A DNA stretch of 64,000 nt from assembly GCF_000177635.2 (NCBI RefSeq), contig NC_014836.1, positions 1 to 64,000 of the forward strand, given 5' to 3'. This DNA is from Desulfurispirillum indicum S5 (GTDB lineage Bacteria > Chrysiogenota > Chrysiogenetes > Chrysiogenales > Chrysiogenaceae). Position numbers and translations under genes: made by a program. A model generated the notes under the pieces. That model did no database searches, had not been told where the DNA came from, and worked only from the letters and a program-made list of their open reading frames with translations. Shown piece after piece: positions 1-64,000 of the stretch (position 1 is the stretch's first letter; each line of letters begins with the position of its first letter).

Positions 1-85
1 AAAAGAGCAGCTTCCCGCTTATCGACCACTGCCACAAAACGCCTGAAGTTCACGGGCAACAGAATACACGACAAGGGATTACCGA

Positions 86-1468
86 ATGACCACCAATGAA
101 TTCTGGGAAAATGTGCTCGGCTTACTTTCAACCCAGATATCGGAACAGAACTTCTATACGTGGATTGAACCCATGCATTTCCACGATAAAAGTGATGATA
201 CCGTGACCCTCCACGTTCCTTCACGCTTTATGAAAGATATTGTGGAGGAGCGCTACCTGGAAACCCTGCGCGGTGCCATAGAAAAACTGGAAAAGAAAGC
301 GTACCGCGTGAATATCCTCGTGGAGCAGCAGGTGGACAAAATTCCTGAAAAGGAACCTGCCCATGAGCCTGCGGCACTGGAAACTTCTGTGGCACAAACC
401 ACACCATCGCCCACGCAACAGAAGGAAAAACTTCACAGTGATGTTCGCCATATTCTCAGCCCGCGATACATCTTTGACAGCTTTGTCGTCGGCTCATCCA
501 ATCAGTTTGCCCACGCCGCTGCCATGGCCGTAGCCAATGGGCCCGGTGTCACCTACAACCCGCTTTTCATCTACGGTGGCGTTGGACTCGGGAAAACCCA
601 TCTGATGCAGGCAGTGGGAAACGCCATCTACCAGGATAATCGCAGTGCCAAAATCATGTATGTGCAGAGCGAAGTTTTCACTAACGAGATGATCAATGCC
701 CTGAAAAACGGGAAAATTGAGGAGTTCCGCCAACGATACAGATACGTGGATGTCCTTCTCATCGATGACATCCAGTTCATCGCCGGCAAGGATCGCACCC
801 AGGAAGAGTTTTTCCATACCTTCAACACTTTGCATGGTGAGAAAAAACAGATTGTGCTCTCAAGCGACAAGTTTCCCCGGGAAATCCCACACCTGGAAGA
901 ACGACTGCGCTCCCGCTTTGAATGGGGACTCATCGCTGACATACAACCACCGGATCTGGAAACCAAAATGGCCATTCTGCGCAAAAAAGCCGAATCCATC
1001 GACATGTACCTGCCCAATGAAGTGGCACTGTTTATCGCCAAGGCCATCAAGCATAATATCCGGGAACTGGAAGGCTGCCTGAACCGCATCAGTGCCTACG
1101 CTCACCTCACTGGCGTTGAACCCACAGTGGACATTATCAAGAATGTGCTCAAGGACATCCTAAAGGACAGCGACAAGGTCGTGAATTGTGAAGACATCCA
1201 GCGTCAGGTCTCCCTGCGCTTCAACCTCAAAACCAACGACCTGAAATCGAAAAACCGCTCCTCTGAGCTCACCCACGCAAGACATATTGCCATGTATTTC
1301 TGCCGCAAGCTCACCAATATGTCTTTGCCCCAGATTGGCCGGGAGTTCGGCGGGCGCGATCACTCCACCGTGGTTCACGCCATCAAAACCGTCGAAGCCA
1401 AGTCATCCAATGACGATAACTTTAAAGTGGAGCTGGAATCTATTGAAAATCAAATTATCAATCAGTAA
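86..1468 (+). CDS. dnaA: Chromosomal replication initiator protein DnaA
   Basis: The 460-residue product is normal length for DnaA, the AAA+ ATPase that binds DnaA boxes and opens oriC. It shows the Walker A motif GGVGLGKTH, the Walker B motif LLIDDIQFI, and the C-terminal DNA-binding signature GGRDHSTVVHA. The N-terminal domain I begins almost at the start codon and is followed by a low-complexity linker near residues 85-115. It is first in a dnaA-dnaN-recF order, and the spacer after it looks like part of the origin. The ribosome site before the ATG is weak. Confidence 0.99.
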   Translation: MTTNEFWENVLGLLSTQISEQNFYTWIEPMHFHDKSDDTVTLHVPSRFMKDIVEERYLETLRGAIEKLEKKAYRVNILVEQQVDKIPEKEPAHEPAALETSVAQTTPSPTQQKEKLHSDVRHILSPRYIFDSFVVGSSNQFAHAAAMAVANGPGVTYNPLFIYGGVGLGKTHLMQAVGNAIYQDNRSAKIMYVQSEVFTNEMINALKNGKIEEFRQRYRYVDVLLIDDIQFIAGKDRTQEEFFHTFNTLHGEKKQIVLSSDKFPREIPHLEERLRSRFEWGLIADIQPPDLETKMAILRKKAESIDMYLPNEVALFIAKAIKHNIRELEGCLNRISAYAHLTGVEPTVDIIKNVLKDILKDSDKVVNCEDIQRQVSLRFNLKTNDLKSKNRSSELTHARHIAMYFCRKLTNMSLPQIGREFGGRDHSTVVHAIKTVEAKSSNDDNFKVELESIENQIINQ

Positions 1469-1678
1469 AGTGGATAACCTGTGTATAAAGGGAAAAAACT
1501 GTGAGTAAGTTTTGTGCCTTGTGATTCTGTGGAAAACTTTCTATACTTTCCAACAGTTTATTGATCTGATAATCCATGTGGTTTAAAAACCTTAGCGAGC
1601 TATCCCCATTATCAACCCCCTTATTACTATTACTACTGTAATAAGGATATAATTATAATAATAGTAGACAGGTGGAAA
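1469..1678. other. Probable oriC segment between dnaA and dnaN
   Basis: This 210-bp gene-free spacer holds near-consensus DnaA boxes on the reverse strand at 1469-1477 (8/9 to TGTGGATAA) and 1528-1536 (8/9), and weaker ones at 1600-1608 and 1609-1617 (7/9). From about 1618 it becomes very AT-rich. It carries TAG/TAA triplet runs on both strands, at 1621-1640 on the minus strand and 1655-1666 on the plus strand, which resemble DnaA-trio motifs beside an unwinding element. The dnaN ribosome site (GGTGG) is at its right edge. The origin call is inferred from position and motifs only. Confidence 0.55.
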
Positions 1679-2785
1679 ATGCGATTTGAAATAGAAAAGA
1701 AAGATCTGGAAAAGACCCTTTTCAAAGCTCATGGAATCTGTAACTCAAAAAACATCACCAATAACATCCTCACCAATATCCAGATCAAAGCAGAAAGCGA
1801 CTTGATCCGCATCAACAGTACAGACAGGAATATCAGTCTTACCAGTACGATCAGTGCCAATATTCAGGAAACCGGTTCCGTACTCGTCAATGGAAAGAAG
1901 TTCTATGAAGCCATCAAAGAACTTCCAAACAATATTGTCATTATTGAACGGGTTGATAACACACTCACCATCGCCTGTCAGAAAACCCAGTTCAAGCTTT
2001 TCACTTCTGATCCCACACTCTTTCCTGAACTGGATCTGCAGCTTGGTGAAAGCCCAGTTGTCATTCCCGCACTGAAATTACGAGACATTCTCATTAAGAC
2101 CTTTTTCTGTTCCACCGAAACCCAGACAAAATTCGGTGTCAACGGAACCCTGCTGAAACTCCAGGGGAACAAGATCACCACCGTTGCCACCGATGGTCAC
2201 CGACTGGGGCTCAGTGCCATAAGTACCGATCAGCAGTACAGTGACAATGAAGTTGTCATCCCCCGCAACAGCCTTAATGAGATCGTGAAAGTCCTTACCG
2301 ATGTCGATGAAGATATCAAGGTGCATATTGATGAAAACGCCATCGTATTCGCCACACAGCAGGACACCATCAAAACCAATCTGCTGAAAAAGAAGTTTCC
2401 CCCTTACGGCAAGGTTATTCCAGATGAGTGTCCCGTTTCCCTGCAAATATCCACCAAAAAAATCAAGGAAACCCTGAAACGCCTCTCAATTTTCGTGAAT
2501 GAGAACGTAAAAATAGTGAAGTTTTCTGTTGAAGATAAGATTCTCGTTGCTACTATTCAATCCCAGGAACATGGCAACGCCCGAGAAGTCATTGAAATTG
2601 AATATGAAGGAAACAATTTTGAAATTGGCTATAATGTCCGTCTCTTTAATGAAATTATTAATCATATTGAGTCGGAGACCTTTACCCTGGCTTTGAATGA
2701 ATCACTTTCCGTCAGCGTAATTCGCCCCGGAGATAATAAAAAAGACGAACAGACTCTGTATGTGCTTATGCCCAACCGCCTCTGA
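1679..2785 (+). CDS. dnaN: DNA polymerase III beta subunit (sliding clamp)
   Basis: The 368-residue product is the usual clamp length and begins MRFEIEKKDLEK, typical of bacterial beta clamps. It ends VLMPNRL, matching the conserved C-terminal MPMRL-type tail. The protein forms a ring dimer that tethers polymerase III to DNA. It lies between dnaA and recF, the classical order, and recF begins 6 bp after its stop. Confidence 0.98.
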   Translation: MRFEIEKKDLEKTLFKAHGICNSKNITNNILTNIQIKAESDLIRINSTDRNISLTSTISANIQETGSVLVNGKKFYEAIKELPNNIVIIERVDNTLTIACQKTQFKLFTSDPTLFPELDLQLGESPVVIPALKLRDILIKTFFCSTETQTKFGVNGTLLKLQGNKITTVATDGHRLGLSAISTDQQYSDNEVVIPRNSLNEIVKVLTDVDEDIKVHIDENAIVFATQQDTIKTNLLKKKFPPYGKVIPDECPVSLQISTKKIKETLKRLSIFVNENVKIVKFSVEDKILVATIQSQEHGNAREVIEIEYEGNNFEIGYNVRLFNEIINHIESETFTLALNESLSVSVIRPGDNKKDEQTLYVLMPNRL

Positions 2786-2791
2786 CCTGTC

Positions 2792-3823
2792 ATGCTGACT
2801 GAAACCAGGGTACGAAATTTCAGATGCATCGCAGACGCCGTTTTGTCGTTTACCCCAGGTATTAATGCCCTTTGCGGTGTAAACGGCTCCGGTAAAACCT
2901 CTTTTCTTGAGGTTATTTCCATTTGCGCCAATGGCAAGTCATTCCGCACAAATACTCTGCGTGAATGTGTCCGCAAAGGCAGTGACGGTTTTTCCCTCAC
3001 CCTGGAAAATGATCGTCACATTCTCCAGACGTTTCTGCTCCATAAAAATGTGCGTAGACTCCTGATCGGTGAACACCGACCAGAGCGTCTCTCTCAGTAT
3101 ATTAATATCAACACCGTACTTGTCCTTTCCCCAGAGGATATTGATCTGGTAGCTCACAGCTCAGGAATGCGTCGCAAATTCATTGATCGCGGAGTCTTTG
3201 AACAGCATCCCGAGTACCTTTCAACACTCTCATATCTTCACCGTATCCTCAAAAACCGCAATGCCTTGCTGCGACAGAAAGATCATTCTACGCTTCCCTA
3301 CTGGAACGATCTGCTCTGTCAGTACGCACTTCAGATTCACGAATATCGGAAAAAATACACCCAGCAGCTGCAGCTCAGTGTGAATTCCATTATTTCGCAA
3401 ATGGATTACCCAAAAGGTATTTCCATCACTTATATAAATTCCGGAGATGATGAATATACGGATACACAGGCATTTCTTCGCGCTCTAGAAAAAAAATACA
3501 GCGATGAGAAGCGCTATGGATATACCTTGATAGGACCTCACAAGGATGAGATTACCGTTACCATAGATGAACTTTCAGCAGGAAAGTACGCATCCTACGG
3601 GCAACAGAAGATGGTGGCGATGATCATGAAACTGGCGCAGGCCGAATTGATCCAGCAGCATCAGAAAGAGCCCGTTCTCCTGGTGGATGATCTTGCCGCA
3701 GGTCTTGATGCTGCGGCATTGAAACGAGTAGCTGCTATCCTTCAATCCTATCAGCAGGTTATTCTCACCACTATTGAAGGGGAAAACCTGCCCCTAGAGT
3801 TCGGGCAGGTGGTACGTCTTTAG
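2792..3823 (+). CDS. recF: DNA replication and repair protein RecF
   Basis: RecF is an SMC-like ATPase that helps load RecA at gapped DNA. The 343-residue product has Walker A GVNGSGKTSF near residue 29, an ABC-type signature (LSAGKYASYGQQK) near residue 263, and Walker B VLLVDDLAAGLD near residue 298. It starts 6 bp after dnaN and is probably co-transcribed with it. It ends 8 bp before the convergent ridA. No gyrB follows, which is the more common arrangement. Confidence 0.97.
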   Translation: MLTETRVRNFRCIADAVLSFTPGINALCGVNGSGKTSFLEVISICANGKSFRTNTLRECVRKGSDGFSLTLENDRHILQTFLLHKNVRRLLIGEHRPERLSQYININTVLVLSPEDIDLVAHSSGMRRKFIDRGVFEQHPEYLSTLSYLHRILKNRNALLRQKDHSTLPYWNDLLCQYALQIHEYRKKYTQQLQLSVNSIISQMDYPKGISITYINSGDDEYTDTQAFLRALEKKYSDEKRYGYTLIGPHKDEITVTIDELSAGKYASYGQQKMVAMIMKLAQAELIQQHQKEPVLLVDDLAAGLDAAALKRVAAILQSYQQVILTTIEGENLPLEFGQVVRL

Positions 3824-3831
3824 GCGATGTA

Positions 3832-4212
3832 CTATTGCTCGAGAGCGAATATTCCCTCGATCTCAACTTTTGCCCCTTTGGGCAGCGCTTTGACAGCCAC
3901 ACATGCCCGAGCTGGTTTTGCTTTTTCAAAATACTCCGCATAAACTGCGTTACAGTTCTGAAAATCAGCCATATCTGTCAGAAATATCGTGATTTTCAAC
4001 GCATTCTGAAAGCCTGTCCCCGCCGCCTTGCAGATGGCTGCCAGGTTTTCCAGACACTGGCGGGTCTGATCAGCCACATCACCTTCAACCATATCTCCTG
4101 CAGGGGTGAGGGGAATCTGTCCAGAACAGTACAGAGTACCGTTATAGGCGATAGCCTGCTCATAGGGGCCAATGGCGGCTGGTGCGTTACTGGTTTTGAT
4201 AATAGTTTTCAT
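3832..4212 (-). CDS. ridA: RidA family reactive enamine/imine deaminase
   Basis: The 126-residue product is standard RidA (YjgF/YER057c) length. These trimeric enzymes hydrolyse reactive 2-aminoacrylate-type intermediates made by PLP enzymes. The N-terminal APAAIGPYEQAI segment and the C-terminal block ARACVAVKALPKGAKVEIE carry the family signature and the active-site Arg. An AAGGAG ribosome site precedes the ATG. Its first 26 bp overlap the end of the upstream NAD(P)HX repair gene, so the two are probably translated from one message. Confidence 0.95.
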   Translation of the reverse strand: MKTIIKTSNAPAAIGPYEQAIAYNGTLYCSGQIPLTPAGDMVEGDVADQTRQCLENLAAICKAAGTGFQNALKITIFLTDMADFQNCNAVYAEYFEKAKPARACVAVKALPKGAKVEIEGIFALEQ

Positions 4213-5698
4213 CAGTATACTCCTTGAAAATTTCCGAAAGATGGTTGATGAGTTTCATGGGTCCACCGGAGTGGTTACCATACTGCTGCTGCATTATTTT
4301 TCCAGCCAGCGCGTGAATTTTGCAGCCTTCCACCGCCGCTTCAAAGATATCAAAACCCTGGGCCAACAGGGAACCGATTATACCCGCCAGCACATCTCCA
4401 CTTCCGCCTTTGGCCAGTGCCGGATTGGGAGCGTCCAGCAGGAGCACCTGCCCCTGGGCAGAGGCAATGGTGGTTCTGGTGCCCTTGAGCACAATGCAGC
4501 AATCCAGTTCCTCGGCCCATTCCCGCACTGCATCCAGCTTGCGTGGCTCCAGGGATTTGGTGGAAATTCCCGTCAGTCGCTCAAACTCCTTGGGGTGGGG
4601 GGTCAGAATGGTTGGACTTTTTCGTTTGCGTAGTATTCCAAGAACCATGTCCCGCTCCGCTTCCTCACAGTAGAGGCCATCAGCGTCCAGGACAATGGGG
4701 CACTCCGCACTCAAAAGCAGGTCGCGATAAAAGAGCAGATTACTCAGCTGACGGCCCCCTCCAGGTCCGATGATCATCGCGTCGGCGGGGAACTCAAACA
4801 ACTCCCGCAGAGCGCCGGAATTCTCCTCGGGCAGCTCCAGACACATGATTTCCGGCTCGCTGATCTGTAACGACCGCACTGTCTCCTTCTGGGAAGCAAC
4901 GGTCACCAGTCCGGCGCCACACTCCAATGCCGCTTTGGCTCCCAGACGGATGGCACCCGCTTTGCCGGTACTGCCCCCCACGCACAGTACATGGCCGCAC
5001 GATCCCTTGTGGGCAAGGATACTCCGGTATGGAATCTTTGGTTCGAGGAAGTTTATCAATCTGGGTGCCTGGCTTGGAAGACTCTGGGGCGATATGCCGA
5101 TGGGCGCCACTACCAGCTCGCCTGTGAACTCGGCACCCGGGCTGAGAAAGTGCCCGCGTTTCGGGTACTCCATGGTGATCGTGAGATCAGCCTCAAAAGC
5201 CACACCCAGGATCTGGCCCGTTGAACTGCAGACCCCCGAGGGGATATCAACGGCAATGCGAAATGGTGCCTCACTGGCTTTGGCGAGGAGTTCAGCGTTC
5301 AATCCCTCCAGGGGCCTGCTCAATCCGGTGCCGAAGAGGGCGTCAATGACCAGGACGGGATCTGTTTCCAGGAAGTGTTCCAGAGGGAACATGGAAACTC
5401 CAAGGCCTTCAACCAGCCTGAAGTTCATCAGGCTGTCGTTGGTTTGGGGTAAACCACCATGGAAGACGGTTACCGGATATCCCTGAAGGTGCAGATGACG
5501 GGCAATGACAAATCCGTCACCCCCGTTATTCCCGCTTCCACACAGAATACTGACAGGAGTAGAGTTATCAAAGCGGGCATTGATTTCGCGCACCACAGCC
5601 ATACCCGCATTTTCCATCAGCAGTATTCCTGGTATTCCCAGGGTTTCAATGGTGTAGCGATCCATGGCGGCCATCTGTTGGGCGTTCAGTAAATACAT
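4187..5698 (-). CDS. nnr: Bifunctional NAD(P)HX epimerase / ADP-dependent NAD(P)HX dehydratase
   Basis: The fused enzyme repairs hydrated NADH and NADPH. The N-terminal epimerase (YjeF_N) half shows CGSGNNGGDGFVIARHL and ALFGTGLSRPL. The C-terminal ADP-dependent dehydratase half shows GGSTGKAGAIRLGAKAAL, IGPGGG, VLDADGLY and NPALAKGGSGDVLAG. I place the start at 5698, giving 503 residues, because the ATG is preceded by AGGAGGAGC and the protein then begins with the epimerase helix. The open frame runs on to 5953, but that extension would read through the transposon end. ridA overlaps its 3' end. Confidence 0.95.
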   Translation of the reverse strand: MYLLNAQQMAAMDRYTIETLGIPGILLMENAGMAVVREINARFDNSTPVSILCGSGNNGGDGFVIARHLHLQGYPVTVFHGGLPQTNDSLMNFRLVEGLGVSMFPLEHFLETDPVLVIDALFGTGLSRPLEGLNAELLAKASEAPFRIAVDIPSGVCSSTGQILGVAFEADLTITMEYPKRGHFLSPGAEFTGELVVAPIGISPQSLPSQAPRLINFLEPKIPYRSILAHKGSCGHVLCVGGSTGKAGAIRLGAKAALECGAGLVTVASQKETVRSLQISEPEIMCLELPEENSGALRELFEFPADAMIIGPGGGRQLSNLLFYRDLLLSAECPIVLDADGLYCEEAERDMVLGILRKRKSPTILTPHPKEFERLTGISTKSLEPRKLDAVREWAEELDCCIVLKGTRTTIASAQGQVLLLDAPNPALAKGGSGDVLAGIIGSLLAQGFDIFEAAVEGCKIHALAGKIMQQQYGNHSGGPMKLINHLSEIFKEYTDENYYQNQ

Positions 5699-5858
5699 AG
5701 GCTCCTCCTGAAGCAGGCTGCAGAAAACCCCATCTGCGGTGACGCAGGAGGTACGCTGGCTCCTGTGGGTTTGATGTTCGGGTATTGTGGCTCTGTTTTG
5801 CGAGTTTATTCCGTGCCCTATTGTACTGGAAGTGTAACGGGAAATGAACCGGACAGAA

Positions 5859-5866
5859 ACTTTTCT
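5859..5866. repeat. 8-bp target-site duplication, left copy
   Basis: ACTTTTCT lies directly outside the left inverted repeat of the compound transposon. The same 8 bases lie directly outside the right inverted repeat at 16363-16370. Eight bases is the duplication length expected for ISL3-family elements. Confidence 0.93.
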
Positions 5867-5953
5867 GGGTAAGCGGATTAAATGGTTGATCTTACCTTTG
5901 CATGAGAGTGAGACAGACCGGCATCTCATCGGATTATCTGGTTGATGCTTCAC

Positions 5954-6361
5954 CTACTGCTGGTGCATGCTTCCCTCGCTAATTCCAGCAAGAACCCCAC
6001 ACGCCTTAACTTCCCGGTCATCGTTGCAACGCGCTCTTAGTGAAACGAGTTGTTTCTCAAGCGCCTGTAGAGCGGTTATCTGCGAGCGCACATGAGAGAT
6101 GTGATCATCGAGCAAGGCATTGACAGCGGTACAGGACTGATGAGGGTCGTCCTGATAGCGCTTTAGTTCGTGAATTTCTGCCAGTGACAGATCCAGGATG
6201 CGGCAGCGACGAATAAAGGCCAGCCGCTCAACGTGTTTCTCGGTATAGACACGGTAACCGTTCTCCTGCCGACCAGGCGGCGGCAACAAGCCCTGCCGTT
6301 CGTAGAAGCGGATCGTCTGTGTTTCGACCCCTACCAACTGCGCCAACTGACCAATGCGCAT
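5954..6361 (-). CDS. MerR family heavy-metal regulator (CadR/PbrR-like), copy A
   Basis: The product starts MRIGQLAQLVGVETQTIRFYE, the MerR winged-helix N-terminus. It has a dimerisation helix and Cys residues in CTAVNALLDDH, RCNDD and ACGVL, like Cd/Pb/Zn-sensing CadR and PbrR. I use the ATG at 6361 because the longer frame from 6376 would translate the GGAGG ribosome site. It is divergent from czcD and should control it through the promoter at 6393-6424. Known ISPpu12 passengers include a merR-like gene. It differs from copy B at about a dozen residues. Confidence 0.88.
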   Translation of the reverse strand: MRIGQLAQLVGVETQTIRFYERQGLLPPPGRQENGYRVYTEKHVERLAFIRRCRILDLSLAEIHELKRYQDDPHQSCTAVNALLDDHISHVRSQITALQALEKQLVSLRARCNDDREVKACGVLAGISEGSMHQQ

Positions 6362-6392
6362 CAGCCTCCTCCCCAACGGATTCTTTACTCTA

Positions 6393-6424
6393 TTGACCTT
6401 ATAGTAGCTTTATAGTTTTAAATG
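6393..6424 (+). promoter_or_regulatory. MerR-type czcD promoter/operator, copy A
   Basis: A TTGACC -35 (6393-6398) and a TTAAAT/TAAATG -10 are separated by an over-long spacer of about 19-20 bp, typical of MerR-controlled promoters. The spacer holds the dyad-like CTTATAGTAGCTTTATAG. The same sequence lies at 13517-13548 in copy B. Confidence 0.65.
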
Positions 6425-6456
6425 GTACCACAACATTATTCAAGTGGAGTCGTATC

Positions 6457-7353
6457 ATGAGCAAATCCTGTGGTGGCGCCTGTGGCGGTGATGCAACGTC
6501 CGCAGCGGATACCGATATACAGGCCTCCTCCGAAGCGCCAGGGAGATGGGTCAGTGTTTATGCCGTGCCGAAGATGGACTGTCCATCAGAAGAACGAATG
6601 ATTCGCCTAGCCCTGAACGGCTTTGAGGAGATTCGGGCGCTGTCCTTCGACTTGTCGAACCGCCGGCTGAAGGTCGTGCATGACGGCGAGGTCGAGCCCG
6701 TCACCTCGAAACTGAAGACCTTGGGGCTAGGCGCCTCGCTTCAGGAAACCGTCGCTGCAAATCCGGAGACCATCAAGGCCGCCGAGTTTTCGGCAGCTTC
6801 TGCTAAGCAAGAATCCGGGACCCTGCGCTGGTTGCTCGGCATCAATGCACTTCTGTTCGTGGTGGAAATGACTGCCGGTCTGATCGCCCAGTCCACCGGC
6901 CTCATTGCAGAGTCCCTGGACAATTTTGCCGATGCGGCAGTGTACGGACTCGCTCTTTATGCGGTTGGGCATAGCGTGAAAAGGCAGGTCCGTGTTGCGC
7001 ACGTTGCTGGTGTGGTCCAACTGGTTTTGGCTGTTGGCGTGCTCGTAGAGGTGGTGAGACGCTTTGTATTCGGTAGTGAGCCTGAATCGCTGGTGATGAT
7101 GGCTATCGCATTCGTCGCATTGATTGCCAATACCAGTTGTCTGCTGCTCATATCCAAACATCGGGAAGGCGGGGCGCACATGAAGGCTAGCTGGATATTT
7201 TCGGCCAACGACGTGGTGATCAACCTGGGGGTCATCACCGCCGGCGCCCTGGTCGCGTGGACCGGTTCCAATTATCCGGATCTGATTATCGGCACCATCG
7301 CGGGGGGCATTGTACTTAACGGTGCCAGACGCATTTTGGCGTTGAAGGGTTAA
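6457..7353 (+). CDS. czcD: Cation diffusion facilitator with N-terminal metal-binding domain (CzcD-like), copy A
   Basis: This 298-residue inner-membrane protein should export divalent metals (Zn, Cd, Co or Pb) by proton exchange. Residues 1-100 form a Cys-rich HMA-like domain (CGGACGG near the start, MDCPSEE near residue 40). From about residue 122 the CDF membrane domain follows, with the metal-site helices ESLDNFADA and FSANDVVINLGV. It is divergent from a MerR regulator and is a known passenger type of ISPpu12. It differs from copy B at only two residues (Ala/Pro and Gly/Val). Confidence 0.92.
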   Translation: MSKSCGGACGGDATSAADTDIQASSEAPGRWVSVYAVPKMDCPSEERMIRLALNGFEEIRALSFDLSNRRLKVVHDGEVEPVTSKLKTLGLGASLQETVAANPETIKAAEFSAASAKQESGTLRWLLGINALLFVVEMTAGLIAQSTGLIAESLDNFADAAVYGLALYAVGHSVKRQVRVAHVAGVVQLVLAVGVLVEVVRRFVFGSEPESLVMMAIAFVALIANTSCLLLISKHREGGAHMKASWIFSANDVVINLGVITAGALVAWTGSNYPDLIIGTIAGGIVLNGARRILALKG

Positions 7354-7356
7354 ATA

Positions 7357-7377
7357 ATGCTCATTATTGGCAAAAAG
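7357..7377 (+). pseudogene. lspA remnant truncated by IS6100
   Basis: Only the first seven codons (MLIIGKK) of the ISPpu12-borne signal peptidase II gene remain, starting 3 bp after czcD. At 7378 the sequence changes to the IS6100 terminal repeat. The intact counterpart starts at 14481. Confidence 0.9.
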
Positions 7378-8257
7378 GGCTCTGTTGCAAAGATTGGCGG
7401 CAGTCAGAGGTAGGCTGTCGCTCTGCGCCGATCAGGCGGCTGCTGCGAAATGGTGGTTGAGCATGCCCATGGCCTCCGTCAGCGCCGAGGGCCCAATGCC
7501 AAAAGCTCTCTCCACAAGGCGCACCTCGCCCCTGATGCCGGGCTGCAGGCACCAGGGGCGAGCCTGTCCTTTGCGCAGGGCTCGCATGACTTCGAATCCC
7601 TTGATCGTGGCATAGGCCGTGGGGATCGATTTGAAACCGCGCACCGGCTTGATCAGTATCTTGAGCTTTCCGTGATCGGCCTCGATCACGTTATTGAGAT
7701 ACTTCACCTGCCGGTGGGCCGTCTCCCGGTCCAGCTTTCCTTCGCGCTTCAATTCGGTGATCGCTGCACCATAGCTCGGCGCTTTGTCGGTATTGAGCGT
7801 GGCAGGCTTTTCCCAGTGCTTCAGGCCTCGCAGGGCCTTGCCCAGGAACCGCTTCGCTGCCTTGGCGCTGCGGGTCGGCGACAGGTAGAAATCGATCGTG
7901 TCGCCCCGCTTGTCGACTGCCCGGTACAGGTAGGTCCACTTGCCCCGCACCTTGACGTAGGTTTCATCCAGGCGCCAGCTCGGATCAAAGCCACGCCGCC
8001 AGAACCAGCGCAGCCGCTTCTCCATCTCCGGGGCGTAGCACTGGACCCAGCGATAGATCGTCGTATGGTCGACCGAAATGCCGCGTTCCGCCAGCATTTC
8101 CTCAAGGTCGCGATAGCTGATCGGATAGCGACAATACCAGCGCACCGCCCACAGGATCACATCACCCTGGAAATGGCGCCACTTGAAATCCGTCATCGTT
8201 CCGTCCGTCCAATCTCCGCCAAGCATGCTCAAGCTTCACGATTTTTGCAACAGAGCC
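7378..8257. mobile_element. IS6100 (IS6 family)
   Basis: The element is exactly 880 bp, the known IS6100 length. It is bounded by perfect 14-bp inverted repeats GGCTCTGTTGCAAA (7378-7391) and TTTGCAACAGAGCC (8244-8257). The flanking 8-mers GCAAAAAG and CACACGAG differ, so there is no target duplication. This fits adjacent deletion or rearrangement by replicative transposition. The left side abuts a truncated lspA and the right side abuts the tni-end fragment of the integron. Confidence 0.97.
7432..8226 (-). CDS. tnpA: IS6100 transposase
   Basis: This is a DDE transposase of the IS6 family. The 264-residue version starts MLGGDWTDGT; alternative starts lie at 8232 and 8196. An N-terminal HTH (MLAERGISVDHTTIYRWVQ) is followed by the catalytic core, with D in RLDETYVKVRG, D in NTDKAPSYG and the Glu in NNVIEADHGKLK. 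The gene fills IS6100. IS6-family enzymes transpose replicatively and create cointegrates and adjacent deletions, which would explain the cut lspA on its left. Confidence 0.97.
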   Translation of the reverse strand: MLGGDWTDGTMTDFKWRHFQGDVILWAVRWYCRYPISYRDLEEMLAERGISVDHTTIYRWVQCYAPEMEKRLRWFWRRGFDPSWRLDETYVKVRGKWTYLYRAVDKRGDTIDFYLSPTRSAKAAKRFLGKALRGLKHWEKPATLNTDKAPSYGAAITELKREGKLDRETAHRQVKYLNNVIEADHGKLKILIKPVRGFKSIPTAYATIKGFEVMRALRKGQARPWCLQPGIRGEVRLVERAFGIGPSALTEAMGMLNHHFAAAA

Positions 8258-8380
8258 CACACGAGTATTGAGCATAGTCGAGATTGGTGCAGATCACTTC
8301 TGATATTGAACTGTCAGGAGCTGGCTGCACAACAGCCATTACGCCCAATCAACTGGTGCAGTCGTCTTCTGAAAATGACA
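8258..8380. repeat. 123-bp tni-end (IRt) fragment of the integron
   Basis: The segment between IS6100 and the 3'-conserved segment is exactly 123 bp. It ends at 8356-8380 with GTGCAGTCGTCTTCTGAAAA then TGACA, the 25-bp Tn402-type terminal repeat. In In4-type integrons, as I recall the literature, IS6100 is flanked by short inverted IRt fragments of 123 and 152 bp. Here only the 123-bp one is present. Confidence 0.85.
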
Positions 8381-8702
8381 TTTGGTATCTCTCATAAACG
8401 GATGTTTTTGAGAGAACTATCTTCGGCCTTCACACGCACGAAAGGCGGCGAAGCTCCGCCGTTAATCCGTCCGCCGGAGATCTCGCCCAGGCAGGCTGAA
8501 GGCCGAGCAAGCCTGACAGGCCCGAAAAGCCCGGCACGGGCGTCGGCGGCGATGACGGCGGCGGCATTATCCAGGGTTGATGATGGAAGTGGAGGATATC
8601 GACAACCTCTCGCGCAACCAAGACATCGCGGTCGGACTGCAAGTGATCTTGAAGCCACGGGCCCGTCCCACCCCGACATGGACCTCGATGCCCGAACGGA
8701 CG
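8381..8702. other. Distal end of the integron 3'-conserved segment (orf6 region)
   Basis: These 322 bases lie between orf5 and the IRt fragment and contain no intact gene. They correspond to the tail of the 3'-conserved segment, where In4-type integrons carry the cut orf6. From the attC edge (about 10618) to 8381 the segment is about 2.24 kb, which fits an In4-type 3'-conserved segment. Confidence 0.7.
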
Positions 8703-9203
8703 TTAGATTTCGAGTTCTAGGCGTTCTGCGATGAAGGTTGGATCCCAGCCGGGATTGAAAGTGTCGACGTGGGTGAATCCGAGCCGCTCGTATAGGCCAC
8801 GCAGGTTCGGGTGGCAGTCGAGCCGCAGCTTGGCGCACCCCTGCGTTCGCGCGGCATGGCGGCAAGCCTCGATCAGCGCGGAGCTGACACCCCGGCCCGC
8901 ATGTGTCCGTCGCACCGCGAGCTTGTGCAGATATGCGGCCTCCCCCTTGAGGGCGTCGGGCCAGAACTCGGGATCCTCGGCCGACAAGGTGCAACAGCCG
9001 ACGATGCCGTCGCTGCAACTCGCGACTAGGAGCTCGGATCTCAGGACGAAGGTCTCCGCGAATGTCCGGTCGATCCGCGCGACGTCCCAGGCGGGCGTTC
9101 CCTTGGCGGACATCCACGCCGCAGCGTCGTGCATCAGCCGCACAACCTCGTCGATATCACCCGAGCAGGCGACCCGAACGTTCGGAGGCTCCTCGCTGTC
9201 CAT
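8703..9203 (-). CDS. GNAT acetyltransferase, integron orf5
   Basis: The 166-residue protein starting MDSEEPPNVRVA is the familiar orf5 of the class 1 integron 3'-conserved segment. It has a GNAT fold with YLHKLAVRRTHAGRGVSSAL, which forms the acetyl-CoA pyrophosphate loop, and LYERLGFTHV near the end. No substrate is established for it. The open frame continues upstream to 9278, but the 9203 start gives the canonical length. It lies downstream of sul1. Confidence 0.92.
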   Translation of the reverse strand: MDSEEPPNVRVACSGDIDEVVRLMHDAAAWMSAKGTPAWDVARIDRTFAETFVLRSELLVASCSDGIVGCCTLSAEDPEFWPDALKGEAAYLHKLAVRRTHAGRGVSSALIEACRHAARTQGCAKLRLDCHPNLRGLYERLGFTHVDTFNPGWDPTFIAERLELEI

Positions 9204-9328
9204 TCGCTCCCCTGGCGCGGTATGAACCGCCGCCTCATAGTGCATTGATCCTGACGAGCCCAGCATGTCTGCGCCCACCTTCGCGGAACCTGACCAGGGT
9301 CCGCTAGCGGGCGGCCGGAAGGTGAATG

Positions 9329-10168
9329 CTAGGCATGATCTAACCCTCGGTCTCTGGCGTCGCGACTGCGAAATTTCGCGAGGGTTTCCGAGAAGGTGAT
9401 TGCGCTTCGCAGATCTCCAGGCGCGTGGGTGCGGACGTAGTCAGCGCCATTGCCGATCGCGTGAAGTTCCGCCGCAAGGCTCGCTGGACCCAGATCCTTT
9501 ACAGGAAGGCCAACGGTGGCGCCCAAGAAGGATTTCCGCGACACCGAGACCAATAGCGGAAGCCCCAACGCCGACTTCAGCTTTTGAAGGTTCGACAGCA
9601 CGTGCAGCGATGTTTCCGGTGCGGGGCTCAAGAAAAATCCCATCCCCGGATCGAGGATGAGCCGGTCGGCAGCGACCCCGCTCCGTCGCAAGGCGGAAAC
9701 CCGCGCCTCGAAGAACCGCACAATCTCGTCGAGCGCGTCTTCGGGTCGAAGGTGACCGGTGCGGGTGGCGATGCCATCCCGCTGCGCTGAGTGCATAACC
9801 ACCAGCCTGCAGTCCGCCTCAGCAATATCGGGATAGAGCGCAGGGTCAGGAAATCCTTGGATATCGTTCAGGTAGCCCACGCCGCGCTTGAGCGCATAGC
9901 GCTGGGTTTCCGGTTGGAAGCTGTCGATTGAAACACGGTGCATCTGATCGGACAGGGCGTCTAAGAGCGGCGCAATACGTCTGATCTCATCGGCCGGCGA
10001 TACAGGCCTCGCGTCCGGATGGCTGGCGGCCGGTCCGACATCCACGACGTCTGATCCGACTCGCAGCATTTCGATCGCCGCGGTGACAGCGCCGGCGGGG
10101 TCTAGCCGCCGGCTCTCATCGAAGAAGGAGTCCTCGGTGAGATTCAGAATGCCGAACACCGTCACCAT
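9329..10168 (-). CDS. sul1: Sulfonamide-resistant dihydropteroate synthase Sul1
   Basis: The 279-residue protein starting [19 protein letters not shown] is Sul1. It makes dihydropteroate but discriminates against sulfonamides, so it bypasses the chromosomal DHPS. DHPS motifs are visible: [32 protein letters not shown] and [10 protein letters not shown]. The frame is open further upstream to 10255, but the start at 10168 is canonical. It overlaps the end of qacEdelta1 by 7 bp. It is expressed from integron promoters. Confidence 0.98.
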
Positions 10169-10509
10169 GGCGTCGGCCTCCGCAGCGACTTCCACGATGG
10201 GGATCGGGCGAGCAAAAAGGCAGCAATTATGAGCCCCATACCTACAAAGCCCCACGCATCAAGCTTTTGCCCATGAAGCAACCAGGCAATGGCTGTAATT
10301 ATGACGACGCCGAGTCCCGACCAGACTGCATAAGCAACACCGACAGGGATGGATTTCAGAACCAGAGAAAGAAAATAAAATGCGATGCCATAACCGATTA
10401 TGACAACGGCGGAAGGGGCAAGCTTAGTAAAGCCCTCGCTAGATTTTAATGCGGATGTTGCGATTACTTCGCCAACTATTGCGATAACAAGAAAAAGCCA
10501 GCCTTTCAT
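10162..10509 (-). CDS. qacEdelta1: Truncated small multidrug resistance efflux protein QacEdelta1
   Basis: This 115-residue SMR-family protein has the Glu-bearing first helix ([20 protein letters not shown]) and four predicted membrane segments. Its C-terminus is replaced by sequence running into sul1, the hallmark qacEdelta1 deletion. It gives at most weak tolerance to quaternary ammonium compounds and dyes. It marks the start of the 3'-conserved segment. Confidence 0.97.
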
Positions 10510-10612
10510 GATATATCTCCCAATTTGTGTAGGGCTTATTATGCACGCTTAAAAATAATAAAAGCAGACTTGACCTGATAGTTTGGCTGTGAGCAATTAT
10601 GTGCTTAGTGCA

Positions 10613-10672
10613 TCTAACGCTTGAGTTAAGCCGCGCCGCGAAGCGGCGTCGGCTTGAACGAATTGTTAGACA
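10613..10672 (-). other. attC site (59-base element) of the aadA1 cassette
   Basis: This 60-bp imperfect inverted repeat lies just after the aadA stop codon. It carries core sites GTTAGAC/GTCTAAC and GTTAGATG at its ends and the central stem GCCGCGCCGCGAAGCGGCGTC. It is the recombination site recognised by IntI1. The cassette from the attI1 junction to here is 856 bp, the usual aadA1 cassette length. Confidence 0.9.
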
Positions 10673-11464
10673 TTATTTGCCGACTACCTTGGTGATCTCG
10701 CCTTTCACGTAGTGAACAAATTCTTCCAACTGATCTGCGCGCGAGGCCAAGCGATCTTCTTCTTGTCCAAGATAAGCCTGTCTAGCTTCAAGTATGACGG
10801 GCTGATACTGGGCCGGCAGGCGCTCCATTGCCCAGTCGGCAGCGACATCCTTCGGCGCGATTTTGCCGGTTACTGCGCTGTACCAAATGCGGGACAACGT
10901 AAGCACTACATTTCGCTCATCGCCAGCCCAGTCGGGCGGCGAGTTCCATAGCGTTAAGGTTTCATTTAGCGCCTCAAATAGATCCTGTTCAGGAACCGGA
11001 TCAAAGAGTTCCTCCGCCGCTGGACCTACCAAGGCAACGCTATGTTCTCTTGCTTTTGTCAGCAAGATAGCCAGATCAATGTCGATCGTGGCTGGCTCGA
11101 AGATACCTGCAAGAATGTCATTGCGCTGCCATTCTCCAAATTGCAGTTCGCGCTTAGCTGGATAACGCCACGGAATGATGTCGTCGTGCACAACAATGGT
11201 GACTTCTACAGCGCGGAGAATCTCGCTCTCTCCAGGGGAAGCCGAAGTTTCCAAAAGGTCGTTGATCAAAGCTCGCCGCGTTGTTTCATCAAGCCTTACG
11301 GTCACCGTAACCAGCAAATCAATATCACTGTGTGGCTTCAGGCCGCCATCCACTGCGGAGCCGTACAAATGTACGGCCAGCAACGTCGGTTCGAGATGGC
11401 GCTCGATGACGCCAACTACCTCTGATAGTTGAGTCGATACTTCGGCGATCACCACTTCCCTCAT
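10673..11464 (-). CDS. aadA1: Aminoglycoside (3'')(9) adenylyltransferase AadA1
   Basis: The 263-residue protein starting MREVVIAEVSTQLSEVV adenylylates streptomycin and spectinomycin. The nucleotidyltransferase motif LYGSAVDGGLKPHSDIDLLV carries the metal-binding Asp pair. I use the start at 11464, the cassette start, rather than the frame extension to 11680, which runs back through attI1. It is the only gene cassette in the integron, immediately next to attI1, and is read from the Pc promoter inside intI1. Confidence 0.98.
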   Translation of the reverse strand: MREVVIAEVSTQLSEVVGVIERHLEPTLLAVHLYGSAVDGGLKPHSDIDLLVTVTVRLDETTRRALINDLLETSASPGESEILRAVEVTIVVHDDIIPWRYPAKRELQFGEWQRNDILAGIFEPATIDIDLAILLTKAREHSVALVGPAAEELFDPVPEQDLFEALNETLTLWNSPPDWAGDERNVVLTLSRIWYSAVTGKIAPKDVAADWAMERLPAQYQPVILEARQAYLGQEEDRLASRADQLEEFVHYVKGEITKVVGK

Positions 11465-11467
11465 GAT

Positions 11468-11534
11468 GTTTAACTTTGTTTTAGGGCGACTGCCCTGCTG
11501 CGTAACATCGTTGCTGCTCCATAACATCAAACAT
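11468..11534 (-). other. attI1 recombination site
   Basis: The region between intI1 and the cassette ends at the core site GTTTAAC (11468-11474; ACAAAGTTAAAC on the minus strand), where aadA1 has inserted. About 65 bp upstream toward intI1 form the attI1 site. The right edge is approximate. Confidence 0.82.
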
Positions 11535-11609
11535 CGACCCACGGCGTAACGCGCTTGCTGCTTGGATGCCCGAGGCATAGACTGTACAAAAAAACAGTCA
11601 TAACAAGCC

Positions 11610-12623
11610 ATGAAAACCGCCACTGCGCCGTTACCACCGCTGCGTTCGGTCAAGGTTCTGGACCAGTTGCGTGAGCGCATACGCTACTTGCATTACAGCT
11701 TACCAACCGAACAGGCTTATGTCCACTGGGTTCGTGCCTTCATCCGTTTCCACGGTGTGCGTCACCCGGCAACCTTGGGCAGCAGCGAAGTCGAGGCATT
11801 TCTGTCCTGGCTGGCGAACGAGCGCAAGGTTTCGGTCTCCACGCATCGTCAGGCATTGGCGGCCTTGCTGTTCTTCTACGGCAAGGTGCTGTGCACGGAT
11901 CTGCCCTGGCTTCAGGAGATCGGAAGACCTCGGCCGTCGCGGCGCTTGCCGGTGGTGCTGACCCCGGATGAAGTGGTTCGCATCCTCGGTTTTCTGGAAG
12001 GCGAGCATCGTTTGTTCGCCCAGCTTCTGTATGGAACGGGCATGCGGATCAGTGAGGGTTTGCAACTGCGGGTCAAGGATCTGGATTTCGATCACGGCAC
12101 GATCATCGTGCGGGAGGGCAAGGGCTCCAAGGATCGGGCCTTGATGTTACCCGAGAGCTTGGCACCCAGCCTGCGCGAGCAGCTGTCGCGTGCACGGGCA
12201 TGGTGGCTGAAGGACCAGGCCGAGGGCCGCAGCGGCGTTGCGCTTCCCGACGCCCTTGAGCGGAAGTATCCGCGCGCCGGGCATTCCTGGCCGTGGTTCT
12301 GGGTTTTTGCGCAGCACACGCATTCGACCGATCCACGGAGCGGTGTCGTGCGTCGCCATCACATGTATGACCAGACCTTTCAGCGCGCCTTCAAACGTGC
12401 CGTAGAACAAGCAGGCATCACGAAGCCCGCCACACCGCACACCCTCCGCCACTCGTTCGCGACGGCCTTGCTCCGCAGCGGTTACGACATTCGAACCGTG
12501 CAGGATCTGCTCGGCCATTCCGACGTCTCTACGACGATGATTTACACGCATGTGCTGAAAGTTGGCGGTGCCGGAGTGCGCTCACCGCTTGATGCGCTGC
12601 CGCCCCTCACTAGTGAGAGGTAG
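11610..12623 (+). CDS. intI1: Class 1 integron integrase IntI1
   Basis: The complete 337-residue tyrosine recombinase captures and shuffles gene cassettes. Catalytic residues are visible: Arg in [11 protein letters not shown], the [17 protein letters not shown] segment of the IntI-specific region, [18 protein letters not shown] with HxxR, and the nucleophile Tyr in [11 protein letters not shown]. It points away from the cassettes, as in all class 1 integrons. Residues Pro32 and His39 match the PcW promoter sequence. Since it is intact, new cassettes could be acquired. Confidence 0.98.
11697..11725 (-). promoter_or_regulatory. Integron cassette promoter Pc, weak variant
   Basis: Within the 5' part of intI1, reading the minus strand, a -35 TGGACA (11720-11725) and a -10 TAAGCT (11697-11702) are separated by 17 bp. 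This is the weak PcW form. The possible second promoter P2, near 11580-11605, has only a 14-bp spacer between TTGTTA and TACAGT, so it lacks the GGG insertion and should be inactive. Confidence 0.85.
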
Positions 12624-12825
12624 GGCAGCGCAAGTCAATCCTGGCGGATTCACTACCCCTGCGCGAAGGCCATCGGTGCCGCATCGAACGGCCGGTTGCG
12701 GAAAGTCCTCCCTGCGTCCGCTGATGGCCGGCAGCAGCCCGTCGTTGCCTGATGGATCCAACCCCTCCGCTGCTATAGTGCAGTCGGCTTCTGACGTTCA
12801 GTGCAGCCGTCTTCTGAAAACGACA
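12624..12825 (+). other. Outer part of the 5'-conserved segment with terminal repeat IRi
   Basis: No gene lies here. The 25-bp Tn402-type terminal repeat IRi occupies 12801-12825 (GTGCAGCCGTCTTCTGAAAA then CGACA), with a second related 'CTTCTGACGTTCAGTGCAG' block before it. It marks the outer boundary of the class 1 integron. Confidence 0.88.
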
Positions 12826-12990
12826 AAAAGCCCGCGATTAAGCGGGTTTTTCGTTCTCATAAACCTATCTCAAAACCTAATTCTCAATTAGACTGCTATT
12901 TATGACTTTTGAGAAAACAGGGGGGCTTATGGAAAACTGCGAACTTGAGCAACGGCGTTCGGATGCTGCTGGCCAGGACAAGTGTTATTC
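12826..12990. other. 165-bp segment between integron and intact ISPpu12-like element
   Basis: The segment starts with a terminator-like hairpin, CCCGC gattaa GCGGG plus T run, at 12831-12850. It then has AT-rich sequence and a possible start ATG at 12929 after GGGGGG, giving a 46-codon frame that runs into the ISPpu12 left end and stops at 13069. I do not recognise it. It is probably what remains of the molecule that carried the integron before the ISPpu12 copy landed there. Confidence 0.5.
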
Positions 12991-13077
12991 GGGTAAGCGG
13001 ATTAAATGGTTGATCTTACCTTTGCATGAGAGTGAGACAGACCGGCATCTCATCGGATTATCTGGTTGATGCTTCAC

Positions 13078-13485
13078 CTACTGCTGGTGCATGTTTCCTT
13101 CGCTAATTCCAGCAAGAACCCCACACGCCTCAACTTCCCGGTCATCGTTGCAACTCGCTCTCAGTGAAACGAGTTGTTTCTCAAGCGCTTGCAGAGCGGT
13201 TATCTGCGACCGCACATGAGAGATGTGATCATCGAGCAAGGCGTTGACGGCGGTACAAGGCTGATGAGGGTCGTCCTCATAGCTCTGTAGTTCGTGAATC
13301 TCAGCCAGTGACAGGCCCAGGATTCTGCAGCGACGGATGAAGGCCAGCCCCTCACCATGCTTCTCGGTATAGACACGGTAACCGTTGACCTGCCGATCAG
13401 GCGGCGGCAACAAGCCCTGCTGTTCATAGAAGCGGATCGTCTGTGTTTCGACCCCTACCAACTGCGCCAACTGACCAATGCGCAT
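13078..13485 (-). CDS. MerR family heavy-metal regulator (CadR/PbrR-like), copy B
   Basis: Same family and organisation as copy A: MRIGQLAQLVGVETQTIRFYE start, Cys residues in CTAVNALLDDH, SCNDD and ACGVL, and the start at 13485 chosen for the GGAGG site. It differs from copy A at about a dozen residues, for example EQQGLLPPPDRQV in place of ERQGLLPPPGRQE. In MerR wings and dimer helices such changes may alter operator or metal response. It is divergent from czcD copy B. Confidence 0.88.
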   Translation of the reverse strand: MRIGQLAQLVGVETQTIRFYEQQGLLPPPDRQVNGYRVYTEKHGEGLAFIRRCRILGLSLAEIHELQSYEDDPHQPCTAVNALLDDHISHVRSQITALQALEKQLVSLRASCNDDREVEACGVLAGISEGNMHQQ

Positions 13486-13580
13486 CAGCCTCCTCCCCAA
13501 CGGATTCTTTACTCTATTGACCTTATAGTAGCTTTATAGTTTTAAATGGTACCACAACATTATTCAAGTGGAGTCGTATC

Positions 13581-14477
13581 ATGAGCAAATCCTGTGGTGG
13601 CGCCTGTGGCGGTGATGCAACGTCCGCAGCGGATACCGATATACAGGCCTCCTCCGAAGCGCCAGGGAGATGGGTCAGTGTTTATGCCGTGCCGAAGATG
13701 GACTGTCCATCAGAAGAACGAATGATTCGCCTAGCCCTGAACGGCTTTGAGGAGATTCGGGCGCTGTCCTTCGACTTGTCGAACCGCCGGCTGAAGGTCG
13801 TGCATGACGGCGAGGTCGAGCCCGTCACCTCGAAACTGAAGACCTTGGGGCTAGGCGCCTCGCTTCAGGAAACCGTCGCTGCAAATCCGGAGACCATCAA
13901 GGCCCCCGAGTTTTCGGCAGCTTCTGCTAAGCAAGAATCCGGGACCCTGCGCTGGTTGCTCGGCATCAATGCACTTCTGTTCGTGGTGGAAATGACTGCC
14001 GGTCTGATCGCCCAGTCCACCGGCCTCATTGCAGAGTCCCTGGACAATTTTGCCGATGCGGCAGTGTACGGACTCGCTCTTTATGCGGTTGGGCATAGCG
14101 TGAAAAGGCAGGTCCGTGTTGCGCACGTTGCTGGTGTGGTCCAACTGGTTTTGGCTGTTGGCGTGCTCGTAGAGGTGGTGAGACGCTTTGTATTCGGTAG
14201 TGAGCCTGAATCGCTGGTGATGATGGCTATCGCATTCGTCGCATTGATTGCCAATACCAGTTGTCTGCTGCTCATATCCAAACATCGGGAAGGCGGGGCG
14301 CACATGAAGGCTAGCTGGATATTTTCGGCCAACGACGTGGTGATCAACCTGGGGGTCATCACCGCCGGCGCCCTGGTCGCGTGGACCGGTTCCAATTATC
14401 CGGATCTGATTATCGGCACCATCGCGGGGGTCATTGTACTTAACGGTGCCAGACGCATTTTGGCGTTGAAGGGTTAA
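13581..14477 (+). CDS. czcD: Cation diffusion facilitator (CzcD-like), copy B
   Basis: This is the second copy of the 298-residue metal exporter, differing from copy A by two residues (Pro near residue 109, Val near residue 286). It has an N-terminal Cys-rich HMA-like domain and a C-terminal CDF membrane domain with ESLDNFADA and SANDVVINLGV. It is followed 3 bp later by the intact lspA, so czcD, lspA and tnpA probably share a transcript from the metal-responsive promoter. Confidence 0.92.
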   Translation: MSKSCGGACGGDATSAADTDIQASSEAPGRWVSVYAVPKMDCPSEERMIRLALNGFEEIRALSFDLSNRRLKVVHDGEVEPVTSKLKTLGLGASLQETVAANPETIKAPEFSAASAKQESGTLRWLLGINALLFVVEMTAGLIAQSTGLIAESLDNFADAAVYGLALYAVGHSVKRQVRVAHVAGVVQLVLAVGVLVEVVRRFVFGSEPESLVMMAIAFVALIANTSCLLLISKHREGGAHMKASWIFSANDVVINLGVITAGALVAWTGSNYPDLIIGTIAGVIVLNGARRILALKG

Positions 14478-14480
14478 ATA

Positions 14481-14993
14481 ATGCTCATTATTGGCAAAAA
14501 GCTCTCGCCATATGCCCTATTGTCCATATCGGGCCTGCTGGCAGCGTCTGATCAGGCTGTAAAGTGGCTGGTGCAGCAATCAATGGCCTATGGCGAGTAT
14601 GTTTCGGTGACCCCGTTCTTTAACTGGGTGCACCTATGGAACACCGGTGCCGCATTCAGTCTTTTTGCGAATGGTGGAGGCTGGCAGCGCTACTTTTTTA
14701 TCGGAATCGCGGTAGTGGTCTCGATTTTTCTGATCAAGCTGATCCTTGAAAATCGTCATAAAGGAGAAACCATCGCTTACAGTCTTATCCTCGGTGGCGC
14801 CATGGGCAATCTGATTGACCGGGTCTTTCGCGGCTATGTTGTGGATTCCTTTGATTTCTATTGGCGAGACTGGCATTGGCCGGCCTTCAACCTGGCTGAT
14901 ATTGCAATTGTCCTCGGTGCCTTACTTTTCGTTTCCAGCAGCTTGTTGGGTAAAAAAGCAAACACCAATGCCGAGCCGGATGGATCTGACTGA
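14481..14993 (+). CDS. lspA: Signal peptidase II (lipoprotein signal peptidase), ISPpu12 passenger
   Basis: The 170-residue inner-membrane aspartyl protease cleaves prolipoprotein signal peptides. It shows the family blocks DQAVKWLV, NTGAAFSLF, GNLIDRVFRGYVVD and FNLADIAIVLGA, including both catalytic Asp residues. Four membrane segments are evident. It is transposon-borne, so it should duplicate a chromosomal lspA elsewhere. Why ISPpu12 and metal-resistance islands carry lspA is not known to me. Confidence 0.95.
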   Translation: MLIIGKKLSPYALLSISGLLAASDQAVKWLVQQSMAYGEYVSVTPFFNWVHLWNTGAAFSLFANGGGWQRYFFIGIAVVVSIFLIKLILENRHKGETIAYSLILGGAMGNLIDRVFRGYVVDSFDFYWRDWHWPAFNLADIAIVLGALLFVSSSLLGKKANTNAEPDGSD

Positions 14994-15014
14994 CACCTAC
15001 GCCTATACAACACC

Positions 15015-16304
15015 ATGACCGAACTTCCCGGCAACATCCTTCACCTGCCGCAATACCAAGTACTGGGCTGCAAATCAACCGACGACGAAATGCACTTCCA
15101 GGTGGACGTGCCCGATCCCATCGCCTGCGAGGAATGCGTCGTGCAGGGTGAGTTCGTACGGTTCGGCAAGCGTGACGTTCCCTATCGTGATCTGCCCATC
15201 CACGGCAAGCGGGTCACTCTCTGGGTGGTCCGCCGCCGATACACCTGCCGGGCCTGCAAGACAACATTCAGGCCCCAGCTACCGGAGATGGTGGACGGAT
15301 TCCGTATGACACTGCGGCTGCATGAGTACGTGGAGAAGGAATCCTTCAACCACCCCTACACCTTTGTGGCGGCACAGACCGGCCTGGACGAGAAGACGGT
15401 GCGCGACATCTTCAACGCCCGCGCCGAGTTCCTGGGGCGCTGGCACCGCTTCGAGACGCCCCGCATCCTGGGCATTGACGAGCTATACCTGAACAAGCGC
15501 TACCGCTGCATTCTGACCAACATTGAGGAGCGAACCCTGCTCGACCTGCTGGCCACCCGCCGCCAGGACGTGGTGACCAACTACCTGATGAAGCTGAAAG
15601 ACCGGCAGAAGGTCGAGATCGTCAGCATGGACATGTGGAACCCCTACCGGGCAGCGGTCAAGGCTGTGCTGCCCCAGGCCCGTATCGTGGTCGATAAGTT
15701 CCATGTGGTGCGCATGGCCAACGATGCCCTAGAGAGAGTGCGCAAGGGCCTCAGAAAGGAGCTGAAACCGTCCCAGAGCCGGACTCTCAAGGGAGACCGG
15801 AAAATCCTACTGAAACGCGCTCACGAAGTCTCAGACCGGGAGCGCCTCATCATGGAGACCTGGACAGGCGCGTTCCCGCAACTGCTGGCCGCCTACGAGC
15901 ACAAGGAGCGCTTCTACGGCATCTGGGACGCCACCACACGGCTCCAGGCAGAAGCCGCCCTGGACGAGTGGATAGCCACCATCCCGAAGGGCCAAAAGGA
16001 AGTCTGGAGCGATCTGGTCAGGGCAGTGGGAAACTGGCGCGAAGAGACCATGACCTACTTCGAGACGGACATGCCCGTCACCAACGCTTACACGGAGTCC
16101 ATCAACCGACTGGCCAAGGACAAGAACCGTGAAGGGCGCGGTTACTCCTTCGAGGTGATGCGGGCACGAATGCTCTACACCACGAAGCACAAGAAGAAGG
16201 CACCGACTGCGAAGGTCTCTCCTTTCTACAAGAAAACCATCGGTTACGGACTGCCGGACTTCGCAGAGGAACTCAACTACGGAGTCGATCTATCAACCAT
16301 CTGA
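15015..16304 (+). CDS. tnpA: ISL3 family transposase (ISPpu12-like TnpA)
   Basis: The 429-residue protein has an N-terminal zinc-finger region (CEECVVQGEFVRFG, then YTCRACKTTFRPQ), an HTH (AAQTGLDEKTVRDIF) and an ISL3 DDE core. Catalytic positions lie in GIDELYLN, SMDMWNPYR with VVDKFHVVRMAND, and the Glu in TNAYTESINRLAKD. It begins 21 bp after lspA and is intact. It is the likely enzyme for movement of both the single element and the 10.5-kb compound unit. Confidence 0.96.
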   Translation: MTELPGNILHLPQYQVLGCKSTDDEMHFQVDVPDPIACEECVVQGEFVRFGKRDVPYRDLPIHGKRVTLWVVRRRYTCRACKTTFRPQLPEMVDGFRMTLRLHEYVEKESFNHPYTFVAAQTGLDEKTVRDIFNARAEFLGRWHRFETPRILGIDELYLNKRYRCILTNIEERTLLDLLATRRQDVVTNYLMKLKDRQKVEIVSMDMWNPYRAAVKAVLPQARIVVDKFHVVRMANDALERVRKGLRKELKPSQSRTLKGDRKILLKRAHEVSDRERLIMETWTGAFPQLLAAYEHKERFYGIWDATTRLQAEAALDEWIATIPKGQKEVWSDLVRAVGNWREETMTYFETDMPVTNAYTESINRLAKDKNREGRGYSFEVMRARMLYTTKHKKKAPTAKVSPFYKKTIGYGLPDFAEELNYGVDLSTI

Positions 16305-16362
16305 GGGTGGTATCAGATTGATGGGGTGAAGGTGCCCCATCAACCATTAAATCCGTATACCC

Positions 16363-16370
16363 ACTTTTCT
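16363..16370. repeat. 8-bp target-site duplication, right copy
   Basis: ACTTTTCT follows the right inverted repeat and matches 5859-5866 exactly. It ends 12 bp before the -35 box of the leu promoter, so the insertion left that promoter whole. Confidence 0.93.
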
Positions 16371-16382
16371 CACACTATTTTC

Positions 16383-16411
16383 TTGACTTCTGGGCTGGCT
16401 CCTTCTATATC
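16383..16411 (+). promoter_or_regulatory. leu operon promoter
   Basis: TTGACT (16383-16388) and TATATC (16406-16411) are separated by exactly 17 bp. The predicted start of transcription is only a few bases before the leader ATG at 16422. The promoter is intact after transposon insertion, but its upstream region has been replaced. Confidence 0.7.
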
Positions 16412-16421
16412 CTTTGCCACT

Positions 16422-16493
16422 ATGAAAGACGTAACCCCTCACCATCCATCAGTGTCTCTACTCCTGCTTCTGGGTATATACCGGGAAGCGTAG
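16422..16493 (+). CDS. leuL: leu operon leader peptide
   Basis: This 23-residue open frame has five consecutive leucine codons (CTA CTC CTG CTT CTG, all different) near its end and stops at TAG 16491-16493. The following sequence forms a terminator that can be replaced by an antiterminator, as in leu attenuation. A stalled ribosome at the Leu codons when leucyl-tRNA is scarce would free the antiterminator. The ATG would lie almost at the 5' end of the message and no ribosome site is evident, so translation may start leaderless. Confidence 0.8.
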   Translation: MKDVTPHHPSVSLLLLLGIYREA

Positions 16494-16544
16494 GACGTTG
16501 CCACAACACAACCCGCTTCCCCAAGGGAAGTGGGTTTTTTCTTT
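16483..16544 (+). promoter_or_regulatory. Leucine attenuator (antiterminator and terminator)
   Basis: The terminator at 16511-16534 pairs ACCCGCTTCCC with GGGAAGTGGGT, including one G-T pair, and is followed by TTTTTTCTTTT. The segment GGGAAGCG at 16483-16490, at the end of the leader frame, is perfectly complementary to CGCTTCCC at 16514-16521 in the left arm of the terminator, giving an 8-bp antiterminator. The two structures exclude each other. Confidence 0.82.
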
Positions 16545-16597
16545 TCAGGCACTCCTGAAAGCACATTTCTCCTGGGGCAGCAGCACAGGAGAGCCCC

Positions 16598-17821
16598 ATG
16601 GAAACGTTTCCTGCCTCACACACGCCCCATTCCCCCTTTTTTCTGGACGTCACCCTGCGCGATGGCAACCAGGCACTGCCACGTCCCTGGAGCCTCAAAC
16701 AGAAGCAGCAGGTTTTCCAGCATCTGATCCGCCTTGAGGTACCTGGTGCGGAAGTTGGCTTCGCGTCTGCCAGCGCCGTGGACTTTGAAGCCTGCTGCGC
16801 CCTGGCCCAGGAAGCTCCGGCCAGCATGGTTATTTCAAGCCTTTCGCGGGCGCGCACTGCCGAAATTGATGCTTCCTGGGAAGCAGTCAGTCATGCGGCG
16901 CAGCCGCGGGTGCACATTGTCTACCCCGTCAGCCCCTCCGTGGTGAACCAGGTGCTGCGCTGCACCCCCCATGAAGCTGCCAGGGCAGTTCGCCAGGCGG
17001 TCCGTCACGCCCGTCGTCTGGCGGGAAAACGCGGAAGCGTGCAGTTTTCCGGTGAGCACTTCGGCGACTGCCTGGATGATATCGCCCTGGCGCTTGATAT
17101 CTTTCAGGTCGCCATTGAAGAGGGCGCCGATGTGATCAATCTGCCCAACACGGTGGAGCGTTTCCGCCCCATGGTTTTCGTGGAAATTGCCCGACAGGTG
17201 ATGGAGTACTTTCGCGGCAGGTCGGCCTTTGCGGTGCACTGCCACAATGACCTGGGAATGGCGACGGCAACGACCGTGGAGAGCTACTTTGCTGGAGCCA
17301 CCCAACTGGAAGTTTCCCTGAATGGCCTTGGTGAACGCGCTGGCAATGCCAGCCTCTATGAGGTGGTCTGCGCTTTGGAAAACAGCGGGGTGCATACGGG
17401 CATCCAGCGCCAGTACATCTTTGAAACGGCCCGGGAGGTTGCCGAACTCAGTGCCATTGCCGTTGGCCCGAAAACGCCGATTATCGGATCCGATGTTTTC
17501 AGCCATCGCAGTGGTATTCATCAGGATGGGGCCATAAAAAGTCGCAGCGGGCGGGGCGTCTATCTTCCCTTTGTCACCGGCGCCGTGGGCAGGGCCGATG
17601 GAGAGCAGCTGCGCTTTACCAGCCAGTCGGGAACCGCTGTACTGCAGGACTGCCTGAACCGGGCAGGTATTCACCTGGATGCTGTCACCCTGCGCGAATA
17701 CTACCGCTATCTGGAAAAACGCAGCGACGCCGAAGGTGAGATGGACGAGCGGGCCATTCTGCGACACTATCGGCAGTGGTGCGCAGGCAGCCAGATCAGC
17801 CCGGAAATACCGGCGCGATAA
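16598..17821 (+). CDS. leuA: 2-isopropylmalate synthase, short form without regulatory domain
   Basis: A DRE-TIM metallolyase that condenses acetyl-CoA with 2-oxoisovalerate in the first step of leucine synthesis. Motifs are LRDGNQAL near residue 21, FSGEHFGDCLDD, INLPNTVERF, the metal-binding HCHNDLGMAT, GLGERAGNAS and HRSGIHQDG. At 407 residues it is about 100 shorter than usual LeuA and lacks the C-terminal leucine-binding dimer domain. Control by the attenuator may stand in for feedback inhibition. Homocitrate synthase is the main alternative, but the leucine leader favours leuA. Its last 26 bp overlap the convergent EAL gene. Confidence 0.85.
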   Translation: METFPASHTPHSPFFLDVTLRDGNQALPRPWSLKQKQQVFQHLIRLEVPGAEVGFASASAVDFEACCALAQEAPASMVISSLSRARTAEIDASWEAVSHAAQPRVHIVYPVSPSVVNQVLRCTPHEAARAVRQAVRHARRLAGKRGSVQFSGEHFGDCLDDIALALDIFQVAIEEGADVINLPNTVERFRPMVFVEIARQVMEYFRGRSAFAVHCHNDLGMATATTVESYFAGATQLEVSLNGLGERAGNASLYEVVCALENSGVHTGIQRQYIFETAREVAELSAIAVGPKTPIIGSDVFSHRSGIHQDGAIKSRSGRGVYLPFVTGAVGRADGEQLRFTSQSGTAVLQDCLNRAGIHLDAVTLREYYRYLEKRSDAEGEMDERAILRHYRQWCAGSQISPEIPAR

Positions 17822-19622
17822 TTTCAGCAGTTGCAGATACGTGCATGGCAATGCGCTCGGGACGGGATTTGGCCTCTTTTTTCAGTCGCGCGAAGACTTC
17901 CGCCAGATCCTCCTGTGCCAGAGAACGAGAAGCGGCGGGAAGTTTTATGACAGCAGCACTGGCGCTGAGCAGGTCGAAGGTGCGCAGGTTTCCCTCTCGA
18001 TCGCGGGCGCTGTACTGGCCCTGCAGCAACTCGTTTTCCTGGTAAAAAGGCTCAATGGAGTCCATGAACTTGCGGATGGTTTTGGTGATTTTGCGCTCCA
18101 CAAAGTTGTCATCTTTTTCCGCCCTTTCGTGCTCTGGAACCTGAATTCCCAGGAAAAAGTCGTCGCCGCCAATGTGCCCGATAAAGTAGCAGGAGCTGAT
18201 AAAACGCTTGCGCAGCAGTTCCGAGAAGAGAATGATGGCGCGATCGCCCTGACGGAAGCCGAAGCGGTCGTTGAAGGGTTTGAAGTTGTCAAAGTCAAAA
18301 TAGATCAGGTAGTAGATATTTCCGGTGTCCTCGCAGGCCTGGTTGATGAAATTGTTGATGAGGATATTGCCGGGCAGTTTGGTCAGGGGATTCATCTCCC
18401 GAGCGTAGGCCATGTTCTTTTCGTTCAGGGTTTTCAGCAGGCTGGAAGCCGACAGGAAACCGCAGTAGGACTGGTCGCGAGTCACAATGATTCCCGGCGA
18501 TTCCGTGTTGTTGACGAACACGGCCAGAATCTTCTCCACCGGCAGATGAATATCCACAATGGGGCACTCGGTGAGGTACTTGCGCAGGGACTGGTCGAAA
18601 AAACGGTTGCTCAGAACCTCTTTGCCATAGGGCGAGTAGATGAATTTCTTGAAGGTGCGTTCGTGGATCAGGCCAAGGGGAAAGTCGTTGCCATCCACGA
18701 CCGGAAAGAAGCTCTCCTCGGGATTGTTCTGGAAGGTGGCGAAGAGCTCTTTCATGCTGGTGTTGATGCGAATGGGCCGTATGGGATAGATCTCCCGCGA
18801 AAGTATGGCCATATCCTCGGAGGTGCTGCGCCGGTGCTTCTGGCCAAGGGCCTGGATGTTCTCGTACACCAGGCAGATATCCTCGATGCTGCTGGTGGGG
18901 TACTGCACCAGGTATCCCTGGATAAGATCCACCCCCATCTCCTTGCACAGAGAGTATTCCGCTTCGGTCTCCACTCCCTCGGCGATGACCGTGATGCCAA
19001 GCAGGTGCGCCAGGCTGATAATATGGGAGCAGTATGACTTCTTTTTCAGATCGCGGTGAATATCGGCAATGAGGAAGCGGTCAATTTTAATGAAATCGGG
19101 ATCGGCATGGTACATGAGCTCAAAGGACGAATACCCGACCCCGAAATCGTCAATGGCTACCAGGAACCCCCGCTCCTTGCTGTTGCCCACAGCCTGATCC
19201 AGGGCCAGGGCAGCATTGGAGTAGTCGTACTTGTGCTTTTCCGTCAGCTCCATACACAGATTTCCCACGGGCAGGCTGTACTCCTGCATCATGTGCTCCA
19301 TGACATTGGGGGTGTAGTTGTACATCTTGGTCATACGATGGTCGTAGTTATAGAAGAGGCGGATCTTACGGTGAAAAGGGATCTGCAGGTACTTTTCAAT
19401 GGCCTTGCGACGCAGGGCCACATCCAGGGAAAAAAGCACCCCTTCGCGAAAGGCCGTGTCGAAGAAATCGTCAATGGAGCGGCAGGGACCGAAGGTGCGT
19501 TCGCCCCCGACACTGCGGATCAAAGCCTCAACGGCGAAGATGGAGCCAGTGATGGGATTGACAATGGGCTGAAAGGCGTAGTCGATGGAGGCCAGACACT
19601 CCTCCCAGAAACCTGCAAGCAT
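17796..19622 (-). CDS. EAL-CBS-GGDEF c-di-GMP signalling protein
   Basis: The 608-residue protein has an N-terminal EAL phosphodiesterase domain (residues 12-250) with EALIR, FYNYDHR, MELTEKHK, IDDFGVGYSS, IKIDRF, AEGVETE and QGYLVQ, so the catalytic residues look intact. A pair of CBS-like modules follows (about 275-400), then a GGDEF domain (about 420-570) with DFDNFKPFND and GGDDF. No signal peptide or membrane segment is present, unlike many such proteins. The reversed EAL-first order with internal CBS modules suggests ligand-controlled c-di-GMP breakdown. It could also make c-di-GMP, since GGDDF may be active. Confidence 0.9.
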   Translation of the reverse strand: MLAGFWEECLASIDYAFQPIVNPITGSIFAVEALIRSVGGERTFGPCRSIDDFFDTAFREGVLFSLDVALRRKAIEKYLQIPFHRKIRLFYNYDHRMTKMYNYTPNVMEHMMQEYSLPVGNLCMELTEKHKYDYSNAALALDQAVGNSKERGFLVAIDDFGVGYSSFELMYHADPDFIKIDRFLIADIHRDLKKKSYCSHIISLAHLLGITVIAEGVETEAEYSLCKEMGVDLIQGYLVQYPTSSIEDICLVYENIQALGQKHRRSTSEDMAILSREIYPIRPIRINTSMKELFATFQNNPEESFFPVVDGNDFPLGLIHERTFKKFIYSPYGKEVLSNRFFDQSLRKYLTECPIVDIHLPVEKILAVFVNNTESPGIIVTRDQSYCGFLSASSLLKTLNEKNMAYAREMNPLTKLPGNILINNFINQACEDTGNIYYLIYFDFDNFKPFNDRFGFRQGDRAIILFSELLRKRFISSCYFIGHIGGDDFFLGIQVPEHERAEKDDNFVERKITKTIRKFMDSIEPFYQENELLQGQYSARDREGNLRTFDLLSASAAVIKLPAASRSLAQEDLAEVFARLKKEAKSRPERIAMHVSATAEIIAPVFPG

Positions 19623-19769
19623 GATCTCTCCCCTGCTGATGTAGCGATTGACAGTGGTGTTTCAGCCAGTGCGCAAACCATTGGACAGTAGCTCCGGGGC
19701 AGAAGATATTCAGCAAGAGAATGTCAGAAAACGGTAAAGAAATGGAAAAGCAGTCCACCAAAAAAAACA

Positions 19770-19799
19770 CACGGGGCAGAGAATGTTCTCTGCCCCGTG
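19770..19799 (-). terminator. Terminator after the hexahaem cytochrome gene
   Basis: A perfect 14-bp stem (CACGGGGCAGAGAA with TTCTCTGCCCCGTG, 2-nt loop) is followed on the minus strand by a run of T. It lies about 40 bp after the stop of the cytochrome gene. Confidence 0.88.
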
Positions 19800-19840
19800 G
19801 CTTTAAGGAGATAGACAGGAGACGTCTGGGAGAGTCGGTA

Positions 19841-21310
19841 TCAGCGTTTGGTCGGATCAGCTCCCACGAAGGTGGTGCGACCATCTTTTTCCATGGCCGC
19901 CTTTTCCCAGGGCCAGATGGACTCCCAGTCAGCAGCTTTCTTGGCGTCGCCACCCTTTTTCAGAGCCCAGTGGTACTGATCGGGGGAGAGGCCGAAGGAG
20001 CGGCCTTCTTCATCCAGGTTGAAGATGTGCTGCTTGTTCGCGACGCGGCCACCCTCATTGTCCCAGTTACCATAGCCGTAGCGGGGCCAGCCGGTGCGGC
20101 CATCAAAGGCGCGCAGCACTTTTTCGGCCTGACCCAGGTGACACTTGGCGCAGGTTTCCACGGGAGACTTGTCAAAGAGCCATGGGCTTTCGGGGTTATT
20201 GCCCACATTGTGGACGGTGTGGCAGTCGAAGCAAGCCATCTGGGCATGGGTGCTGTGATCACCCTTGATGGTGGCGCTCAGCATCAGGTCCATATCCTGC
20301 TGGTGGTCACGGCGGCCTTTGCCATCGACAGAAACCTGACGGTTCCCTTTCCCCCAGGCGGGGCGGGTGTACTGCATGACGTCTTCATAGGAATGCTCGC
20401 CCAGTACGAAGCCACGGTTATCGTTGGAACCCTTTCCGTGCATGGTGTTGGTCTGGGCACGGGTGTGGCAGCGGTTACAGGTGACCATGCGCTCCGATGG
20501 ATCGGTCAGCTTGGCGGGGTTGATGATGTTGGACTTGGAAGGCATTCTGGCGTGCTCGGCACCGCCACCATGGCAGGCTTCACAGGAGACACTGATGTCT
20601 ACCGAGAAGACATCGCGCAGATGATTGCGCTGCCCTTTCTTGAAGGCCTCTTTTGCATCATACCAAGCGTCAGCATCGAATCCAGTGGTGTGGCAGGCGA
20701 TGCACTGCTCCTGCCAGGAGCGCCAGGTGCCGTAGTTGTTTTTGTTGATGTCGCCGTCTTTGGGACGCACTTCAATGAAGAGGAACTTGTAGCCGGCGCG
20801 ATCCTTGTTGCCGGGGTAGTCAACGACTGTGGACTTGTCGAGGGTCCAGGAGATGCCACCATCCTTGGTGTGGGCCAGCCACGCCTTGTCAGGTGAGCCA
20901 TCGTAGTATACCGCATAGCGCTGCTTGCGCTGGCTGCCAACAACCAGTTCTACTTCTTCGTATTTCACCTTGGTGGTGGAGACGTAGTTGGTGTTGGCGT
21001 CCTTGCGGTCCAGGATCATGTACGTGTCAAGTTTGTCCCAGTCGCGCTTGATCCAGGGGTAGATCTTTTCGCTGCCCCAGGGATAACGATCCTTGTCCTG
21101 CTTGTAGTAGATGTCGGGGTAGGCAGGGCCCCACTCGGTCTTCATGGTGTGCCAGCTGCTGGACCAGTCGTTGTGAACGCCGGCATGGCACATTTTACAA
21201 CCGTCGGCTCCCACGAAGCCTTCGGTTTTCCAGGTCATGTAGTCTTTGGCCGAGGCTGCTGTCACGCTGAACAGCACCAGCAGCAAGGCGATAAACCAGT
21301 GTTTTCGCAT
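19841..21310 (-). CDS. Periplasmic hexahaem cytochrome c (cytochrome c554/c-prime-like)
   Basis: The 489-residue exported protein has a signal peptide (MRKHWFIALLLVLFSVTAASA) and six CXXCH haem sites: CKMCH (residues 38-42), CIACH, CEACH, CNRCH, CFDCH and CAKCH. The pattern resembles the cytochrome c554/octahaem reductase group that moves electrons to or from nitrogen or sulfur compounds, but no specific reaction can be assigned. I use the ATG at 21310 because AGGAGGAGATTCT precedes it. It follows a small membrane peptide gene by 41 bp, and both lie behind a sigma-54 promoter next to a sigma-54 activator gene. Confidence 0.9.
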   Translation of the reverse strand: MRKHWFIALLLVLFSVTAASAKDYMTWKTEGFVGADGCKMCHAGVHNDWSSSWHTMKTEWGPAYPDIYYKQDKDRYPWGSEKIYPWIKRDWDKLDTYMILDRKDANTNYVSTTKVKYEEVELVVGSQRKQRYAVYYDGSPDKAWLAHTKDGGISWTLDKSTVVDYPGNKDRAGYKFLFIEVRPKDGDINKNNYGTWRSWQEQCIACHTTGFDADAWYDAKEAFKKGQRNHLRDVFSVDISVSCEACHGGGAEHARMPSKSNIINPAKLTDPSERMVTCNRCHTRAQTNTMHGKGSNDNRGFVLGEHSYEDVMQYTRPAWGKGNRQVSVDGKGRRDHQQDMDLMLSATIKGDHSTHAQMACFDCHTVHNVGNNPESPWLFDKSPVETCAKCHLGQAEKVLRAFDGRTGWPRYGYGNWDNEGGRVANKQHIFNLDEEGRSFGLSPDQYHWALKKGGDAKKAADWESIWPWEKAAMEKDGRTTFVGADPTKR

Positions 21311-21351
21311 AGAATCTCCTCCTGAAAAATTACGATTTCCCCGACGCACTG

Positions 21352-21441
21352 TCAGGGCAGAAAATAGGTGGCCATGGACTGGGTCACCGCCAGCAGCAGA
21401 ACGCATCCGGTGATAATCCCAAACAGCAGTAGCCTGTACAT
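21352..21441 (-). CDS. 29-residue single-span membrane peptide
   Basis: A short frame starts at ATG 21441 after a perfect AAGGAGGT ribosome site and encodes a nearly all-hydrophobic peptide (MYRLLLFGIITGCVLLLAV at its N-terminus, then a short tail ending FLP). It would form one membrane helix. It is the first gene behind the sigma-54 promoter, 41 bp before the hexahaem cytochrome gene. It may anchor the cytochrome or link it to the quinone pool; this is inference from position. Confidence 0.72.
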   Translation of the reverse strand: MYRLLLFGIITGCVLLLAVTQSMATYFLP

Positions 21442-21477
21442 GTGTAGACCTCCTTGCGCTTCTCCTGCTGGTGAGAG

Positions 21478-21493
21478 AGCAAACGAATTGCCA
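21478..21493 (-). promoter_or_regulatory. Sigma-54 promoter of the small peptide-cytochrome unit
   Basis: Reading the minus strand, TGGCAATTCGTTTGCT matches the -24/-12 consensus TGGCAC-N5-TTGCA at nearly every fixed base, with GG and GC separated by 10 nt. It lies about 37 bp before the peptide start codon. The gene on its upstream side encodes a sigma-54 activator with an intact GAFTGA loop. Confidence 0.78.
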
Positions 21494-21557
21494 ATTTTTT
21501 CACATGTGTAAAGTATTTGTTTTTCGTGTTTTGTGTTGCTGTATTTTGAAGTGGTGC

Positions 21558-21569
21558 GTCAGATCTGAC
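21558..21569. promoter_or_regulatory. Palindromic candidate activator site
   Basis: GTCAGATCTGAC is a perfect 12-bp palindrome centred about 95 bp upstream of the expected sigma-54 transcription start. That is the usual distance for an enhancer-binding protein site. The neighbouring NtrC-type regulator is the natural candidate to bind it. Confidence 0.5.
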
Positions 21570-21690
21570 CTGATTGTCTCAGGCAAAAAAACTGAAAAAA
21601 AGCGAGCTGTTCCTGGTATGGGCGGATGGGGATTGAGGGAAAGAAGATATACTGTGCCTGAGCCGGGAACGCTCCTGGGTCAAAAATGAC

Positions 21691-23043
21691 TCAGGAGCGG
21701 TAGGTATCCGGGTCAATGGTGTAGCGGCGCAGCAGACGCTGCAGATTGGCGCGATCCAGATTCAGGGTGCGTGCTGCCTGGGTGATATTACCTCCGGCAC
21801 GGCTGAGGATGCTGCCCAGGTATTCGTGGTGAAATTCACGCAGGGCCTGCTCTTTCGCTTCATTATAGGGAAGCTGTGTATCCATGGGTAGCCGGGAGAA
21901 TCCATGGATTTCCGCTGGGAGGTCATCGGGGAAAATATGTTCTGCCTCAATGAAGACACACAGCCTTTCCATCAGGTTTTCCAGCTCACGGATATTGCCC
22001 GGCCAGTGATAGGCACACAGGATATCCATGGTGCGGGTTTCAAGGCGCTTGCGCCCCTGCAGAAAATGTTCGGCCAGCATGGGAATATCTTCGCGGCGTT
22101 CACGCAGGGGTGGGACGGCGATGGGAAAGACATTGATGCGGTAGAACAGGTCTTCACGGAAGGCTTCCTGCTCCATCAGGTGGTTGAGGTCACGGCTGGT
22201 GGCGGTGATAACCCGCACGTCCACACCCTTCTCCATGTTGTCTCCAAGCCGTCGCACTTTTTTCTCCTGCAGTACCCGCAGCAGCTTGGCCTGGACGGCG
22301 GGACTGGTGTCGGCGATTTCGTCCAGGAAGAGGGTACCGCCATCGGCATGCTGAAAAAGCCCCTGGCGCGCCTCTGCAGCACCGGTGAAGGCCCCCCGGG
22401 CGTGGCCGAAGAGTTCACTTTCCAGCAGGGTGTCGGGCAGGGCGCTGCAGTTAACGGCCACAAAGGGCTTGGAGCTGCGTGGCCCACACTGGTGGATAGC
22501 CCTGGCCACCAGTTCCTTGCCGGTGCCACTCTCTCCTTGCAGGTTAACGGTGGCGTCACTTTGGGAGACCTTCTGGATCAGGGTAAACAGGCGCTCCATG
22601 GCTACGGACTTTCCCACCATATGGTGGAAGCTGCTGGTCCTGACCAGTTGACTGCGCAGGAGGGTGTTCTCCCGCTCCAGCCTGCGCTTTTCCAGCACGC
22701 GTCCGACGGCGTGGAGCACGTCGTCATTCTGGAAGGGCTTGACAATGTAGTCATAGGCTCCGCTGCGCATGGCATTCACGGCATGCTCAATGGAGGCAAA
22801 CGCGGTCATGATGATGACGTCGGTGGCAGGCTGGAGGTTTTTGACGTGGTGGAGAATATCCTCGCCTGTCAGCTGTGGCATATAGAAATCGGAGAGCACC
22901 AGGTCGAACTCCTGGCGGGAGAGAACGTCTACCGCTTCATGGGGGTCACTTTTACAGACAACGTCCATGCCTGCCTTCTGCAGGAGGCGCTTGAGGAGAC
23001 GGCACATGGCCTGGTCATCGTCAACAATCAGGATCTGTGTCAT
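21691..23043 (-). CDS. NtrC-family sigma-54 response regulator
   Basis: The 450-residue protein has a receiver domain (residues 1-120; ILIVDDD, phosphoacceptor in LVLSDFYMP, KPF), a sigma-54 AAA+ domain (GESGTGKELVARAIH, GAFTGA, GGTLFLDEI) and a Fis-type HTH at the C-terminus (GGNITQAARTLNLDRANLQRLLR). The ATG at 23043 with an AGGAG site is chosen; the frame is open to 23175. It overlaps the kinase gene by 23 bp, so the two are translationally coupled. Its intact GAFTGA loop means it should activate sigma-54 polymerase, most likely at the promoter at 21478-21493. Confidence 0.95.
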   Translation of the reverse strand: MTQILIVDDDQAMCRLLKRLLQKAGMDVVCKSDPHEAVDVLSRQEFDLVLSDFYMPQLTGEDILHHVKNLQPATDVIIMTAFASIEHAVNAMRSGAYDYIVKPFQNDDVLHAVGRVLEKRRLERENTLLRSQLVRTSSFHHMVGKSVAMERLFTLIQKVSQSDATVNLQGESGTGKELVARAIHQCGPRSSKPFVAVNCSALPDTLLESELFGHARGAFTGAAEARQGLFQHADGGTLFLDEIADTSPAVQAKLLRVLQEKKVRRLGDNMEKGVDVRVITATSRDLNHLMEQEAFREDLFYRINVFPIAVPPLRERREDIPMLAEHFLQGRKRLETRTMDILCAYHWPGNIRELENLMERLCVFIEAEHIFPDDLPAEIHGFSRLPMDTQLPYNEAKEQALREFHHEYLGSILSRAGGNITQAARTLNLDRANLQRLLRRYTIDPDTYRS

Positions 23044-24628
23044 CTTTATGCTCCTGTTCGTTAGTCTGATAGGCGGGCAGGGTAATGGTGACGGTGGTTC
23101 CCTTGCCTGGCGCGCTTTCGAGGAGAATATCGCCGCCATACTCCTTGATAATGCCATAGGATATGGCCAGTCCAAGGCCGGTGCCGCCGGATTTGGTGGT
23201 ATAGAACGGCTGGAAAATTTTTTGCTGCTGCTCGGCGGGAATGCCGGGTCCGCTGTCGGTAATGGCGATCATGACCGTATCCCTGAGGGTGAAGGTGCGA
23301 ATGTGCAGCCTGCCCCTGCCCTCCATGGCCTGGATGGCATTCAGGACAATATTGAGGAGTACCTGCTTGAGCTGCATGGGGTCTGCCGATACGTCGGGCA
23401 GGTCGGAGGAAAAGTCCCTGTCGATGGTAATGCCTTTGGTGGCCGTCTGGTAGGAGACCAGGGTCATGGTTTCGTCCAGCAGCTCGTTGACGCAGGCGAG
23501 GGAGGTACTGTGGGAGGGAACGCGCGCGAACTGCAGCAGGCTCTGGACAATGCGCCGGCAGCGCAGCGCTTCCTGCTCAACGACCTTCAGGTCCTCGTAG
23601 AGGGGGTGGGACTCGTCCACCTCTTCAAGCATGATACGGCAGAAGCCGGTGATAGCGTTCAGGGGGGTGCTGACCTCATGGGAGACTCCGGCTGCCAGGG
23701 TTCCCACTGCCGCCAGGGTTTCAGCTCGCACCATCTGGGCCTGGGTCTCCCTCAGGGCGGCTGTCGCCTGTTCCACCCGGTGCTCCAGATTTTCGTTCAA
23801 TTCCTGCAGTTCCTGCAGCAGGCTGTCTTTTTCGCGGTGAATCCTGTCCAGACGCTCAGCCATGGTGTTGAAGGCTTCGGCCATGATACCGATTTCATCG
23901 CGGGTTTTCACCTCGACCCGCTGGGAGAAGTCGCCCCGGGAAATGGTCTGGATACCTCCGATGAGGTTCTGTACCGGGCGGGTAATTCCGCGAATGACCA
24001 CCAGAAAGATGCTGGCGCAGAAGAGCAGGGTGAAGGCGATGGAGAGCAGGATGGCGTGGCGTGAGCGTTCGATGATGCGATTACTGTTGCTGTGAACTTC
24101 CAGCCACATTTCATGGGCCGCGTGGTGGGCGGTTTCCAGGGCGCTGGTGATAATCTGCCCGTTCTGGGTGGCCATCTGTTCGCGGATCTGCCGCTGCAAT
24201 GGGTCGCGGGTAGTGATGAGGACGCTGACATCCCGCTTGTACTCTTCCAGCAGTTCATCGATATCGGAGAAGATATTGTTGACACTGAGCAGCCTCTGCT
24301 CAATACGCGGATGGCACTGCATGCAGGTGACATCGCCGAAATGGTTCTGATATTGAGAGGAGAGGATATGGCGGTTGTTTTCAAAGGACTCTATGTAGGT
24401 AACCAGGTCGTCGATATTGCGGCTGTACCCGGCTTGATGGCGGTAGAGCTCGGCCTGGGCACTGCGCATGAAATAGAGCATCTCATTGTAGATACTGATG
24501 ATCACGTTCTGCTCGCTGGCAATACCCTGGTTGACGATGATGGTTTCCAGGTGGCGCAGCACCATGAGCGCTCCCATGATGAAGAGGAGCATGGCCAGGC
24601 CCAGGCCGACAAAGAGTTTCTTTTTCAC
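23021..24628 (-). CDS. Membrane sensor histidine kinase with a periplasmic CXXCH haem site
   Basis: The 535-residue kinase has a membrane helix near residues 5-24, a periplasmic helical domain to about 190 with CMQCH at residues 102-106, a second membrane helix (about 191-212), HAMP, a coiled coil, then HisKA (H317 in GVSHEVSTPLN) and HATPase (NIVLNAIQAM, DSGPGIP, GGTGLGLAIS). A CXXCH motif in an exported domain usually binds haem c covalently, so this looks like a redox or gas sensor. It lies between a PhnD-like lipoprotein gene (23-bp gap) and its overlapping response regulator. Confidence 0.92.
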   Translation of the reverse strand: MKKKLFVGLGLAMLLFIMGALMVLRHLETIIVNQGIASEQNVIISIYNEMLYFMRSAQAELYRHQAGYSRNIDDLVTYIESFENNRHILSSQYQNHFGDVTCMQCHPRIEQRLLSVNNIFSDIDELLEEYKRDVSVLITTRDPLQRQIREQMATQNGQIITSALETAHHAAHEMWLEVHSNSNRIIERSRHAILLSIAFTLLFCASIFLVVIRGITRPVQNLIGGIQTISRGDFSQRVEVKTRDEIGIMAEAFNTMAERLDRIHREKDSLLQELQELNENLEHRVEQATAALRETQAQMVRAETLAAVGTLAAGVSHEVSTPLNAITGFCRIMLEEVDESHPLYEDLKVVEQEALRCRRIVQSLLQFARVPSHSTSLACVNELLDETMTLVSYQTATKGITIDRDFSSDLPDVSADPMQLKQVLLNIVLNAIQAMEGRGRLHIRTFTLRDTVMIAITDSGPGIPAEQQQKIFQPFYTTKSGGTGLGLAISYGIIKEYGGDILLESAPGKGTTVTITLPAYQTNEQEHKDDTDPDC

Positions 24629-24651
24629 GAACGTCTCTCCATATGGCTCCC

Positions 24652-25581
24652 CTAATCGGCAAAGCTGAAATGGCTTGAATCGACTCCCAGTTCATACATC
24701 ATAACGCGCAGCGAGTCGAATTCCTCGTCGCGGGTTGCCACGAACGAGGATGCCTCCAGTTGCTGCAGGGCCGTGATTCCCTGCTGATAGGTATGCATGG
24801 AGACCAGGGTTTCCTGCAGGCGCTCCAGCAGGGTGTCCGCCAGGTCACTGCGCAGGGAGAGCGTATTGGAGGGGACTGGTTCGGATATGGTTAATATCAG
24901 CAGGCCTTCCTGCAGTTCAGGCCAGTCGCTCTGCATGGCCCGAATGACATCATCTTTGGCGGCTCCCAGGTGGGCGTGCCCGTTATACACCGCCAGCACG
25001 ACGCTGTCATGGCTTCCCATATAGCGAACCGTGTTGAAATACCAGGACATATCGATTTTTTCACTCTGATAGAGATACCAGCGGGGAAAGAGTGCACCCG
25101 CCAGGGTTGCCGGATGCACCAGGGCAATGTCCTTGTCTTTCCAGCTGCGGATATCTTCGGTAATGCCGGTATCGTGGCGGGTGAACACAATACTGCGATA
25201 GTCTGCTCCGTGGGTCAGGTCGACCAGACGGGCAACGGGGAGAACGTATCCTCGTTCGTGCATCAGCACATAGTTGAGGCTGCCAAGAACGGCGGCATCA
25301 ATAACCTGTTCTTCCAGTTCGCGGGCAATGGCACCATAGCTGTCCAGCAGTTTGATGCGAACATTCATATGGAGGACATCGGAAAGATATTCGGTGAGGG
25401 GCTGGTAGCGGCGACGCTGTTCAAAGACATTCTTCTCCGGCAGGACGCCGATGACCAGGGTTTCTTCACGTATTATCCGCGTACTGGGAGCATTGACCTC
25501 AGAGGGGTTTCGCTCACAGGAGCTCAGCAGGCCGCAGATCAGCAGAAGCGCAGACACCGCCAGGATGGGAAAGCGCCCCAT
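24652..25581 (-). CDS. PhnD-like periplasmic substrate-binding lipoprotein
   Basis: The 309-residue protein has a lipoprotein signal (LLLICGLLSSC, lipobox LSSC). The PhnD/phosphonate-type binding fold includes LVIGVLPEKN, AAVLGSLNYVLMHERG and HLGAAKDDVIRAM. No ABC permease or ATPase lies nearby. Instead the kinase gene follows 23 bp later, so it probably presents a ligand to the kinase, as other PhnD-type proteins do for sensor kinases. I use the ATG at 25581, just after the NIF3 stop; 25614 is the alternative. The ligand cannot be read from the sequence. Confidence 0.82.
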   Translation of the reverse strand: MGRFPILAVSALLLICGLLSSCERNPSEVNAPSTRIIREETLVIGVLPEKNVFEQRRRYQPLTEYLSDVLHMNVRIKLLDSYGAIARELEEQVIDAAVLGSLNYVLMHERGYVLPVARLVDLTHGADYRSIVFTRHDTGITEDIRSWKDKDIALVHPATLAGALFPRWYLYQSEKIDMSWYFNTVRYMGSHDSVVLAVYNGHAHLGAAKDDVIRAMQSDWPELQEGLLILTISEPVPSNTLSLRSDLADTLLERLQETLVSMHTYQQGITALQQLEASSFVATRDEEFDSLRVMMYELGVDSSHFSFAD

Positions 25582-25585
25582 GGTT

Positions 25586-26686
25586 TCACCACACCTGCAG
25601 TGGGTTGGCTTCACAGCTGCTTTTCACCACTGTGACCGTGGGAAAGGCGTCGCAGATAATTTTTTCCATCAGATCACTGAAAATGCGCTCAGTTCCGAAG
25701 TGCCCGCAGTCGATGACTGTCAGGCCATTTTCAATGGCCCATATGGCGTCATGGTATTTGAGGTCTCCGGTGATATAGACATCAGCCCCTGCCTTGCTGG
25801 CCTGTTTGACCAGTGATCCGCCTGAACCGGTGACAACAGCCACCTGGCTGATCTGCTCCGCTCCACCATTGGCTACACTCACGTGGGTGAGGCCCAGGGT
25901 CTTTTTTAGCTGTTCAACGAGCTCTGGCAGAGTTTTCGGCTGTTCAAAGCTGCCGATACGGCCCAGACCCACTGAGGCGCGTCCGGTCTTCAGGGGGATC
26001 AGGTCGATGGGTGGAGTATGGTAGGGATGGGTCATGTAAATGGCGTTGGTGACATTCTCCACGTCATTGACGTGGACGGTGGCTTCCAGGCGGAATTCGC
26101 TGCACTCTTCGTTCATCTTGGCGCGGTGGTCGTCAAGATTCTTGTAGGTGGCGCGACCTTCAGAGATAAAGGCGCGATGGGTGAAGGGGCCCAGAACGCC
26201 TGCGCCAGCCTTGTACATGGCCTGGGAGATGCTCTCCAGGGCGTCTTCATCCCGGGGCAGGCAGACGATCACCTTATAGAGTTCGTCGACGTTTTCCATC
26301 ACCAGGGGACTTTGCACCTTGATGTGCAGCAGTTGGCACAGGTAGTCATTAAGCCCTCCCCAGGCGATATCGATATTGGTGTGGGCACAGTAGACCTGGA
26401 TGCCGCGGCGCAGCGCTTCGGTTGCCAGGGCTGTTTCCGAGGAAGGGCTTGTCAGGAGTTTCTTTACCGGTTTCATCAGTACCGGATGGTGGGTGATGAC
26501 AAGCCCGGCGCCGCAGCGCGTCGCCTCATCCAGTACAGCGGGAGTCAGTTCCAGAGCCAGGAGGATGGTGCCGACGCGCTGGTTATCATCGCCAATCAGG
26601 AGGCCGCAGTTATCCCAGCTTTCGGCCAGCTCAAGGGGTGCGATGGACTCCAGGTGCGAAAACAGGCTTTTCAGCGATAAAGGCAT
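25586..26686 (-). CDS. NIF3/YqfO-type metal-binding hydrolase-like protein
   Basis: This 366-residue member of the NIF3 (DUF34) family has the metal-binding His motifs LVITHHPVLM and CAHTNIDIAWGGLND in the N-terminal half and GDLKYHDAI with DCGHFGTE in the C-terminal half. A PII/CutA-like inserted domain sits between them (about residues 135-235), as in Bacillus YqfO. Family function is unsettled; GTP cyclohydrolase and metal-insertion roles have been proposed. It is first in a tight minus-strand run leading into the PhnD-kinase-regulator genes. Confidence 0.9.
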   Translation of the reverse strand: MPLSLKSLFSHLESIAPLELAESWDNCGLLIGDDNQRVGTILLALELTPAVLDEATRCGAGLVITHHPVLMKPVKKLLTSPSSETALATEALRRGIQVYCAHTNIDIAWGGLNDYLCQLLHIKVQSPLVMENVDELYKVIVCLPRDEDALESISQAMYKAGAGVLGPFTHRAFISEGRATYKNLDDHRAKMNEECSEFRLEATVHVNDVENVTNAIYMTHPYHTPPIDLIPLKTGRASVGLGRIGSFEQPKTLPELVEQLKKTLGLTHVSVANGGAEQISQVAVVTGSGGSLVKQASKAGADVYITGDLKYHDAIWAIENGLTVIDCGHFGTERIFSDLMEKIICDAFPTVTVVKSSCEANPLQVW

Positions 26687-26738
26687 AATTCCTCCTCGTA
26701 GTCGTGTATCATCCAGTGAAAAAAACCACTTCCTGCAC

Positions 26739-26768
26739 TTGTCAATTGATGACGGAATTGGTTATAGT
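26739..26768 (+). promoter_or_regulatory. Candidate promoter for the HD-GYP and diguanylate cyclase genes
   Basis: TTGTCA (26739-26744) and TATAGT (26763-26768) are separated by 18 bp in the divergent spacer between the NIF3 and HD-GYP genes. The implied untranslated leader is about 120 nt. I see no recognisable riboswitch in it. Confidence 0.45.
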
Positions 26769-26892
26769 CGGCGATTGTGGTTTCGGTATCGTTCAGGTTT
26801 TCCCATCGGGATGATATGTTGCAGATATTCAACATGGCAGTCAGTTTTCAGTTTCCACTTCGCAACGCGTTTCTGTAACAGGATAGTACACA

Positions 26893-28083
26893 ATGGATTT
26901 TAAAAAAACCATAAAAGTTGACAGCATGAGCTTGGGATATACCACTGCTGAGGAGGTTCGGGATGGTGCCGGCAACCTGGTTGTGGAAGAGGGAATCCGC
27001 CTCTATTCGCCTGCGGTCAAGCGGTTGAAGGACGCGGGTATTCGCGAAATCGTCGTATACAAAGGCAAGCGTCGCAATCCGCAGTCCCAGGAGCGCCTGA
27101 AGGACTGGGAGCCGGGGCAGACCGAACAAACTCCCTATCGCCATGAGATGGGGATTATTCGCGCTTCCTATGATTTTCTGGCGACCCTGCTGCACAATAA
27201 CTCACAGCAGATCAGCCGGGGCCAGGCAGCCAGCCTCTCCCCGGACCAGATATCCGGCCACCTGCAGGAGCTCATGGAGAGTTACCTGCGCAACTACCGT
27301 ACCCTGCTGAGCCTCAGCGGAATGGTCAACAAGCAGTTTCCTCCCCAGGTGCAGCATGCCCTGCGGCGTACCCTGATTAGCCTGGTGCTGGCAGCCCATG
27401 TGAACAAGGCGCGCCGCGAGCCCACCATTCATATGGCTACGGCAGCTTTGCTGGCGGATATCGGCATGCTGCGCATTCCTCAGGATCTTCTCAGTAAACC
27501 CGGCAAACTCAGCGATGATGAACGCCGGCTGCTGGAGACTCATCCCGTCATTGGAGCCAGACTGCTGCAGGAGAAGGGTTTTCCCCAGGAAGTCCTCCTC
27601 TATGTGCTGCAGCACCATGAACGATTTGACGGCACCGGATATCCCCGCCAGCTGGGCAGTGACAAGATATCCCTGGGAGGAGCCCTGGTTGGACTGTGCG
27701 ATGCCTACTGCGCCATGACCTCAAGTCGCAGTTACCGCAGCGCCGAGAATCCGACCCTGGTTCTGGTGAAACTGCTTCAGGGCAAGGGAGTTGTCCACCA
27801 TCCGGAACTGGTGGACAAGCTGGTACGCTATATCGGTGTCTTTCCCATCGGCAGCATTGTGAAACTTTCCACGGGTGAAGTGGGTGTGGTGAACCAGCAC
27901 TCTCCCGAAGCTCCCACGGCTCCGCGGGTGGCCGTTGCCCTGGATGGCAGCGGGAAAAAGGTTCCTCGCCCCTTTTTACGCGATCTGAAGCTGGAAACGG
28001 ATATCAAGGTGGCCCGCGCCATTGACCCCGAAAACGTCAACCTTGACGTAGCCCCGCTGCTCTATCTGTCCTCAAAGGCATAG
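26893..28083 (+). CDS. HD-GYP domain protein with a degenerate metal site
   Basis: The 396-residue soluble protein has an N-terminal region of unknown type, then an HD-GYP core at about residues 165-320. The GYP part HHERFDGTGYP is intact. The HD motif reads LLADIGMLRIP where LLHDIGKLGIP is expected, so the metal-ligand His and the usual Lys are lost. C-di-GMP hydrolysis may be absent or altered, leaving binding or a regulatory role. The next gene, a diguanylate cyclase, begins 2 bp after its stop, so the two are co-expressed. Confidence 0.86.
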   Translation: MDFKKTIKVDSMSLGYTTAEEVRDGAGNLVVEEGIRLYSPAVKRLKDAGIREIVVYKGKRRNPQSQERLKDWEPGQTEQTPYRHEMGIIRASYDFLATLLHNNSQQISRGQAASLSPDQISGHLQELMESYLRNYRTLLSLSGMVNKQFPPQVQHALRRTLISLVLAAHVNKARREPTIHMATAALLADIGMLRIPQDLLSKPGKLSDDERRLLETHPVIGARLLQEKGFPQEVLLYVLQHHERFDGTGYPRQLGSDKISLGGALVGLCDAYCAMTSSRSYRSAENPTLVLVKLLQGKGVVHHPELVDKLVRYIGVFPIGSIVKLSTGEVGVVNQHSPEAPTAPRVAVALDGSGKKVPRPFLRDLKLETDIKVARAIDPENVNLDVAPLLYLSSKA

Positions 28084-28085
28084 AC

Positions 28086-28991
28086 TTGAAAAAACACCCT
28101 GACCAGCACCCGACGTTTTTTCAGAACTTCCCCGACCCGGAATTCCTCTTCCCGGTACTGGATCAGCATGTGTGCCTGTGCCAGCTGGATGCCCATGGAG
28201 TGATTGGCAATGTGAGCACGGGATTTGCGCGCCTGTGTGGCTACGATCGCAGTGAACTTCTCGGCAAACCCCTGAGCCTGATTCGTCATCCAAAAATGTC
28301 CGGGAAGCACTTTCAGCGCATCTGGGAGATGGCCCTGGCCAATGAGCGCTGGGAGGGGGAGCTGAAGATTCTGACCCGTGATGGCCGCCAGATATGGGTT
28401 GACAGTTACCTCTGTCCCCTGCCGGACAGTGATGGCTATATCGCGGTTCTCAAAGATGTTACCGGGCATCGTGAACTTGAGGAGACCATTATCAAACTCT
28501 ATGAAGTCAAGCAGCTTTCCATGCTTGACCCGCTGACCCAGGTATATAACCGCTACAAACTCAGTGAAACCCTGAAAAAGGAGACCACCCGGGCGCAGCG
28601 CTACCGCAGCCACCTGAGCTTTATTTTCCTGGATGTCGATCACTTTAAAGCGATCAATGATGAACATGGGCATAACCGGGGAGATGAGGTGCTGCGACAG
28701 ATTGCCGAACTCATCAAGAACATGCTGCGCCAGAGTGATACCTTCGGGCGTTGGGGAGGGGAGGAGTTTATCATTGTCCTGCCCCATGCCAGCCTGGATG
28801 ATGCCAGTATGAAAGCCGAGCAGCTGCGCCTGGCAGTAGAGCAGGCGCCACTGAGTATCGGCTCAATTACCTGCAGCTTCGGAGTCACGGAATATCAGCT
28901 GGGCGAGCCCCACGATCAGCTGATCCAGCGTGCCGACCGGGCGCTCTATATCGCCAAACAGACCGGGCGCAACCGAGTGGTGGCCCTGTAA
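28086..28991 (+). CDS. PAS-GGDEF diguanylate cyclase
   Basis: The 301-residue cytoplasmic protein has a PAS domain near residues 25-130 (GFARLCGYDRSELLGKP, then the WVDSYLCPLPDSDG strand) and a GGDEF domain at about 140-300 with DVDHFKAINDEHGHNRGDE and the active-site motif GGEEF. It should make c-di-GMP. Translation starts at a TTG codon (28086), 2 bp after the HD-GYP stop. It converges with uspA. Confidence 0.93.
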   Translation: MKKHPDQHPTFFQNFPDPEFLFPVLDQHVCLCQLDAHGVIGNVSTGFARLCGYDRSELLGKPLSLIRHPKMSGKHFQRIWEMALANERWEGELKILTRDGRQIWVDSYLCPLPDSDGYIAVLKDVTGHRELEETIIKLYEVKQLSMLDPLTQVYNRYKLSETLKKETTRAQRYRSHLSFIFLDVDHFKAINDEHGHNRGDEVLRQIAELIKNMLRQSDTFGRWGGEEFIIVLPHASLDDASMKAEQLRLAVEQAPLSIGSITCSFGVTEYQLGEPHDQLIQRADRALYIAKQTGRNRVVAL

Positions 28992-29001
28992 GAGTACCGT
29001 C

Positions 29002-29427
29002 TCAGAACAGCATTACCGGGCACTTGACCGCATGCAGTACATAGTTGGCCACTGAGCCGAACAGCACATCACTCACTTCCCCCCGCCCGCGACGGCCCAT
29101 AATCACCATATGAAAGCCCTCATCATTGGCAATGCGGCTGATGCGCTCACGGGGCGAACCAAACTCCAGGCGCTTTTCCACCGCAATCCCTGCCCGCTCA
29201 AGAATGGCGGCATAGCTTTGCAGCATGTCCTCGCCGGACTGCCGCGCGTTCTCACGGATCATATCCACCTGGAAGTCGGGAATCATGCGATAGGTGAGCT
29301 TTTCCATATTGATGACATAGAGCAGGGTCAGTTTCGGGGGAAACTGCTCCTTATGGGCGATGATCATACTGAGAGTGCGGCGGGCCGTATCGGAGTTGTC
29401 GACGGGAACCAGAATTTTGACATCCAT
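29002..29427 (-). CDS. Universal stress protein (UspA family)
   Basis: The 141-residue protein begins MDVKILVPVDNS and ends with the ATP-binding pattern GRRGRGEVSDVLFGSVANYVL (G-2x-G-9x-G-S), so it belongs to the ATP-binding Usp subgroup. I use the ATG at 29427 with its CAGGAG site; the frame is open to 29469. It stands alone between the diguanylate cyclase and the TRAP transporter. Confidence 0.93.
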   Translation of the reverse strand: MDVKILVPVDNSDTARRTLSMIIAHKEQFPPKLTLLYVINMEKLTYRMIPDFQVDMIRENARQSGEDMLQSYAAILERAGIAVEKRLEFGSPRERISRIANDEGFHMVIMGRRGRGEVSDVLFGSVANYVLHAVKCPVMLF

Positions 29428-29462
29428 AACAGTACTCCTGGGGTGATCTGTTGATAAAGAGT

Positions 29463-29499
29463 GTTTCACACAAAGCCCTCAAAGACACCAAGAAAGGCA
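29463..29499. repeat. CACAAAG-rich intergenic element, copy 1
   Basis: TTTCACACAAAGCCCTCAAA and the following GACACCAAGAAAGG resemble 60619-60656 (TTTCACACAAAGCTCACAAA, then GGCACAAAGGAAAG). Similar short tracts occur between genes in many delta-like anaerobe genomes. The role is unknown. Confidence 0.4.
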
Positions 29500-29720
29500 A
29501 TGCCGCGCTCGCCTGCTACGCTCAATCTCCCCCGTGTGCTTGCTTCTGCCAGTCAGCGCCGACTGAAACGCTGGCAGCCCGCAGGGTCGTCGCCATGAGG
29601 GCGGCGACCGCAAACTCAGTCCGGGATGACGGTTGTTTGCGGCCCCAGTTTCAGACAAGCTGATGGCAGAAATCTGGGGGTTGCTTTTGCGTCACTTTTG
29701 GCAGGTCAAAAGTGGCAGAT
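29500..29720. repeat. Structured intergenic region with CACTTTTG hairpin
   Basis: This gene-free stretch between uspA and dctM holds several inverted repeats: CTGCCAG with CTGGCAG (about 29547-29577), GACCGCAAAC with a partner near 29632-29642, and CACTTTTG gcaggt CAAAAGTG (29693-29714). The last one, preceded by GGGGGTTGCTTTTGCG, resembles hairpins at 39209-39234 and 39509-39537. Confidence 0.45.
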
Positions 29721-31019
29721 TCACCCTCCGTACCCATACAGCCAGCGCGGCAGGAACAGCACAAAATCGGGCCAGAAGGTCAGCACCAGTAGTACCCCAA
29801 GCTGGATGAGCAGGAAGGGGGCCACGGCTTTGGTGACGTAGAGAATATTGCGGTTGGCCACAGTACCGGCGATGTACAGGCTGACTCCCAGCGGCGGTGT
29901 GGCGTAACCAATACCCAGGTTCACGGTCATCAGCAGGCCGAAGTGCATGGGGTCGATGCCGAAGCGCGAAAGCATGGGGTAGAGGATGGGGGTCAGGATG
30001 ATAGTGGCCGAGATAATATCCATGAACATGCCGATGAGCAGGAGGATAATCCCCACCGCCAGCAGGAAGATCCACTGGGAGTGAATGTTGGAGACCACGG
30101 CATTGGTGATCTGCCCCGGAATCTGCTCGAAGGTCAGGTATTCGCCGAATACGGAAGCGCCGGCCACGATGATCAACAGGGTGGATGAAGTGACCGCCGA
30201 GGAGACCACCACCTTTTTCACCTGGGTCAGCTTCATGTCGCGGTGGATGACGATTTCCACGAAAAAGGCGTAGAAACAGGCCACCACGGCAGCCTCGTTG
30301 GCGGTAAAGAGGCCGGAGTAGATGCCGCCGAAGATGATCACCGGCAGCATCAGCGCCCAGAAGCTGTCCTTCAGGGTTTTGAAGACTTCTGCCGGGCTTG
30401 GTTTGGGTGCCAGGTCAATATCGGGCAGGCGGCGGCAGTAGAAATAGGCATAGAGGGACATGGCTGCCATGATCAGGAGGCCGGGCATAAAGCCGGTCAG
30501 GAAGAACGCCTCCAAAGAGACATTGGTCACCATGGCGTAGAGAATCATGGCGATGGAGGGAGGGATGACCACGCCCAGAATGGGTGCGGTGGTCATGACG
30601 CCAATGCTGAACTGTTCGGGATAACGGTGCCTGATGAGGGCGGGAATCATAAAGCCGCCGATGGCCACCACCGTGGCCACCGTGGAACCGGAAATGGCCC
30701 CGAAGAAGCCACAGGCCAGAATACCGGCCATGGCCAGGCCACCGGGCAGGGAGCCCACCAGCACGTTGGCAGTCTTGATGAGTTTTTCCACAATGGAGCC
30801 GGTGGTCATGATATTGCCGCACAGGACAAAGAAGAGCACCACGATGAGGGCGAACTTGTCCATGCTGCGGTAGAGGACTTCGATGACGATCATGGGATCT
30901 ATGCCGATGAAGTAGCCAAGTCCTGCCAACCCCACGAAAAAGAGCACAATGAACACGGGAACTGTGGCGGCCAGGGCCCCCAGCAGCAGGGCCAGAATGA
31001 TGAGGTATGAGGTATCCAT
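29721..31019 (-). CDS. dctM: TRAP transporter large permease DctM
   Basis: The 432-residue protein has about twelve membrane helices and DctM family blocks: GFFGAISGSTVATVVAIG, PPSIAMILYAMVT, GMFMDIISATIILTPIL and GIGYATPPLGVSLYIA. It is the sodium-coupled channel subunit of a TRAP uptake system. It starts at 31019, directly after the dctQ stop. The substrate is not evident; organic acids are most common for this family. Confidence 0.96.
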   Translation of the reverse strand: MDTSYLIILALLLGALAATVPVFIVLFFVGLAGLGYFIGIDPMIVIEVLYRSMDKFALIVVLFFVLCGNIMTTGSIVEKLIKTANVLVGSLPGGLAMAGILACGFFGAISGSTVATVVAIGGFMIPALIRHRYPEQFSIGVMTTAPILGVVIPPSIAMILYAMVTNVSLEAFFLTGFMPGLLIMAAMSLYAYFYCRRLPDIDLAPKPSPAEVFKTLKDSFWALMLPVIIFGGIYSGLFTANEAAVVACFYAFFVEIVIHRDMKLTQVKKVVVSSAVTSSTLLIIVAGASVFGEYLTFEQIPGQITNAVVSNIHSQWIFLLAVGIILLLIGMFMDIISATIILTPILYPMLSRFGIDPMHFGLLMTVNLGIGYATPPLGVSLYIAGTVANRNILYVTKAVAPFLLIQLGVLLVLTFWPDFVLFLPRWLYGYGG

Positions 31020-31020
31020 G

Positions 31021-31533
31021 CTACGCGCCCTCCTCATCTGAAGTCGGGCTGCGCCAGTCCTGCCAGTCTTCCACAATCTGCATGCAGGTGCGGATGAACA
31101 TCATGAATCCCACCAGGGGCAGCAGGCTGTAGAAATACCACTCGGGAATCTGCAGGGTAGAGGTGCGGGCAAAGGGATCGTCATATACCAGTATGGTCAT
31201 GCCCAGGCCGAGCCAGATCATGATACCGGCAAAGACCAGTACCGCCACATGGCTCAGCACGGTAAGGGGCTTGTGGAAAATGGGCAGGAGCTGGGGAACG
31301 GCATCAATGCGGATGAGGGCCCGGCGGCGGATGGCGGCGCTGGCTCCCATGAAAGTGGTGAAAAAGATAACCTTGCGCACCACTTCATCAGACCAGTAAA
31401 GGCTGATATCGGTGGTCTTGCGCAGAATGATATTGGTCATGGCGGCGAAGAGAGCCATCATGACGGCCGTGAAGAGGCTCCAGTCTTCCACATGGCCAAG
31501 CAGGCGGTCCAAAAAGCGAAATGCTCGTTTCAT
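31021..31533 (-). CDS. dctQ: TRAP transporter small permease DctQ
   Basis: This 170-residue four-helix membrane protein has the DctQ core, ISLYWSDEVVRKVIFF, AAIRRRALIRIDAV and a C-terminal pair of helices. I use the ATG at 31533; the frame is open to 31716 but that would include the hairpin and part of dctP. It is adjacent to dctM and together they form the membrane part of the transporter. Confidence 0.94.
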   Translation of the reverse strand: MKRAFRFLDRLLGHVEDWSLFTAVMMALFAAMTNIILRKTTDISLYWSDEVVRKVIFFTTFMGASAAIRRRALIRIDAVPQLLPIFHKPLTVLSHVAVLVFAGIMIWLGLGMTILVYDDPFARTSTLQIPEWYFYSLLPLVGFMMFIRTCMQIVEDWQDWRSPTSDEEGA

Positions 31534-31558
31534 ACTGACATGACTCCAACAAAAAAAA

Positions 31559-31582
31559 GCCGGGAAGCACCTGCTTCCCGGC
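31559..31582 (-). terminator. Hairpin between dctP and dctQ
   Basis: GCCGGGAAGCA and TGCTTCCCGGC form an 11-bp stem with a 2-nt loop, followed on the minus strand by a run of T (31551-31558). It probably terminates or stabilises the dctP message, allowing more binding protein than permease to be made. Confidence 0.8.
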
Positions 31583-31627
31583 TTTTGCAGGCTTCTGAAA
31601 AACCCGCTGATTATGCCAGTAAATGAT

Positions 31628-32665
31628 TTATTTTTCCAGCGAATCCCGCACGCGCTGCAGATAATCGGCCCCGATCCGTTCACCCCAGGTCTTGTACACC
31701 GGCTCAGCCAGCTCAATCAGGCGTTGTCTGTCAGCGGCTGAAAGGGGAATGAACTCCACGCCCTTGGCTTTGGCAGCGGCGATCTGCTCCTCGTGCTGAA
31801 TCCTGGCCAGCTCGCGGGATTTGGCACTCTCTTCGGCGATGACATCCAGCAGGATTTCGCGCAGATCAGCGGGCAGGCGGTTGAGCCAGCGTTCGTTGAT
31901 CAGGTGGATAAAGAGGCCCTGGGCGTAGTTGACTTCGGTGAAGTACTTGGCCACATCGAATTTTCCGGTGATATTGCTGACGGTGGGTGTATGGTCAAGG
32001 CCGTCAATGACGCCGGTCTGCAGGGCCTGGGGAACATCAGGCCAGGGCATGACGGTAAAGCGGTTGCCCCAGGCGCGGTAAATATCGATATTGACAGGAG
32101 CTTCGGCGATACGGAAATTCACGCCCCGGGCATCTTCCAGGCTGCGTACCGGCTTGGTAGTGGCCCAGCCGTAGGTGCCGTAGCTGGTGATATCAACGGC
32201 GATGACTCCCTGGCGACGGGGGCTCTGGCGAAACTCTTCAAAGAGTTCTTCATCTTGAATGAACTTATCAAGTTTTTCGAAGGTGTCCACCACATAGGGC
32301 AGGTTCACGATTCCCAGCTTATCGGCCACATTGGCGGCTGCCACTGACGAAGAAAGCATTCCATGTACCGCGCCCATGCGCAGCTTGCTGATAACATCGC
32401 GCTCGCCACCCAACTGAGCCAGGGGACGGAAATCCACATAGAGTCTCCCGTTGGAGCGTTCCCAGACCTTGTCCCGGATGCGGTATCCGACGCCAACACC
32501 CTCAATGGCCGGGTGGGATATATTGGAAAGGATGTAGGTGTGCTCAGCTTTACTGGGATCGAAGGAAGGTTGCCAGGCGGCAGTGGGGTCGCTCTGGGCC
32601 TGTGCCGGCAGAGCAAGGGCGATACAGAAAACCAGTGCGCAGAATCTTCGCCAGGAAGCTATCAT
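31628..32665 (-). CDS. dctP: TRAP transporter substrate-binding protein DctP
   Basis: The 345-residue periplasmic protein has a signal peptide (LVFCIALALPAQAQ). The DctP family pattern includes YVDFRPLAQLGGERDVISKLRMG, VNFRIAEAPVNIDIYRAWG and PQALQTGVIDGLDHTP, with the Arg that binds the ligand carboxylate in VNFRIAE. An AGGAG site precedes the ATG. It is first in a dctP-dctQ-dctM run on the minus strand. Confidence 0.96.
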   Translation of the reverse strand: MIASWRRFCALVFCIALALPAQAQSDPTAAWQPSFDPSKAEHTYILSNISHPAIEGVGVGYRIRDKVWERSNGRLYVDFRPLAQLGGERDVISKLRMGAVHGMLSSSVAAANVADKLGIVNLPYVVDTFEKLDKFIQDEELFEEFRQSPRRQGVIAVDITSYGTYGWATTKPVRSLEDARGVNFRIAEAPVNIDIYRAWGNRFTVMPWPDVPQALQTGVIDGLDHTPTVSNITGKFDVAKYFTEVNYAQGLFIHLINERWLNRLPADLREILLDVIAEESAKSRELARIQHEEQIAAAKAKGVEFIPLSAADRQRLIELAEPVYKTWGERIGADYLQRVRDSLEK

Positions 32666-32875
32666 GTCTCTTCTCCTTTTTAAAACAGCGGTTGAAAGAA
32701 TCTAGCATAGGGTCAGCAAAAAGAAAACGGATGATTCAACCGGTGCTTCGATTTTCTTCTTCAGGAGGGGTTTCCCCTGACCGGTATTCGAGCGAAGCTG
32801 TTTGATGATGAGCGCAATCATCTATTTCGATAAAATTACTTGACTTTTGCGGAGAATTATCAAACTCTTGTCCCC

Positions 32876-33223
32876 ATGAAAATCTCACGCGTATTCGGCG
32901 CTACCATGCTGGTGTTGTTTCTGCTCTCCCAGAGCCTGATGGCGGGGAGCGTGCACAGTGTTGCCATTTCCGATGCCGGGCAGCTCAGCATGGACTCTGG
33001 CCACCACGGCCATCATAGTGCTGTCGATACCTCTTCTGACAGTGGCGAATGCGGTGACATGGCCAGCGGATTCTGCGACAGCTGCATCTGCCTGGCACCA
33101 GTGGGTCCCGCAGCCAGCCTGAGCTTTCATGTCAACCTGCTGGGCGCCCCTGTCATGGAGTACCACTCTTTCCTGCCCGATCCCCTCAGCGAAATCCTGC
33201 CCGAACCACCTCTCGCTTCCTGA
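32876..33223 (+). CDS. Small exported Cys/His-rich protein, paralogue 1
   Basis: The 115-residue product has a signal peptide (MKISRVFGATMLVLFLLSQS, then LMAG), a His cluster (SGHHGHHSA), a Cys group (GECGDMA, CDSCIC) and the C-terminus EILPEPPLAS. It resembles the 40111-40473 product over the signal, the Cys group and the PEPP tail. It comes 55 bp before the TolC-like gene of the CusCBA pump. Metal binding or sensing is inferred from composition and neighbours; I do not recognise the family. I chose this ATG because the membrane signal begins there. Confidence 0.7.
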   Translation: MKISRVFGATMLVLFLLSQSLMAGSVHSVAISDAGQLSMDSGHHGHHSAVDTSSDSGECGDMASGFCDSCICLAPVGPAASLSFHVNLLGAPVMEYHSFLPDPLSEILPEPPLAS

Positions 33224-33277
33224 CAAGAGCCGCTTGCCGACCGGTGTCGGTGTAACGTTTTTCGTCAGGAGAAAATC

Positions 33278-34495
33278 ATGGGAGCAAAAGCCCCACTTTA
33301 TCAGACACTCTCTCTCGTCTTGTTTCTTGGCCTGTGGCCGAGCATAGCGTCAGCGCTGGAATTGCCCCGTGCCCTGGAAATGGCTCACGAGCGCGACGGT
33401 TCCCTGTCTGCCCTGGAAGCCCGTGCCAGCGGCCTGCGTGAGCAGTCTGTCGCTGCGGGGCGCCTGCCCGACCCAAAACTGCTGCTGGGCTATGAAGAGT
33501 CGGAAATGATGAGCGAGTTCATGGTGGGAGTTCGTCAGGAATTCCCCCGCTCCAGTCGCCTGAATCTGCGTTCCCAGCAGTTTGAGCATCAGGCCGATGC
33601 CCAGCTGGCCCGTCAGGAAGACTGGCAGCGCCAGCTCAACCGCAACGTGCAGCGGGCGTATCTGGAGCTGTGGTATCAGCAGCGGGCGGTGGATATCGTG
33701 GACCACCACTCCAATCTGCTGCGCGACCTGGCCGACGTGGCCCGTCAGCAGTACGCTGCCGGCCGCCTGAGCCAGCAGCAGATGCTCATGCTGGAGCTGG
33801 AGCAGGCCATGCAGCAGGATCGCCTCACCGGCATTCTCTCTGCCCGCGACGATGCCCGCTCCGCCCTGGCCCGCTGGGTGGGCGAAGCCGCCTGGCAGCA
33901 GAAGCTGCCCCACGACCTTCCCGATCTGGCCAGTGTGCCCCCAGTGGATGAACTCCTGTCAGCGCTGCCAGCCCATCCGGCCATTACAGCGGATGACGCC
34001 GCCATCAGGGCCCTGGAAAGCGATGTGCGCCTGAGCGGACAGTACTACAGCGGCTTCATGGTGGATGCTCTCTACGCCCGCGCCGACAACGATGACCAGA
34101 CGTTCACCATCATGGTGGAGGTAGGTATTCCCATCGCTCCCGGCAGGCTACAGGAACGCAATGCCAGTGCGGCCCGCCAGCGCTCCAGCGCGGCCAGCCT
34201 CGATCGGATCGAGAAGCTGCGCCAGCTGGAAAGCGACCTGCGCACCCAGCACCAGCGTTGGCAGCACCTGCAGGAGCGCATTGAACTCTCCCGCACCACC
34301 GTGCTGCCCCACAGCCGCATTGTCAGCGATGCCGCTGCTTCCGGCTACCAGAACCTGAGCGCCAATTTCGATGGCCTGCTGCGGGCTGCGGTGTACGAAC
34401 TGGAAAACCAGCTGCGCCACCAGCGCCTGCTGGCCGATGCCGCCCAGGTCCAGGCCAACCTCCTCTACTACTCCAATGGAGCCCACCATGAATAA
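33278..34495 (+). CDS. cusC: Outer-membrane efflux protein (CusC/TolC family)
   Basis: The 405-residue exported protein has a signal peptide and the long helical repeats of TolC-type channels (RNVQRAYLELWYQQRAVDIV, YAAGRLSQQQMLMLELE). It should form the outer-membrane duct of a heavy-metal RND pump. Its last bases overlap the cusB start (ATG at 34488 inside the end of this gene), showing a coupled cusC-cusB-cusA operon. Ag/Cu specificity is inferred from the partner genes. Confidence 0.93.
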   Translation: MGAKAPLYQTLSLVLFLGLWPSIASALELPRALEMAHERDGSLSALEARASGLREQSVAAGRLPDPKLLLGYEESEMMSEFMVGVRQEFPRSSRLNLRSQQFEHQADAQLARQEDWQRQLNRNVQRAYLELWYQQRAVDIVDHHSNLLRDLADVARQQYAAGRLSQQQMLMLELEQAMQQDRLTGILSARDDARSALARWVGEAAWQQKLPHDLPDLASVPPVDELLSALPAHPAITADDAAIRALESDVRLSGQYYSGFMVDALYARADNDDQTFTIMVEVGIPIAPGRLQERNASAARQRSSAASLDRIEKLRQLESDLRTQHQRWQHLQERIELSRTTVLPHSRIVSDAAASGYQNLSANFDGLLRAAVYELENQLRHQRLLADAAQVQANLLYYSNGAHHE

Positions 34496-35966
34496 ATCTG
34501 CCCTTCTCGCCATCCTGTTCGCCTTTACCGCTGGGCTGACCCTGGGAGCCGTAGCCCTGAACTGGCTGTCCAGCGACGACCACAGTGGCCACGAAGTGGC
34601 CGATGGGGCTTCCGCCGAGCGGGAAATCCTCTACTACCGGCACCCCCACAACCCCCGCGTCACCTCCGATGTGCCCCGCAAGGACGAGATGGGCATGGAC
34701 TACATTCCCATCTATGCCGACCAGGGTGGCAGTGGCGGTGGCATCTTCGTGGCGCCGGAAGTCACCCAGAGCCTGGGAGTACGCACCCGCCCTGTTGAAC
34801 GCATGACCATGGAGCCCGTAGTGGAAGCCGTAGGCTATGTTGACTACGACGAAACCCGCCTGAGCCACGTGCATGTGCGGGCTGAGGGCTGGGTGGAACG
34901 CCTGCACGCCCGCAGCCTCGGCCAGCGGGTGAAGCAGGGCGAGCTGCTGCTGGAGTTCTTCTCCCCCACCATTGTCAACGCCCAGGAGGAGTTCCTGCGC
35001 GCCCTGACGATGAATCAGCCTGCCGTGCGTGACGCCGCCCGCGAGCGCCTGCTCTCCCTGGGGTTGAGTCGCCAGACCGTTCAGCAGATTGAACGGGACG
35101 GACGGGTGCGCCAGCTTATCCCGGTGTACGCCCGCCAGGATGGCGTCGTCACCGAACTGAATATCCGCGAAGGCATGTACATTACCCCCGGCATGGATAT
35201 CCTCACCATCAGCGACCTCTCCTCGGTGTGGGTACTGGTGGAGGTATTTGAGCACCAGGCGCGCCTGGTGAAAACCGGTCAGGTGGCCACGCTGCAGCTG
35301 AGCCCCGGCGATGACGCCCTCCAGGGGCAGGTGGAATTCATCTACCCCTCCCTTGATTCCTCCAGCCGCGCCCTGCGGGCGCGCCTGAGCGTTGCCAACC
35401 CCGATGGCACCCTCAAGCCCGGCATGTTTGCCCGCGCCGCCATTACCACCGAAAGTCGCCCCCATGTACTGGCAATTCCCCGTCAGGCCCTGATCCGCAG
35501 CGACAATACCCAGCGGGTCATCGTCGCCCGTGATGAAGGCCGCTTTGAGGCGGTGGAAGTGCGCACCGGGCTGATGACCGCCGACACGGTGGAGATCACG
35601 GCTGGCCTTCAGGAAGGCGAGCGTGTGGTCATCTCGGCCCAGTTCCTCATCGACTCCGAAAGCAGCCTGCGGGGCGCCTTTACCCGCCTGGAGACTCTGG
35701 AAGAGCTGCAGCCCGGTGACGAAGTGTGGAGTGACGGCATCTATAAGGGCCCCGGCCGCAATCCCGGCTCCATCAACCTCAGCCACGAACCCATTCCCGC
35801 CCTGGGCTGGCCCGCCATGACCATGGATCTGGACCTGATTGAGGGGCTGAGCGTTCCCGACCACCTGCAGCCCGGTGATGCATTCGCCTTTGCCCTGGAA
35901 GCCCTGGATGAAATCACCTTCCGCATTGTGGCCCTGCGTATTCACGGGGAGGAGGTGCGGCCATGA
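34488..35966 (+). CDS. cusB: RND periplasmic adaptor with fused CusF domain (CusB-CusF)
   Basis: The 492-residue membrane-fusion protein has an N-terminal anchor, then a heavy-metal-binding domain (YYRHPHNP, KDEMGMDYIPIY) near residues 48-76, a barrel/lipoyl/hairpin region, and a C-terminal CusF-like domain from about residue 420 (HEPIPALGWPAMTMDLDL with the His, Trp and two Met that bind Cu(I)/Ag(I)). The CusF part is a fusion; in E. coli it is a separate chaperone. It overlaps cusC by 8 bp and cusA by 4 bp. Confidence 0.93.
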   Translation: MNKSALLAILFAFTAGLTLGAVALNWLSSDDHSGHEVADGASAEREILYYRHPHNPRVTSDVPRKDEMGMDYIPIYADQGGSGGGIFVAPEVTQSLGVRTRPVERMTMEPVVEAVGYVDYDETRLSHVHVRAEGWVERLHARSLGQRVKQGELLLEFFSPTIVNAQEEFLRALTMNQPAVRDAARERLLSLGLSRQTVQQIERDGRVRQLIPVYARQDGVVTELNIREGMYITPGMDILTISDLSSVWVLVEVFEHQARLVKTGQVATLQLSPGDDALQGQVEFIYPSLDSSSRALRARLSVANPDGTLKPGMFARAAITTESRPHVLAIPRQALIRSDNTQRVIVARDEGRFEAVEVRTGLMTADTVEITAGLQEGERVVISAQFLIDSESSLRGAFTRLETLEELQPGDEVWSDGIYKGPGRNPGSINLSHEPIPALGWPAMTMDLDLIEGLSVPDHLQPGDAFAFALEALDEITFRIVALRIHGEEVRP

Positions 35967-38900
35967 TTGCCGCGATAATCAACTGGTCCCTGCGTAACCG
36001 CCTGCTGGTGCTGATGGCCAGCATCTTCCTGGCCCTGTGGGGCATGTACTCCCTGCAGAAGACGCCCCTGGACGCCATTCCCGATCTGTCCGACGTGCAG
36101 GTGATCATCAAGACCACCTACCCCGGCCAGGCTCCCCAGGTGGTGGAGCAGCAGGTGACCTATCCCCTGTCCAGCGCTCTGCTGGCCGTGCCCAAGGCCA
36201 CGGCCGTGCGTGGCTACTCCATGTTTGGCGACTCCTATATCTACGTTCTCTTTGAAGATGGCACCGACCTCTACTGGGCGCGGGCGCGGGTATTGGAGTA
36301 CCTGAGCCAGGCCGCCGGCAGCCTGCCCCCGGAGGCCACCCCCTCCCTGGGGCCCGATGCCACCGGTGTAGGCTGGGTCTACCAGTACGCCCTGGTGGAT
36401 CGCACGGGCAACCACGACCTGGGACAGCTGCGCAGTATTCAGGACTGGTTCCTCAAATATGAACTGCAGACCGTGGAAGGAGTGTCGGAAGTGGCCACCG
36501 TGGGTGGCATGGTGCGCCAGTACCAGATCACCGTTGACCCCTTTCGCCTGCGCTCCTACGGGCTCAGTACGGCTGATGTTTCCCGCGCCGTGCAGCGGGC
36601 CAATCTGGAGAGCGGCGGCTCGGCCATCGAAATGGCCGAAGCCGAGTATATGATCCGCGCCAAGGGCTACATCCAGAGCGTGGAAGATCTGCGCCAGGTG
36701 CCCCTGAAGGTCGGCTCCAGCGGCACCCCCCTTCTGCTGGGCGATGTGGCGGAAATCATCACCGGGCCCCAGATGCGCCGGGGTATCGCCGAACTGGACG
36801 GTGAAGGCGAAGTGGTTGGAGGCATTGTGGTTATGCGCTCCGGCGAAAACGCCCTCGCCGTGATTGAGCGGGTCAAGGCCAGGATTGATGAAATTCGCGA
36901 TGGCCTGCCCGAAGGGGTGGAAATCGTGGAGACCTACGACCGCTCCAGCGTCATTGAGCGGGCAATGGAGAACCTGCGCGACACCCTCATCAAGGAGCTG
37001 ATCGTGGTGGTGCTGGTGTGCCTGCTCTTCCTGCTGCACTTCCGCTCCTCCCTGGTTATCGCCATCAGCCTGCCCCTGGGCGTGCTGGGAGCCTTTGTCA
37101 TCATGCAGCTGCAGGGCATCAACGCCAACATCATGTCCCTGGGGGGCATTGCCATCGCCATTGGCGCCATGGTGGACGCCGCCATCGTCATGATTGAAAA
37201 CGCCCACAAACACCTGGAACGGCGCAAGGCAGACAGTGACGAGGATCACTGGGCCATCATCAGCCGCGCCTCCACGGAAGTGGGGCCGCCCCTGTTCTTC
37301 GCCCTGCTCATCATCACTATCAGCTTCCTGCCGGTCTTCACCCTGGAAGCCCAGGAAGGGCGCCTCTTCGCGCCCCTGGCCTTCACCAAGACCTATGCCA
37401 TGGCCGTGGCGGCGGGATTGGCCATCACCCTGGTGCCCGTGCTCATGGGCTACTTCATCCGTGGGCGCATTACGCCGGAACATAAAAACCCCATAAACCG
37501 TGTCCTGGTCGTCATGTACCAGCCCATGATCAAGGCCGCCCTGCGCTTCCCCGGCACCATCGTGGTGCTGACCATCCTTGCCGCGGCCAGCATGATCTAT
37601 CCCGTCACCAAACTGGGTTCGGAGTTCATGCCCGAGCTGGATGAAGGGGACCTGATGTACATGCCCACCACCCTGCCGGGGCTTTCGGCGGGCAAAGCGG
37701 CAGAGCTTTTGCAGCAGACCGACCGCCTCATCAAGACCGTGCCGGAAGTGGAGCGCGTCTTCGGCAAGACCGGGCGGGCGGAAACCGCCACCGACCCCGC
37801 ACCCCTGACCATGCTGGAGACCAGCATCATGCTCAAGCCCCGCGACCAGTGGCGGCCCGGCATGACCACCCGCAAAATCATCGAAGAGCTGGACAGCGCC
37901 GTGCAGCTGCCCGGCGTCACCAATGCCTGGGTCATGCCCATCCGCACCCGCATCGACATGCTGGCAACGGGCATCCGTACCCCCGTGGGCATCAAGGTGG
38001 CTGGCCCCGACCTGGCCGTTATTCAGCAGATCGGCGAGCGCATTGAAGAGGTGATCGAAGGCGTTCCCGGAACTTCCTCCGTCTATTCGGAGCGGGTCAC
38101 CGGTGGCCGCTACATCGAAGTGGATATCGACCGCCCCGCCGCCGCCCGCTATGGCCTCAACGTGGCCGACGTGCAGGAAGTCATCCGCACCGCCGTGGGT
38201 GGCATGAATATCAGCACCACTGTGGAAGGGCTGGAGCGCTACCCCATCAACCTGCGCTACCCCCGTGACCTGCGTGACTCCCTGGAACGCCTGCAGCAGC
38301 TGCCCCTGGCAACGCCCAGCGGCGCCTGGGTAGCCCTGGAGCAGGTGGCCCGCGTGGAGATCACCGACGGCCCCCCCATGATCCGCAGCGAAAACGCCCG
38401 TCTCAGCGGCTGGACCTATGTGGATATCCAGGGACGGGATCTGGGCGGCTATGTGGCCGAAGCCCGAGACGCCGTCAACCGCTTCATCGAACTGCCCGCC
38501 GGCTATTCCATCAGCTGGTCCGGCCAGTATGAATACATGGAGCGCGCCAACGAGCGCCTGAAAGTGGTCGTCCCCCTGACCCTGGCCATCATCATGCTCC
38601 TTCTCTACCTGAGCTTTGGCCGGGTGGGCGAAGCCCTGCTCATCATGGCCACCCTGCCCCTCTCCCTGGTGGGGGGCTTCTGGCTGCTCCACTTGCTGGA
38701 CTACAACCTCTCCATCGCCGTCAGCGTGGGCTTTATCGCCCTGGCTGGAGTAGCCGCCGAAACCGGGGTGGTGATGCTGGTCTACCTGGATCAGGCCCTG
38801 CGGGCGCGCCAGAAAAATGCCACCAGTGAGGGCCGCCGGGTGAGCCTGAATGAGCTGCGGGAAGCCGTGATTGAAGGCGCCCTGCTGCGCGTGCGACCCA

Positions 38901-39091
38901 AAGTCATGACCGTTGCCACCATCATCATCGGCCTGCTGCCCATCATGCTCAGTACCGGCACCGGCTCAGAAGTCATGCGCCGCATCGCCGCTCCCATGGT
39001 GGGCGGAATGGTCAGCGCCACCGTACTGACCCTGGTGGTACTGCCCGCCGCTTACTATCTGTGGAAACGGATTCAGTTGAAATGTGCATAG
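35963..39091 (+). CDS. cusA: Heavy-metal RND efflux pump CusA
   Basis: The 1042-residue inner-membrane transporter has the HAE-RND architecture of twelve helices and two large periplasmic loops. Recognisable blocks are PDLSDVQVIIKT, GDSYIYVLFEDGTDLYWAR, GAMVDAAIVMIENAHKHLE (proton-relay region), ELDEGDLMYMP and GVAAETGVVMLVYLD. It exports Cu(I)/Ag(I) through CusB and CusC. Its ATG overlaps the cusB stop. GC content is higher than in the flanking genes. Confidence 0.95.
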   Translation: MIAAIINWSLRNRLLVLMASIFLALWGMYSLQKTPLDAIPDLSDVQVIIKTTYPGQAPQVVEQQVTYPLSSALLAVPKATAVRGYSMFGDSYIYVLFEDGTDLYWARARVLEYLSQAAGSLPPEATPSLGPDATGVGWVYQYALVDRTGNHDLGQLRSIQDWFLKYELQTVEGVSEVATVGGMVRQYQITVDPFRLRSYGLSTADVSRAVQRANLESGGSAIEMAEAEYMIRAKGYIQSVEDLRQVPLKVGSSGTPLLLGDVAEIITGPQMRRGIAELDGEGEVVGGIVVMRSGENALAVIERVKARIDEIRDGLPEGVEIVETYDRSSVIERAMENLRDTLIKELIVVVLVCLLFLLHFRSSLVIAISLPLGVLGAFVIMQLQGINANIMSLGGIAIAIGAMVDAAIVMIENAHKHLERRKADSDEDHWAIISRASTEVGPPLFFALLIITISFLPVFTLEAQEGRLFAPLAFTKTYAMAVAAGLAITLVPVLMGYFIRGRITPEHKNPINRVLVVMYQPMIKAALRFPGTIVVLTILAAASMIYPVTKLGSEFMPELDEGDLMYMPTTLPGLSAGKAAELLQQTDRLIKTVPEVERVFGKTGRAETATDPAPLTMLETSIMLKPRDQWRPGMTTRKIIEELDSAVQLPGVTNAWVMPIRTRIDMLATGIRTPVGIKVAGPDLAVIQQIGERIEEVIEGVPGTSSVYSERVTGGRYIEVDIDRPAAARYGLNVADVQEVIRTAVGGMNISTTVEGLERYPINLRYPRDLRDSLERLQQLPLATPSGAWVALEQVARVEITDGPPMIRSENARLSGWTYVDIQGRDLGGYVAEARDAVNRFIELPAGYSISWSGQYEYMERANERLKVVVPLTLAIIMLLLYLSFGRVGEALLIMATLPLSLVGGFWLLHLLDYNLSIAVSVGFIALAGVAAETGVVMLVYLDQALRARQKNATSEGRRVSLNELREAVIEGALLRVRPKVMTVATIIIGLLPIMLSTGTGSEVMRRIAAPMVGGMVSATVLTLVVLPAAYYLWKRIQLKCA

Positions 39092-39594
39092 TTCATTGGA
39101 GCAAGCGTGGAAAGAGGCCTAAAGGCCGCACCCTGAACCAGGAGATAATCGTCACATATCTCGATCGTATGCAGAGGCATGAAAGGTGTTGTAACTTCAG
39201 TCCTTCTTGCCACTTTGGACCCGCCCAAAGTGGCGCAAAAGCGCCCAGCTACTATTTTCAAATAGTAGCTGGGCTACCGCGTTCCAATGGCAGCGTCCTG
39301 GCTGAGACAGCACACGGGGGATAGATAGAAGACACAAATCCCCCCTGAGCCCGTCCGGTAAGTGTGAAGCCTGGCTGGCAAGACCCGCACGGGACACCTG
39401 CAGGAAGCAGGTGGTCCGGCAGAGCTGCAGGGATGCAGCGTCTGCCGGATCTCCAGTCCAGGCGAGCAAACGAACCGGATCAACGGGCGTTGGGGGGCGG
39501 CTTTTTTGGTCCTTTTTTGGCCGAACCAAAAAAGGACAATGTACAAAGTTGAAAGAGACCTTACATACCCAAACCAAACTCAAGGAGTTGTCCC
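39092..39594. repeat. Gene-free region with stacked hairpins after cusA
   Basis: No gene is evident in these 503 bp. There are five strong inverted repeats. GCCACTTTGG/CCAAAGTGGC is at 39209-39234. A perfect 15-bp pair (GCCCAGCTACTATTT and its complement) is at 39243-39274. CACCTGC/GCAGGTG is at 39395-39413. TCCGGCAGA/TCTGCCGGA around an inner GCTGCA/TGCAGC stem is at 39415-39449. GTCCTTTTTTGG/CCAAAAAAGGAC is at 39509-39537. The last lies just before the cusF message start. They resemble hairpins at 29693-29714. Confidence 0.6.
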
Positions 39595-39957
39595 ATGAAA
39601 AAGTCCATTATCGCCATCATCGCCGCCGTCAGCCTTCTCTCACTCACCGCCGCCATCACCATGGCCAGCAGTCACGGGCATGGAAACCATGGACACAGCA
39701 GCCACGGCTCGGCCAGCGGAGCCATTGGCAGCACCGTCAGTGCCAATGGCGAAGTCATCGCCCTCGACCCCACCGGCAGAACCATCACCCTGCACCATGA
39801 ACCCATCCGCGCCCTGCGCTGGCCCGCCATGACCATGGAGCTGGACCTGGAGAACCCCTCCATCGCCGAAGGACTTGCAGAAGGCGATCGCATCGTGTTT
39901 GACCTCAAGCGCCTGACCGAGACAGACTACCTCATCACCGGTATTCGCAAAAGGTAA
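39595..39957 (+). CDS. cusF: Periplasmic Cu(I)/Ag(I) chaperone CusF
   Basis: The 120-residue exported protein has a signal peptide, a His-rich stretch (SHGHGNHGHSSHG) and a CusF OB-fold with the metal site HHEPIRALRWPAMTME (His, Trp, two Met). It should pass Cu(I) or Ag(I) to the CusCBA pump. This is a second CusF in addition to the domain fused to CusB. It is followed by a clear terminator. Confidence 0.94.
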   Translation: MKKSIIAIIAAVSLLSLTAAITMASSHGHGNHGHSSHGSASGAIGSTVSANGEVIALDPTGRTITLHHEPIRALRWPAMTMELDLENPSIAEGLAEGDRIVFDLKRLTETDYLITGIRKR

Positions 39958-39969
39958 GGTAACGCGTAA

Positions 39970-40002
39970 CCCCTTGCTCCATCACAGGAGCAAGGGGTTT
40001 TA
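39970..40002 (+). terminator. Terminator after cusF
   Basis: CCCCTTGCTCC and GGAGCAAGGGG form an 11-bp stem with a 6-nt loop, followed by TTTTAAT. Confidence 0.9.
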
Positions 40003-40072
40003 ATATTTATTGGAATATTATTGTTTTCCATTCATGGTAAAAGCACTCAATGTCGATAAAATCGATTTTATA

Positions 40073-40100
40073 ACTTGACTTTTGTGCCCACGGGACTATA
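40073..40100 (+). promoter_or_regulatory. Promoter of the second Cys/His-rich protein gene
   Basis: TTGACT (40076-40081) and TATACT (40098-40103) are separated by 16 bp. The block ACTTGACTTTTG, with GATAAAAT shortly before it, is also found before the paralogue at 32876, suggesting common control of the two genes, perhaps by copper. Confidence 0.55.
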
Positions 40101-40110
40101 CTTCAACATT

Positions 40111-40473
40111 ATGAAAATGTATCGCGTTCTAAGCGCCACCACTCTTGTGCTCTTCCTGCTGACCCAGTCGCTGATGGCTTTCGGCGTGACAAGCGTATCA
40201 ACGCTCCAGCCGCAAAATACCAGCAGTACTGTGGAGCAGCTGCATGCCGAGGGGCTCCATCACCACGAAGATGAGCTTTTGCCCCTTTCGAAGATTGGCA
40301 GCTGCGTAGACGCTGGCATGGAACACTGTGAAAGCTGCGTTTGCAAAGCTACCGAGAACGCGTGCTGTGTGCTGGAATTTTCCGTCGCGACTCTTGAAAC
40401 CCCTGTCCCCGATCTCACTATCAACTTCTCTGATCGTCCATACGAAGTCCTGCCGGAACCTCCTATCTCCTGA
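40111..40473 (+). CDS. Small exported Cys/His-rich protein, paralogue 2
   Basis: The 120-residue product has a signal peptide (MKMYRVLSATTLVLFLLTQS, then LMAF), HHHEDE, a Cys group (SCVDAGMEHCESCVC, then ACCV) and the C-terminus EVLPEPPIS. It is clearly related to the product at 32876-33223, which precedes cusC. Its promoter shares sequence with that gene. Exported Cys/His-rich proteins beside copper genes suggest metal buffering, but the family is not known to me. Confidence 0.68.
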   Translation: MKMYRVLSATTLVLFLLTQSLMAFGVTSVSTLQPQNTSSTVEQLHAEGLHHHEDELLPLSKIGSCVDAGMEHCESCVCKATENACCVLEFSVATLETPVPDLTINFSDRPYEVLPEPPIS

Positions 40474-40657
40474 TAGTGTGTTCAGTTGTGTACAAAAACA
40501 GTGAGAGTGCCGCCAAGTTTTGCTGCCAGTGATGGAGCAAGGGCACAAAACACGTTTCCCTGAACAACTGCACACATACGTGACCACTTGTCCATCGCTG
40601 GGGCCCTTTTTATGGGCATTCCCATGGCAAAACCACGAAACCATCAGGAGTATTATC

Positions 40658-41026
40658 ATGAAAGTATTTATTAAGTCTGCCATTATAAGTGTGTTTGTCT
40701 CTTCCATCGCCCTGACCGCAATGGCTGGCAACGATCCGTGGAGAGATTTTGAGCCATCCCAATCAATCAACGAGCTGACCATATTCTCATTACATGACAG
40801 CTCTTCACGCCAAGGTGATACCGTATCCGAGGGTGTGGCATTCCGTGATCTGGCACCACAGCAGGATATCAATGAGCTTGCCATATTCTCCTTGTACAGC
40901 AGCACTCCATCGAATGACTACGATACAACGCCCGGCAATCAGGCATTTCGCGACTTGTCACCACAGCAGGATATCAATGAACTTGCAATTTACGGCCTGT
41001 TCCAGAATAACGCAGCTGCGTACTGA
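40658..41026 (+). CDS. Exported protein with three INEL repeats, unknown function
   Basis: The 122-residue product has a signal peptide (MKVFIKSAIISVFVSSIALT, then AMA) followed by three tandem units with the pattern [WF]RD-x-x-P-x-Q-x-INEL-x-I-x-x-L: WRDFEPSQSINELTIFSL, FRDLAPQQDINELAIFSL and FRDLSPQQDINELAIYGL. The units are separated by Ser/Asp-rich spacers. The start at 40658 has an AGGAG site. It lies between the Cys/His-rich protein and a Met/His-rich CusF gene. I do not recognise the family; a periplasmic partner of the copper system is only a guess. Confidence 0.72.
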   Translation: MKVFIKSAIISVFVSSIALTAMAGNDPWRDFEPSQSINELTIFSLHDSSSRQGDTVSEGVAFRDLAPQQDINELAIFSLYSSTPSNDYDTTPGNQAFRDLSPQQDINELAIYGLFQNNAAAY

Positions 41027-41058
41027 TGCAGAATAACGTCTTAATTAAGGATCTACCC

Positions 41059-41526
41059 ATGAAATCAGCAATATTTGCTTTAGTCGCTATCGCAGGCGTT
41101 ATCACCATCTTATCTTTCACCGTAATGGCCCATCATGACAGCAACGGCATGCACAATAATGGGATGCACTCGAGTAAAATGGAGATGCACGGCAAGATGT
41201 CGGGCAAGCATGATCAGAGTGATATGCATGGTAAAAAGGAAATGCACAGCAAGAAAGGCATGCACGAGGGTATGCATGGCGAGGCCGCTGGTGAGCATCA
41301 CCGTGCCAGCGCCCGTGGCGAGGTGCTTGCCATTGGCACCGACGGCAAGAGTCTTACCATTCGCCATGAACCCGTAGCAGAGCTCGGCTGGCCAGCCATG
41401 ACTATGGAATTGGCACTGAAACACCCTGCCCTGGCAGAAAAGGTTCGTGTTGGCGACCAGATCACCTTCGAACTGGAGCAAACCTCTGAATTCGATTACG
41501 CCATAACAGACATTCACGGTCACTGA
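41059..41526 (+). CDS. CusF-like metallochaperone with Met/His-rich linker
   Basis: The 155-residue exported protein has a signal peptide and then about 50 residues dominated by Met and His (GMHNNGMHSSKMEMHGKMSG and similar). A CusF domain follows with the Cu/Ag site HEPVAELGWPAMTMEL. The Met/His segment could bind several further Cu(I) or Ag(I) ions. It is the third CusF domain in the cluster. A strong terminator follows. Confidence 0.9.
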   Translation: MKSAIFALVAIAGVITILSFTVMAHHDSNGMHNNGMHSSKMEMHGKMSGKHDQSDMHGKKEMHSKKGMHEGMHGEAAGEHHRASARGEVLAIGTDGKSLTIRHEPVAELGWPAMTMELALKHPALAEKVRVGDQITFELEQTSEFDYAITDIHGH

Positions 41527-41534
41527 TCGCCTTC

Positions 41535-41570
41535 CTCTCCAGCAGTGAAATAGAACTCACTGCTGGAGAG
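41535..41570 (+). terminator. Terminator after the Met/His-rich CusF gene
   Basis: A perfect 14-bp stem (CTCTCCAGCAGTGA with TCACTGCTGGAGAG) has an 8-nt loop. The T tract after it is weak (AGTTATTT). Confidence 0.75.
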
Positions 41571-41595
41571 AGTTATTTCAACAGGGAGGGCTTGG

Positions 41596-41802
41596 ATGAG
41601 CCAGCAGCAGTTTGTGCGTATTGCTGAAGCGGCAGATCTCCTCGGTGTTTCTCGCCAGTGCATCTACCAGTATATCTACAGTGGTCGCCTGACAAAGTAC
41701 GTCGATAAGCGGCATCCAAAAAGAATCTACGTGGACATGAACGAGGTCAGTGAGTTGACACGGCCCAGTATTGTGCGGGCTGATCAGCTGCCTGACGAAT
41801 AG
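41596..41802 (+). CDS. Small HTH (excisionase/MerR-type) DNA-binding protein, paralogue 1
   Basis: This 68-residue protein is almost entirely one winged-helix unit: FVRIAEAADLLGVSRQCIYQYI with a following basic wing (RLTKYVDKRHPKRIYVD), as in HTH_17/AlpA/Xis-type proteins. It ends 9 bp before copA. A paralogue with the same SRQCIYQ helix lies just after the copA operon at 44352. Both could regulate the copper genes. The conserved Cys in the recognition helix is unusual. Confidence 0.82.
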   Translation: MSQQQFVRIAEAADLLGVSRQCIYQYIYSGRLTKYVDKRHPKRIYVDMNEVSELTRPSIVRADQLPDE

Positions 41803-41811
41803 GAGGCAGAC

Positions 41812-44103
41812 ATGGAACGCGCCGAGCAGCACCCCACCAAAACTGTGGAGTTTGTTGTGCCGGGAATGGGCTCCGGTCACTGCGCCGGTATCATCCGCCA
41901 TACCCTTGGTCGCCATTCAGGAATTCAGGACATCCAGACCCATATCGCTACCCACAAGGTCAGGATAACCTTTGAACAAACCACAATTTCTGTAGATTCG
42001 CTGCGCCAGGCCATTGAAAATGCCGGTTACGATGTGGTGGGGCAAAGCAGCGAAGAGCATGACCGGGAAGCCTTGTCAGAGGATGAGGATGGTGAAAGCC
42101 GCCACCTTGCCATGACCTATTGCAACATGTGGATTGCCCTGGTGCCCGCCACACTTATTATGGCGCTGATGGTGCCCCACATGTTCTGGCAGCCTGTACC
42201 AGGCTATCTGGCAATCATCAGCCTGCTGGCATTCCCGGTGGTCTTTCTCCATGGAGGTGCCCAGACCCACCGCTCCGCCTGGCGCTCCCTGAAAAACCGC
42301 ACCGCAAACATGGACGTACTTATCTCCCTGGGGAGTCTGCCGCCCTACTTTCTTGGATTGCTGGGCTTTTTCACGCCCATGACATCGTTCACCGAAATGG
42401 CCGCCACCATCATGGCCTTTCACCTCATTGGCCGCTATCTGGAAGCCAGAGCAAAGGGGCGTGCCTCCATGGCCATTCGTCGCCTGCTGACCATGGGTGC
42501 CAAGCATGCCTGGGTGGAGCGTCCCGAGGGTGAAGTGCAGATCCCGGTCGCTCAGCTGGTACCGGGCGATATTATTATTGTACGCCCTGGCGAGAAGGTG
42601 GCCAGTGATGGCGAAATTATAGATGGCCAGAGTCACGTGGATGAGTCCCTGGCAACAGGTGAGTCTTTGCCTGTCTATAAAGCCACAGGTGACCCGGTAA
42701 TCGGGGCAACCATCAACAAGGAAGGGCGTCTGCGCGTCCGCGTGACCCGTATAGGCAAGGAGAGCTTTCTTTCGCAGGTTATCCAGCTGGTGGAGCAGGC
42801 GCAGAGTTCCCGCATTCCCGTTCAGGAATTTGCCGACCGGATGACTGGTCGCTTTGTTCCCCTGGTGGTGCTCATTTCTCTGGCAAGCCTGACAACTTGG
42901 CTCCTGGCCGGGGAAGCATTGCGGCCCATCCTGTACTGGGGCGCAGAGTTTCTCCCCTGGGTGAACCCGGAGGCTTCAACCGTGGTAGTGGCGCTGCTTG
43001 CGGCAATTGCTGTCCTGGTTATCGCCTGTCCATGCGCCCTGGGACTGGCAACACCCACCGCACTCATGGTAGGCGCTGGCGTTGGAGCTGAAAACGGTAT
43101 CCTTATTCGCTCCGGCGAGGCTATCCAGACATTTCGTGAGGTAAAAACCGTCTTGCTGGATAAGACGGGCACCATAACCGAAGGCAAGCCGCACATTACC
43201 AAGATACACTCCCTGGAGAACACCGACGAAGCCACCATTCTGCTGTTGGCCGCATCGGTGGAGCATGCTTCCGAGCACCCTTTGGTCAAGGCCATTGTTG
43301 AGGCAGCCCGAGAGCGTGACATGAACCCGCTGGAGGTCACTGACTTCCAGTCAGTAACGGGAGCTGGTGTCAAGGGAACCGTTGAGGGCAAAGCCATCCT
43401 GGTGGGTAACCAGCGTATCTTTGCCCATCAGGAGATTCAGATTGGCGAAGCGGCAACCAGGGTGCAGGCAGATCTGGAAACTGATGGGAGCACGGTGATG
43501 GGTCTGGCTGTTGATGGCAAAGTTGTGGGGCTCATCGCCCTGCGAGACACCATCAAGGAGCGCTCGGCTATGGCAATACGGGCCATGAAGCAAAACGGAT
43601 TGCGGGTTGTCATGGTCACCGGTGACAATAAGGCGGCCGCCAGAGCCATTGCCCGTGAAGTGGGCATCGACGAAGTGCAGGCGGGAGTATTGCCTGAAGG
43701 CAAAGTGGACGCCGTTCGCATGTGGCAACAACGCACCGGAACCCGCGTAGCCATGGTGGGGGACGGAATCAATGATGCGCCAGCCCTGAAGCAGGCCGAT
43801 GTGGGTATTGCCCTGGGAGCAGGGGCTGATGTGGCCATTGAAGCCGCAGACGTCACCCTGATTCGCAACGACCTGACAGGAGTGGTTGAAGCCATGCATC
43901 TGTCAAAGGCCACATTCCGCAAAGTGGTGGAAAACCTCATCTGGGCCAGCAGCTACAATGCCGCAGCCATACCCATTGCAGCGGCGGGGCTGCTGCATCC
44001 CATGATCGGGGTTATTGCCATGGTGGCCAGCTCCCTCTCGGTCATCGGCAACTCCCTCTTGTTGCGCCGTACAGCACGCAACTTTCCCCGGTGGCAGTCA
44101 TGA
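41812..44103 (+). CDS. copA: Cu(I)/Ag(I)-exporting P1B-type ATPase (CopA)
   Basis: The 763-residue ATPase has one N-terminal HMA-like domain, a membrane CPC motif near residue 405 ([15 protein letters not shown]), the phosphorylation site DKTGTITEG near residue 450, [18 protein letters not shown] and [10 protein letters not shown]. The last helices carry [10 protein letters not shown] and MVASSLS, the copper/silver ligands of the P1B-1 class. The N-terminal domain reads GMGSGHCAG, so one Cys of the usual CXXC is missing. It moves Cu(I) from cytoplasm to periplasm. It overlaps the next gene by 4 bp. Confidence 0.95.
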
Positions 44104-44336
44104 AGCGCTCCATTTTCTGCGGCAGGAAAATATTCACCATTGCCATGCTGCTGGCAGCGGCTCTGGTCATGGTGCTCCTGCTGAGCGGAACCATAAGCCT
44201 CGAAGACGGTCGCTGGATCTGGCTTGTCCCCATTGTTCTGTGTCTGGGCATGCATCTGCTTATGCACCGGGGCCATGGCAAGCACCGTGAAGACGATGAC
44301 CATGAGCATTCAAACCGCAATAAACCCTTCGATTGA
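44100..44336 (+). CDS. Small His-rich membrane protein (DUF2933-like)
   Basis: The 78-residue protein has two hydrophobic segments ([19 protein letters not shown] and [17 protein letters not shown]) and a cytoplasmic or periplasmic tail rich in His ([16 protein letters not shown]). It resembles DUF2933-type proteins common in metal-resistance operons. Its ATG overlaps the copA stop, so it is translated with the ATPase. Confidence 0.78.
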
Positions 44337-44351
44337 GTAAAGGAGTGGAAC

Positions 44352-44558
44352 ATGCAGCAATCTTTTATTCGAGCCTATGAAGCCGCAGAAATCCTTGGTG
44401 TAAGCCGACAGTGCATTTATCAGCATATTTCCACGGGAAAGCTTACCAAGTATGTTGATCGTAAGCGCCGCAGAGACGTCTACGTAGATTACGGAGAGGT
44501 CATGGAACTCCAACAACCCCAAATAATCAGAGCTGACGAAAAAAGTCCCCGGGCATAG
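44352..44558 (+). CDS. Small HTH (excisionase/MerR-type) DNA-binding protein, paralogue 2
   Basis: This 68-residue paralogue of the 41596-41802 product shares the layout AYEAAEILGVSRQCIYQHI, a basic wing (KLTKYVDRKRRRDVYVD) and a conserved C-terminal IIRADE segment. An AGGAG site precedes the ATG, and a strong bidirectional terminator follows. The pair brackets copA, so they may act as alternative or mutually acting regulators. Confidence 0.82.
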   Translation: MQQSFIRAYEAAEILGVSRQCIYQHISTGKLTKYVDRKRRRDVYVDYGEVMELQQPQIIRADEKSPRA

Positions 44559-44573
44559 CCCGGGGACTTTTTG
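44541..44573. terminator. Bidirectional terminator between the copA operon and porin gene
   Basis: AAAAAGTCCCCGGG and CCCGGGGACTTTTT pair around a short loop, with A and T runs on either side. It can end both the rightward copper operon and the leftward porin gene. Confidence 0.93.
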
Positions 44574-44592
44574 AATCATTGTCTGGCGAAAT

Positions 44593-45846
44593 TCAGAAGC
44601 GGTAGGTTACAGCGGTACCAACTTTCCAGGCATCATCTCCGGCGCCGAAATCATCATCGGCAATCAGATACCCACCACCGACAGTGAGAGTTACCCCTTC
44701 TGCCAGAGTGCAGTCAAAGTAGACATCGATTTCGTGGCCAAGCGCACGCGCACTGGAGTTGGCACGGAAGACATTATCCTGAGCTTCCTGGGCAAAGATA
44801 TAGTAGGCGGAAAGCTTATGCCTTGGGTTCAGATTATGCTCGGCACCAAGCTTCAGGTATTGGTAGTTCATGTAGTAGTCGCCACGGGTTCCGGTAGCAG
44901 CAGCAGATGAACCACCCATGGCGCTGCGGCCGTCGAAGCGTCCGCCAGTGATGATTTCGGAGAAGTTGTTATAACCACGCACGTTAATGAATTCGCCTAT
45001 CTTGCTGTCACCGTAGTGTGCCCCTTCCACGGTGTACGCGGTGGCACCGGAGCGATAAGTCCCTTTAAGGCGAACGGCAAGACCATTGCCATCACTGACG
45101 TCAGTGCCGGTGATATCGGCATCGTTATCCCAGCTGTTGGCAATCAGGGTTCCCTGCAGCCTTATGTCGCCAATATTTCCATCGGCCTCCACGCCTAGGT
45201 ACCAGCTTTCAAAGTCATTGGAGAAGCCCTCATTGCGCAATCCCAGCCCGGTAGGCTGTCCATTGAGATATCCCACAAAGGGGGAAACATTCCAGCCACC
45301 AGCCTGGGTGGAGTATTGCAGCTGATAGTAGTCAGCATCCTGCTTGTGGCTGGCAGGATCTCCTTCAGCCAGCTTTGTCCAGGCAAAATGCAGCCCATCA
45401 CCACTGTCCAGGGTGTAGTGCAGTTGCATCCCTGAAGCATCGTCTCCCTGGATAAAGCCATCACCCAGCCAGTAACCCTGCGCGCCCAAGGTAGCGTGCA
45501 GCTCGGTTCCGGGAACATGCAGGTCGAGGTAGAGGTGCTTGATCTCAATGGCGCCAGTTTCGTCTGCGCCTACCTTTCCAACCGCGTTATCCCCCCAAGT
45601 GCTGTCCATCTCTATGGCAAATACGGCTTTGGCGTGCTCATTCAAAGCTGCATTGGTCCATAAACGGTAACGTTGGTCCACTCCACGGGAGCTGTCATTC
45701 ACATTGTCGTTTCCATTCAGATTATCGTAGGCAAAACCCCTGACTTGCATAAAGCCATTGAAGTCAATATTCAGGCCTTCAGCTGCGGATACTGAAGTCA
45801 TTGCCAGGGCTGCGCAGGATGCCATGATCAGACGATACTTTTTCAT
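44593..45846 (-). CDS. Outer-membrane beta-barrel porin
   Basis: The 417-residue exported protein has a signal peptide (MASCAALAMTSVSA), many alternating beta-strand stretches and a C-terminal Phe (TAVTYRF) that marks insertion into the outer membrane. Long acidic loops (YDNLNGNDNVNDSS) suggest a general or cation-selective pore. The start at 45846 has a perfect AGGAGG site. It is convergent with the copper genes and of unclear relation to them. Confidence 0.9.
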   Translation of the reverse strand: MKKYRLIMASCAALAMTSVSAAEGLNIDFNGFMQVRGFAYDNLNGNDNVNDSSRGVDQRYRLWTNAALNEHAKAVFAIEMDSTWGDNAVGKVGADETGAIEIKHLYLDLHVPGTELHATLGAQGYWLGDGFIQGDDASGMQLHYTLDSGDGLHFAWTKLAEGDPASHKQDADYYQLQYSTQAGGWNVSPFVGYLNGQPTGLGLRNEGFSNDFESWYLGVEADGNIGDIRLQGTLIANSWDNDADITGTDVSDGNGLAVRLKGTYRSGATAYTVEGAHYGDSKIGEFINVRGYNNFSEIITGGRFDGRSAMGGSSAAATGTRGDYYMNYQYLKLGAEHNLNPRHKLSAYYIFAQEAQDNVFRANSSARALGHEIDVYFDCTLAEGVTLTVGGGYLIADDDFGAGDDAWKVGTAVTYRF

Positions 45847-46318
45847 CAAATCCTCCTTTAGATTCATAAATGGAACTGTAGTGTGCAATTTGAAATGCGG
45901 ATAGTGACTTGCCAATTAATTAACAGTCATAGGCTTTCTCCTTTTTGAAGCTGCAGTGATGTATCGTGGAATCTCCTAATGCTTATACGAAAATAAAAGA
46001 GCGCACGCAATATTAAATACCTTTTTTTAAAACATTTACAGGGAGTTTAATGCGTTTGAAATTTTTGGAAGTTCTTGGCACTGGACTTAATAAGTAAAAT
46101 AAATAAACATCGAATTACTCTTTTTGATTACTGAACGAGTTGAGATGTTCTCAGCGTTTATCCTGTTACTGGCATTTGTGGAACGCACTGCAAAATATAT
46201 ACACCCCAGTAAGCGGGGCTTACTGGGGTGTATGAGTATATATTAGTGTTTTTACTGAGAAAATGTCGTGTAGGGGATTTGTTGATTAGCGCTAACTAAT
46301 ACCGATGTGTTGAGTTAG
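45847..46318. other. Low-GC gene-free region with a 14-bp-stem hairpin
   Basis: This spacer of about 470 bp is AT-rich and contains no supported gene. A perfect 14-bp inverted repeat (ACACCCCAGTAAGC / GCTTACTGGGGTGT, 3-nt loop) at 46201-46231 probably terminates the leftward operon that ends at 46319. The porin promoter must lie near 45850-45960. Confidence 0.6.
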
Positions 46319-46903
46319 TTAGTACTCCCGGTCGAAAGATTCTGCTAATCTCGTGAAATGCATGGAGAGCTTGAATAGCAATAGATAGTGTCCGTATTGT
46401 GAAAGTGAAAAAAGCCTGCTTTGGTGAATTGGTGACGGAAGGCTAGCAGCATGGTTTGAAACAATTCGGTCAAAAAAAACTATTGACTCTATTAGCTCGC
46501 CATGAGGGGGGAGATAGAAAATTTGGCTAACAGCTTGGCGCTTAATTTCAGTAGTGTGTGTGGAAATTTTTTCGGAGCAAATCTTTGCATCCCTGAGCAT
46601 CGCTATATAATTTTCAAGAGGTATTAATGGGGTGTAAAGTACAAACGGAGGTAGGTATCTTCGATTTAATGCACTTATATCGCATGTATTTGAAAGAATT
46701 AACACTGGTGCATGCTTGATTTCGTTTTCCGGTAGAAAAATAACCGGAAGTTGTTTTATTCCATCGCCTTGAAAGCAGTTATCTTCATGTATGTTAGTGT
46801 ATAATCGATTATCAATATTGTCAGGAAACATTGATATGTCTTTAAATAGCTTCTCTCCAGTTGTAGGGCTTAGATATTTTGGCAAGTAGCACTTATAGTC
46901 CAT
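46319..46903 (-). CDS. Hypothetical protein, third gene of the TIGR04255 cassette
   Basis: The 194-residue protein shows no signal peptide or known fold. Recognisable stretches are APVLILSNTCDISALNRR near the middle and SRLFSLSQYGHYLLLFKLSM near the C-terminus, which look like conserved family blocks. It follows the 98-residue gene by 9 bp, so the three genes form one operon. Base composition is far more AT-rich than the surroundings, pointing to horizontal gain. No function can be assigned. Confidence 0.72.
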   Translation of the reverse strand: MDYKCYLPKYLSPTTGEKLFKDISMFPDNIDNRLYTNIHEDNCFQGDGIKQLPVIFLPENEIKHAPVLILSNTCDISALNRRYLPPFVLYTPLIPLENYIAMLRDAKICSEKISTHTTEIKRQAVSQIFYLPPHGELIESIVFFDRIVSNHAASLPSPIHQSRLFSLSQYGHYLLLFKLSMHFTRLAESFDREY

Positions 46904-46912
46904 AGGCCAATC

Positions 46913-47209
46913 CTATATCAATGACCAGTATTTCGCAGCTACTACACCTGCAATTTCTTCATCCAGTTCAACAATCGAGTTTTCCATTTTCTTGGTGAAA
47001 CTCATGATAATTTCATGAGGCATTGATGGTGGCTGCTGGGGGGAGCTTTCATGCAAAAGGAAAAATGATTGCTTGGCTCTGTCAAAAGGAACGCATTGTT
47101 TGGATAGTTTTACTGGTGAGTTAGGTATTGCACTAGCCTCTGTGAGTGAAGGTGTAGAGGTTGTCAATGTTGTAAATATTGCAGCAGTAACAAGTGCACT
47201 ATACCTCAT
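46913..47209 (-). CDS. Hypothetical 98-residue protein, second gene of the TIGR04255 cassette
   Basis: A small protein whose start ATG overlaps the stop of the upstream gene by 4 bp. The N-terminus is mildly hydrophobic (SALVTAAIFTTLTTST) and the C-terminus helical and acidic (MENSIVELDEEIAGVVAA). Size and position recall antitoxin or helper subunits, but no motif supports that. Confidence 0.6.
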   Translation of the reverse strand: MRYSALVTAAIFTTLTTSTPSLTEASAIPNSPVKLSKQCVPFDRAKQSFFLLHESSPQQPPSMPHEIIMSFTKKMENSIVELDEEIAGVVAAKYWSLI

Positions 47210-47943
47210 TGTTCACCTCCAGGTGCTGCGTTAAGCGACTCCAATAACTCATTTCCAATAAGTTCAAAAAACAATTGTTTTCCTTTTTTATGCGCTTCTT
47301 CTGTAAGTGATGAGAACTTGTTGAAAAATTCGCCTGAGTCCATTGACTTTAAAATAATGCAATCTATGTCAATTATCGATCCTAGTAAGTTTGAATCGCC
47401 AGAAAAAGCATTAACATTGCTGCCAATTTGCAAAATAATAGTATACTCACCGCTAATGAACTCAGTTCTGACACTAGTTGACTCATTGTCAATTTCTTTT
47501 TTAGCTATTTGCAGTTTTATATGCGCCTTATTAAGTATTTTTTCATTAAAGAAATTAATGTATCTGAGCCCTATTCTCTCAACACTATTAATTAAGTTGA
47601 TTTCCTTTATTTCCCCTAGTACATGGTTGATATGAGTTGACCAATCATTCCAGCCAAGATATGGCTTTGTGTTAATAAATGCAATTGATCTTGGACCTAG
47701 GTTGATCCTAAGTGGGTGTTTCTCAAAGGTATACCAGGCATGATAGCGTAAACTAGGGTCTGTTCTTCGAATTTCTTCTGGTATGTTAGTTATTGGTAGA
47801 GTTGTTGTGTTTGGGTAATGACGATTCAGTGTAGGGTAGACCAACCCATAGACAGCGTCGTCAGGAACATTTGCATTGAACTGTATTTCTAAAATTGACT
47901 CGATGATGGCATCGTTTTGAAGCTTCGAAGGTAGTGTACACAT
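47206..47943 (-). CDS. TIGR04255-like protein, first gene of an AT-rich three-gene cassette
   Basis: The 245-residue protein resembles the sporadically distributed TIGR04255 family. It shows the typical opening (LQNDAIIESILEIQFN), the central block PLRINLGPRSIAFINTKPY and VERIGLRYINFF. Family function is not established. The ATG at 47943 is chosen because the longer frame would overlap the rubrerythrin gene. The two following genes overlap or nearly touch it. The cassette is inserted just behind the lysine/rubrerythrin operon. Confidence 0.75.
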   Translation of the reverse strand: MCTLPSKLQNDAIIESILEIQFNANVPDDAVYGLVYPTLNRHYPNTTTLPITNIPEEIRRTDPSLRYHAWYTFEKHPLRINLGPRSIAFINTKPYLGWNDWSTHINHVLGEIKEINLINSVERIGLRYINFFNEKILNKAHIKLQIAKKEIDNESTSVRTEFISGEYTIILQIGSNVNAFSGDSNLLGSIIDIDCIILKSMDSGEFFNKFSSLTEEAHKKGKQLFFELIGNELLESLNAAPGGEQ

Positions 47944-47963
47944 GAGAATGACCTTTACTATGT

Positions 47964-48464
47964 TTATAGCTTCTGCAGCTGTTTCAGGCACCACTCCAGG
48001 CTTTTGATATGGCGCTTTTCATCGTCGGCGCAGGTGCGGAACCAGCTTTCCATCTGGGGGTTTTCGGCGGCGCGGGCGTGGGAGCTGCCTTCCAGTTTGA
48101 GTTTACGGCTTCCCTTTTTGCCTTCGATGAGTTTCTTGATCATTTCCATGATGTCGTTTTTATCGGTGGTGTCCTCGTCCCGCTGCACAAACCCGGCGGC
48201 GTGGCGTAGCTCTTCTTCGGCCAGTTTGCCCATGACGTCGGCGACCTGGGGGTAGCCCAGCTGTTGGGCCAGCAGACCATAGGCCATCAGGCGGGTGGCT
48301 TCCCAGGAGTCGCCGCTGATCTGGGTTTTGATGTACTGTTCCATATCCATGGTTTCACCGTTGAACTCCTCGAAGGTGTCTTCATAGGAGCAGTGGGGGC
48401 AGGTGGATGGCGATGGCTCACTGAAAGAGAGCATTCGGCATTTGTTGCAGCGGTACGTGGACAT
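47964..48464 (-). CDS. Rubrerythrin-like protein with N-terminal zinc ribbon
   Basis: The 166-residue protein starts with a two-CXXC ribbon (CNKCRM, CPHCSYED). The helical part carries Glu/His metal ligands (EEELRHAAGF, DDEKRHIKSLEWC), the ferritin-like di-iron pattern. Rubrerythrins reduce peroxide in anaerobes. The iron ligands look only partly typical, so activity is uncertain. It follows dapB by 16 bp at the end of the lysine operon. Confidence 0.82.
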   Translation of the reverse strand: MSTYRCNKCRMLSFSEPSPSTCPHCSYEDTFEEFNGETMDMEQYIKTQISGDSWEATRLMAYGLLAQQLGYPQVADVMGKLAEEELRHAAGFVQRDEDTTDKNDIMEMIKKLIEGKKGSRKLKLEGSSHARAAENPQMESWFRTCADDEKRHIKSLEWCLKQLQKL

Positions 48465-48479
48465 GGCGTGCTCCTGTTG

Positions 48480-49283
48480 TTATTTCAGGCCCAGAACATC
48501 AAACATACTGTAGAGGCCGGCGGGTTGATGGTGTACCCAGGTGGCGGCGCGTATGGCTCCGCTGGCAAAGGTGTCGCGGCTGTGGGCGCGGTGGGTGATT
48601 TCCACGCGCTCGCCGGGGCCACAGAAGAAGACGGTGTGGTCGCCGACGATATCGCCGCCGCGGATGGTCTGGATGCCGATCTCCTTTTTGGTGCGTTCAC
48701 CGATCATGCCTTCTCGATGATACACGGCGTCGGTGGCCAGATCCCGCTTGAGGGTCTGAGCCAGTACCTGGGCCATTTTCATGGCGGTGCCGCTGGGGGC
48801 GTCTTTTTTGCGGTTGTGGTGGGCTTCCACCACTTCCACGTCGTAGTCGTCGCCAAAGATAGTGGCGGCCATTTCCAGCAGTTTCAGGGTCACGTTCACC
48901 CCGGTGCTCATGTTGGGGGCAAAGACGATGGGGATATGCTGAGCGGCGGCATTGATGGCTGCCTGGCCTTCGGCGCTGAGTCCGGTGGTGCCGATGACGA
49001 GGGGGATGCCGATTTTGGCCAGTCGGGGGGCGTTGCCGGCGGTGGCGTCGGCGTGGGTGAAGTCGATGACCACGTCAGCTTCGCTAAGGGCGGCTTCCAG
49101 GTCGTCGGTGATAACGATGCCATTGGTGCCGAATCCGGCGATTTCGCCGCTGTCCTTGCCCAGGTAGGGTGATGTGGGGGCGTCGATGGCGGCGGCGAGC
49201 TGGCAGTGGTCACTTTTTTCCACCAGGTTGAGTATGGTGGTTCCCATGCGCCCGGTAACGCCCATGATGGCTATTTTCAGCAT
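48480..49283 (-). CDS. dapB: 4-hydroxy-tetrahydrodipicolinate reductase
   Basis: The 267-residue protein has the NAD(P)-binding start KIAIMGVTGRMG, the family signature EAHHNRKKDAPSGTA (catalytic His and Lys) and the C-terminal FASGAIRAA. It performs the second committed step of the diaminopimelate/lysine pathway. It lies 14 bp after dapA. Confidence 0.97.
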   Translation of the reverse strand: MLKIAIMGVTGRMGTTILNLVEKSDHCQLAAAIDAPTSPYLGKDSGEIAGFGTNGIVITDDLEAALSEADVVIDFTHADATAGNAPRLAKIGIPLVIGTTGLSAEGQAAINAAAQHIPIVFAPNMSTGVNVTLKLLEMAATIFGDDYDVEVVEAHHNRKKDAPSGTAMKMAQVLAQTLKRDLATDAVYHREGMIGERTKKEIGIQTIRGGDIVGDHTVFFCGPGERVEITHRAHSRDTFASGAIRAATWVHHQPAGLYSMFDVLGLK

Positions 49284-49297
49284 ATGTCTCTCCTGTG

Positions 49298-50179
49298 TTA
49301 TGCGCGGATCAGTTCCAGGCGCGCCAGCTCTTTGGCGAGGATCTCCCGGTTGCCTGGGCTGAGGTTGGTCAGGGGCAGGCGAAATTCATCGGCACACTTA
49401 CCCATCATGGCAACGGCGGTTTTGACGGGAATGGGATTGGCTTCCAGGTAGAGCAGGCGATTGAGGTGGAAGTAGCGGTCGTGGATTTCGCAGGCGGCGG
49501 CAAAGTCGCCCGCGAGGGCGAGGGCGGCCATCTGGCTCCATGGGCCGGGGATGATGTTGGATATGACGGATATGACGCCTCGTCCTCCCAGGGCCATCTG
49601 CCCAAGGGCGGTGAGGTCGTCGCCGGAGAGCAGGGTGATTTTGTCGCCACACAGGCGGCGGATCTCCGAGGCGACGATCATGCTGGAGGTGGCATCCTTG
49701 ATGGCGACGATGTTGTCCAGTTCGGCGAGGCGGGCGACCGTTTCGGGCAGCAGGTCGACTCCGCAGCGTCCGGGGACGTTGTAGAGGACGATGGGAATGC
49801 CAATGCGATCCAGCTCACGGTAGTGCTGGTAGAGGCCTTCCTGGCTGGGCTTGTTGTAGTATGGCGTTACGGAGAGGGCGGCGTCGGCACCATCCTTGAG
49901 GGCGTGTTCGGTCAGGCTGATGGCTTCGGCGGTGGAGTTTGAGCCGGTTCCGGCGATGACGGGAACTCTTCCGGCTACTTGCTCAATGCAGACGCGGATT
50001 ACGCGCTGGTGTTCCTCGTGGGAGAGGGTGGTGCTTTCTCCGGTGGTTCCGCAGGGAACGATGCCGCTGATGCCGTTTTCAATCTGATTTTCGATCAGCT
50101 GCCGGTACGCGTCTTCATCAAACTTGCCGTTTCTGAAGGGGGTGATGATGGCAACGATGGCTCCTTGTAACTGCTGCAT
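49298..50179 (-). CDS. dapA: 4-hydroxy-tetrahydrodipicolinate synthase
   Basis: The 293-residue TIM-barrel enzyme condenses pyruvate with aspartate semialdehyde. It shows PCGTTGEST, the catalytic Tyr in YNVPGRCGVD and the Schiff-base Lys in VAIKDATSS. It begins 3 bp after dapF in the lysA-dapF-dapA-dapB operon. Confidence 0.98.
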   Translation of the reverse strand: MQQLQGAIVAIITPFRNGKFDEDAYRQLIENQIENGISGIVPCGTTGESTTLSHEEHQRVIRVCIEQVAGRVPVIAGTGSNSTAEAISLTEHALKDGADAALSVTPYYNKPSQEGLYQHYRELDRIGIPIVLYNVPGRCGVDLLPETVARLAELDNIVAIKDATSSMIVASEIRRLCGDKITLLSGDDLTALGQMALGGRGVISVISNIIPGPWSQMAALALAGDFAAACEIHDRYFHLNRLLYLEANPIPVKTAVAMMGKCADEFRLPLTNLSPGNREILAKELARLELIRA

Positions 50180-50182
50180 ACA

Positions 50183-51052
50183 CTATACCTCTTTTTCCGT
50201 AAGCTGGAGTTTGTTGTTTATCAGGTCTGGAGTGATGGTCCCGGTGAAAAGAATGTGGGCATCGCCGGTCATGGTAACGGAATTCAGCGCTCTGTCAAAG
50301 GAAATAAACAGTTCGCCGCCGTTGGTGATAACGTGAACTTCCGTTGAAACTTCGCTGTCGTCAAGGCAGGCGACGATGGCGGCGGCGACGCTGCCGGTTC
50401 CGCAGGAGAGGGTCTCACCTTCCACGCCCCGCTCGTAGGTGCGCACGCGGATGGTATCCGGTGCTACCTTCTCGTAGATGTTGACGTTGGTTCCGCTGGC
50501 GTACATTTCGTGGAAGCGGATTTCCGGGGCCATGTTCATGAGGTCGAAGCTTTCAATATCCGACACCTGCAGCACGGCATGGGGAACGCCGGTATTGATG
50601 CTGGAGAGCAGGTATTCAGTCTTGATGGTTTTGATGGTGTACTTGCTGCGGTGATCGTGGGGTTTGGTGAGTTGAACGCCGATGAGCCGCTGCTCATCCA
50701 GGCGGATTCCGATCATGCCGGCTTCGGTGTGCAGGTTAAAGCTGTTTTCGTGCACGATGCCCTGGGAGAATATATACCGTGCTGCGCAGCGGGCGCCATT
50801 GCCGCACATTTCGGCCCGGGAGCCATCGGCGTTGTAGAAGTGCCACTGGATGTCGGTGGGGGCGTTCTGCTGGATAAAGATCACTCCGTCGGCACCGATG
50901 CCGAAGTGGCGATGGCACATGCGGGGAATGATCTCCTGGATGGAGCGGTAGTTGATGGTGCGGGCCAGGTCGTTGATGACAATGAAGTCATTGCCGGTGC
51001 CGCTGATTTTGGTGAATGAGCCGTTCCAGCCAGCATGGGAAAAAGTATTCAC
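50183..51052 (-). CDS. dapF: Diaminopimelate epimerase
   Basis: The 289-residue enzyme converts LL- to meso-diaminopimelate using two Cys residues, seen in CGNGARCAARY and LSCGTGSVAAA. The N-terminus ISGTGNDFIVINDL is typical. Its start overlaps the lysA stop by 4 bp. Confidence 0.98.
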   Translation of the reverse strand: MNTFSHAGWNGSFTKISGTGNDFIVINDLARTINYRSIQEIIPRMCHRHFGIGADGVIFIQQNAPTDIQWHFYNADGSRAEMCGNGARCAARYIFSQGIVHENSFNLHTEAGMIGIRLDEQRLIGVQLTKPHDHRSKYTIKTIKTEYLLSSINTGVPHAVLQVSDIESFDLMNMAPEIRFHEMYASGTNVNIYEKVAPDTIRVRTYERGVEGETLSCGTGSVAAAIVACLDDSEVSTEVHVITNGGELFISFDRALNSVTMTGDAHILFTGTITPDLINNKLQLTEKEV

Positions 51053-52293
51053 GATAGTTCCTCAAGTCTTGTCAGGTCTTCATAGGTTTCCCGCTGCCGG
51101 ATGACCCGGTAGCGGTCGCCGCTTACCAGAACCTCTGCGGCCCGGGGGCGGGAATTGTAGTTGGAGCTCATGGTGAAACCATAGGCTCCGGCGCTCATGA
51201 GGCTGAGTATATCGCCGGGGTGGCAGGGGGGTAAAGGACGATTTTTAGCGAAGAAGTCGCCGGACTCACACACGGGGCCAACGATATCCACCACTTCCGT
51301 ATTCCCCTCGCGGACCACGGCGGGGCGGATGTCATGGAAACTGCCGTAGAGGGAGGGACGGGCCAGGTCGTTCATGGCGCCGTCGACGATCAGGAATTTC
51401 CGGGAGCCATTGTCCTTGGTGAAGAGGACACGGGTGAGGAAGGCTCCGGTGTTGCCGGCGATAGCTCGTCCTGGCTCCAGGATGAGTCTGCAGGGAACTT
51501 CCTTCAGGTGCGGCGCGATGGCAGCGGCCAGCTCCGTAGGCAGTGGGGGTTTTTCCTGGTCGTAGGTGATGCCCAGGCCGCCACCCATGTCGATATATTC
51601 GATGGGAATATTTTCTGACAGCAGCTCGCGAACCAGGTTTTTAATGATGACGAAGGCATCCACAAAGGGCTCTATGGCGGTCAGCTGGCTGCCGATGTGG
51701 CAGTGGATGCCCCGCACGCGGATGCAGGAGAGACTGTGGGCGTAGCGGTAGCTTTCCAGAGCGCTTTCCATGGGAATGCCGAATTTGTTTTCCTTGAGGC
51801 CGGTGGAGATATAGGGGTGGGTGCGGGCGTCCACATCGGGGTTGACGCGCAGTGCGACGGAAGCGGTCTTGTTCAGGCGCTTGGCGGTTGCCTGCAGCAG
51901 GTCAAGCTCTTCCATGCTCTCCACATTGAACATGAAGATGTCCTCACTGAGGGCGTACTCCATCTCATCGGCTTTTTTGCCGACACCGGCAAAGAGAATC
52001 TTCTCGCGGGGGATCCCCGCCTTCAGAGCACGATAGAGTTCGCCACCACTGACAATGTCAGCTCCGATGCCCTGTTCCGCCAGAACGCGCAGGATATGAA
52101 TATTGCTATTGGACTTGACGGCAAAGCAGATCATGGCATTCAGGTTGGCAAAGGCCTGGGTGAAGACCTGGGCGTGACGCTCCAGAGTTCGCTGGGAGTA
52201 GACGTAAACCGGGGTGCCCACTTCCTGTGCTATGCGTGACAGGGGCACCTCTTCGCAGTGCAGTTCGCCATTGTGGTACGTAAAAAAGTCCAT
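51049..52293 (-). CDS. lysA: Diaminopimelate decarboxylase
   Basis: The 414-residue PLP enzyme makes lysine from meso-diaminopimelate. The PLP Lys is in CFAVKSNSN, with HCHIGSQL, MGGGLGITY, EPGRAIAGN and the active-site Cys in CESGDFFAK. It is the first gene of the leftward lysine operon and is divergent from the MTA phosphorylase gene, 98 bp away. Confidence 0.98.
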   Translation of the reverse strand: MDFFTYHNGELHCEEVPLSRIAQEVGTPVYVYSQRTLERHAQVFTQAFANLNAMICFAVKSNSNIHILRVLAEQGIGADIVSGGELYRALKAGIPREKILFAGVGKKADEMEYALSEDIFMFNVESMEELDLLQATAKRLNKTASVALRVNPDVDARTHPYISTGLKENKFGIPMESALESYRYAHSLSCIRVRGIHCHIGSQLTAIEPFVDAFVIIKNLVRELLSENIPIEYIDMGGGLGITYDQEKPPLPTELAAAIAPHLKEVPCRLILEPGRAIAGNTGAFLTRVLFTKDNGSRKFLIVDGAMNDLARPSLYGSFHDIRPAVVREGNTEVVDIVGPVCESGDFFAKNRPLPPCHPGDILSLMSAGAYGFTMSSNYNSRPRAAEVLVSGDRYRVIRQRETYEDLTRLEELS

Positions 52294-52391
52294 AGTTAAA
52301 ACACCGTTCTAGGGGGTAGTTTGACATTTAATCCTTGGGATTATATAAGAAATCCGTTGGAAATGTCCAAAAAAAGTGGAGTCGCAGCAGT

Positions 52392-53249
52392 ATGACAAAA
52401 ATTGGTATTATCGGCGGCAGCGGGCTGTACCGAATGGATGCCCTGAAGAATGTCCAGGAAGTGGAGCTGGATACCCCCTATGGCCCCCCCAGCGATATCA
52501 TTGTTCAGGGAACCCTGGGTGACGCAACCTTGTTTTTCCTGCCCCGTCACGGGCGTCAACATCTCATCCCCCCCGGAGAAATCAATTTTCGGGCCAATAT
52601 TTTTGCCATGAAACTTCTGGGTGTGGAGAAAATCATCAGTGTCAGCGCCGTCGGCAGTCTGCGCGAGCACATTGAGCCCGGCGATATGGTGCTGGTTGAC
52701 CAGTTTATCGATTTCACCCGGGCAGATCGCCCCGCAACTTTTTTTGAAAAGGGAATTACCGGCCATGTCAGCATGGCGCAGCCAACCTGTCCCTGTCTGC
52801 GCGATGCCCTGAAGCAGGCCATTGGCTCTCTGGATGTGACCCTGCACAGCCATGGCACCTATATCTGCATGGAGGGGCCGCAGTTTTCCAGCCGCGCCGA
52901 AAGCCACATGTACCGAGCCTGGGGCGCCGACGTGGTGGGCATGACCAATATGCCCGAAGCCAAACTGGCCCGTGAGGCGGAGATCTGTTACGCCACCCTG
53001 GCCCTCTCCACCGACTACGACTGCTGGAAGGAAGACGAAGAACACGTCAGCGTGGAAATGGTTCTGGAGATCATGCACCGCAATGTGGAAAACGCCAAAC
53101 AGGTACTGCAGGTGCTGGCAGCCAGAACCATAGATGCTGGCTGTCAATGCGGAAGCGCAGCGGCCAATGCCGTCATCACCCCCGCCGATGCCATTTCCCG
53201 CGAGTTGCGCGAAAAACTCTTTCCCCTGTACGGCAAGTACTGGCAATAA
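52392..53249 (+). CDS. mtnP: S-methyl-5'-thioadenosine phosphorylase
   Basis: The 285-residue purine-nucleoside phosphorylase family protein has the phosphate-binding start IGIIGGSGLY, PRHGRQHLIPPGEIN, VSAVGSLREHIEPGDMV and the substrate region EGPQFSSRAES with GMTNMPEAKLAREAE. It cleaves MTA, a by-product of polyamine synthesis and related reactions. The start at 52392 is chosen; the frame extends to 52335 but lacks a ribosome site there. Confidence 0.94.
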   Translation: MTKIGIIGGSGLYRMDALKNVQEVELDTPYGPPSDIIVQGTLGDATLFFLPRHGRQHLIPPGEINFRANIFAMKLLGVEKIISVSAVGSLREHIEPGDMVLVDQFIDFTRADRPATFFEKGITGHVSMAQPTCPCLRDALKQAIGSLDVTLHSHGTYICMEGPQFSSRAESHMYRAWGADVVGMTNMPEAKLAREAEICYATLALSTDYDCWKEDEEHVSVEMVLEIMHRNVENAKQVLQVLAARTIDAGCQCGSAAANAVITPADAISRELREKLFPLYGKYWQ

Positions 53250-53331
53250 GGGGTTGGGAAGTTTCCTGCACTCTTTGGTTTTCAAAACGCTCTGTAACCA
53301 TTCACGGCTACCCTGCGTATTTTCAGCAGGA

Positions 53332-53423
53332 GCGCCAGTATTCCGAGAGCGAGCCCGGATGGTGAGCGGCAGAGACGTAGGTCCTCGGACGAAAGTGAGC
53401 GTCTCTGGGAGGAATGCTGGCGC
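53332..53423. ncRNA. Candidate structured RNA between mtnP and glnA
   Basis: A 13-bp outer stem (GCGCCAGTATTCC with GGAATGCTGGCGC, one G-T pair) encloses an inner stem AGAGACG/CGTCTCT (53371-53377 with 53400-53406) and a short GTC/GAC hairpin inside it, plus a GC-rich arm at 53347-53370. The layout looks like a three-way junction rather than a plain terminator. I could not match it to a known riboswitch or small RNA. A hairpin CCTGC/GCAGG lies just before it. It may be an sRNA or a repetitive DNA element. Confidence 0.4.
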
Positions 53424-53458
53424 GAGTACCAACACACCGTAAAGAGTTACAACGCTGA

Positions 53459-53487
53459 AAAAGCCCCCGCCATTCGGCGGGGGCTTT
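53459..53487. terminator. Bidirectional terminator between mtnP and glnA
   Basis: AAAAGCCCCCGCC and GGCGGGGGCTTTT pair around ATTC, with A and T tracts on both sides. It serves glnA on the minus strand and transcription from mtnP or the candidate RNA on the plus strand. Confidence 0.93.
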
Positions 53488-53518
53488 TGTGCAGATGAAA
53501 ATTCCGGGAGTGTGCTCC

Positions 53519-54934
53519 TCAGTAAGAGTAGTACATGCTGAATTCCATGGGGTGCGGGCGCAGGGACAATGGCTTGATCTCATTGTTGCGCTTGTAGTCA
53601 CACCAGATTTCGATGATGTCAGGTGTGAACACGTCGCCCTTGAGCAGGAACTCGTGATCTTCTTCCAGGGCTGCCAAGGACTCTTCCAGAGAGCCGGGCA
53701 TGGAAGGAATGGTGGACAGTTCCACGGGATCCAGGTCGTAAATATTTTTGTCCAGAGGCTGGCCGGGATCAATTTTGTTTTCAATACCGTCAAGGCCGGC
53801 CATGAGCATAACGCTGAAGGCCAGGTAGGGGTTGGCAGTGGGGTCGGGGAAGCGGATTTCCACGCGGCGCGCCTTGGGCGAGTTCACGATGGGTATGCGA
53901 ATGGCGGCGGAGCGGTTACGGGAGCTGTAGGCCAGCTTGTTAGGGGCTTCGAAGCCAGGCACCAGACGCTTGTAGGAGTTGGTGGTGGGGTTGGTGAAGG
54001 CGGCGATGGCCTTGGCGTGTTTGATGATGCCGCCCAGGTACCACAGGGCCTCCTGGCTCAGGCCAGCGTAGCCGGAACCACTGAAGAGGGGCTTGCCATC
54101 TTTCCACAGGGACTGGTGGCAGTGCATGCCGCTGCCGTTGTCGCCGTAGAGAGGTTTGGGCATGAAGGTGACAGTCTTGTTGTTCTTCACAGCCACGTTG
54201 CGCACTACATACTTGTAGAGCTGCATGATGTCAGCCTGCTTGAGCATGTCGGTAAAGCGCACGTCGATTTCCACCTGACCGGCAGTGGCCACTTCGTGGT
54301 GGTGGGCTTCAACGACAATACCCAGTTTCTCCATAACTTCAACCATCTCGGAGCGCAGCTCGTGGAGAGAGTCCATGGGGGGGACGGGGAAGTAACCGCC
54401 CTTGAACTGCGGCTTGTACTGCAGGTTGGGCATTTCGTCGGCGCCAGTGTTCCAGGTACCTTCCTTGGAGTCCAGGAAATAGAATGCACCCTGGGGGGAG
54501 CTGTCAAAACGCACGTCATCAAAGATGAAGAATTCCGCTTCGGGACCGAAGTAGGCGGTGTCGGCGATGCCAGTCTGCTTCAGGTAATTGACGGCTTTGC
54601 CGGCGATATTGCGGGGATCGCGATTGTATTTTTCGGTGGTGATGGGGTCCACGATATCGCAGCAGAAGACCAGGGTCTTGCGGCGGAAGAAGGGATCGAC
54701 AAAGGCGGAAGTGACATCGGGGACGAAACTCATGTCGGAGTTGTGGATTTCACACCAGCCGCGGATAGAGGAGCCGTCAAAACCCAGGCCATTTTCCAGG
54801 GTCTCTTCGCCCACTTCGCCAGCGGAAATGGTGATATGCTGCCACACGCCAAACAGGTCGGTGAAACGGAAGTCAACGGCTTCAACACCATTGTCGCGGA
54901 TATACTTGGCGGCTTCATCAATACTTCTGAACAT
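53519..54934 (-). CDS. glnA: Glutamine synthetase type I
   Basis: The 471-residue enzyme makes glutamine from glutamate and ammonia. Motifs are [51 protein letters not shown] and the adenylylation-type Tyr in NIYDLDP, so activity is probably controlled by GlnE/PII. I use the ATG at 54934 because GAGGTG lies at proper distance before it; a start at 54943 would overlap that site. It follows glnB by 65 bp and shares its sigma-54 promoter. Confidence 0.97.
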
Positions 54935-54999
54935 AGGGTGCACCTCGTTGTGTAATTGCGTTGAATACTCTGAAATAACAGCTTCTGTGGCTGTCAGCG

Positions 55000-55510
<511 letters not shown>

Positions 55511-55735
55511 TTCGTCTTGAGCGATATTTCACTGGTACCGTGGCGCAACCTCCCCTATGCTGTCATGGAGAGTAAGGAGACAGGGATTTTCAGTCTCTTT
55601 CCGGATAGAAGTGGAGTGCCGTGTTGCCGGGGATTACCGGAAGCAGGCGGAAATTCTTTTTGAATAGTGGTGTAGTTTTTTTTATCATGTGAGCTCAGTG
55701 TGTTGCGTGAATATTACTCAGTGAGGAATACGTTT
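55511..55735. other. Spacer between glnB control region and gspG
   Basis: No gene is seen. There is a GTGAGGAAT ribosome site before gspG and a T-rich tract at 55674-55682. The gsp promoter is probably here but no clear -35/-10 pair stands out. Confidence 0.4.
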
Positions 55736-56197
55736 ATGAAGAAATGGGTTACGGTTCGACGTGCAACAGGTGTGCACAGCAGGGCCAAAGGTTTTACGCT
55801 GATTGAAATCATGGTCGTAGTGGTGATTCTGGGTATTCTGGCGGCCCTGGTGGTGCCCAATATCCTGCAGCGTCCCGACGAGGCACGGGTCACAGCGGCC
55901 CGGGCAGATATCCGCGCCATTGCCAACGCGCTGGAAATGTACCGCCTGGATAACCACACCTACCCCAGCACCGATCAGGGACTGGATGCGCTGGTACGGC
56001 GTCCTTCCGGTTTTCCTGAAGCGCGTAACTGGAACTCCGAAGGCTACCTCAAGAATATTCCCCGCGACCCCTGGGGGAATGACTACCAGTACATCAGCCC
56101 CGGCACCCGTGCCACCTATGACCTGTATTCCTTTGGTGCCGATGGCCGTGAAGGTGGTGAGGGAGTGAATGCGGTTATCGGCAACTGGGATCTCTGA
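55736..56197 (+). CDS. gspG: Major pseudopilin GspG
   Basis: The 153-residue prepilin has the peptidase site AKG before FTLIEIMVVVVILGILAALV, then the GspG core (EMYRLDNHTYPSTDQGLDALV, IPRDPWGNDYQY). It assembles the periplasmic pseudopilus of type II secretion. The start at 55736 follows GAGGAAT at good spacing. It leads a gspGHIJKLM run. Confidence 0.97.
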   Translation: MKKWVTVRRATGVHSRAKGFTLIEIMVVVVILGILAALVVPNILQRPDEARVTAARADIRAIANALEMYRLDNHTYPSTDQGLDALVRRPSGFPEARNWNSEGYLKNIPRDPWGNDYQYISPGTRATYDLYSFGADGREGGEGVNAVIGNWDL

Positions 56198-56720
56198 TTC
56201 AGGCTTGTCGGTGAAGGGCTTTACCCTGATTGAAATTCTGGTCGTCCTGGTCATCATCGGTATTCTGGCGTCAGTCACGGTGATGACCATGGGCCAGAGC
56301 AGCGGTCAGCGGGAGCTGGAGCGTGAAGCCCGTCGCCTGCACGCCGTCTTGAAGATGGCTGCCGACGAGGCTGTCTATAATGGCCGGGAGTTGGGGTTTG
56401 CCACGGACTTTGGTGGATACGGTTTCTTTCTCTACGACCCTGCAGAAGCGCGATGGGTGGCTCTTGAAGAAGGCCCTCTCCGTCAACATGAGCTGCGATC
56501 TGAAATCCGCCTGCATCTGGAGCAGGAGCATCGTCCGGTTTTGCCGGGAGCCGTGAAGCTGAGCGACTCTGACCCGGTTCCCACCGTGCTGTTGCTTTCT
56601 TCGGGGGAGGTTTCCCCCTTTACCCTTGTGGTGGAGTGGCATGCTTCAAGTACCACTTTGCCCCACTATCGTCTTTCAACCGATGGCATACAGGATATCA
56701 CTTTTGCCCAATATCCCTGA
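56169..56720 (+). CDS. gspH: Minor pseudopilin GspH
   Basis: The 183-residue prepilin has VKG before FTLIEILVVLVIIGILASV and the GspH region (EARRLHAVLKMAADEAVYNGRELGF). It overlaps gspG by 29 bp. GspH is part of the pseudopilus tip complex. Confidence 0.92.
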   Translation: MRLSATGISDSGLSVKGFTLIEILVVLVIIGILASVTVMTMGQSSGQRELEREARRLHAVLKMAADEAVYNGRELGFATDFGGYGFFLYDPAEARWVALEEGPLRQHELRSEIRLHLEQEHRPVLPGAVKLSDSDPVPTVLLLSSGEVSPFTLVVEWHASSTTLPHYRLSTDGIQDITFAQYP

Positions 56721-57123
56721 AACGCTCTTCCCCAAAAATTCCCGCACTGGCAGCCGCGGGTTCACCCTGCTGGAAGTCATGATCGCCCTGGCGGTTTTTG
56801 CGGTGGCCTCGGCGGCGCTGCTCAGTGCCCTGGGTGGCAACAGCCGTCAGGCCGCCTACCTGGAACAGCGCACCATGGCTTCATGGATTGCCCGCGATGC
56901 CATCATGGAGGTGCTGATTGCCCCCCAGTGGCCGGATATCGGGCGAACTTCCGACGAAGTGACCCTGGGTGACCGCCGCTGGGAGCTGACCCGCGTGGTG
57001 GAGGCGACGGCGTCCGAACATCTTCGGCGCGTTGAGGTTTTTGTGGCTCCCGTGGCCGGGAGCTTCGCCCTGCGCCAGCAGGATCACCTGGCTCACCTGG
57101 TGGGCTTCCGGGGAGAGCACTGA
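56683..57123 (+). CDS. gspI: Minor pseudopilin GspI
   Basis: The prepilin site SRG before FTLLEVMIALAVFAVASAALL and WIARDAIMEVLIA are typical of GspI. The start is uncertain: the ATG at 56683 (146 residues) is taken, while the frame is open back to 56626. It overlaps the end of gspH and its stop shares a base with the gspJ start. Confidence 0.9.
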   Translation: MAYRISLLPNIPETLFPKNSRTGSRGFTLLEVMIALAVFAVASAALLSALGGNSRQAAYLEQRTMASWIARDAIMEVLIAPQWPDIGRTSDEVTLGDRRWELTRVVEATASEHLRRVEVFVAPVAGSFALRQQDHLAHLVGFRGEH

Positions 57124-57800
57124 TGGTACGGCGGCAGGCAGGGTTTACCTTGTTGGAAGTGTTGATTGCCGTGGCGATCTTTGCCCTGATCGGAGCCGGC
57201 TCCTACCAGGTGATGAACACCGTTTTCCGCACCCAGGAGATCACTCAGGTTCACAGCGATGAGCTGCGCAGTCTGCAGCGCGCCATGCGTTTTCTGGCCC
57301 TGGATATCGAGCAGATACACGCCCGGGGTATTCGCGATGAGTATGGCGATCACCAGCCTTTTCTGCAGCTGGGCGGCGGGCTCTATACGCTGGAGTTCAC
57401 CCGGCGTGGCTGGACCAATCCCCTGCAGCATCCACGCAGTACCCAGCAGCGCGTGGCCTATGACTTTGATGGCAGCTCGCTGCTGCGTCTTTACTGGGAT
57501 GTGCTCGACCGGTCCCGGGAGAGTGAGCCCCGTGTCCAGACGCTGCTGGAGGGTGTGGAACACCTGCAGGTGCGGGTGGTGGATGCCACGGGCATGTGGC
57601 ATGATGTCTGGCCTCCCCTGGAGGCGCCCCAGATTCCCCAGCAGCTGATCCTGACCGGCCTGGAACTGGTTCTTGAGACCGGTACCTTCGGTGAAGTCCG
57701 GCGTGTCTTTGCCCTGGCAGCCCTGCCTCCATCGCTCTTTGATTCCGGTACGGGTGATGCCCCCCCTCCCTCCGGTGGTGAAGAAGGAGGGGAGTCGTGA
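57123..57800 (+). CDS. gspJ: Minor pseudopilin GspJ
   Basis: The 225-residue prepilin begins almost at its cleavage site (QAG before FTLLEVLIAVAIFALIGAG) and has the GspJ block LQRAMRFLALDIEQI and LEFTRRGWTNPL. The C-terminus is Pro/Gly-rich. It is coupled to gspI (TGATG) and overlaps gspK by 4 bp. Confidence 0.93.
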   Translation: MVRRQAGFTLLEVLIAVAIFALIGAGSYQVMNTVFRTQEITQVHSDELRSLQRAMRFLALDIEQIHARGIRDEYGDHQPFLQLGGGLYTLEFTRRGWTNPLQHPRSTQQRVAYDFDGSSLLRLYWDVLDRSRESEPRVQTLLEGVEHLQVRVVDATGMWHDVWPPLEAPQIPQQLILTGLELVLETGTFGEVRRVFALAALPPSLFDSGTGDAPPPSGGEEGGES

Positions 57801-58765
57801 AAAGATACGGGCAGCGCGGTGTGGCGCTTATCACGGTCATGCTGGTCTTTTTCATTGCCAGTACCGTGGCTGTAGCCATGCTGCAGCGCCAGCAGATGGA
57901 TATCCGCACGACATCGGGCCTGCTGGATTATCAGCAGGCCCACCTGTACGCCCTGGGCGGCGAGGAGTACGCCCGACAGATCCTCTATCAGGACATGCTG
58001 GCGGATGCCGAGAGCGCCCGCTTTGTGGATCATCCCGGCGAAAGCTGGGCCGAGCCCCTGGCACCCTTTGAAGTGGAGCACGGCGCCCTGCAGGTCAGTA
58101 TCCTGGATCTGCAGGGGCGTTTGAATATCAATAGCGTGGTCACGGCGGGACAGGTGAATGCTGTAGCCCTGCAGCGCCTGCGCAACCTGCTGGATGCCCT
58201 GGGGTTGCGTCCAACGCTGGCCGATGCCATAGTCGATTGGCTCGACAGCGATCAGGAACCCTTCTCTCTGGATGGGGCGGAGGATCTGGAATACCTGGAT
58301 AAACCGATTCCGTATCGCACGGCCGATGCCCCCATGGGATGTCCTTCGGAGCTGCGCCTGATCCATGGACTGGAGCTCGAAGAGTATCAGCAGCTGCGCC
58401 CATTTGTGGTTGCTTTGGCGCCGGGTTATCCCGTAAATATAAATACAGCATCGGCACTCGTGTTGCGTAGCATCTTCCCGGCACTCAGTGAATCGGCGGC
58501 AGCTGAGCTGGTGGAAAACCGACCCGAGGAGGGTTTTGACAGTGTGGAGGAGTTTCTGGCACATCCGCTTCTGGCGGGAATGGAGGTCTCCAGCCAGGGG
58601 CTGACGGTCTCCAGCAGCCACTTTCAGGTGGAGACCACGGCACAGTTTGCCGGCCGCAGTGTTTTTCTGACCAGCTATATCTACCGGGATGTTGAGAGAA
58701 CCTACCTTCTGGGTCGCGAGTACGGGCAGGTCGGTGGAACTCCCGCTCCCGCCGCACCTGAATAA
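57797..58765 (+). CDS. gspK: Minor pseudopilin GspK
   Basis: The 322-residue protein starts at GTG 57797 after GGAGGGG, with the GspK-type N-terminus QRGVALITVMLVFFIASTVA and ISILDLQGRLNIN-like region (VSILDLQGRLNINSVV, VDWLDSDQEP), and helix-hairpin-like repeats (NINTASALVLRSIFP). It caps the pseudopilus tip. It lies 13 bp before gspL. Confidence 0.94.
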   Translation: MKRYGQRGVALITVMLVFFIASTVAVAMLQRQQMDIRTTSGLLDYQQAHLYALGGEEYARQILYQDMLADAESARFVDHPGESWAEPLAPFEVEHGALQVSILDLQGRLNINSVVTAGQVNAVALQRLRNLLDALGLRPTLADAIVDWLDSDQEPFSLDGAEDLEYLDKPIPYRTADAPMGCPSELRLIHGLELEEYQQLRPFVVALAPGYPVNINTASALVLRSIFPALSESAAAELVENRPEEGFDSVEEFLAHPLLAGMEVSSQGLTVSSSHFQVETTAQFAGRSVFLTSYIYRDVERTYLLGREYGQVGGTPAPAAPE

Positions 58766-58778
58766 ATAAAGGATACCC

Positions 58779-60086
58779 ATGGACACGCTTTTTCTGCAGA
58801 TGTTACCGACGTCCCCTCAGAACTCCGGGGAAGCCCGCTGGATGTTCAAGGGCTACGAGGGGCCGGATCAGGTATATACAGGTCGCCTGGAGGATGTCCT
58901 GTCCTCCCTGCCGGCGGAAAAAACTCCCCGGCGCACGGTGGTGATGGTTCCTGGTGAGCAGGTGCTGCTGACCAGTGCCAGCATACCCTCCCGAAACAGC
59001 CGTTATGTTCGTCAGGCTCTCCCCTACGCCATTGAAGAGCAGCTGGCCCAGGACCTCGATGAGGTGCACATCGCCATCGGACCGCGCCGCAGCGATGGTG
59101 CTATTGCCACCATGGTTGTTGACCGTGAGCGCATGGTAAGCTGGATGGAGCGCCTGAGTGCCTGCGCCATTGCCCCCGATGTTCTGGTTCCCGATACCCT
59201 GTGCGTTCCCCCTTCCCCGCAGGGCAAAAATGCTTTGTGGCAGGCCTGGTTTGACTTTACGCCCGACAGGCAACGCTGCCTGCTGCAGACCGACCCTCTG
59301 GATGCCACCGCGGTGCATCCGTCTTCCCTTGGGCTCCTGCTGGAGGGCTATCTGCAGAGCCGCGAGTCCCAGGAAGCGTTGCCGCTGCATGTCTGGCTGC
59401 CGGACGAAAATGTCCCCCTGGAATATGCGGCCCTGGAAACGGAGCTGCGCAGTGAAAGCCGCTTCGAAGTTCACTGGAATCACTATCATGGCGATCCGTT
59501 TGCTCTGCAGTGCCAGTACTATCTTGAGCGCTTTGGCAGTGGTGCCTGTCCCATGAACCTCCTGCAGGGGGATTTTCGTGTCACCCGCAGGACGGCCGCG
59601 AATCGCCTGCCGTGGGCTCTGGCCGCAGGCGCTTTCCTGGTGTGGTTTGTGGTGGAAGTTGCCAGCGGCTTTGTGCAGGCCGCCCATGTCAACCGCCAGA
59701 CCCAGGCCCTGGAAGATCAGGCCAGGCAGCTCTACCGACAGCTCTTTCCCCAGGAACAGCGTATTGTCAATATCCGGGCTCAAATGCAAAGCCACATCAA
59801 CCGCGCCGGCCAGAGTGCCTCCACCGATGAAACCTTCCTGGGCCTGCTGGAAGGCCTTGGAAATCCCCTGCAGCCACTGCTGGCCGGGGGGAATGTGACC
59901 ATGCGCCATATCAGTTACTCACAGCAGCGCGGAGATCTGATGCTGGAGGTGCACTTCGCCAGCTTTGAACATCTGGAGCAGTACCGTGCTGATCTTGAGA
60001 GCAGTGGCTTTGAGGCCGAAATTCAATCAGCGGTGGCCGATGGAAATATTGTCAGAAGCCGCCTGATCCTGAGGAAGCGCCCATGA
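58779..60086 (+). CDS. gspL: Type II secretion protein GspL
   Basis: The 435-residue inner-membrane protein has a cytoplasmic actin-like domain (PRRTVVMVPGEQVLL, RQALPYAIEEQLAQDLDEVH) and one membrane helix at about 283-300 (LPWALAAGAFLVWFVVEVA), then a periplasmic ferredoxin-like domain. It links the GspE ATPase to the pseudopilus. It overlaps gspM by 4 bp. Confidence 0.92.
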   Translation: MDTLFLQMLPTSPQNSGEARWMFKGYEGPDQVYTGRLEDVLSSLPAEKTPRRTVVMVPGEQVLLTSASIPSRNSRYVRQALPYAIEEQLAQDLDEVHIAIGPRRSDGAIATMVVDRERMVSWMERLSACAIAPDVLVPDTLCVPPSPQGKNALWQAWFDFTPDRQRCLLQTDPLDATAVHPSSLGLLLEGYLQSRESQEALPLHVWLPDENVPLEYAALETELRSESRFEVHWNHYHGDPFALQCQYYLERFGSGACPMNLLQGDFRVTRRTAANRLPWALAAGAFLVWFVVEVASGFVQAAHVNRQTQALEDQARQLYRQLFPQEQRIVNIRAQMQSHINRAGQSASTDETFLGLLEGLGNPLQPLLAGGNVTMRHISYSQQRGDLMLEVHFASFEHLEQYRADLESSGFEAEIQSAVADGNIVRSRLILRKRP

Positions 60087-60598
60087 AGTCCCTGATGACA
60101 ACACTGAAAAGTCACCCGGCGTTCAATTCAGCCATAGTTGCCTGGCATCGTCTTTCCCGCAACGACCAGCGAGCGCTTTTGCTTCTGGCGGTTGTCGTGG
60201 TTGTTGCCATCCTCTACCTGGGGCTCTGGCTGCCCAGTCAGCGCGGCCTGGAAGAGGCCAGGCGCCAGCATGCCGTCCAGGTTGAGTTGCTGGAGTGGAT
60301 GCACGCGAATCGCCATGTGGTGGAGGGGCTCGCCCCTCGCTCGAATGGCGGTGAAGCATCCACGGAGTCTCTGTTGAGGCTTGTCAGCGAAGTGGCCCGT
60401 GCCCAGGATATTGCCCTGCGTCGCTTTGAGCCGGACGGTACCACTGGCCTGCGGGTCTGGCTGGAAGGGGTTCCCTTTCACGCCTTTGCGGGTTGGGTGG
60501 AAAAACTGCAGGTGGAGCATCGCATCACTGTCAGCCAGGTTGCCGTTGACAGTGCGGGGCCGGGGATGGTGAATGTGCGGGCGGTGCTGAGCCGCTGA
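60083..60598 (+). CDS. gspM: Type II secretion protein GspM
   Basis: The 171-residue bitopic protein has a short cytoplasmic part (LSRNDQRALL), a membrane helix (LLAVVVVVAILYLGLWLP) and a periplasmic domain. It partners GspL. It is last in the run; gspC, D, E, F and N are not in this window. Confidence 0.9.
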   Translation: MKSLMTTLKSHPAFNSAIVAWHRLSRNDQRALLLLAVVVVVAILYLGLWLPSQRGLEEARRQHAVQVELLEWMHANRHVVEGLAPRSNGGEASTESLLRLVSEVARAQDIALRRFEPDGTTGLRVWLEGVPFHAFAGWVEKLQVEHRITVSQVAVDSAGPGMVNVRAVLSR

Positions 60599-60618
60599 CA
60601 GGCTGCTGAGAAAGACGA

Positions 60619-60656
60619 TTTTTCACACAAAGCTCACAAAGGCACAAAGGAAAGAC
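60619..60656. repeat. CACAAAG-rich intergenic element, copy 2
   Basis: TTTCACACAAAGCTCACAAA and the following GGCACAAAGGAAAG resemble 29463-29499. It lies between gspM and a lipoprotein gene. Confidence 0.4.
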
Positions 60657-60745
60657 AGAAAAGGCGGGAATAAAACAGCGGCCTGTATCTTTTACGAGGC
60701 GTTTGCGGCTCTTTTTGTGCAGTCACCAAGAATGAGGAGGCCGTG

Positions 60746-61123
60746 ATGTACAGAACAGTTTCTTCCACTGCGATGTGTGTACTGCTGATCATGGTGGCGC
60801 TGCTCCTGAGCGCCTGTGTGGCACCTGGCCAGCAGCGTTCTGCGGGCTTCTCAGAGGAACCGCTGCCGGACTGGATATTTTTCACCTCATCTTCCTATGG
60901 CCTGGAGTACGCCTCCGAGTGCGTTCCCATTGAGGCTTCCGAAGACGTGGCCCGCGAGCAGGCGATTGCCCTGGCACATGATGAACTTTCGCGTCGACAG
61001 GGGCGCATTCTGCCTCCCCACCTGCGGGACAATCCCACCTTTGAAATTGTGGAAACCCGGCGGGTTCTCTTTTCGGGAACCCCCTATATCTGTGTTCTGA
61101 TGCGAATTCACGGTGGTCGCTGA
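60746..61123 (+). CDS. Small lipoprotein of unknown function
   Basis: The 125-residue product has a lipoprotein signal (CVLLIMVALLLSAC, lipobox LSAC) and a globular part with ASEDVAREQAIALAHDEL, like the region before the conserved Cys/Tyr in LPP20-type or DUF4156-like outer-membrane lipoproteins, but I do not recognise it. GAGGAGG precedes the ATG. It converges with the hybrid kinase gene. Confidence 0.72.
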   Translation: MYRTVSSTAMCVLLIMVALLLSACVAPGQQRSAGFSEEPLPDWIFFTSSSYGLEYASECVPIEASEDVAREQAIALAHDELSRRQGRILPPHLRDNPTFEIVETRRVLFSGTPYICVLMRIHGGR

Positions 61124-61167
61124 GTGGTGTTGTCGTCATTTGCCTGCGGAGGTATTTCAGCAAGCTC

Positions 61168-63501
61168 TCAGGAGTCGCCTTTGATCCTGTGGTCATCAAT
61201 GAACTGGCGCACCTGGGAAATCAGGGTTTGAGGCGGACAGGCATGTTTCTGCAGAATGTTATGCACATGCCCTTCAAGCTTGCGACAGTCTGCGGGATCA
61301 AGCTCCCTGGATGTCAGGACAATAACCGGGAGCTTGCTCCACTGGGGGTGAGCCTTCAGGTGAGCAGCAAAGGTAAACCCATCCATGACCGGCATCACCA
61401 GGTCAAGCAGAATCAATGCTGGCTGGTGTTCGGAAAGCATCTGCAGTGCGTGTTTGCCATGTTCCGCTTCTATGACTGCGTAGCCTTCCGCAACGAGCAC
61501 TTCCCTGAGGGTGGAGCGGGTGATGGCGTCGTCGTCAACCACCAGGACGGGCTGCTGGTGGCCGGGGTGGCGGTATCGGCTGATTACGTCCCGCAGCACT
61601 TCCCTGTCAACGGGCTTGACCAGATACTCTGATGCGCCCAGAGAGAAGCCGGTGCTCTTTTCGTTGAGAATGGTCACCATGATGACGGGAATATGACGGG
61701 TTTGGCTGTTGGCTTTCAGCTGGCTCAGAACCTGCCATCCATCCATGCCGGGCATCATGACGTCCAGGGTGATGGCGGTGGGAAGGAATTTCTCAGCCAA
61801 CTCCAGGGCCTGCTTGCCATCGGAGGCCTGGACGACACTGTATCCCTCCCTGACCAGCGAGCGGGAGATAATATCCCGCACCACAGGGTCGTCATCCACT
61901 ATGAGAATCACATGTTCACCGCTACCCTGGATTGTCGTGGGAGTGGTCTTTTCGCCAGCTGGCTGCTGCGCTGGTGGCCGAAGCGTTTTTCGCGGCAGCT
62001 GGACCGTGAAGTGTGAGCCCTTGCCTGGGGTGCTCTCGACACGGATAGATCCACCCATCATATGGCAGAAGTGTTGGCTGATGGAGAGCCCCAGTCCAGT
62101 TCCTCCGTATTTGCGCGTCGTAGAAGCATCGGCCTGGGTGAAGGCCTTGAAGAGTCGATCCACCTGTTCAGGATCCATGCCAATGCCTGTATCATGGACA
62201 CTCACGACGATATGCTCGCCATGGTTCTGCACCTCGACGGTGATCTCCCCCTGGTGGGTGAATTTGGTGGCATTACTGAGGAGGTTGATCAGAATCTGGC
62301 GCACTTTGGTCTGGTCAGCGTGCATCATGCCAATATCGGGACTGAGTACGAGCTGAAACTGATTGCCCTGCTTTTCCATAAGGGGAGTCATGATCGCCAC
62401 CACATCGTGGAGAAGCTGCGTTATGTCAAAATCTTCCAGGAACAGATCCATTTTTCCCGCTTCAATCTTGGAAATGTCCAGAATGTCGTTGACGATTGAC
62501 AGCAGGTGCAGGCCCGCCTTGTTGATCTTCTCCAGGTCCTGCTGAACGCTTTGGGTATTGCCTGCGGCGATGTCTTCCTGGGTCATTTCACTGTAGCCGA
62601 TAATGGCATTCAGCGGGGTGCGCAGCTCATGGCTCATGTTGGCCAGAAACTGGGCCTTGGCCTCACTGGCTGCTTCGGCGGCAGTGCGGGCCTGCTCCAG
62701 TTCCTGCTGGGCCAGGCGCAGTCGCTTCAGCATCTGGTTGAAAGACAGCGCGATCTGGCGCATTTCTCCCTCGGCGTTGCCTTCAAACTGTACCTGGGTA
62801 GACAGGTCGCCACTGCGACCTGTGTGGCGAATGGCGTGAATGAGGCGCGCCATGGAGCGATTGATGGAGAGCGTCATGGTGGCGACGGGAACCAGCAGCA
62901 GGAAGATGATGGTCAGGACGATAAAGGCGCTCAGGCGAACCTGACCCCAGAACAGGGTATTGATCTCATCCAGGTAGACCCCACTGCCCAGCACCCAGTC
63001 CCACGGCTCGAAGTACTTGAGGTATGAGACCTTTGGCACGGATTCGCTATGCCCGGGTTTAGGCCAGAGATACTCCATGTAGCCCTGCTGGCTTGCCCTG
63101 GCAATTTCCACCGATGTCACAAAGAGCCTTTTCCCGGCAGGATCTGTATAGGATGAAAGATCCTGCCCATCCAGCTGTGGCTGAATGGGGTGCATGATCA
63201 TGCGGGGATGGGTGTCATTGATCCAGAAGTACTCATTGTTTTCGTAACGCATGGAGCGCAGGAGATCTTTACTGATGCGCTGGGCTTCCTCCCGGCTCAT
63301 GAGTCCGGCGCGCTCCTGCTGCTCATAGAAGCTGAGAACACTGTAGGCATTCTGTACGGCGTAGCGTACCGCATCCTTGCGGGACTCCCAGAGGCTTTTG
63401 TGGAGAGTGTTTATGGAAAGCGAGATCAGGAGCGCCATACCGGCAGCCACGATGATCACAAAGGTGATGATTTTGCCCCGGATGGTATTGAGGAGGCCCA
63501 T
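61168..63501 (-). CDS. Hybrid sensor histidine kinase with cache domain and two receivers
   Basis: The 777-residue protein has a membrane helix, a periplasmic single-cache domain (about residues 35-185: NEYFWINDTHPRMIMHP, GKRLFVTSVEIA, WDWVLGSGVY), a second helix, HAMP, HisKA (NMSHELRTPLNAIIGYSE), HATPase (NLLSNATKFTH, GTGLGLSISQ) and two receiver domains (TLDVMMPGMDG and LLDLVMPVMDG). The cache fold usually binds small organic acids or amino acids. It starts at 63501. An upstream related gene is cut by the window edge. Confidence 0.94.
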   Translation of the reverse strand: MGLLNTIRGKIITFVIIVAAGMALLISLSINTLHKSLWESRKDAVRYAVQNAYSVLSFYEQQERAGLMSREEAQRISKDLLRSMRYENNEYFWINDTHPRMIMHPIQPQLDGQDLSSYTDPAGKRLFVTSVEIARASQQGYMEYLWPKPGHSESVPKVSYLKYFEPWDWVLGSGVYLDEINTLFWGQVRLSAFIVLTIIFLLLVPVATMTLSINRSMARLIHAIRHTGRSGDLSTQVQFEGNAEGEMRQIALSFNQMLKRLRLAQQELEQARTAAEAASEAKAQFLANMSHELRTPLNAIIGYSEMTQEDIAAGNTQSVQQDLEKINKAGLHLLSIVNDILDISKIEAGKMDLFLEDFDITQLLHDVVAIMTPLMEKQGNQFQLVLSPDIGMMHADQTKVRQILINLLSNATKFTHQGEITVEVQNHGEHIVVSVHDTGIGMDPEQVDRLFKAFTQADASTTRKYGGTGLGLSISQHFCHMMGGSIRVESTPGKGSHFTVQLPRKTLRPPAQQPAGEKTTPTTIQGSGEHVILIVDDDPVVRDIISRSLVREGYSVVQASDGKQALELAEKFLPTAITLDVMMPGMDGWQVLSQLKANSQTRHIPVIMVTILNEKSTGFSLGASEYLVKPVDREVLRDVISRYRHPGHQQPVLVVDDDAITRSTLREVLVAEGYAVIEAEHGKHALQMLSEHQPALILLDLVMPVMDGFTFAAHLKAHPQWSKLPVIVLTSRELDPADCRKLEGHVHNILQKHACPPQTLISQVRQFIDDHRIKGDS

Positions 63502-63588
63502 GAAATTCTCCCAGGAAAACTGATGGTACAAACAGGTTCTGGCAGGAAAATGTTATTGCATAGCAGCAAAAGGCACAAGGAGAAAGTT

Positions 63589-64000
63589 TCACTTCCCGTT
63601 TGATTTGCGATGGCGCGTCAGGAAGTTGCGAACCTGGGAGAGAATGGCTTTGGCGGAGGAAGCATCTTTTTGCAGGATTTCTTCCACAAAGCCCTGCAGG
63701 CGCTCACGGTCATTGCGATGCAGCTCTTTGGCCGTGAGGACGATAACCGGGATGGACTTCCAGCGCGGGTCTGCCTGAAGAGCCTGGACAAAAGCAAAAC
63801 CGTCCATCACGGGCATCATCAGGTCCAGCAGAATGATATGGGGCAGTTCTGGCAGGGTCTGCAGCAGTTCCACCGCCTCGGCGCCATGCTCCGCCTGCTG
63901 TACTTCATAGTGCTCCTCGCTGAGGATGCTGGCGATGGTGTTGCGTGTCAGGGGTTCATCTTCAACGATAAGGATTCGGGCCCCGTGGCGGTAGCGCTGC
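63589..64000 (-). CDS. Receiver-domain protein, C-terminal part (cut by window edge)
   Basis: Reading right to left from the window edge, the frame opens ARILIVEDEPLTRNT, continues to LLDLMMPVMDGFAFVQAL and ends SQVRNFLTRHRKSNGK. It is strongly similar to the last receiver domain of the hybrid kinase at 61168-63501, so it is probably the end of a tandem paralogous hybrid kinase. The start lies beyond 64000. It ends 88 bp before the kinase start. Confidence 0.88.
   Translation of the reverse strand, partial: QRYRHGARILIVEDEPLTRNTIASILSEEHYEVQQAEHGAEAVELLQTLPELPHIILLDLMMPVMDGFAFVQALQADPRWKSIPVIVLTAKELHRNDRERLQGFVEEILQKDASSAKAILSQVRNFLTRHRKSNGK

Follow-up and report, generated by a model that had tools for sequence, protein, structure and literature searches.

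We asked what is encoded by three tightly packed, AT-rich genes in the chromosome of Desulfurispirillum indicum S5 (NC_014836.1), which an initial annotation made from the DNA letters had put forward as an undescribed defence or toxin-antitoxin (TA) module, and what its first gene, a member of the family TIGR04255, might contribute to such a module. The window referred to below is the whole stretch that was analysed, the first 64,000 nucleotides of the contig, and the three genes are called A, B and C in the order in which they are transcribed.

An AT-rich three-gene cassette and its products

The open reading frame coordinates agree with the tight coupling that had been described, with a 4-bp overlap between A and B and a 9-bp gap between B and C (Table 1). 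The GC content of the cassette is 37.8%, whereas the window as a whole has 55.9% and the 5-kb flanks have 54.7% and 58.2%, so that the low GC content reported relative to the flanks is borne out; AT content was also higher than in the surroundings in all eight loci at which it was measured. A hairpin with a near-perfect stem, followed on the minus strand by a T-rich tail, lies 3' of C, where the annotation had placed a terminator, and it can act as one: terminator-like sites often arise by chance, but the length of this stem is exceptional. The interval first assigned to the unit, 46201-47943, does contain the genes, while its lower boundary did not hold, since C reaches to 46319 and the hairpin begins at 46198.

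Table 1. Features of the cassette and their positions in the window
Feature	Position	Strand	Start and length	Description
Gene A	47206-47943	minus	ATG at 47943, 245 aa	TIGR04255 family protein
Gene B	46913-47209	minus	98 aa	putative antitoxin
Gene C	46319-46903	minus	194 aa	putative toxin
Inverted repeat	46198-46234	terminator-like on both strands	16-17 bp	end of the A-B-C unit

Upstream of A, at a spacing of 20 bp and also on the minus strand, is a rubrerythrin-like gene that ends a row in the order dapF-dapA-dapB-rubrerythrin (window 47943-51052, all minus strand; the dap names come from reading the translations). Given this close spacing behind the row, the cassette may be transcribed by read-through from it and may have no promoter of its own. 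Downstream, the cassette adjoins a porin-like gene (window 44593-45915) that scores below threshold against NCBIfam DESULF_POR1 (82.7 bits; cut-off 250). No tRNA genes were found in the 64-kb window, so a tRNA-linked integration site is absent.

Gene A is a clear member of TIGR04255, as had been suggested, matching the NCBIfam model over positions 1-252 of 252 (E 1.4e-41; 143 bits, cut-off 30). That model covers A only, and the family is sporadic and has no function named; A also matches PHROG 5464 (E 2e-34), for which no function is assigned. The AlphaFold2 model (pLDDT 92) consists of an antiparallel sheet and a long C-terminal helix, and its fold matches are at background level, with no clear relative among solved structures; sequence comparison with solved structures likewise gave chance-level matches only. 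Candidate relationships to TATA-binding protein (TBP), AdoMetDC or arginine kinase were rejected, as their TM-scores of about 0.3 or Z of about 8 are background. Homology to SecB was rejected as well: aligned to SecB relatives found in the same phylum, A gave an hhalign E of 0.52, and TIGR04255 was its only NCBIfam assignment; SecB was absent from the best 50 fold matches listed for A, which leaves room for a SecB-like fold. A is acidic (pI 5.5; median 5.6 in 101 members), with no known DNA-binding domain in Pfam and no ribbon-helix-helix or helix-turn-helix (HTH) domain in Pfam or NCBIfam. Neither A, B nor C matched any family in PADLOC-DB 2.0.0 at E up to 1.

The model of C (AlphaFold2, 41-sequence alignment, pLDDT 90) matches Staphylococcus aureus MazF with a Foldseek E of 1.8e-4 and a probability of 1.00, and VIA-align gave a Z of 11.4 (rmsd 3.0 over 111 residues), where 7-8 is the typical background according to the tool. 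MazF, Kid and CcdB structures occupy the top of both fold lists throughout, and residues 41-187 of C are thus predicted to form a MazF/PemK/CcdB-like fold, an SH3-like barrel. Sequence comparison found no relative of C among solved structures and no Pfam or NCBIfam family for it; PHROG 4575, which it matches at E 1e-36, has no function assigned. Scattered weak family matches were obtained with 28 C homologues, PemK among none of them, and C was rejected as a PemK protein by sequence (hhalign E 0.057), so that a MazF-like RNase activity is not to be assumed. Its signature is QGD...SNTCD. SNTCD is found at residues 71-75, as annotated, and SRLFSLSQ, described as a C-terminal block, at residues 164-171, near the C-terminus rather than at it. 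Across 41 homologues the invariant residues are P8, F26, Q45, G46, D47, N72, T73, C74, D75, L167, Y173 and R185. Taken with these residues, the predicted fold marks C as a toxin-fold protein with a likely active or binding site of its own.

B begins with a moderately hydrophobic N-terminal segment, continues with a linker of variable sequence and closes with a C-terminal peptide that is conserved, as is the position of the gene, across 27 loci; the peptide ends in FWDLI in most relatives and in YWSLI in the B of the window. Almost all B proteins of this type have the hydrophobic segment (residues 6-22 in the B of the window), and its hydrophobicity is borderline (mean KD 0.9-2.0). No match was found for B in Pfam, NCBIfam or PADLOC, and no DNA-binding domain was recognisable. 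The median pI of the family is 4.3, while the B of the window, at 6.1, is not strongly acidic. MazE-like antitoxins are small and acidic, are encoded upstream of a MazF-fold protein and have a conserved C-terminus, and the tail of MazE binds MazF; by analogy, we infer that B may be a MazE-like antitoxin.

Distribution of the cassette and its mobile positions

With C as the sole query, 84,980 species genomes were scanned and yielded 25 loci, in Bacteroidota, Ignavibacteriae, Desulfobacteraceae, Fibrobacter, Gammaproteobacteria and one metagenome-assembled genome (Candidatus Pelethosoma). A B-sized open reading frame lies directly 5' of C in all 25, and a TIGR04255-like gene lies upstream in 24 of them, counting one broken copy of A. 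In an independent scan of IMG/VR viral contigs with C, 18 loci were found, and A and B were then sought with HMMs built without those loci: B was present in 18 of 18 and A in 17 of 18, with all three genes in 17 of 18. Recurrent linkage of the three genes, which had been named as the check on the proposal, is thus seen in both data sets. Viral-contig scans with the A protein and with PemK gave nothing usable. The cassette is carried by the Pseudomonas phages VW-6S, Dobby and one more, as well as by a Phocaeicola plasmid, and an A-B-C order common to several phyla and to phages is more than chance would give.

Two kinds of departure from the standard arrangement were observed. At a Desulfobacteraceae locus (L027:6973-8423) A is broken and C is shortened, indicating that the cassette can decay. 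At two further loci (L044:9049-9678 and L031:6829-7560) B and C are intact and the A slot holds a protein of similar size with no TIGR04255 profile match, which may be an A that has diverged far or a protein that has taken its place.

Vertical inheritance in close relatives would have spoken against the proposal, and none was apparent: among 50 other genomes from the phylum not one contained TIGR04255, and C was missing from all 10 searched for it. A member of the same family (L055) keeps the dapA-dapB-rubrerythrin row and then has an unrelated gene in place of the cassette. Together, the absence from relatives in the phylum and the dap row without a cassette indicate that the cassette in the window is most likely a foreign insertion.

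In the P2-like phage Dobby the cassette adjoins the portal gene. In P2-like phages, anti-phage genes are carried in the cos-proximal stretch that separates the replication genes from the portal gene (PMC9122126), and the Dobby cassette occupies this hotspot. In other prophages the cassette adjoins the integrase (L037, L040), terminase genes (L038, L039, L041, L042, L052) or tail genes, including a tape-measure gene (L047, L050), all of which are classic sites for accessory genes. The Dobby cassette has no DNA-level match in E. coli genomes, so no ready E. coli homologue is at hand. Around the chromosomal copies, 89 neighbouring proteins from 20 loci were mostly housekeeping proteins, with a single type III restriction-modification system and a single DrmB as the defence-type neighbours; an association of these copies with defence islands is therefore unsupported.

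TIGR04255 and its exchanged partners

A survey of about 900 genomes found TIGR04255 in 16/132, 16/296, 11/77 and 30/398 genomes of individual groups, corresponding to 5-14% in several of them. At 57 of 72 loci A is followed by two genes on the same strand, all within 60 bp, and the commonest A-B junction is again a 4-bp overlap. Throughout the survey A keeps the first place in the operon, and the B/C pairs that come after it are many and unrelated. MazF-like proteins in the C slot include the SNTCD kind of the window, SQSCD and SPCCS kinds and a longer SQTCN group; those with a GD...SQSCD signature are related to the C of the window (hhalign E 7e-8). The other kinds are canonical PemK, PIN, two kinds of HEPN-like protein and HicA-like. 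The PIN assignment is firm (Pfam 1.3e-14) and PemK has relatives annotated as PemK/MazF (E 8e-7), while the HEPN matches are weak (Pfam 0.064 and 0.0095; PADLOC 0.0036) and HicA-like was assigned by eye, its B having a weak antitoxin match (0.0011).

Operons with these toxin-type C slots (HEPN-like, PIN, HicA-like or PemK) behind TIGR04255 were seen at L003, L059, L060, L061, L063, L066, L068, L070, L071, L075, L083, L086-L088, L099, L102, L114 and L130. Nameless C-slot families of about 131, 155, 165, 171 and 220 aa were also found. Behind TIGR04255, proteins with no family match were seen of about 131 aa (L005, L084, L091, L109, L119, L123), of about 155 aa (L104, L108, L118, L121, L126) and of 214-233 aa (L110, L111), and these three groups are candidates for new toxins. 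In a Campylobacter phage (L142:2384-3967), a diverged TIGR04255-like gene near a repressor gene is followed by two tightly packed nameless genes.

Particular B clusters go with particular C clusters (PemK 4/4, HicA-like 3/3, HEPN 7/8). When 101 A proteins were placed in a tree by a quick method, the partner classes required 28 changes, where the least possible number is 14 and the mean after shuffling is 61; a value between these two indicates that a pair stays with its A for a while and has been exchanged repeatedly. The C class of the window alone accounts for five changes, at least four of them on well-supported branches.

PemK-type B proteins of TIGR04255 operons have the C-terminal end FADDWDYPGMEAYDEL. 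The antitoxin of a two-gene PemK system from a Planktothrix plasmid, which lacks a neighbouring TIGR04255 gene, has the similar end FAEWNDPEEDIYNDV, and the front parts of the two appear unrelated in this one comparison by eye. A kept tail and a swapped front are what one would predict for antitoxins that turn their tail to the toxin and their front to A. We tentatively suggest, at odds just short of even, that TIGR04255 is a constant protein with no kinship to known chaperones that acts as the shared sensor or chaperone of tripartite TA defence modules, a large combinatorial superfamily in which more than ten unrelated pairs have docked onto it repeatedly; several of these would, as part of the same suggestion, be new toxin families, namely the QGD/SNTCD MazF-like proteins and the C-slot families of ~131, ~155 and ~220 aa.

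Models of cassette function

In toxin-antitoxin-chaperone (TAC) systems, a SecB-like chaperone protects the antitoxin; in CmdTAC, a phage capsid protein draws the chaperone off, which leads to degradation of the antitoxin and sets the toxin free (PMC5105189, PMC11618068). Like the TAC systems HigBA-SecB of Mycobacterium tuberculosis and CmdTAC of E. coli, the cassette family is phage-linked and has three adjacent, co-transcribed genes, with one constant third protein, variable toxin families and a small antitoxin-like protein whose type follows that of the toxin. Unlike in those systems, the third protein is a TIGR04255 member encoded first in the operon and has no detectable relation to SecB, and the C-terminal tail of B is the likely toxin-binding part, whereas the tail of TAC antitoxins binds the chaperone (PMC5105189). 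Since A is not SecB by sequence and its fold matches are only background, we do not file the cassette as a TAC member.

The best explanation, to which we assign a probability of roughly 0.6, is that A-B-C is a tripartite TA module that works in the manner of TAC systems and whose third component cannot be recognised as SecB. C would be the toxin, with a MazF/CcdB fold and its own conserved QGD/SNTCD site, and B the antitoxin, whose conserved C-terminal peptide would bind C much as MazE's tail binds MazF and whose remaining part would depend on A. By holding or folding B, A would keep B stable and C silent. Titration or alteration of A, for which a phage protein produced in the infected cell is the most plausible cause, would lead to the loss of B, and C would then halt growth or phage production (abortive infection). 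The cassette is probably a tripartite TA module, a reading that agrees with the initial annotation and is strengthened by the predicted fold of C, the toxin-type partners of TIGR04255 and the phage hotspot positions. Weighing against it are the lack of a SecB relation or clear fold match for A, the lack of a sequence relation between C and PemK, the pI of the B in the window, the housekeeping surroundings of most chromosomal copies and the weak or by-eye nature of the HEPN and HicA assignments. Whether phage defence is its main benefit is an even call, and that A acts as a chaperone, stabiliser or sensor of B, rather than in another role, is a tentative proposal with the odds slightly against it.

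Omega, the product of the first gene of the omega-epsilon-zeta operon, is a ribbon-helix-helix repressor, and A could by the same token be a transcriptional repressor placed before an antitoxin, B, and a toxin, C. As in omega-epsilon-zeta and other three-component TA systems, the third gene lies upstream of the antitoxin and toxin genes; B itself has no recognisable DNA-binding domain, and A shows a weak two-lobe resemblance to TBP. However, those TBP matches have TM-scores near 0.3 and an rmsd of about 8-12 A, and A, unlike omega, is acidic and lacks a recognised DNA-binding domain. Some B proteins (L112, L122), moreover, seem by eye to carry an HTH and still have A, and we consider a repressor role improbable.

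A second alternative dispenses with a TA relationship: A would sense the phage, B would anchor a direct defence complex in the membrane through its N-terminal segment, and C would be an effector that stays inactive until assembled or triggered. Such a complex fits the near-universal presence of that segment in this type of B and the prophage and hotspot positions, but the segment is only borderline hydrophobic, B proteins of other TIGR04255 operons have no obvious one, and the PIN and PemK partners are known TA families; this account, too, we regard as improbable. The cassette might instead be a selfish addiction module of phages, plasmids and mobile DNA that has no defence role and retains its element by killing after loss, in keeping with its occurrence on a plasmid and in prophages and with lone copies among housekeeping genes, as in the window. 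The P2 anti-phage hotspot (PMC9122126) and the need for a third protein favour sensing instead, and pure addiction seems unlikely to us, although addiction and defence functions are not mutually exclusive.

Within the preferred TA reading, the closest two-gene comparison is with MazEF, PemIK (Kid-Kis) and CcdAB, whose toxins share the predicted fold of C and whose antitoxin genes resemble B, which is small, upstream, acidic in most relatives and ends in a conserved peptide. C differs from these toxins in having no sequence relation to PemK, invariant QGD/SNTCD residues of its own and about 40 extra N-terminal residues, and the cassette differs in that a third gene is nearly always present.

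In the open-access literature searched, no paper names TIGR04255 or PHROGs 5464 and 4575, and none links TIGR04255 with B/C pairs. Within that open-access literature, and with no PADLOC match, the cassette stands as the candidate undescribed system that had been proposed, although it may have been described elsewhere. Collectively, these modules are widespread, phage-borne, TA-like and apparently undescribed, with A held constant and the antitoxin/toxin pair swapped, and A may be the missing key to how they work. A function-less, scattered family thereby gains a testable role from its place before swapped TA-like pairs, and each TIGR04255 gene becomes a signpost for an antitoxin and a toxin close by, nameless toxin candidates included. 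If A is a sensor that frees the toxin on infection, it would represent a second, non-SecB way for TA modules to detect phages.
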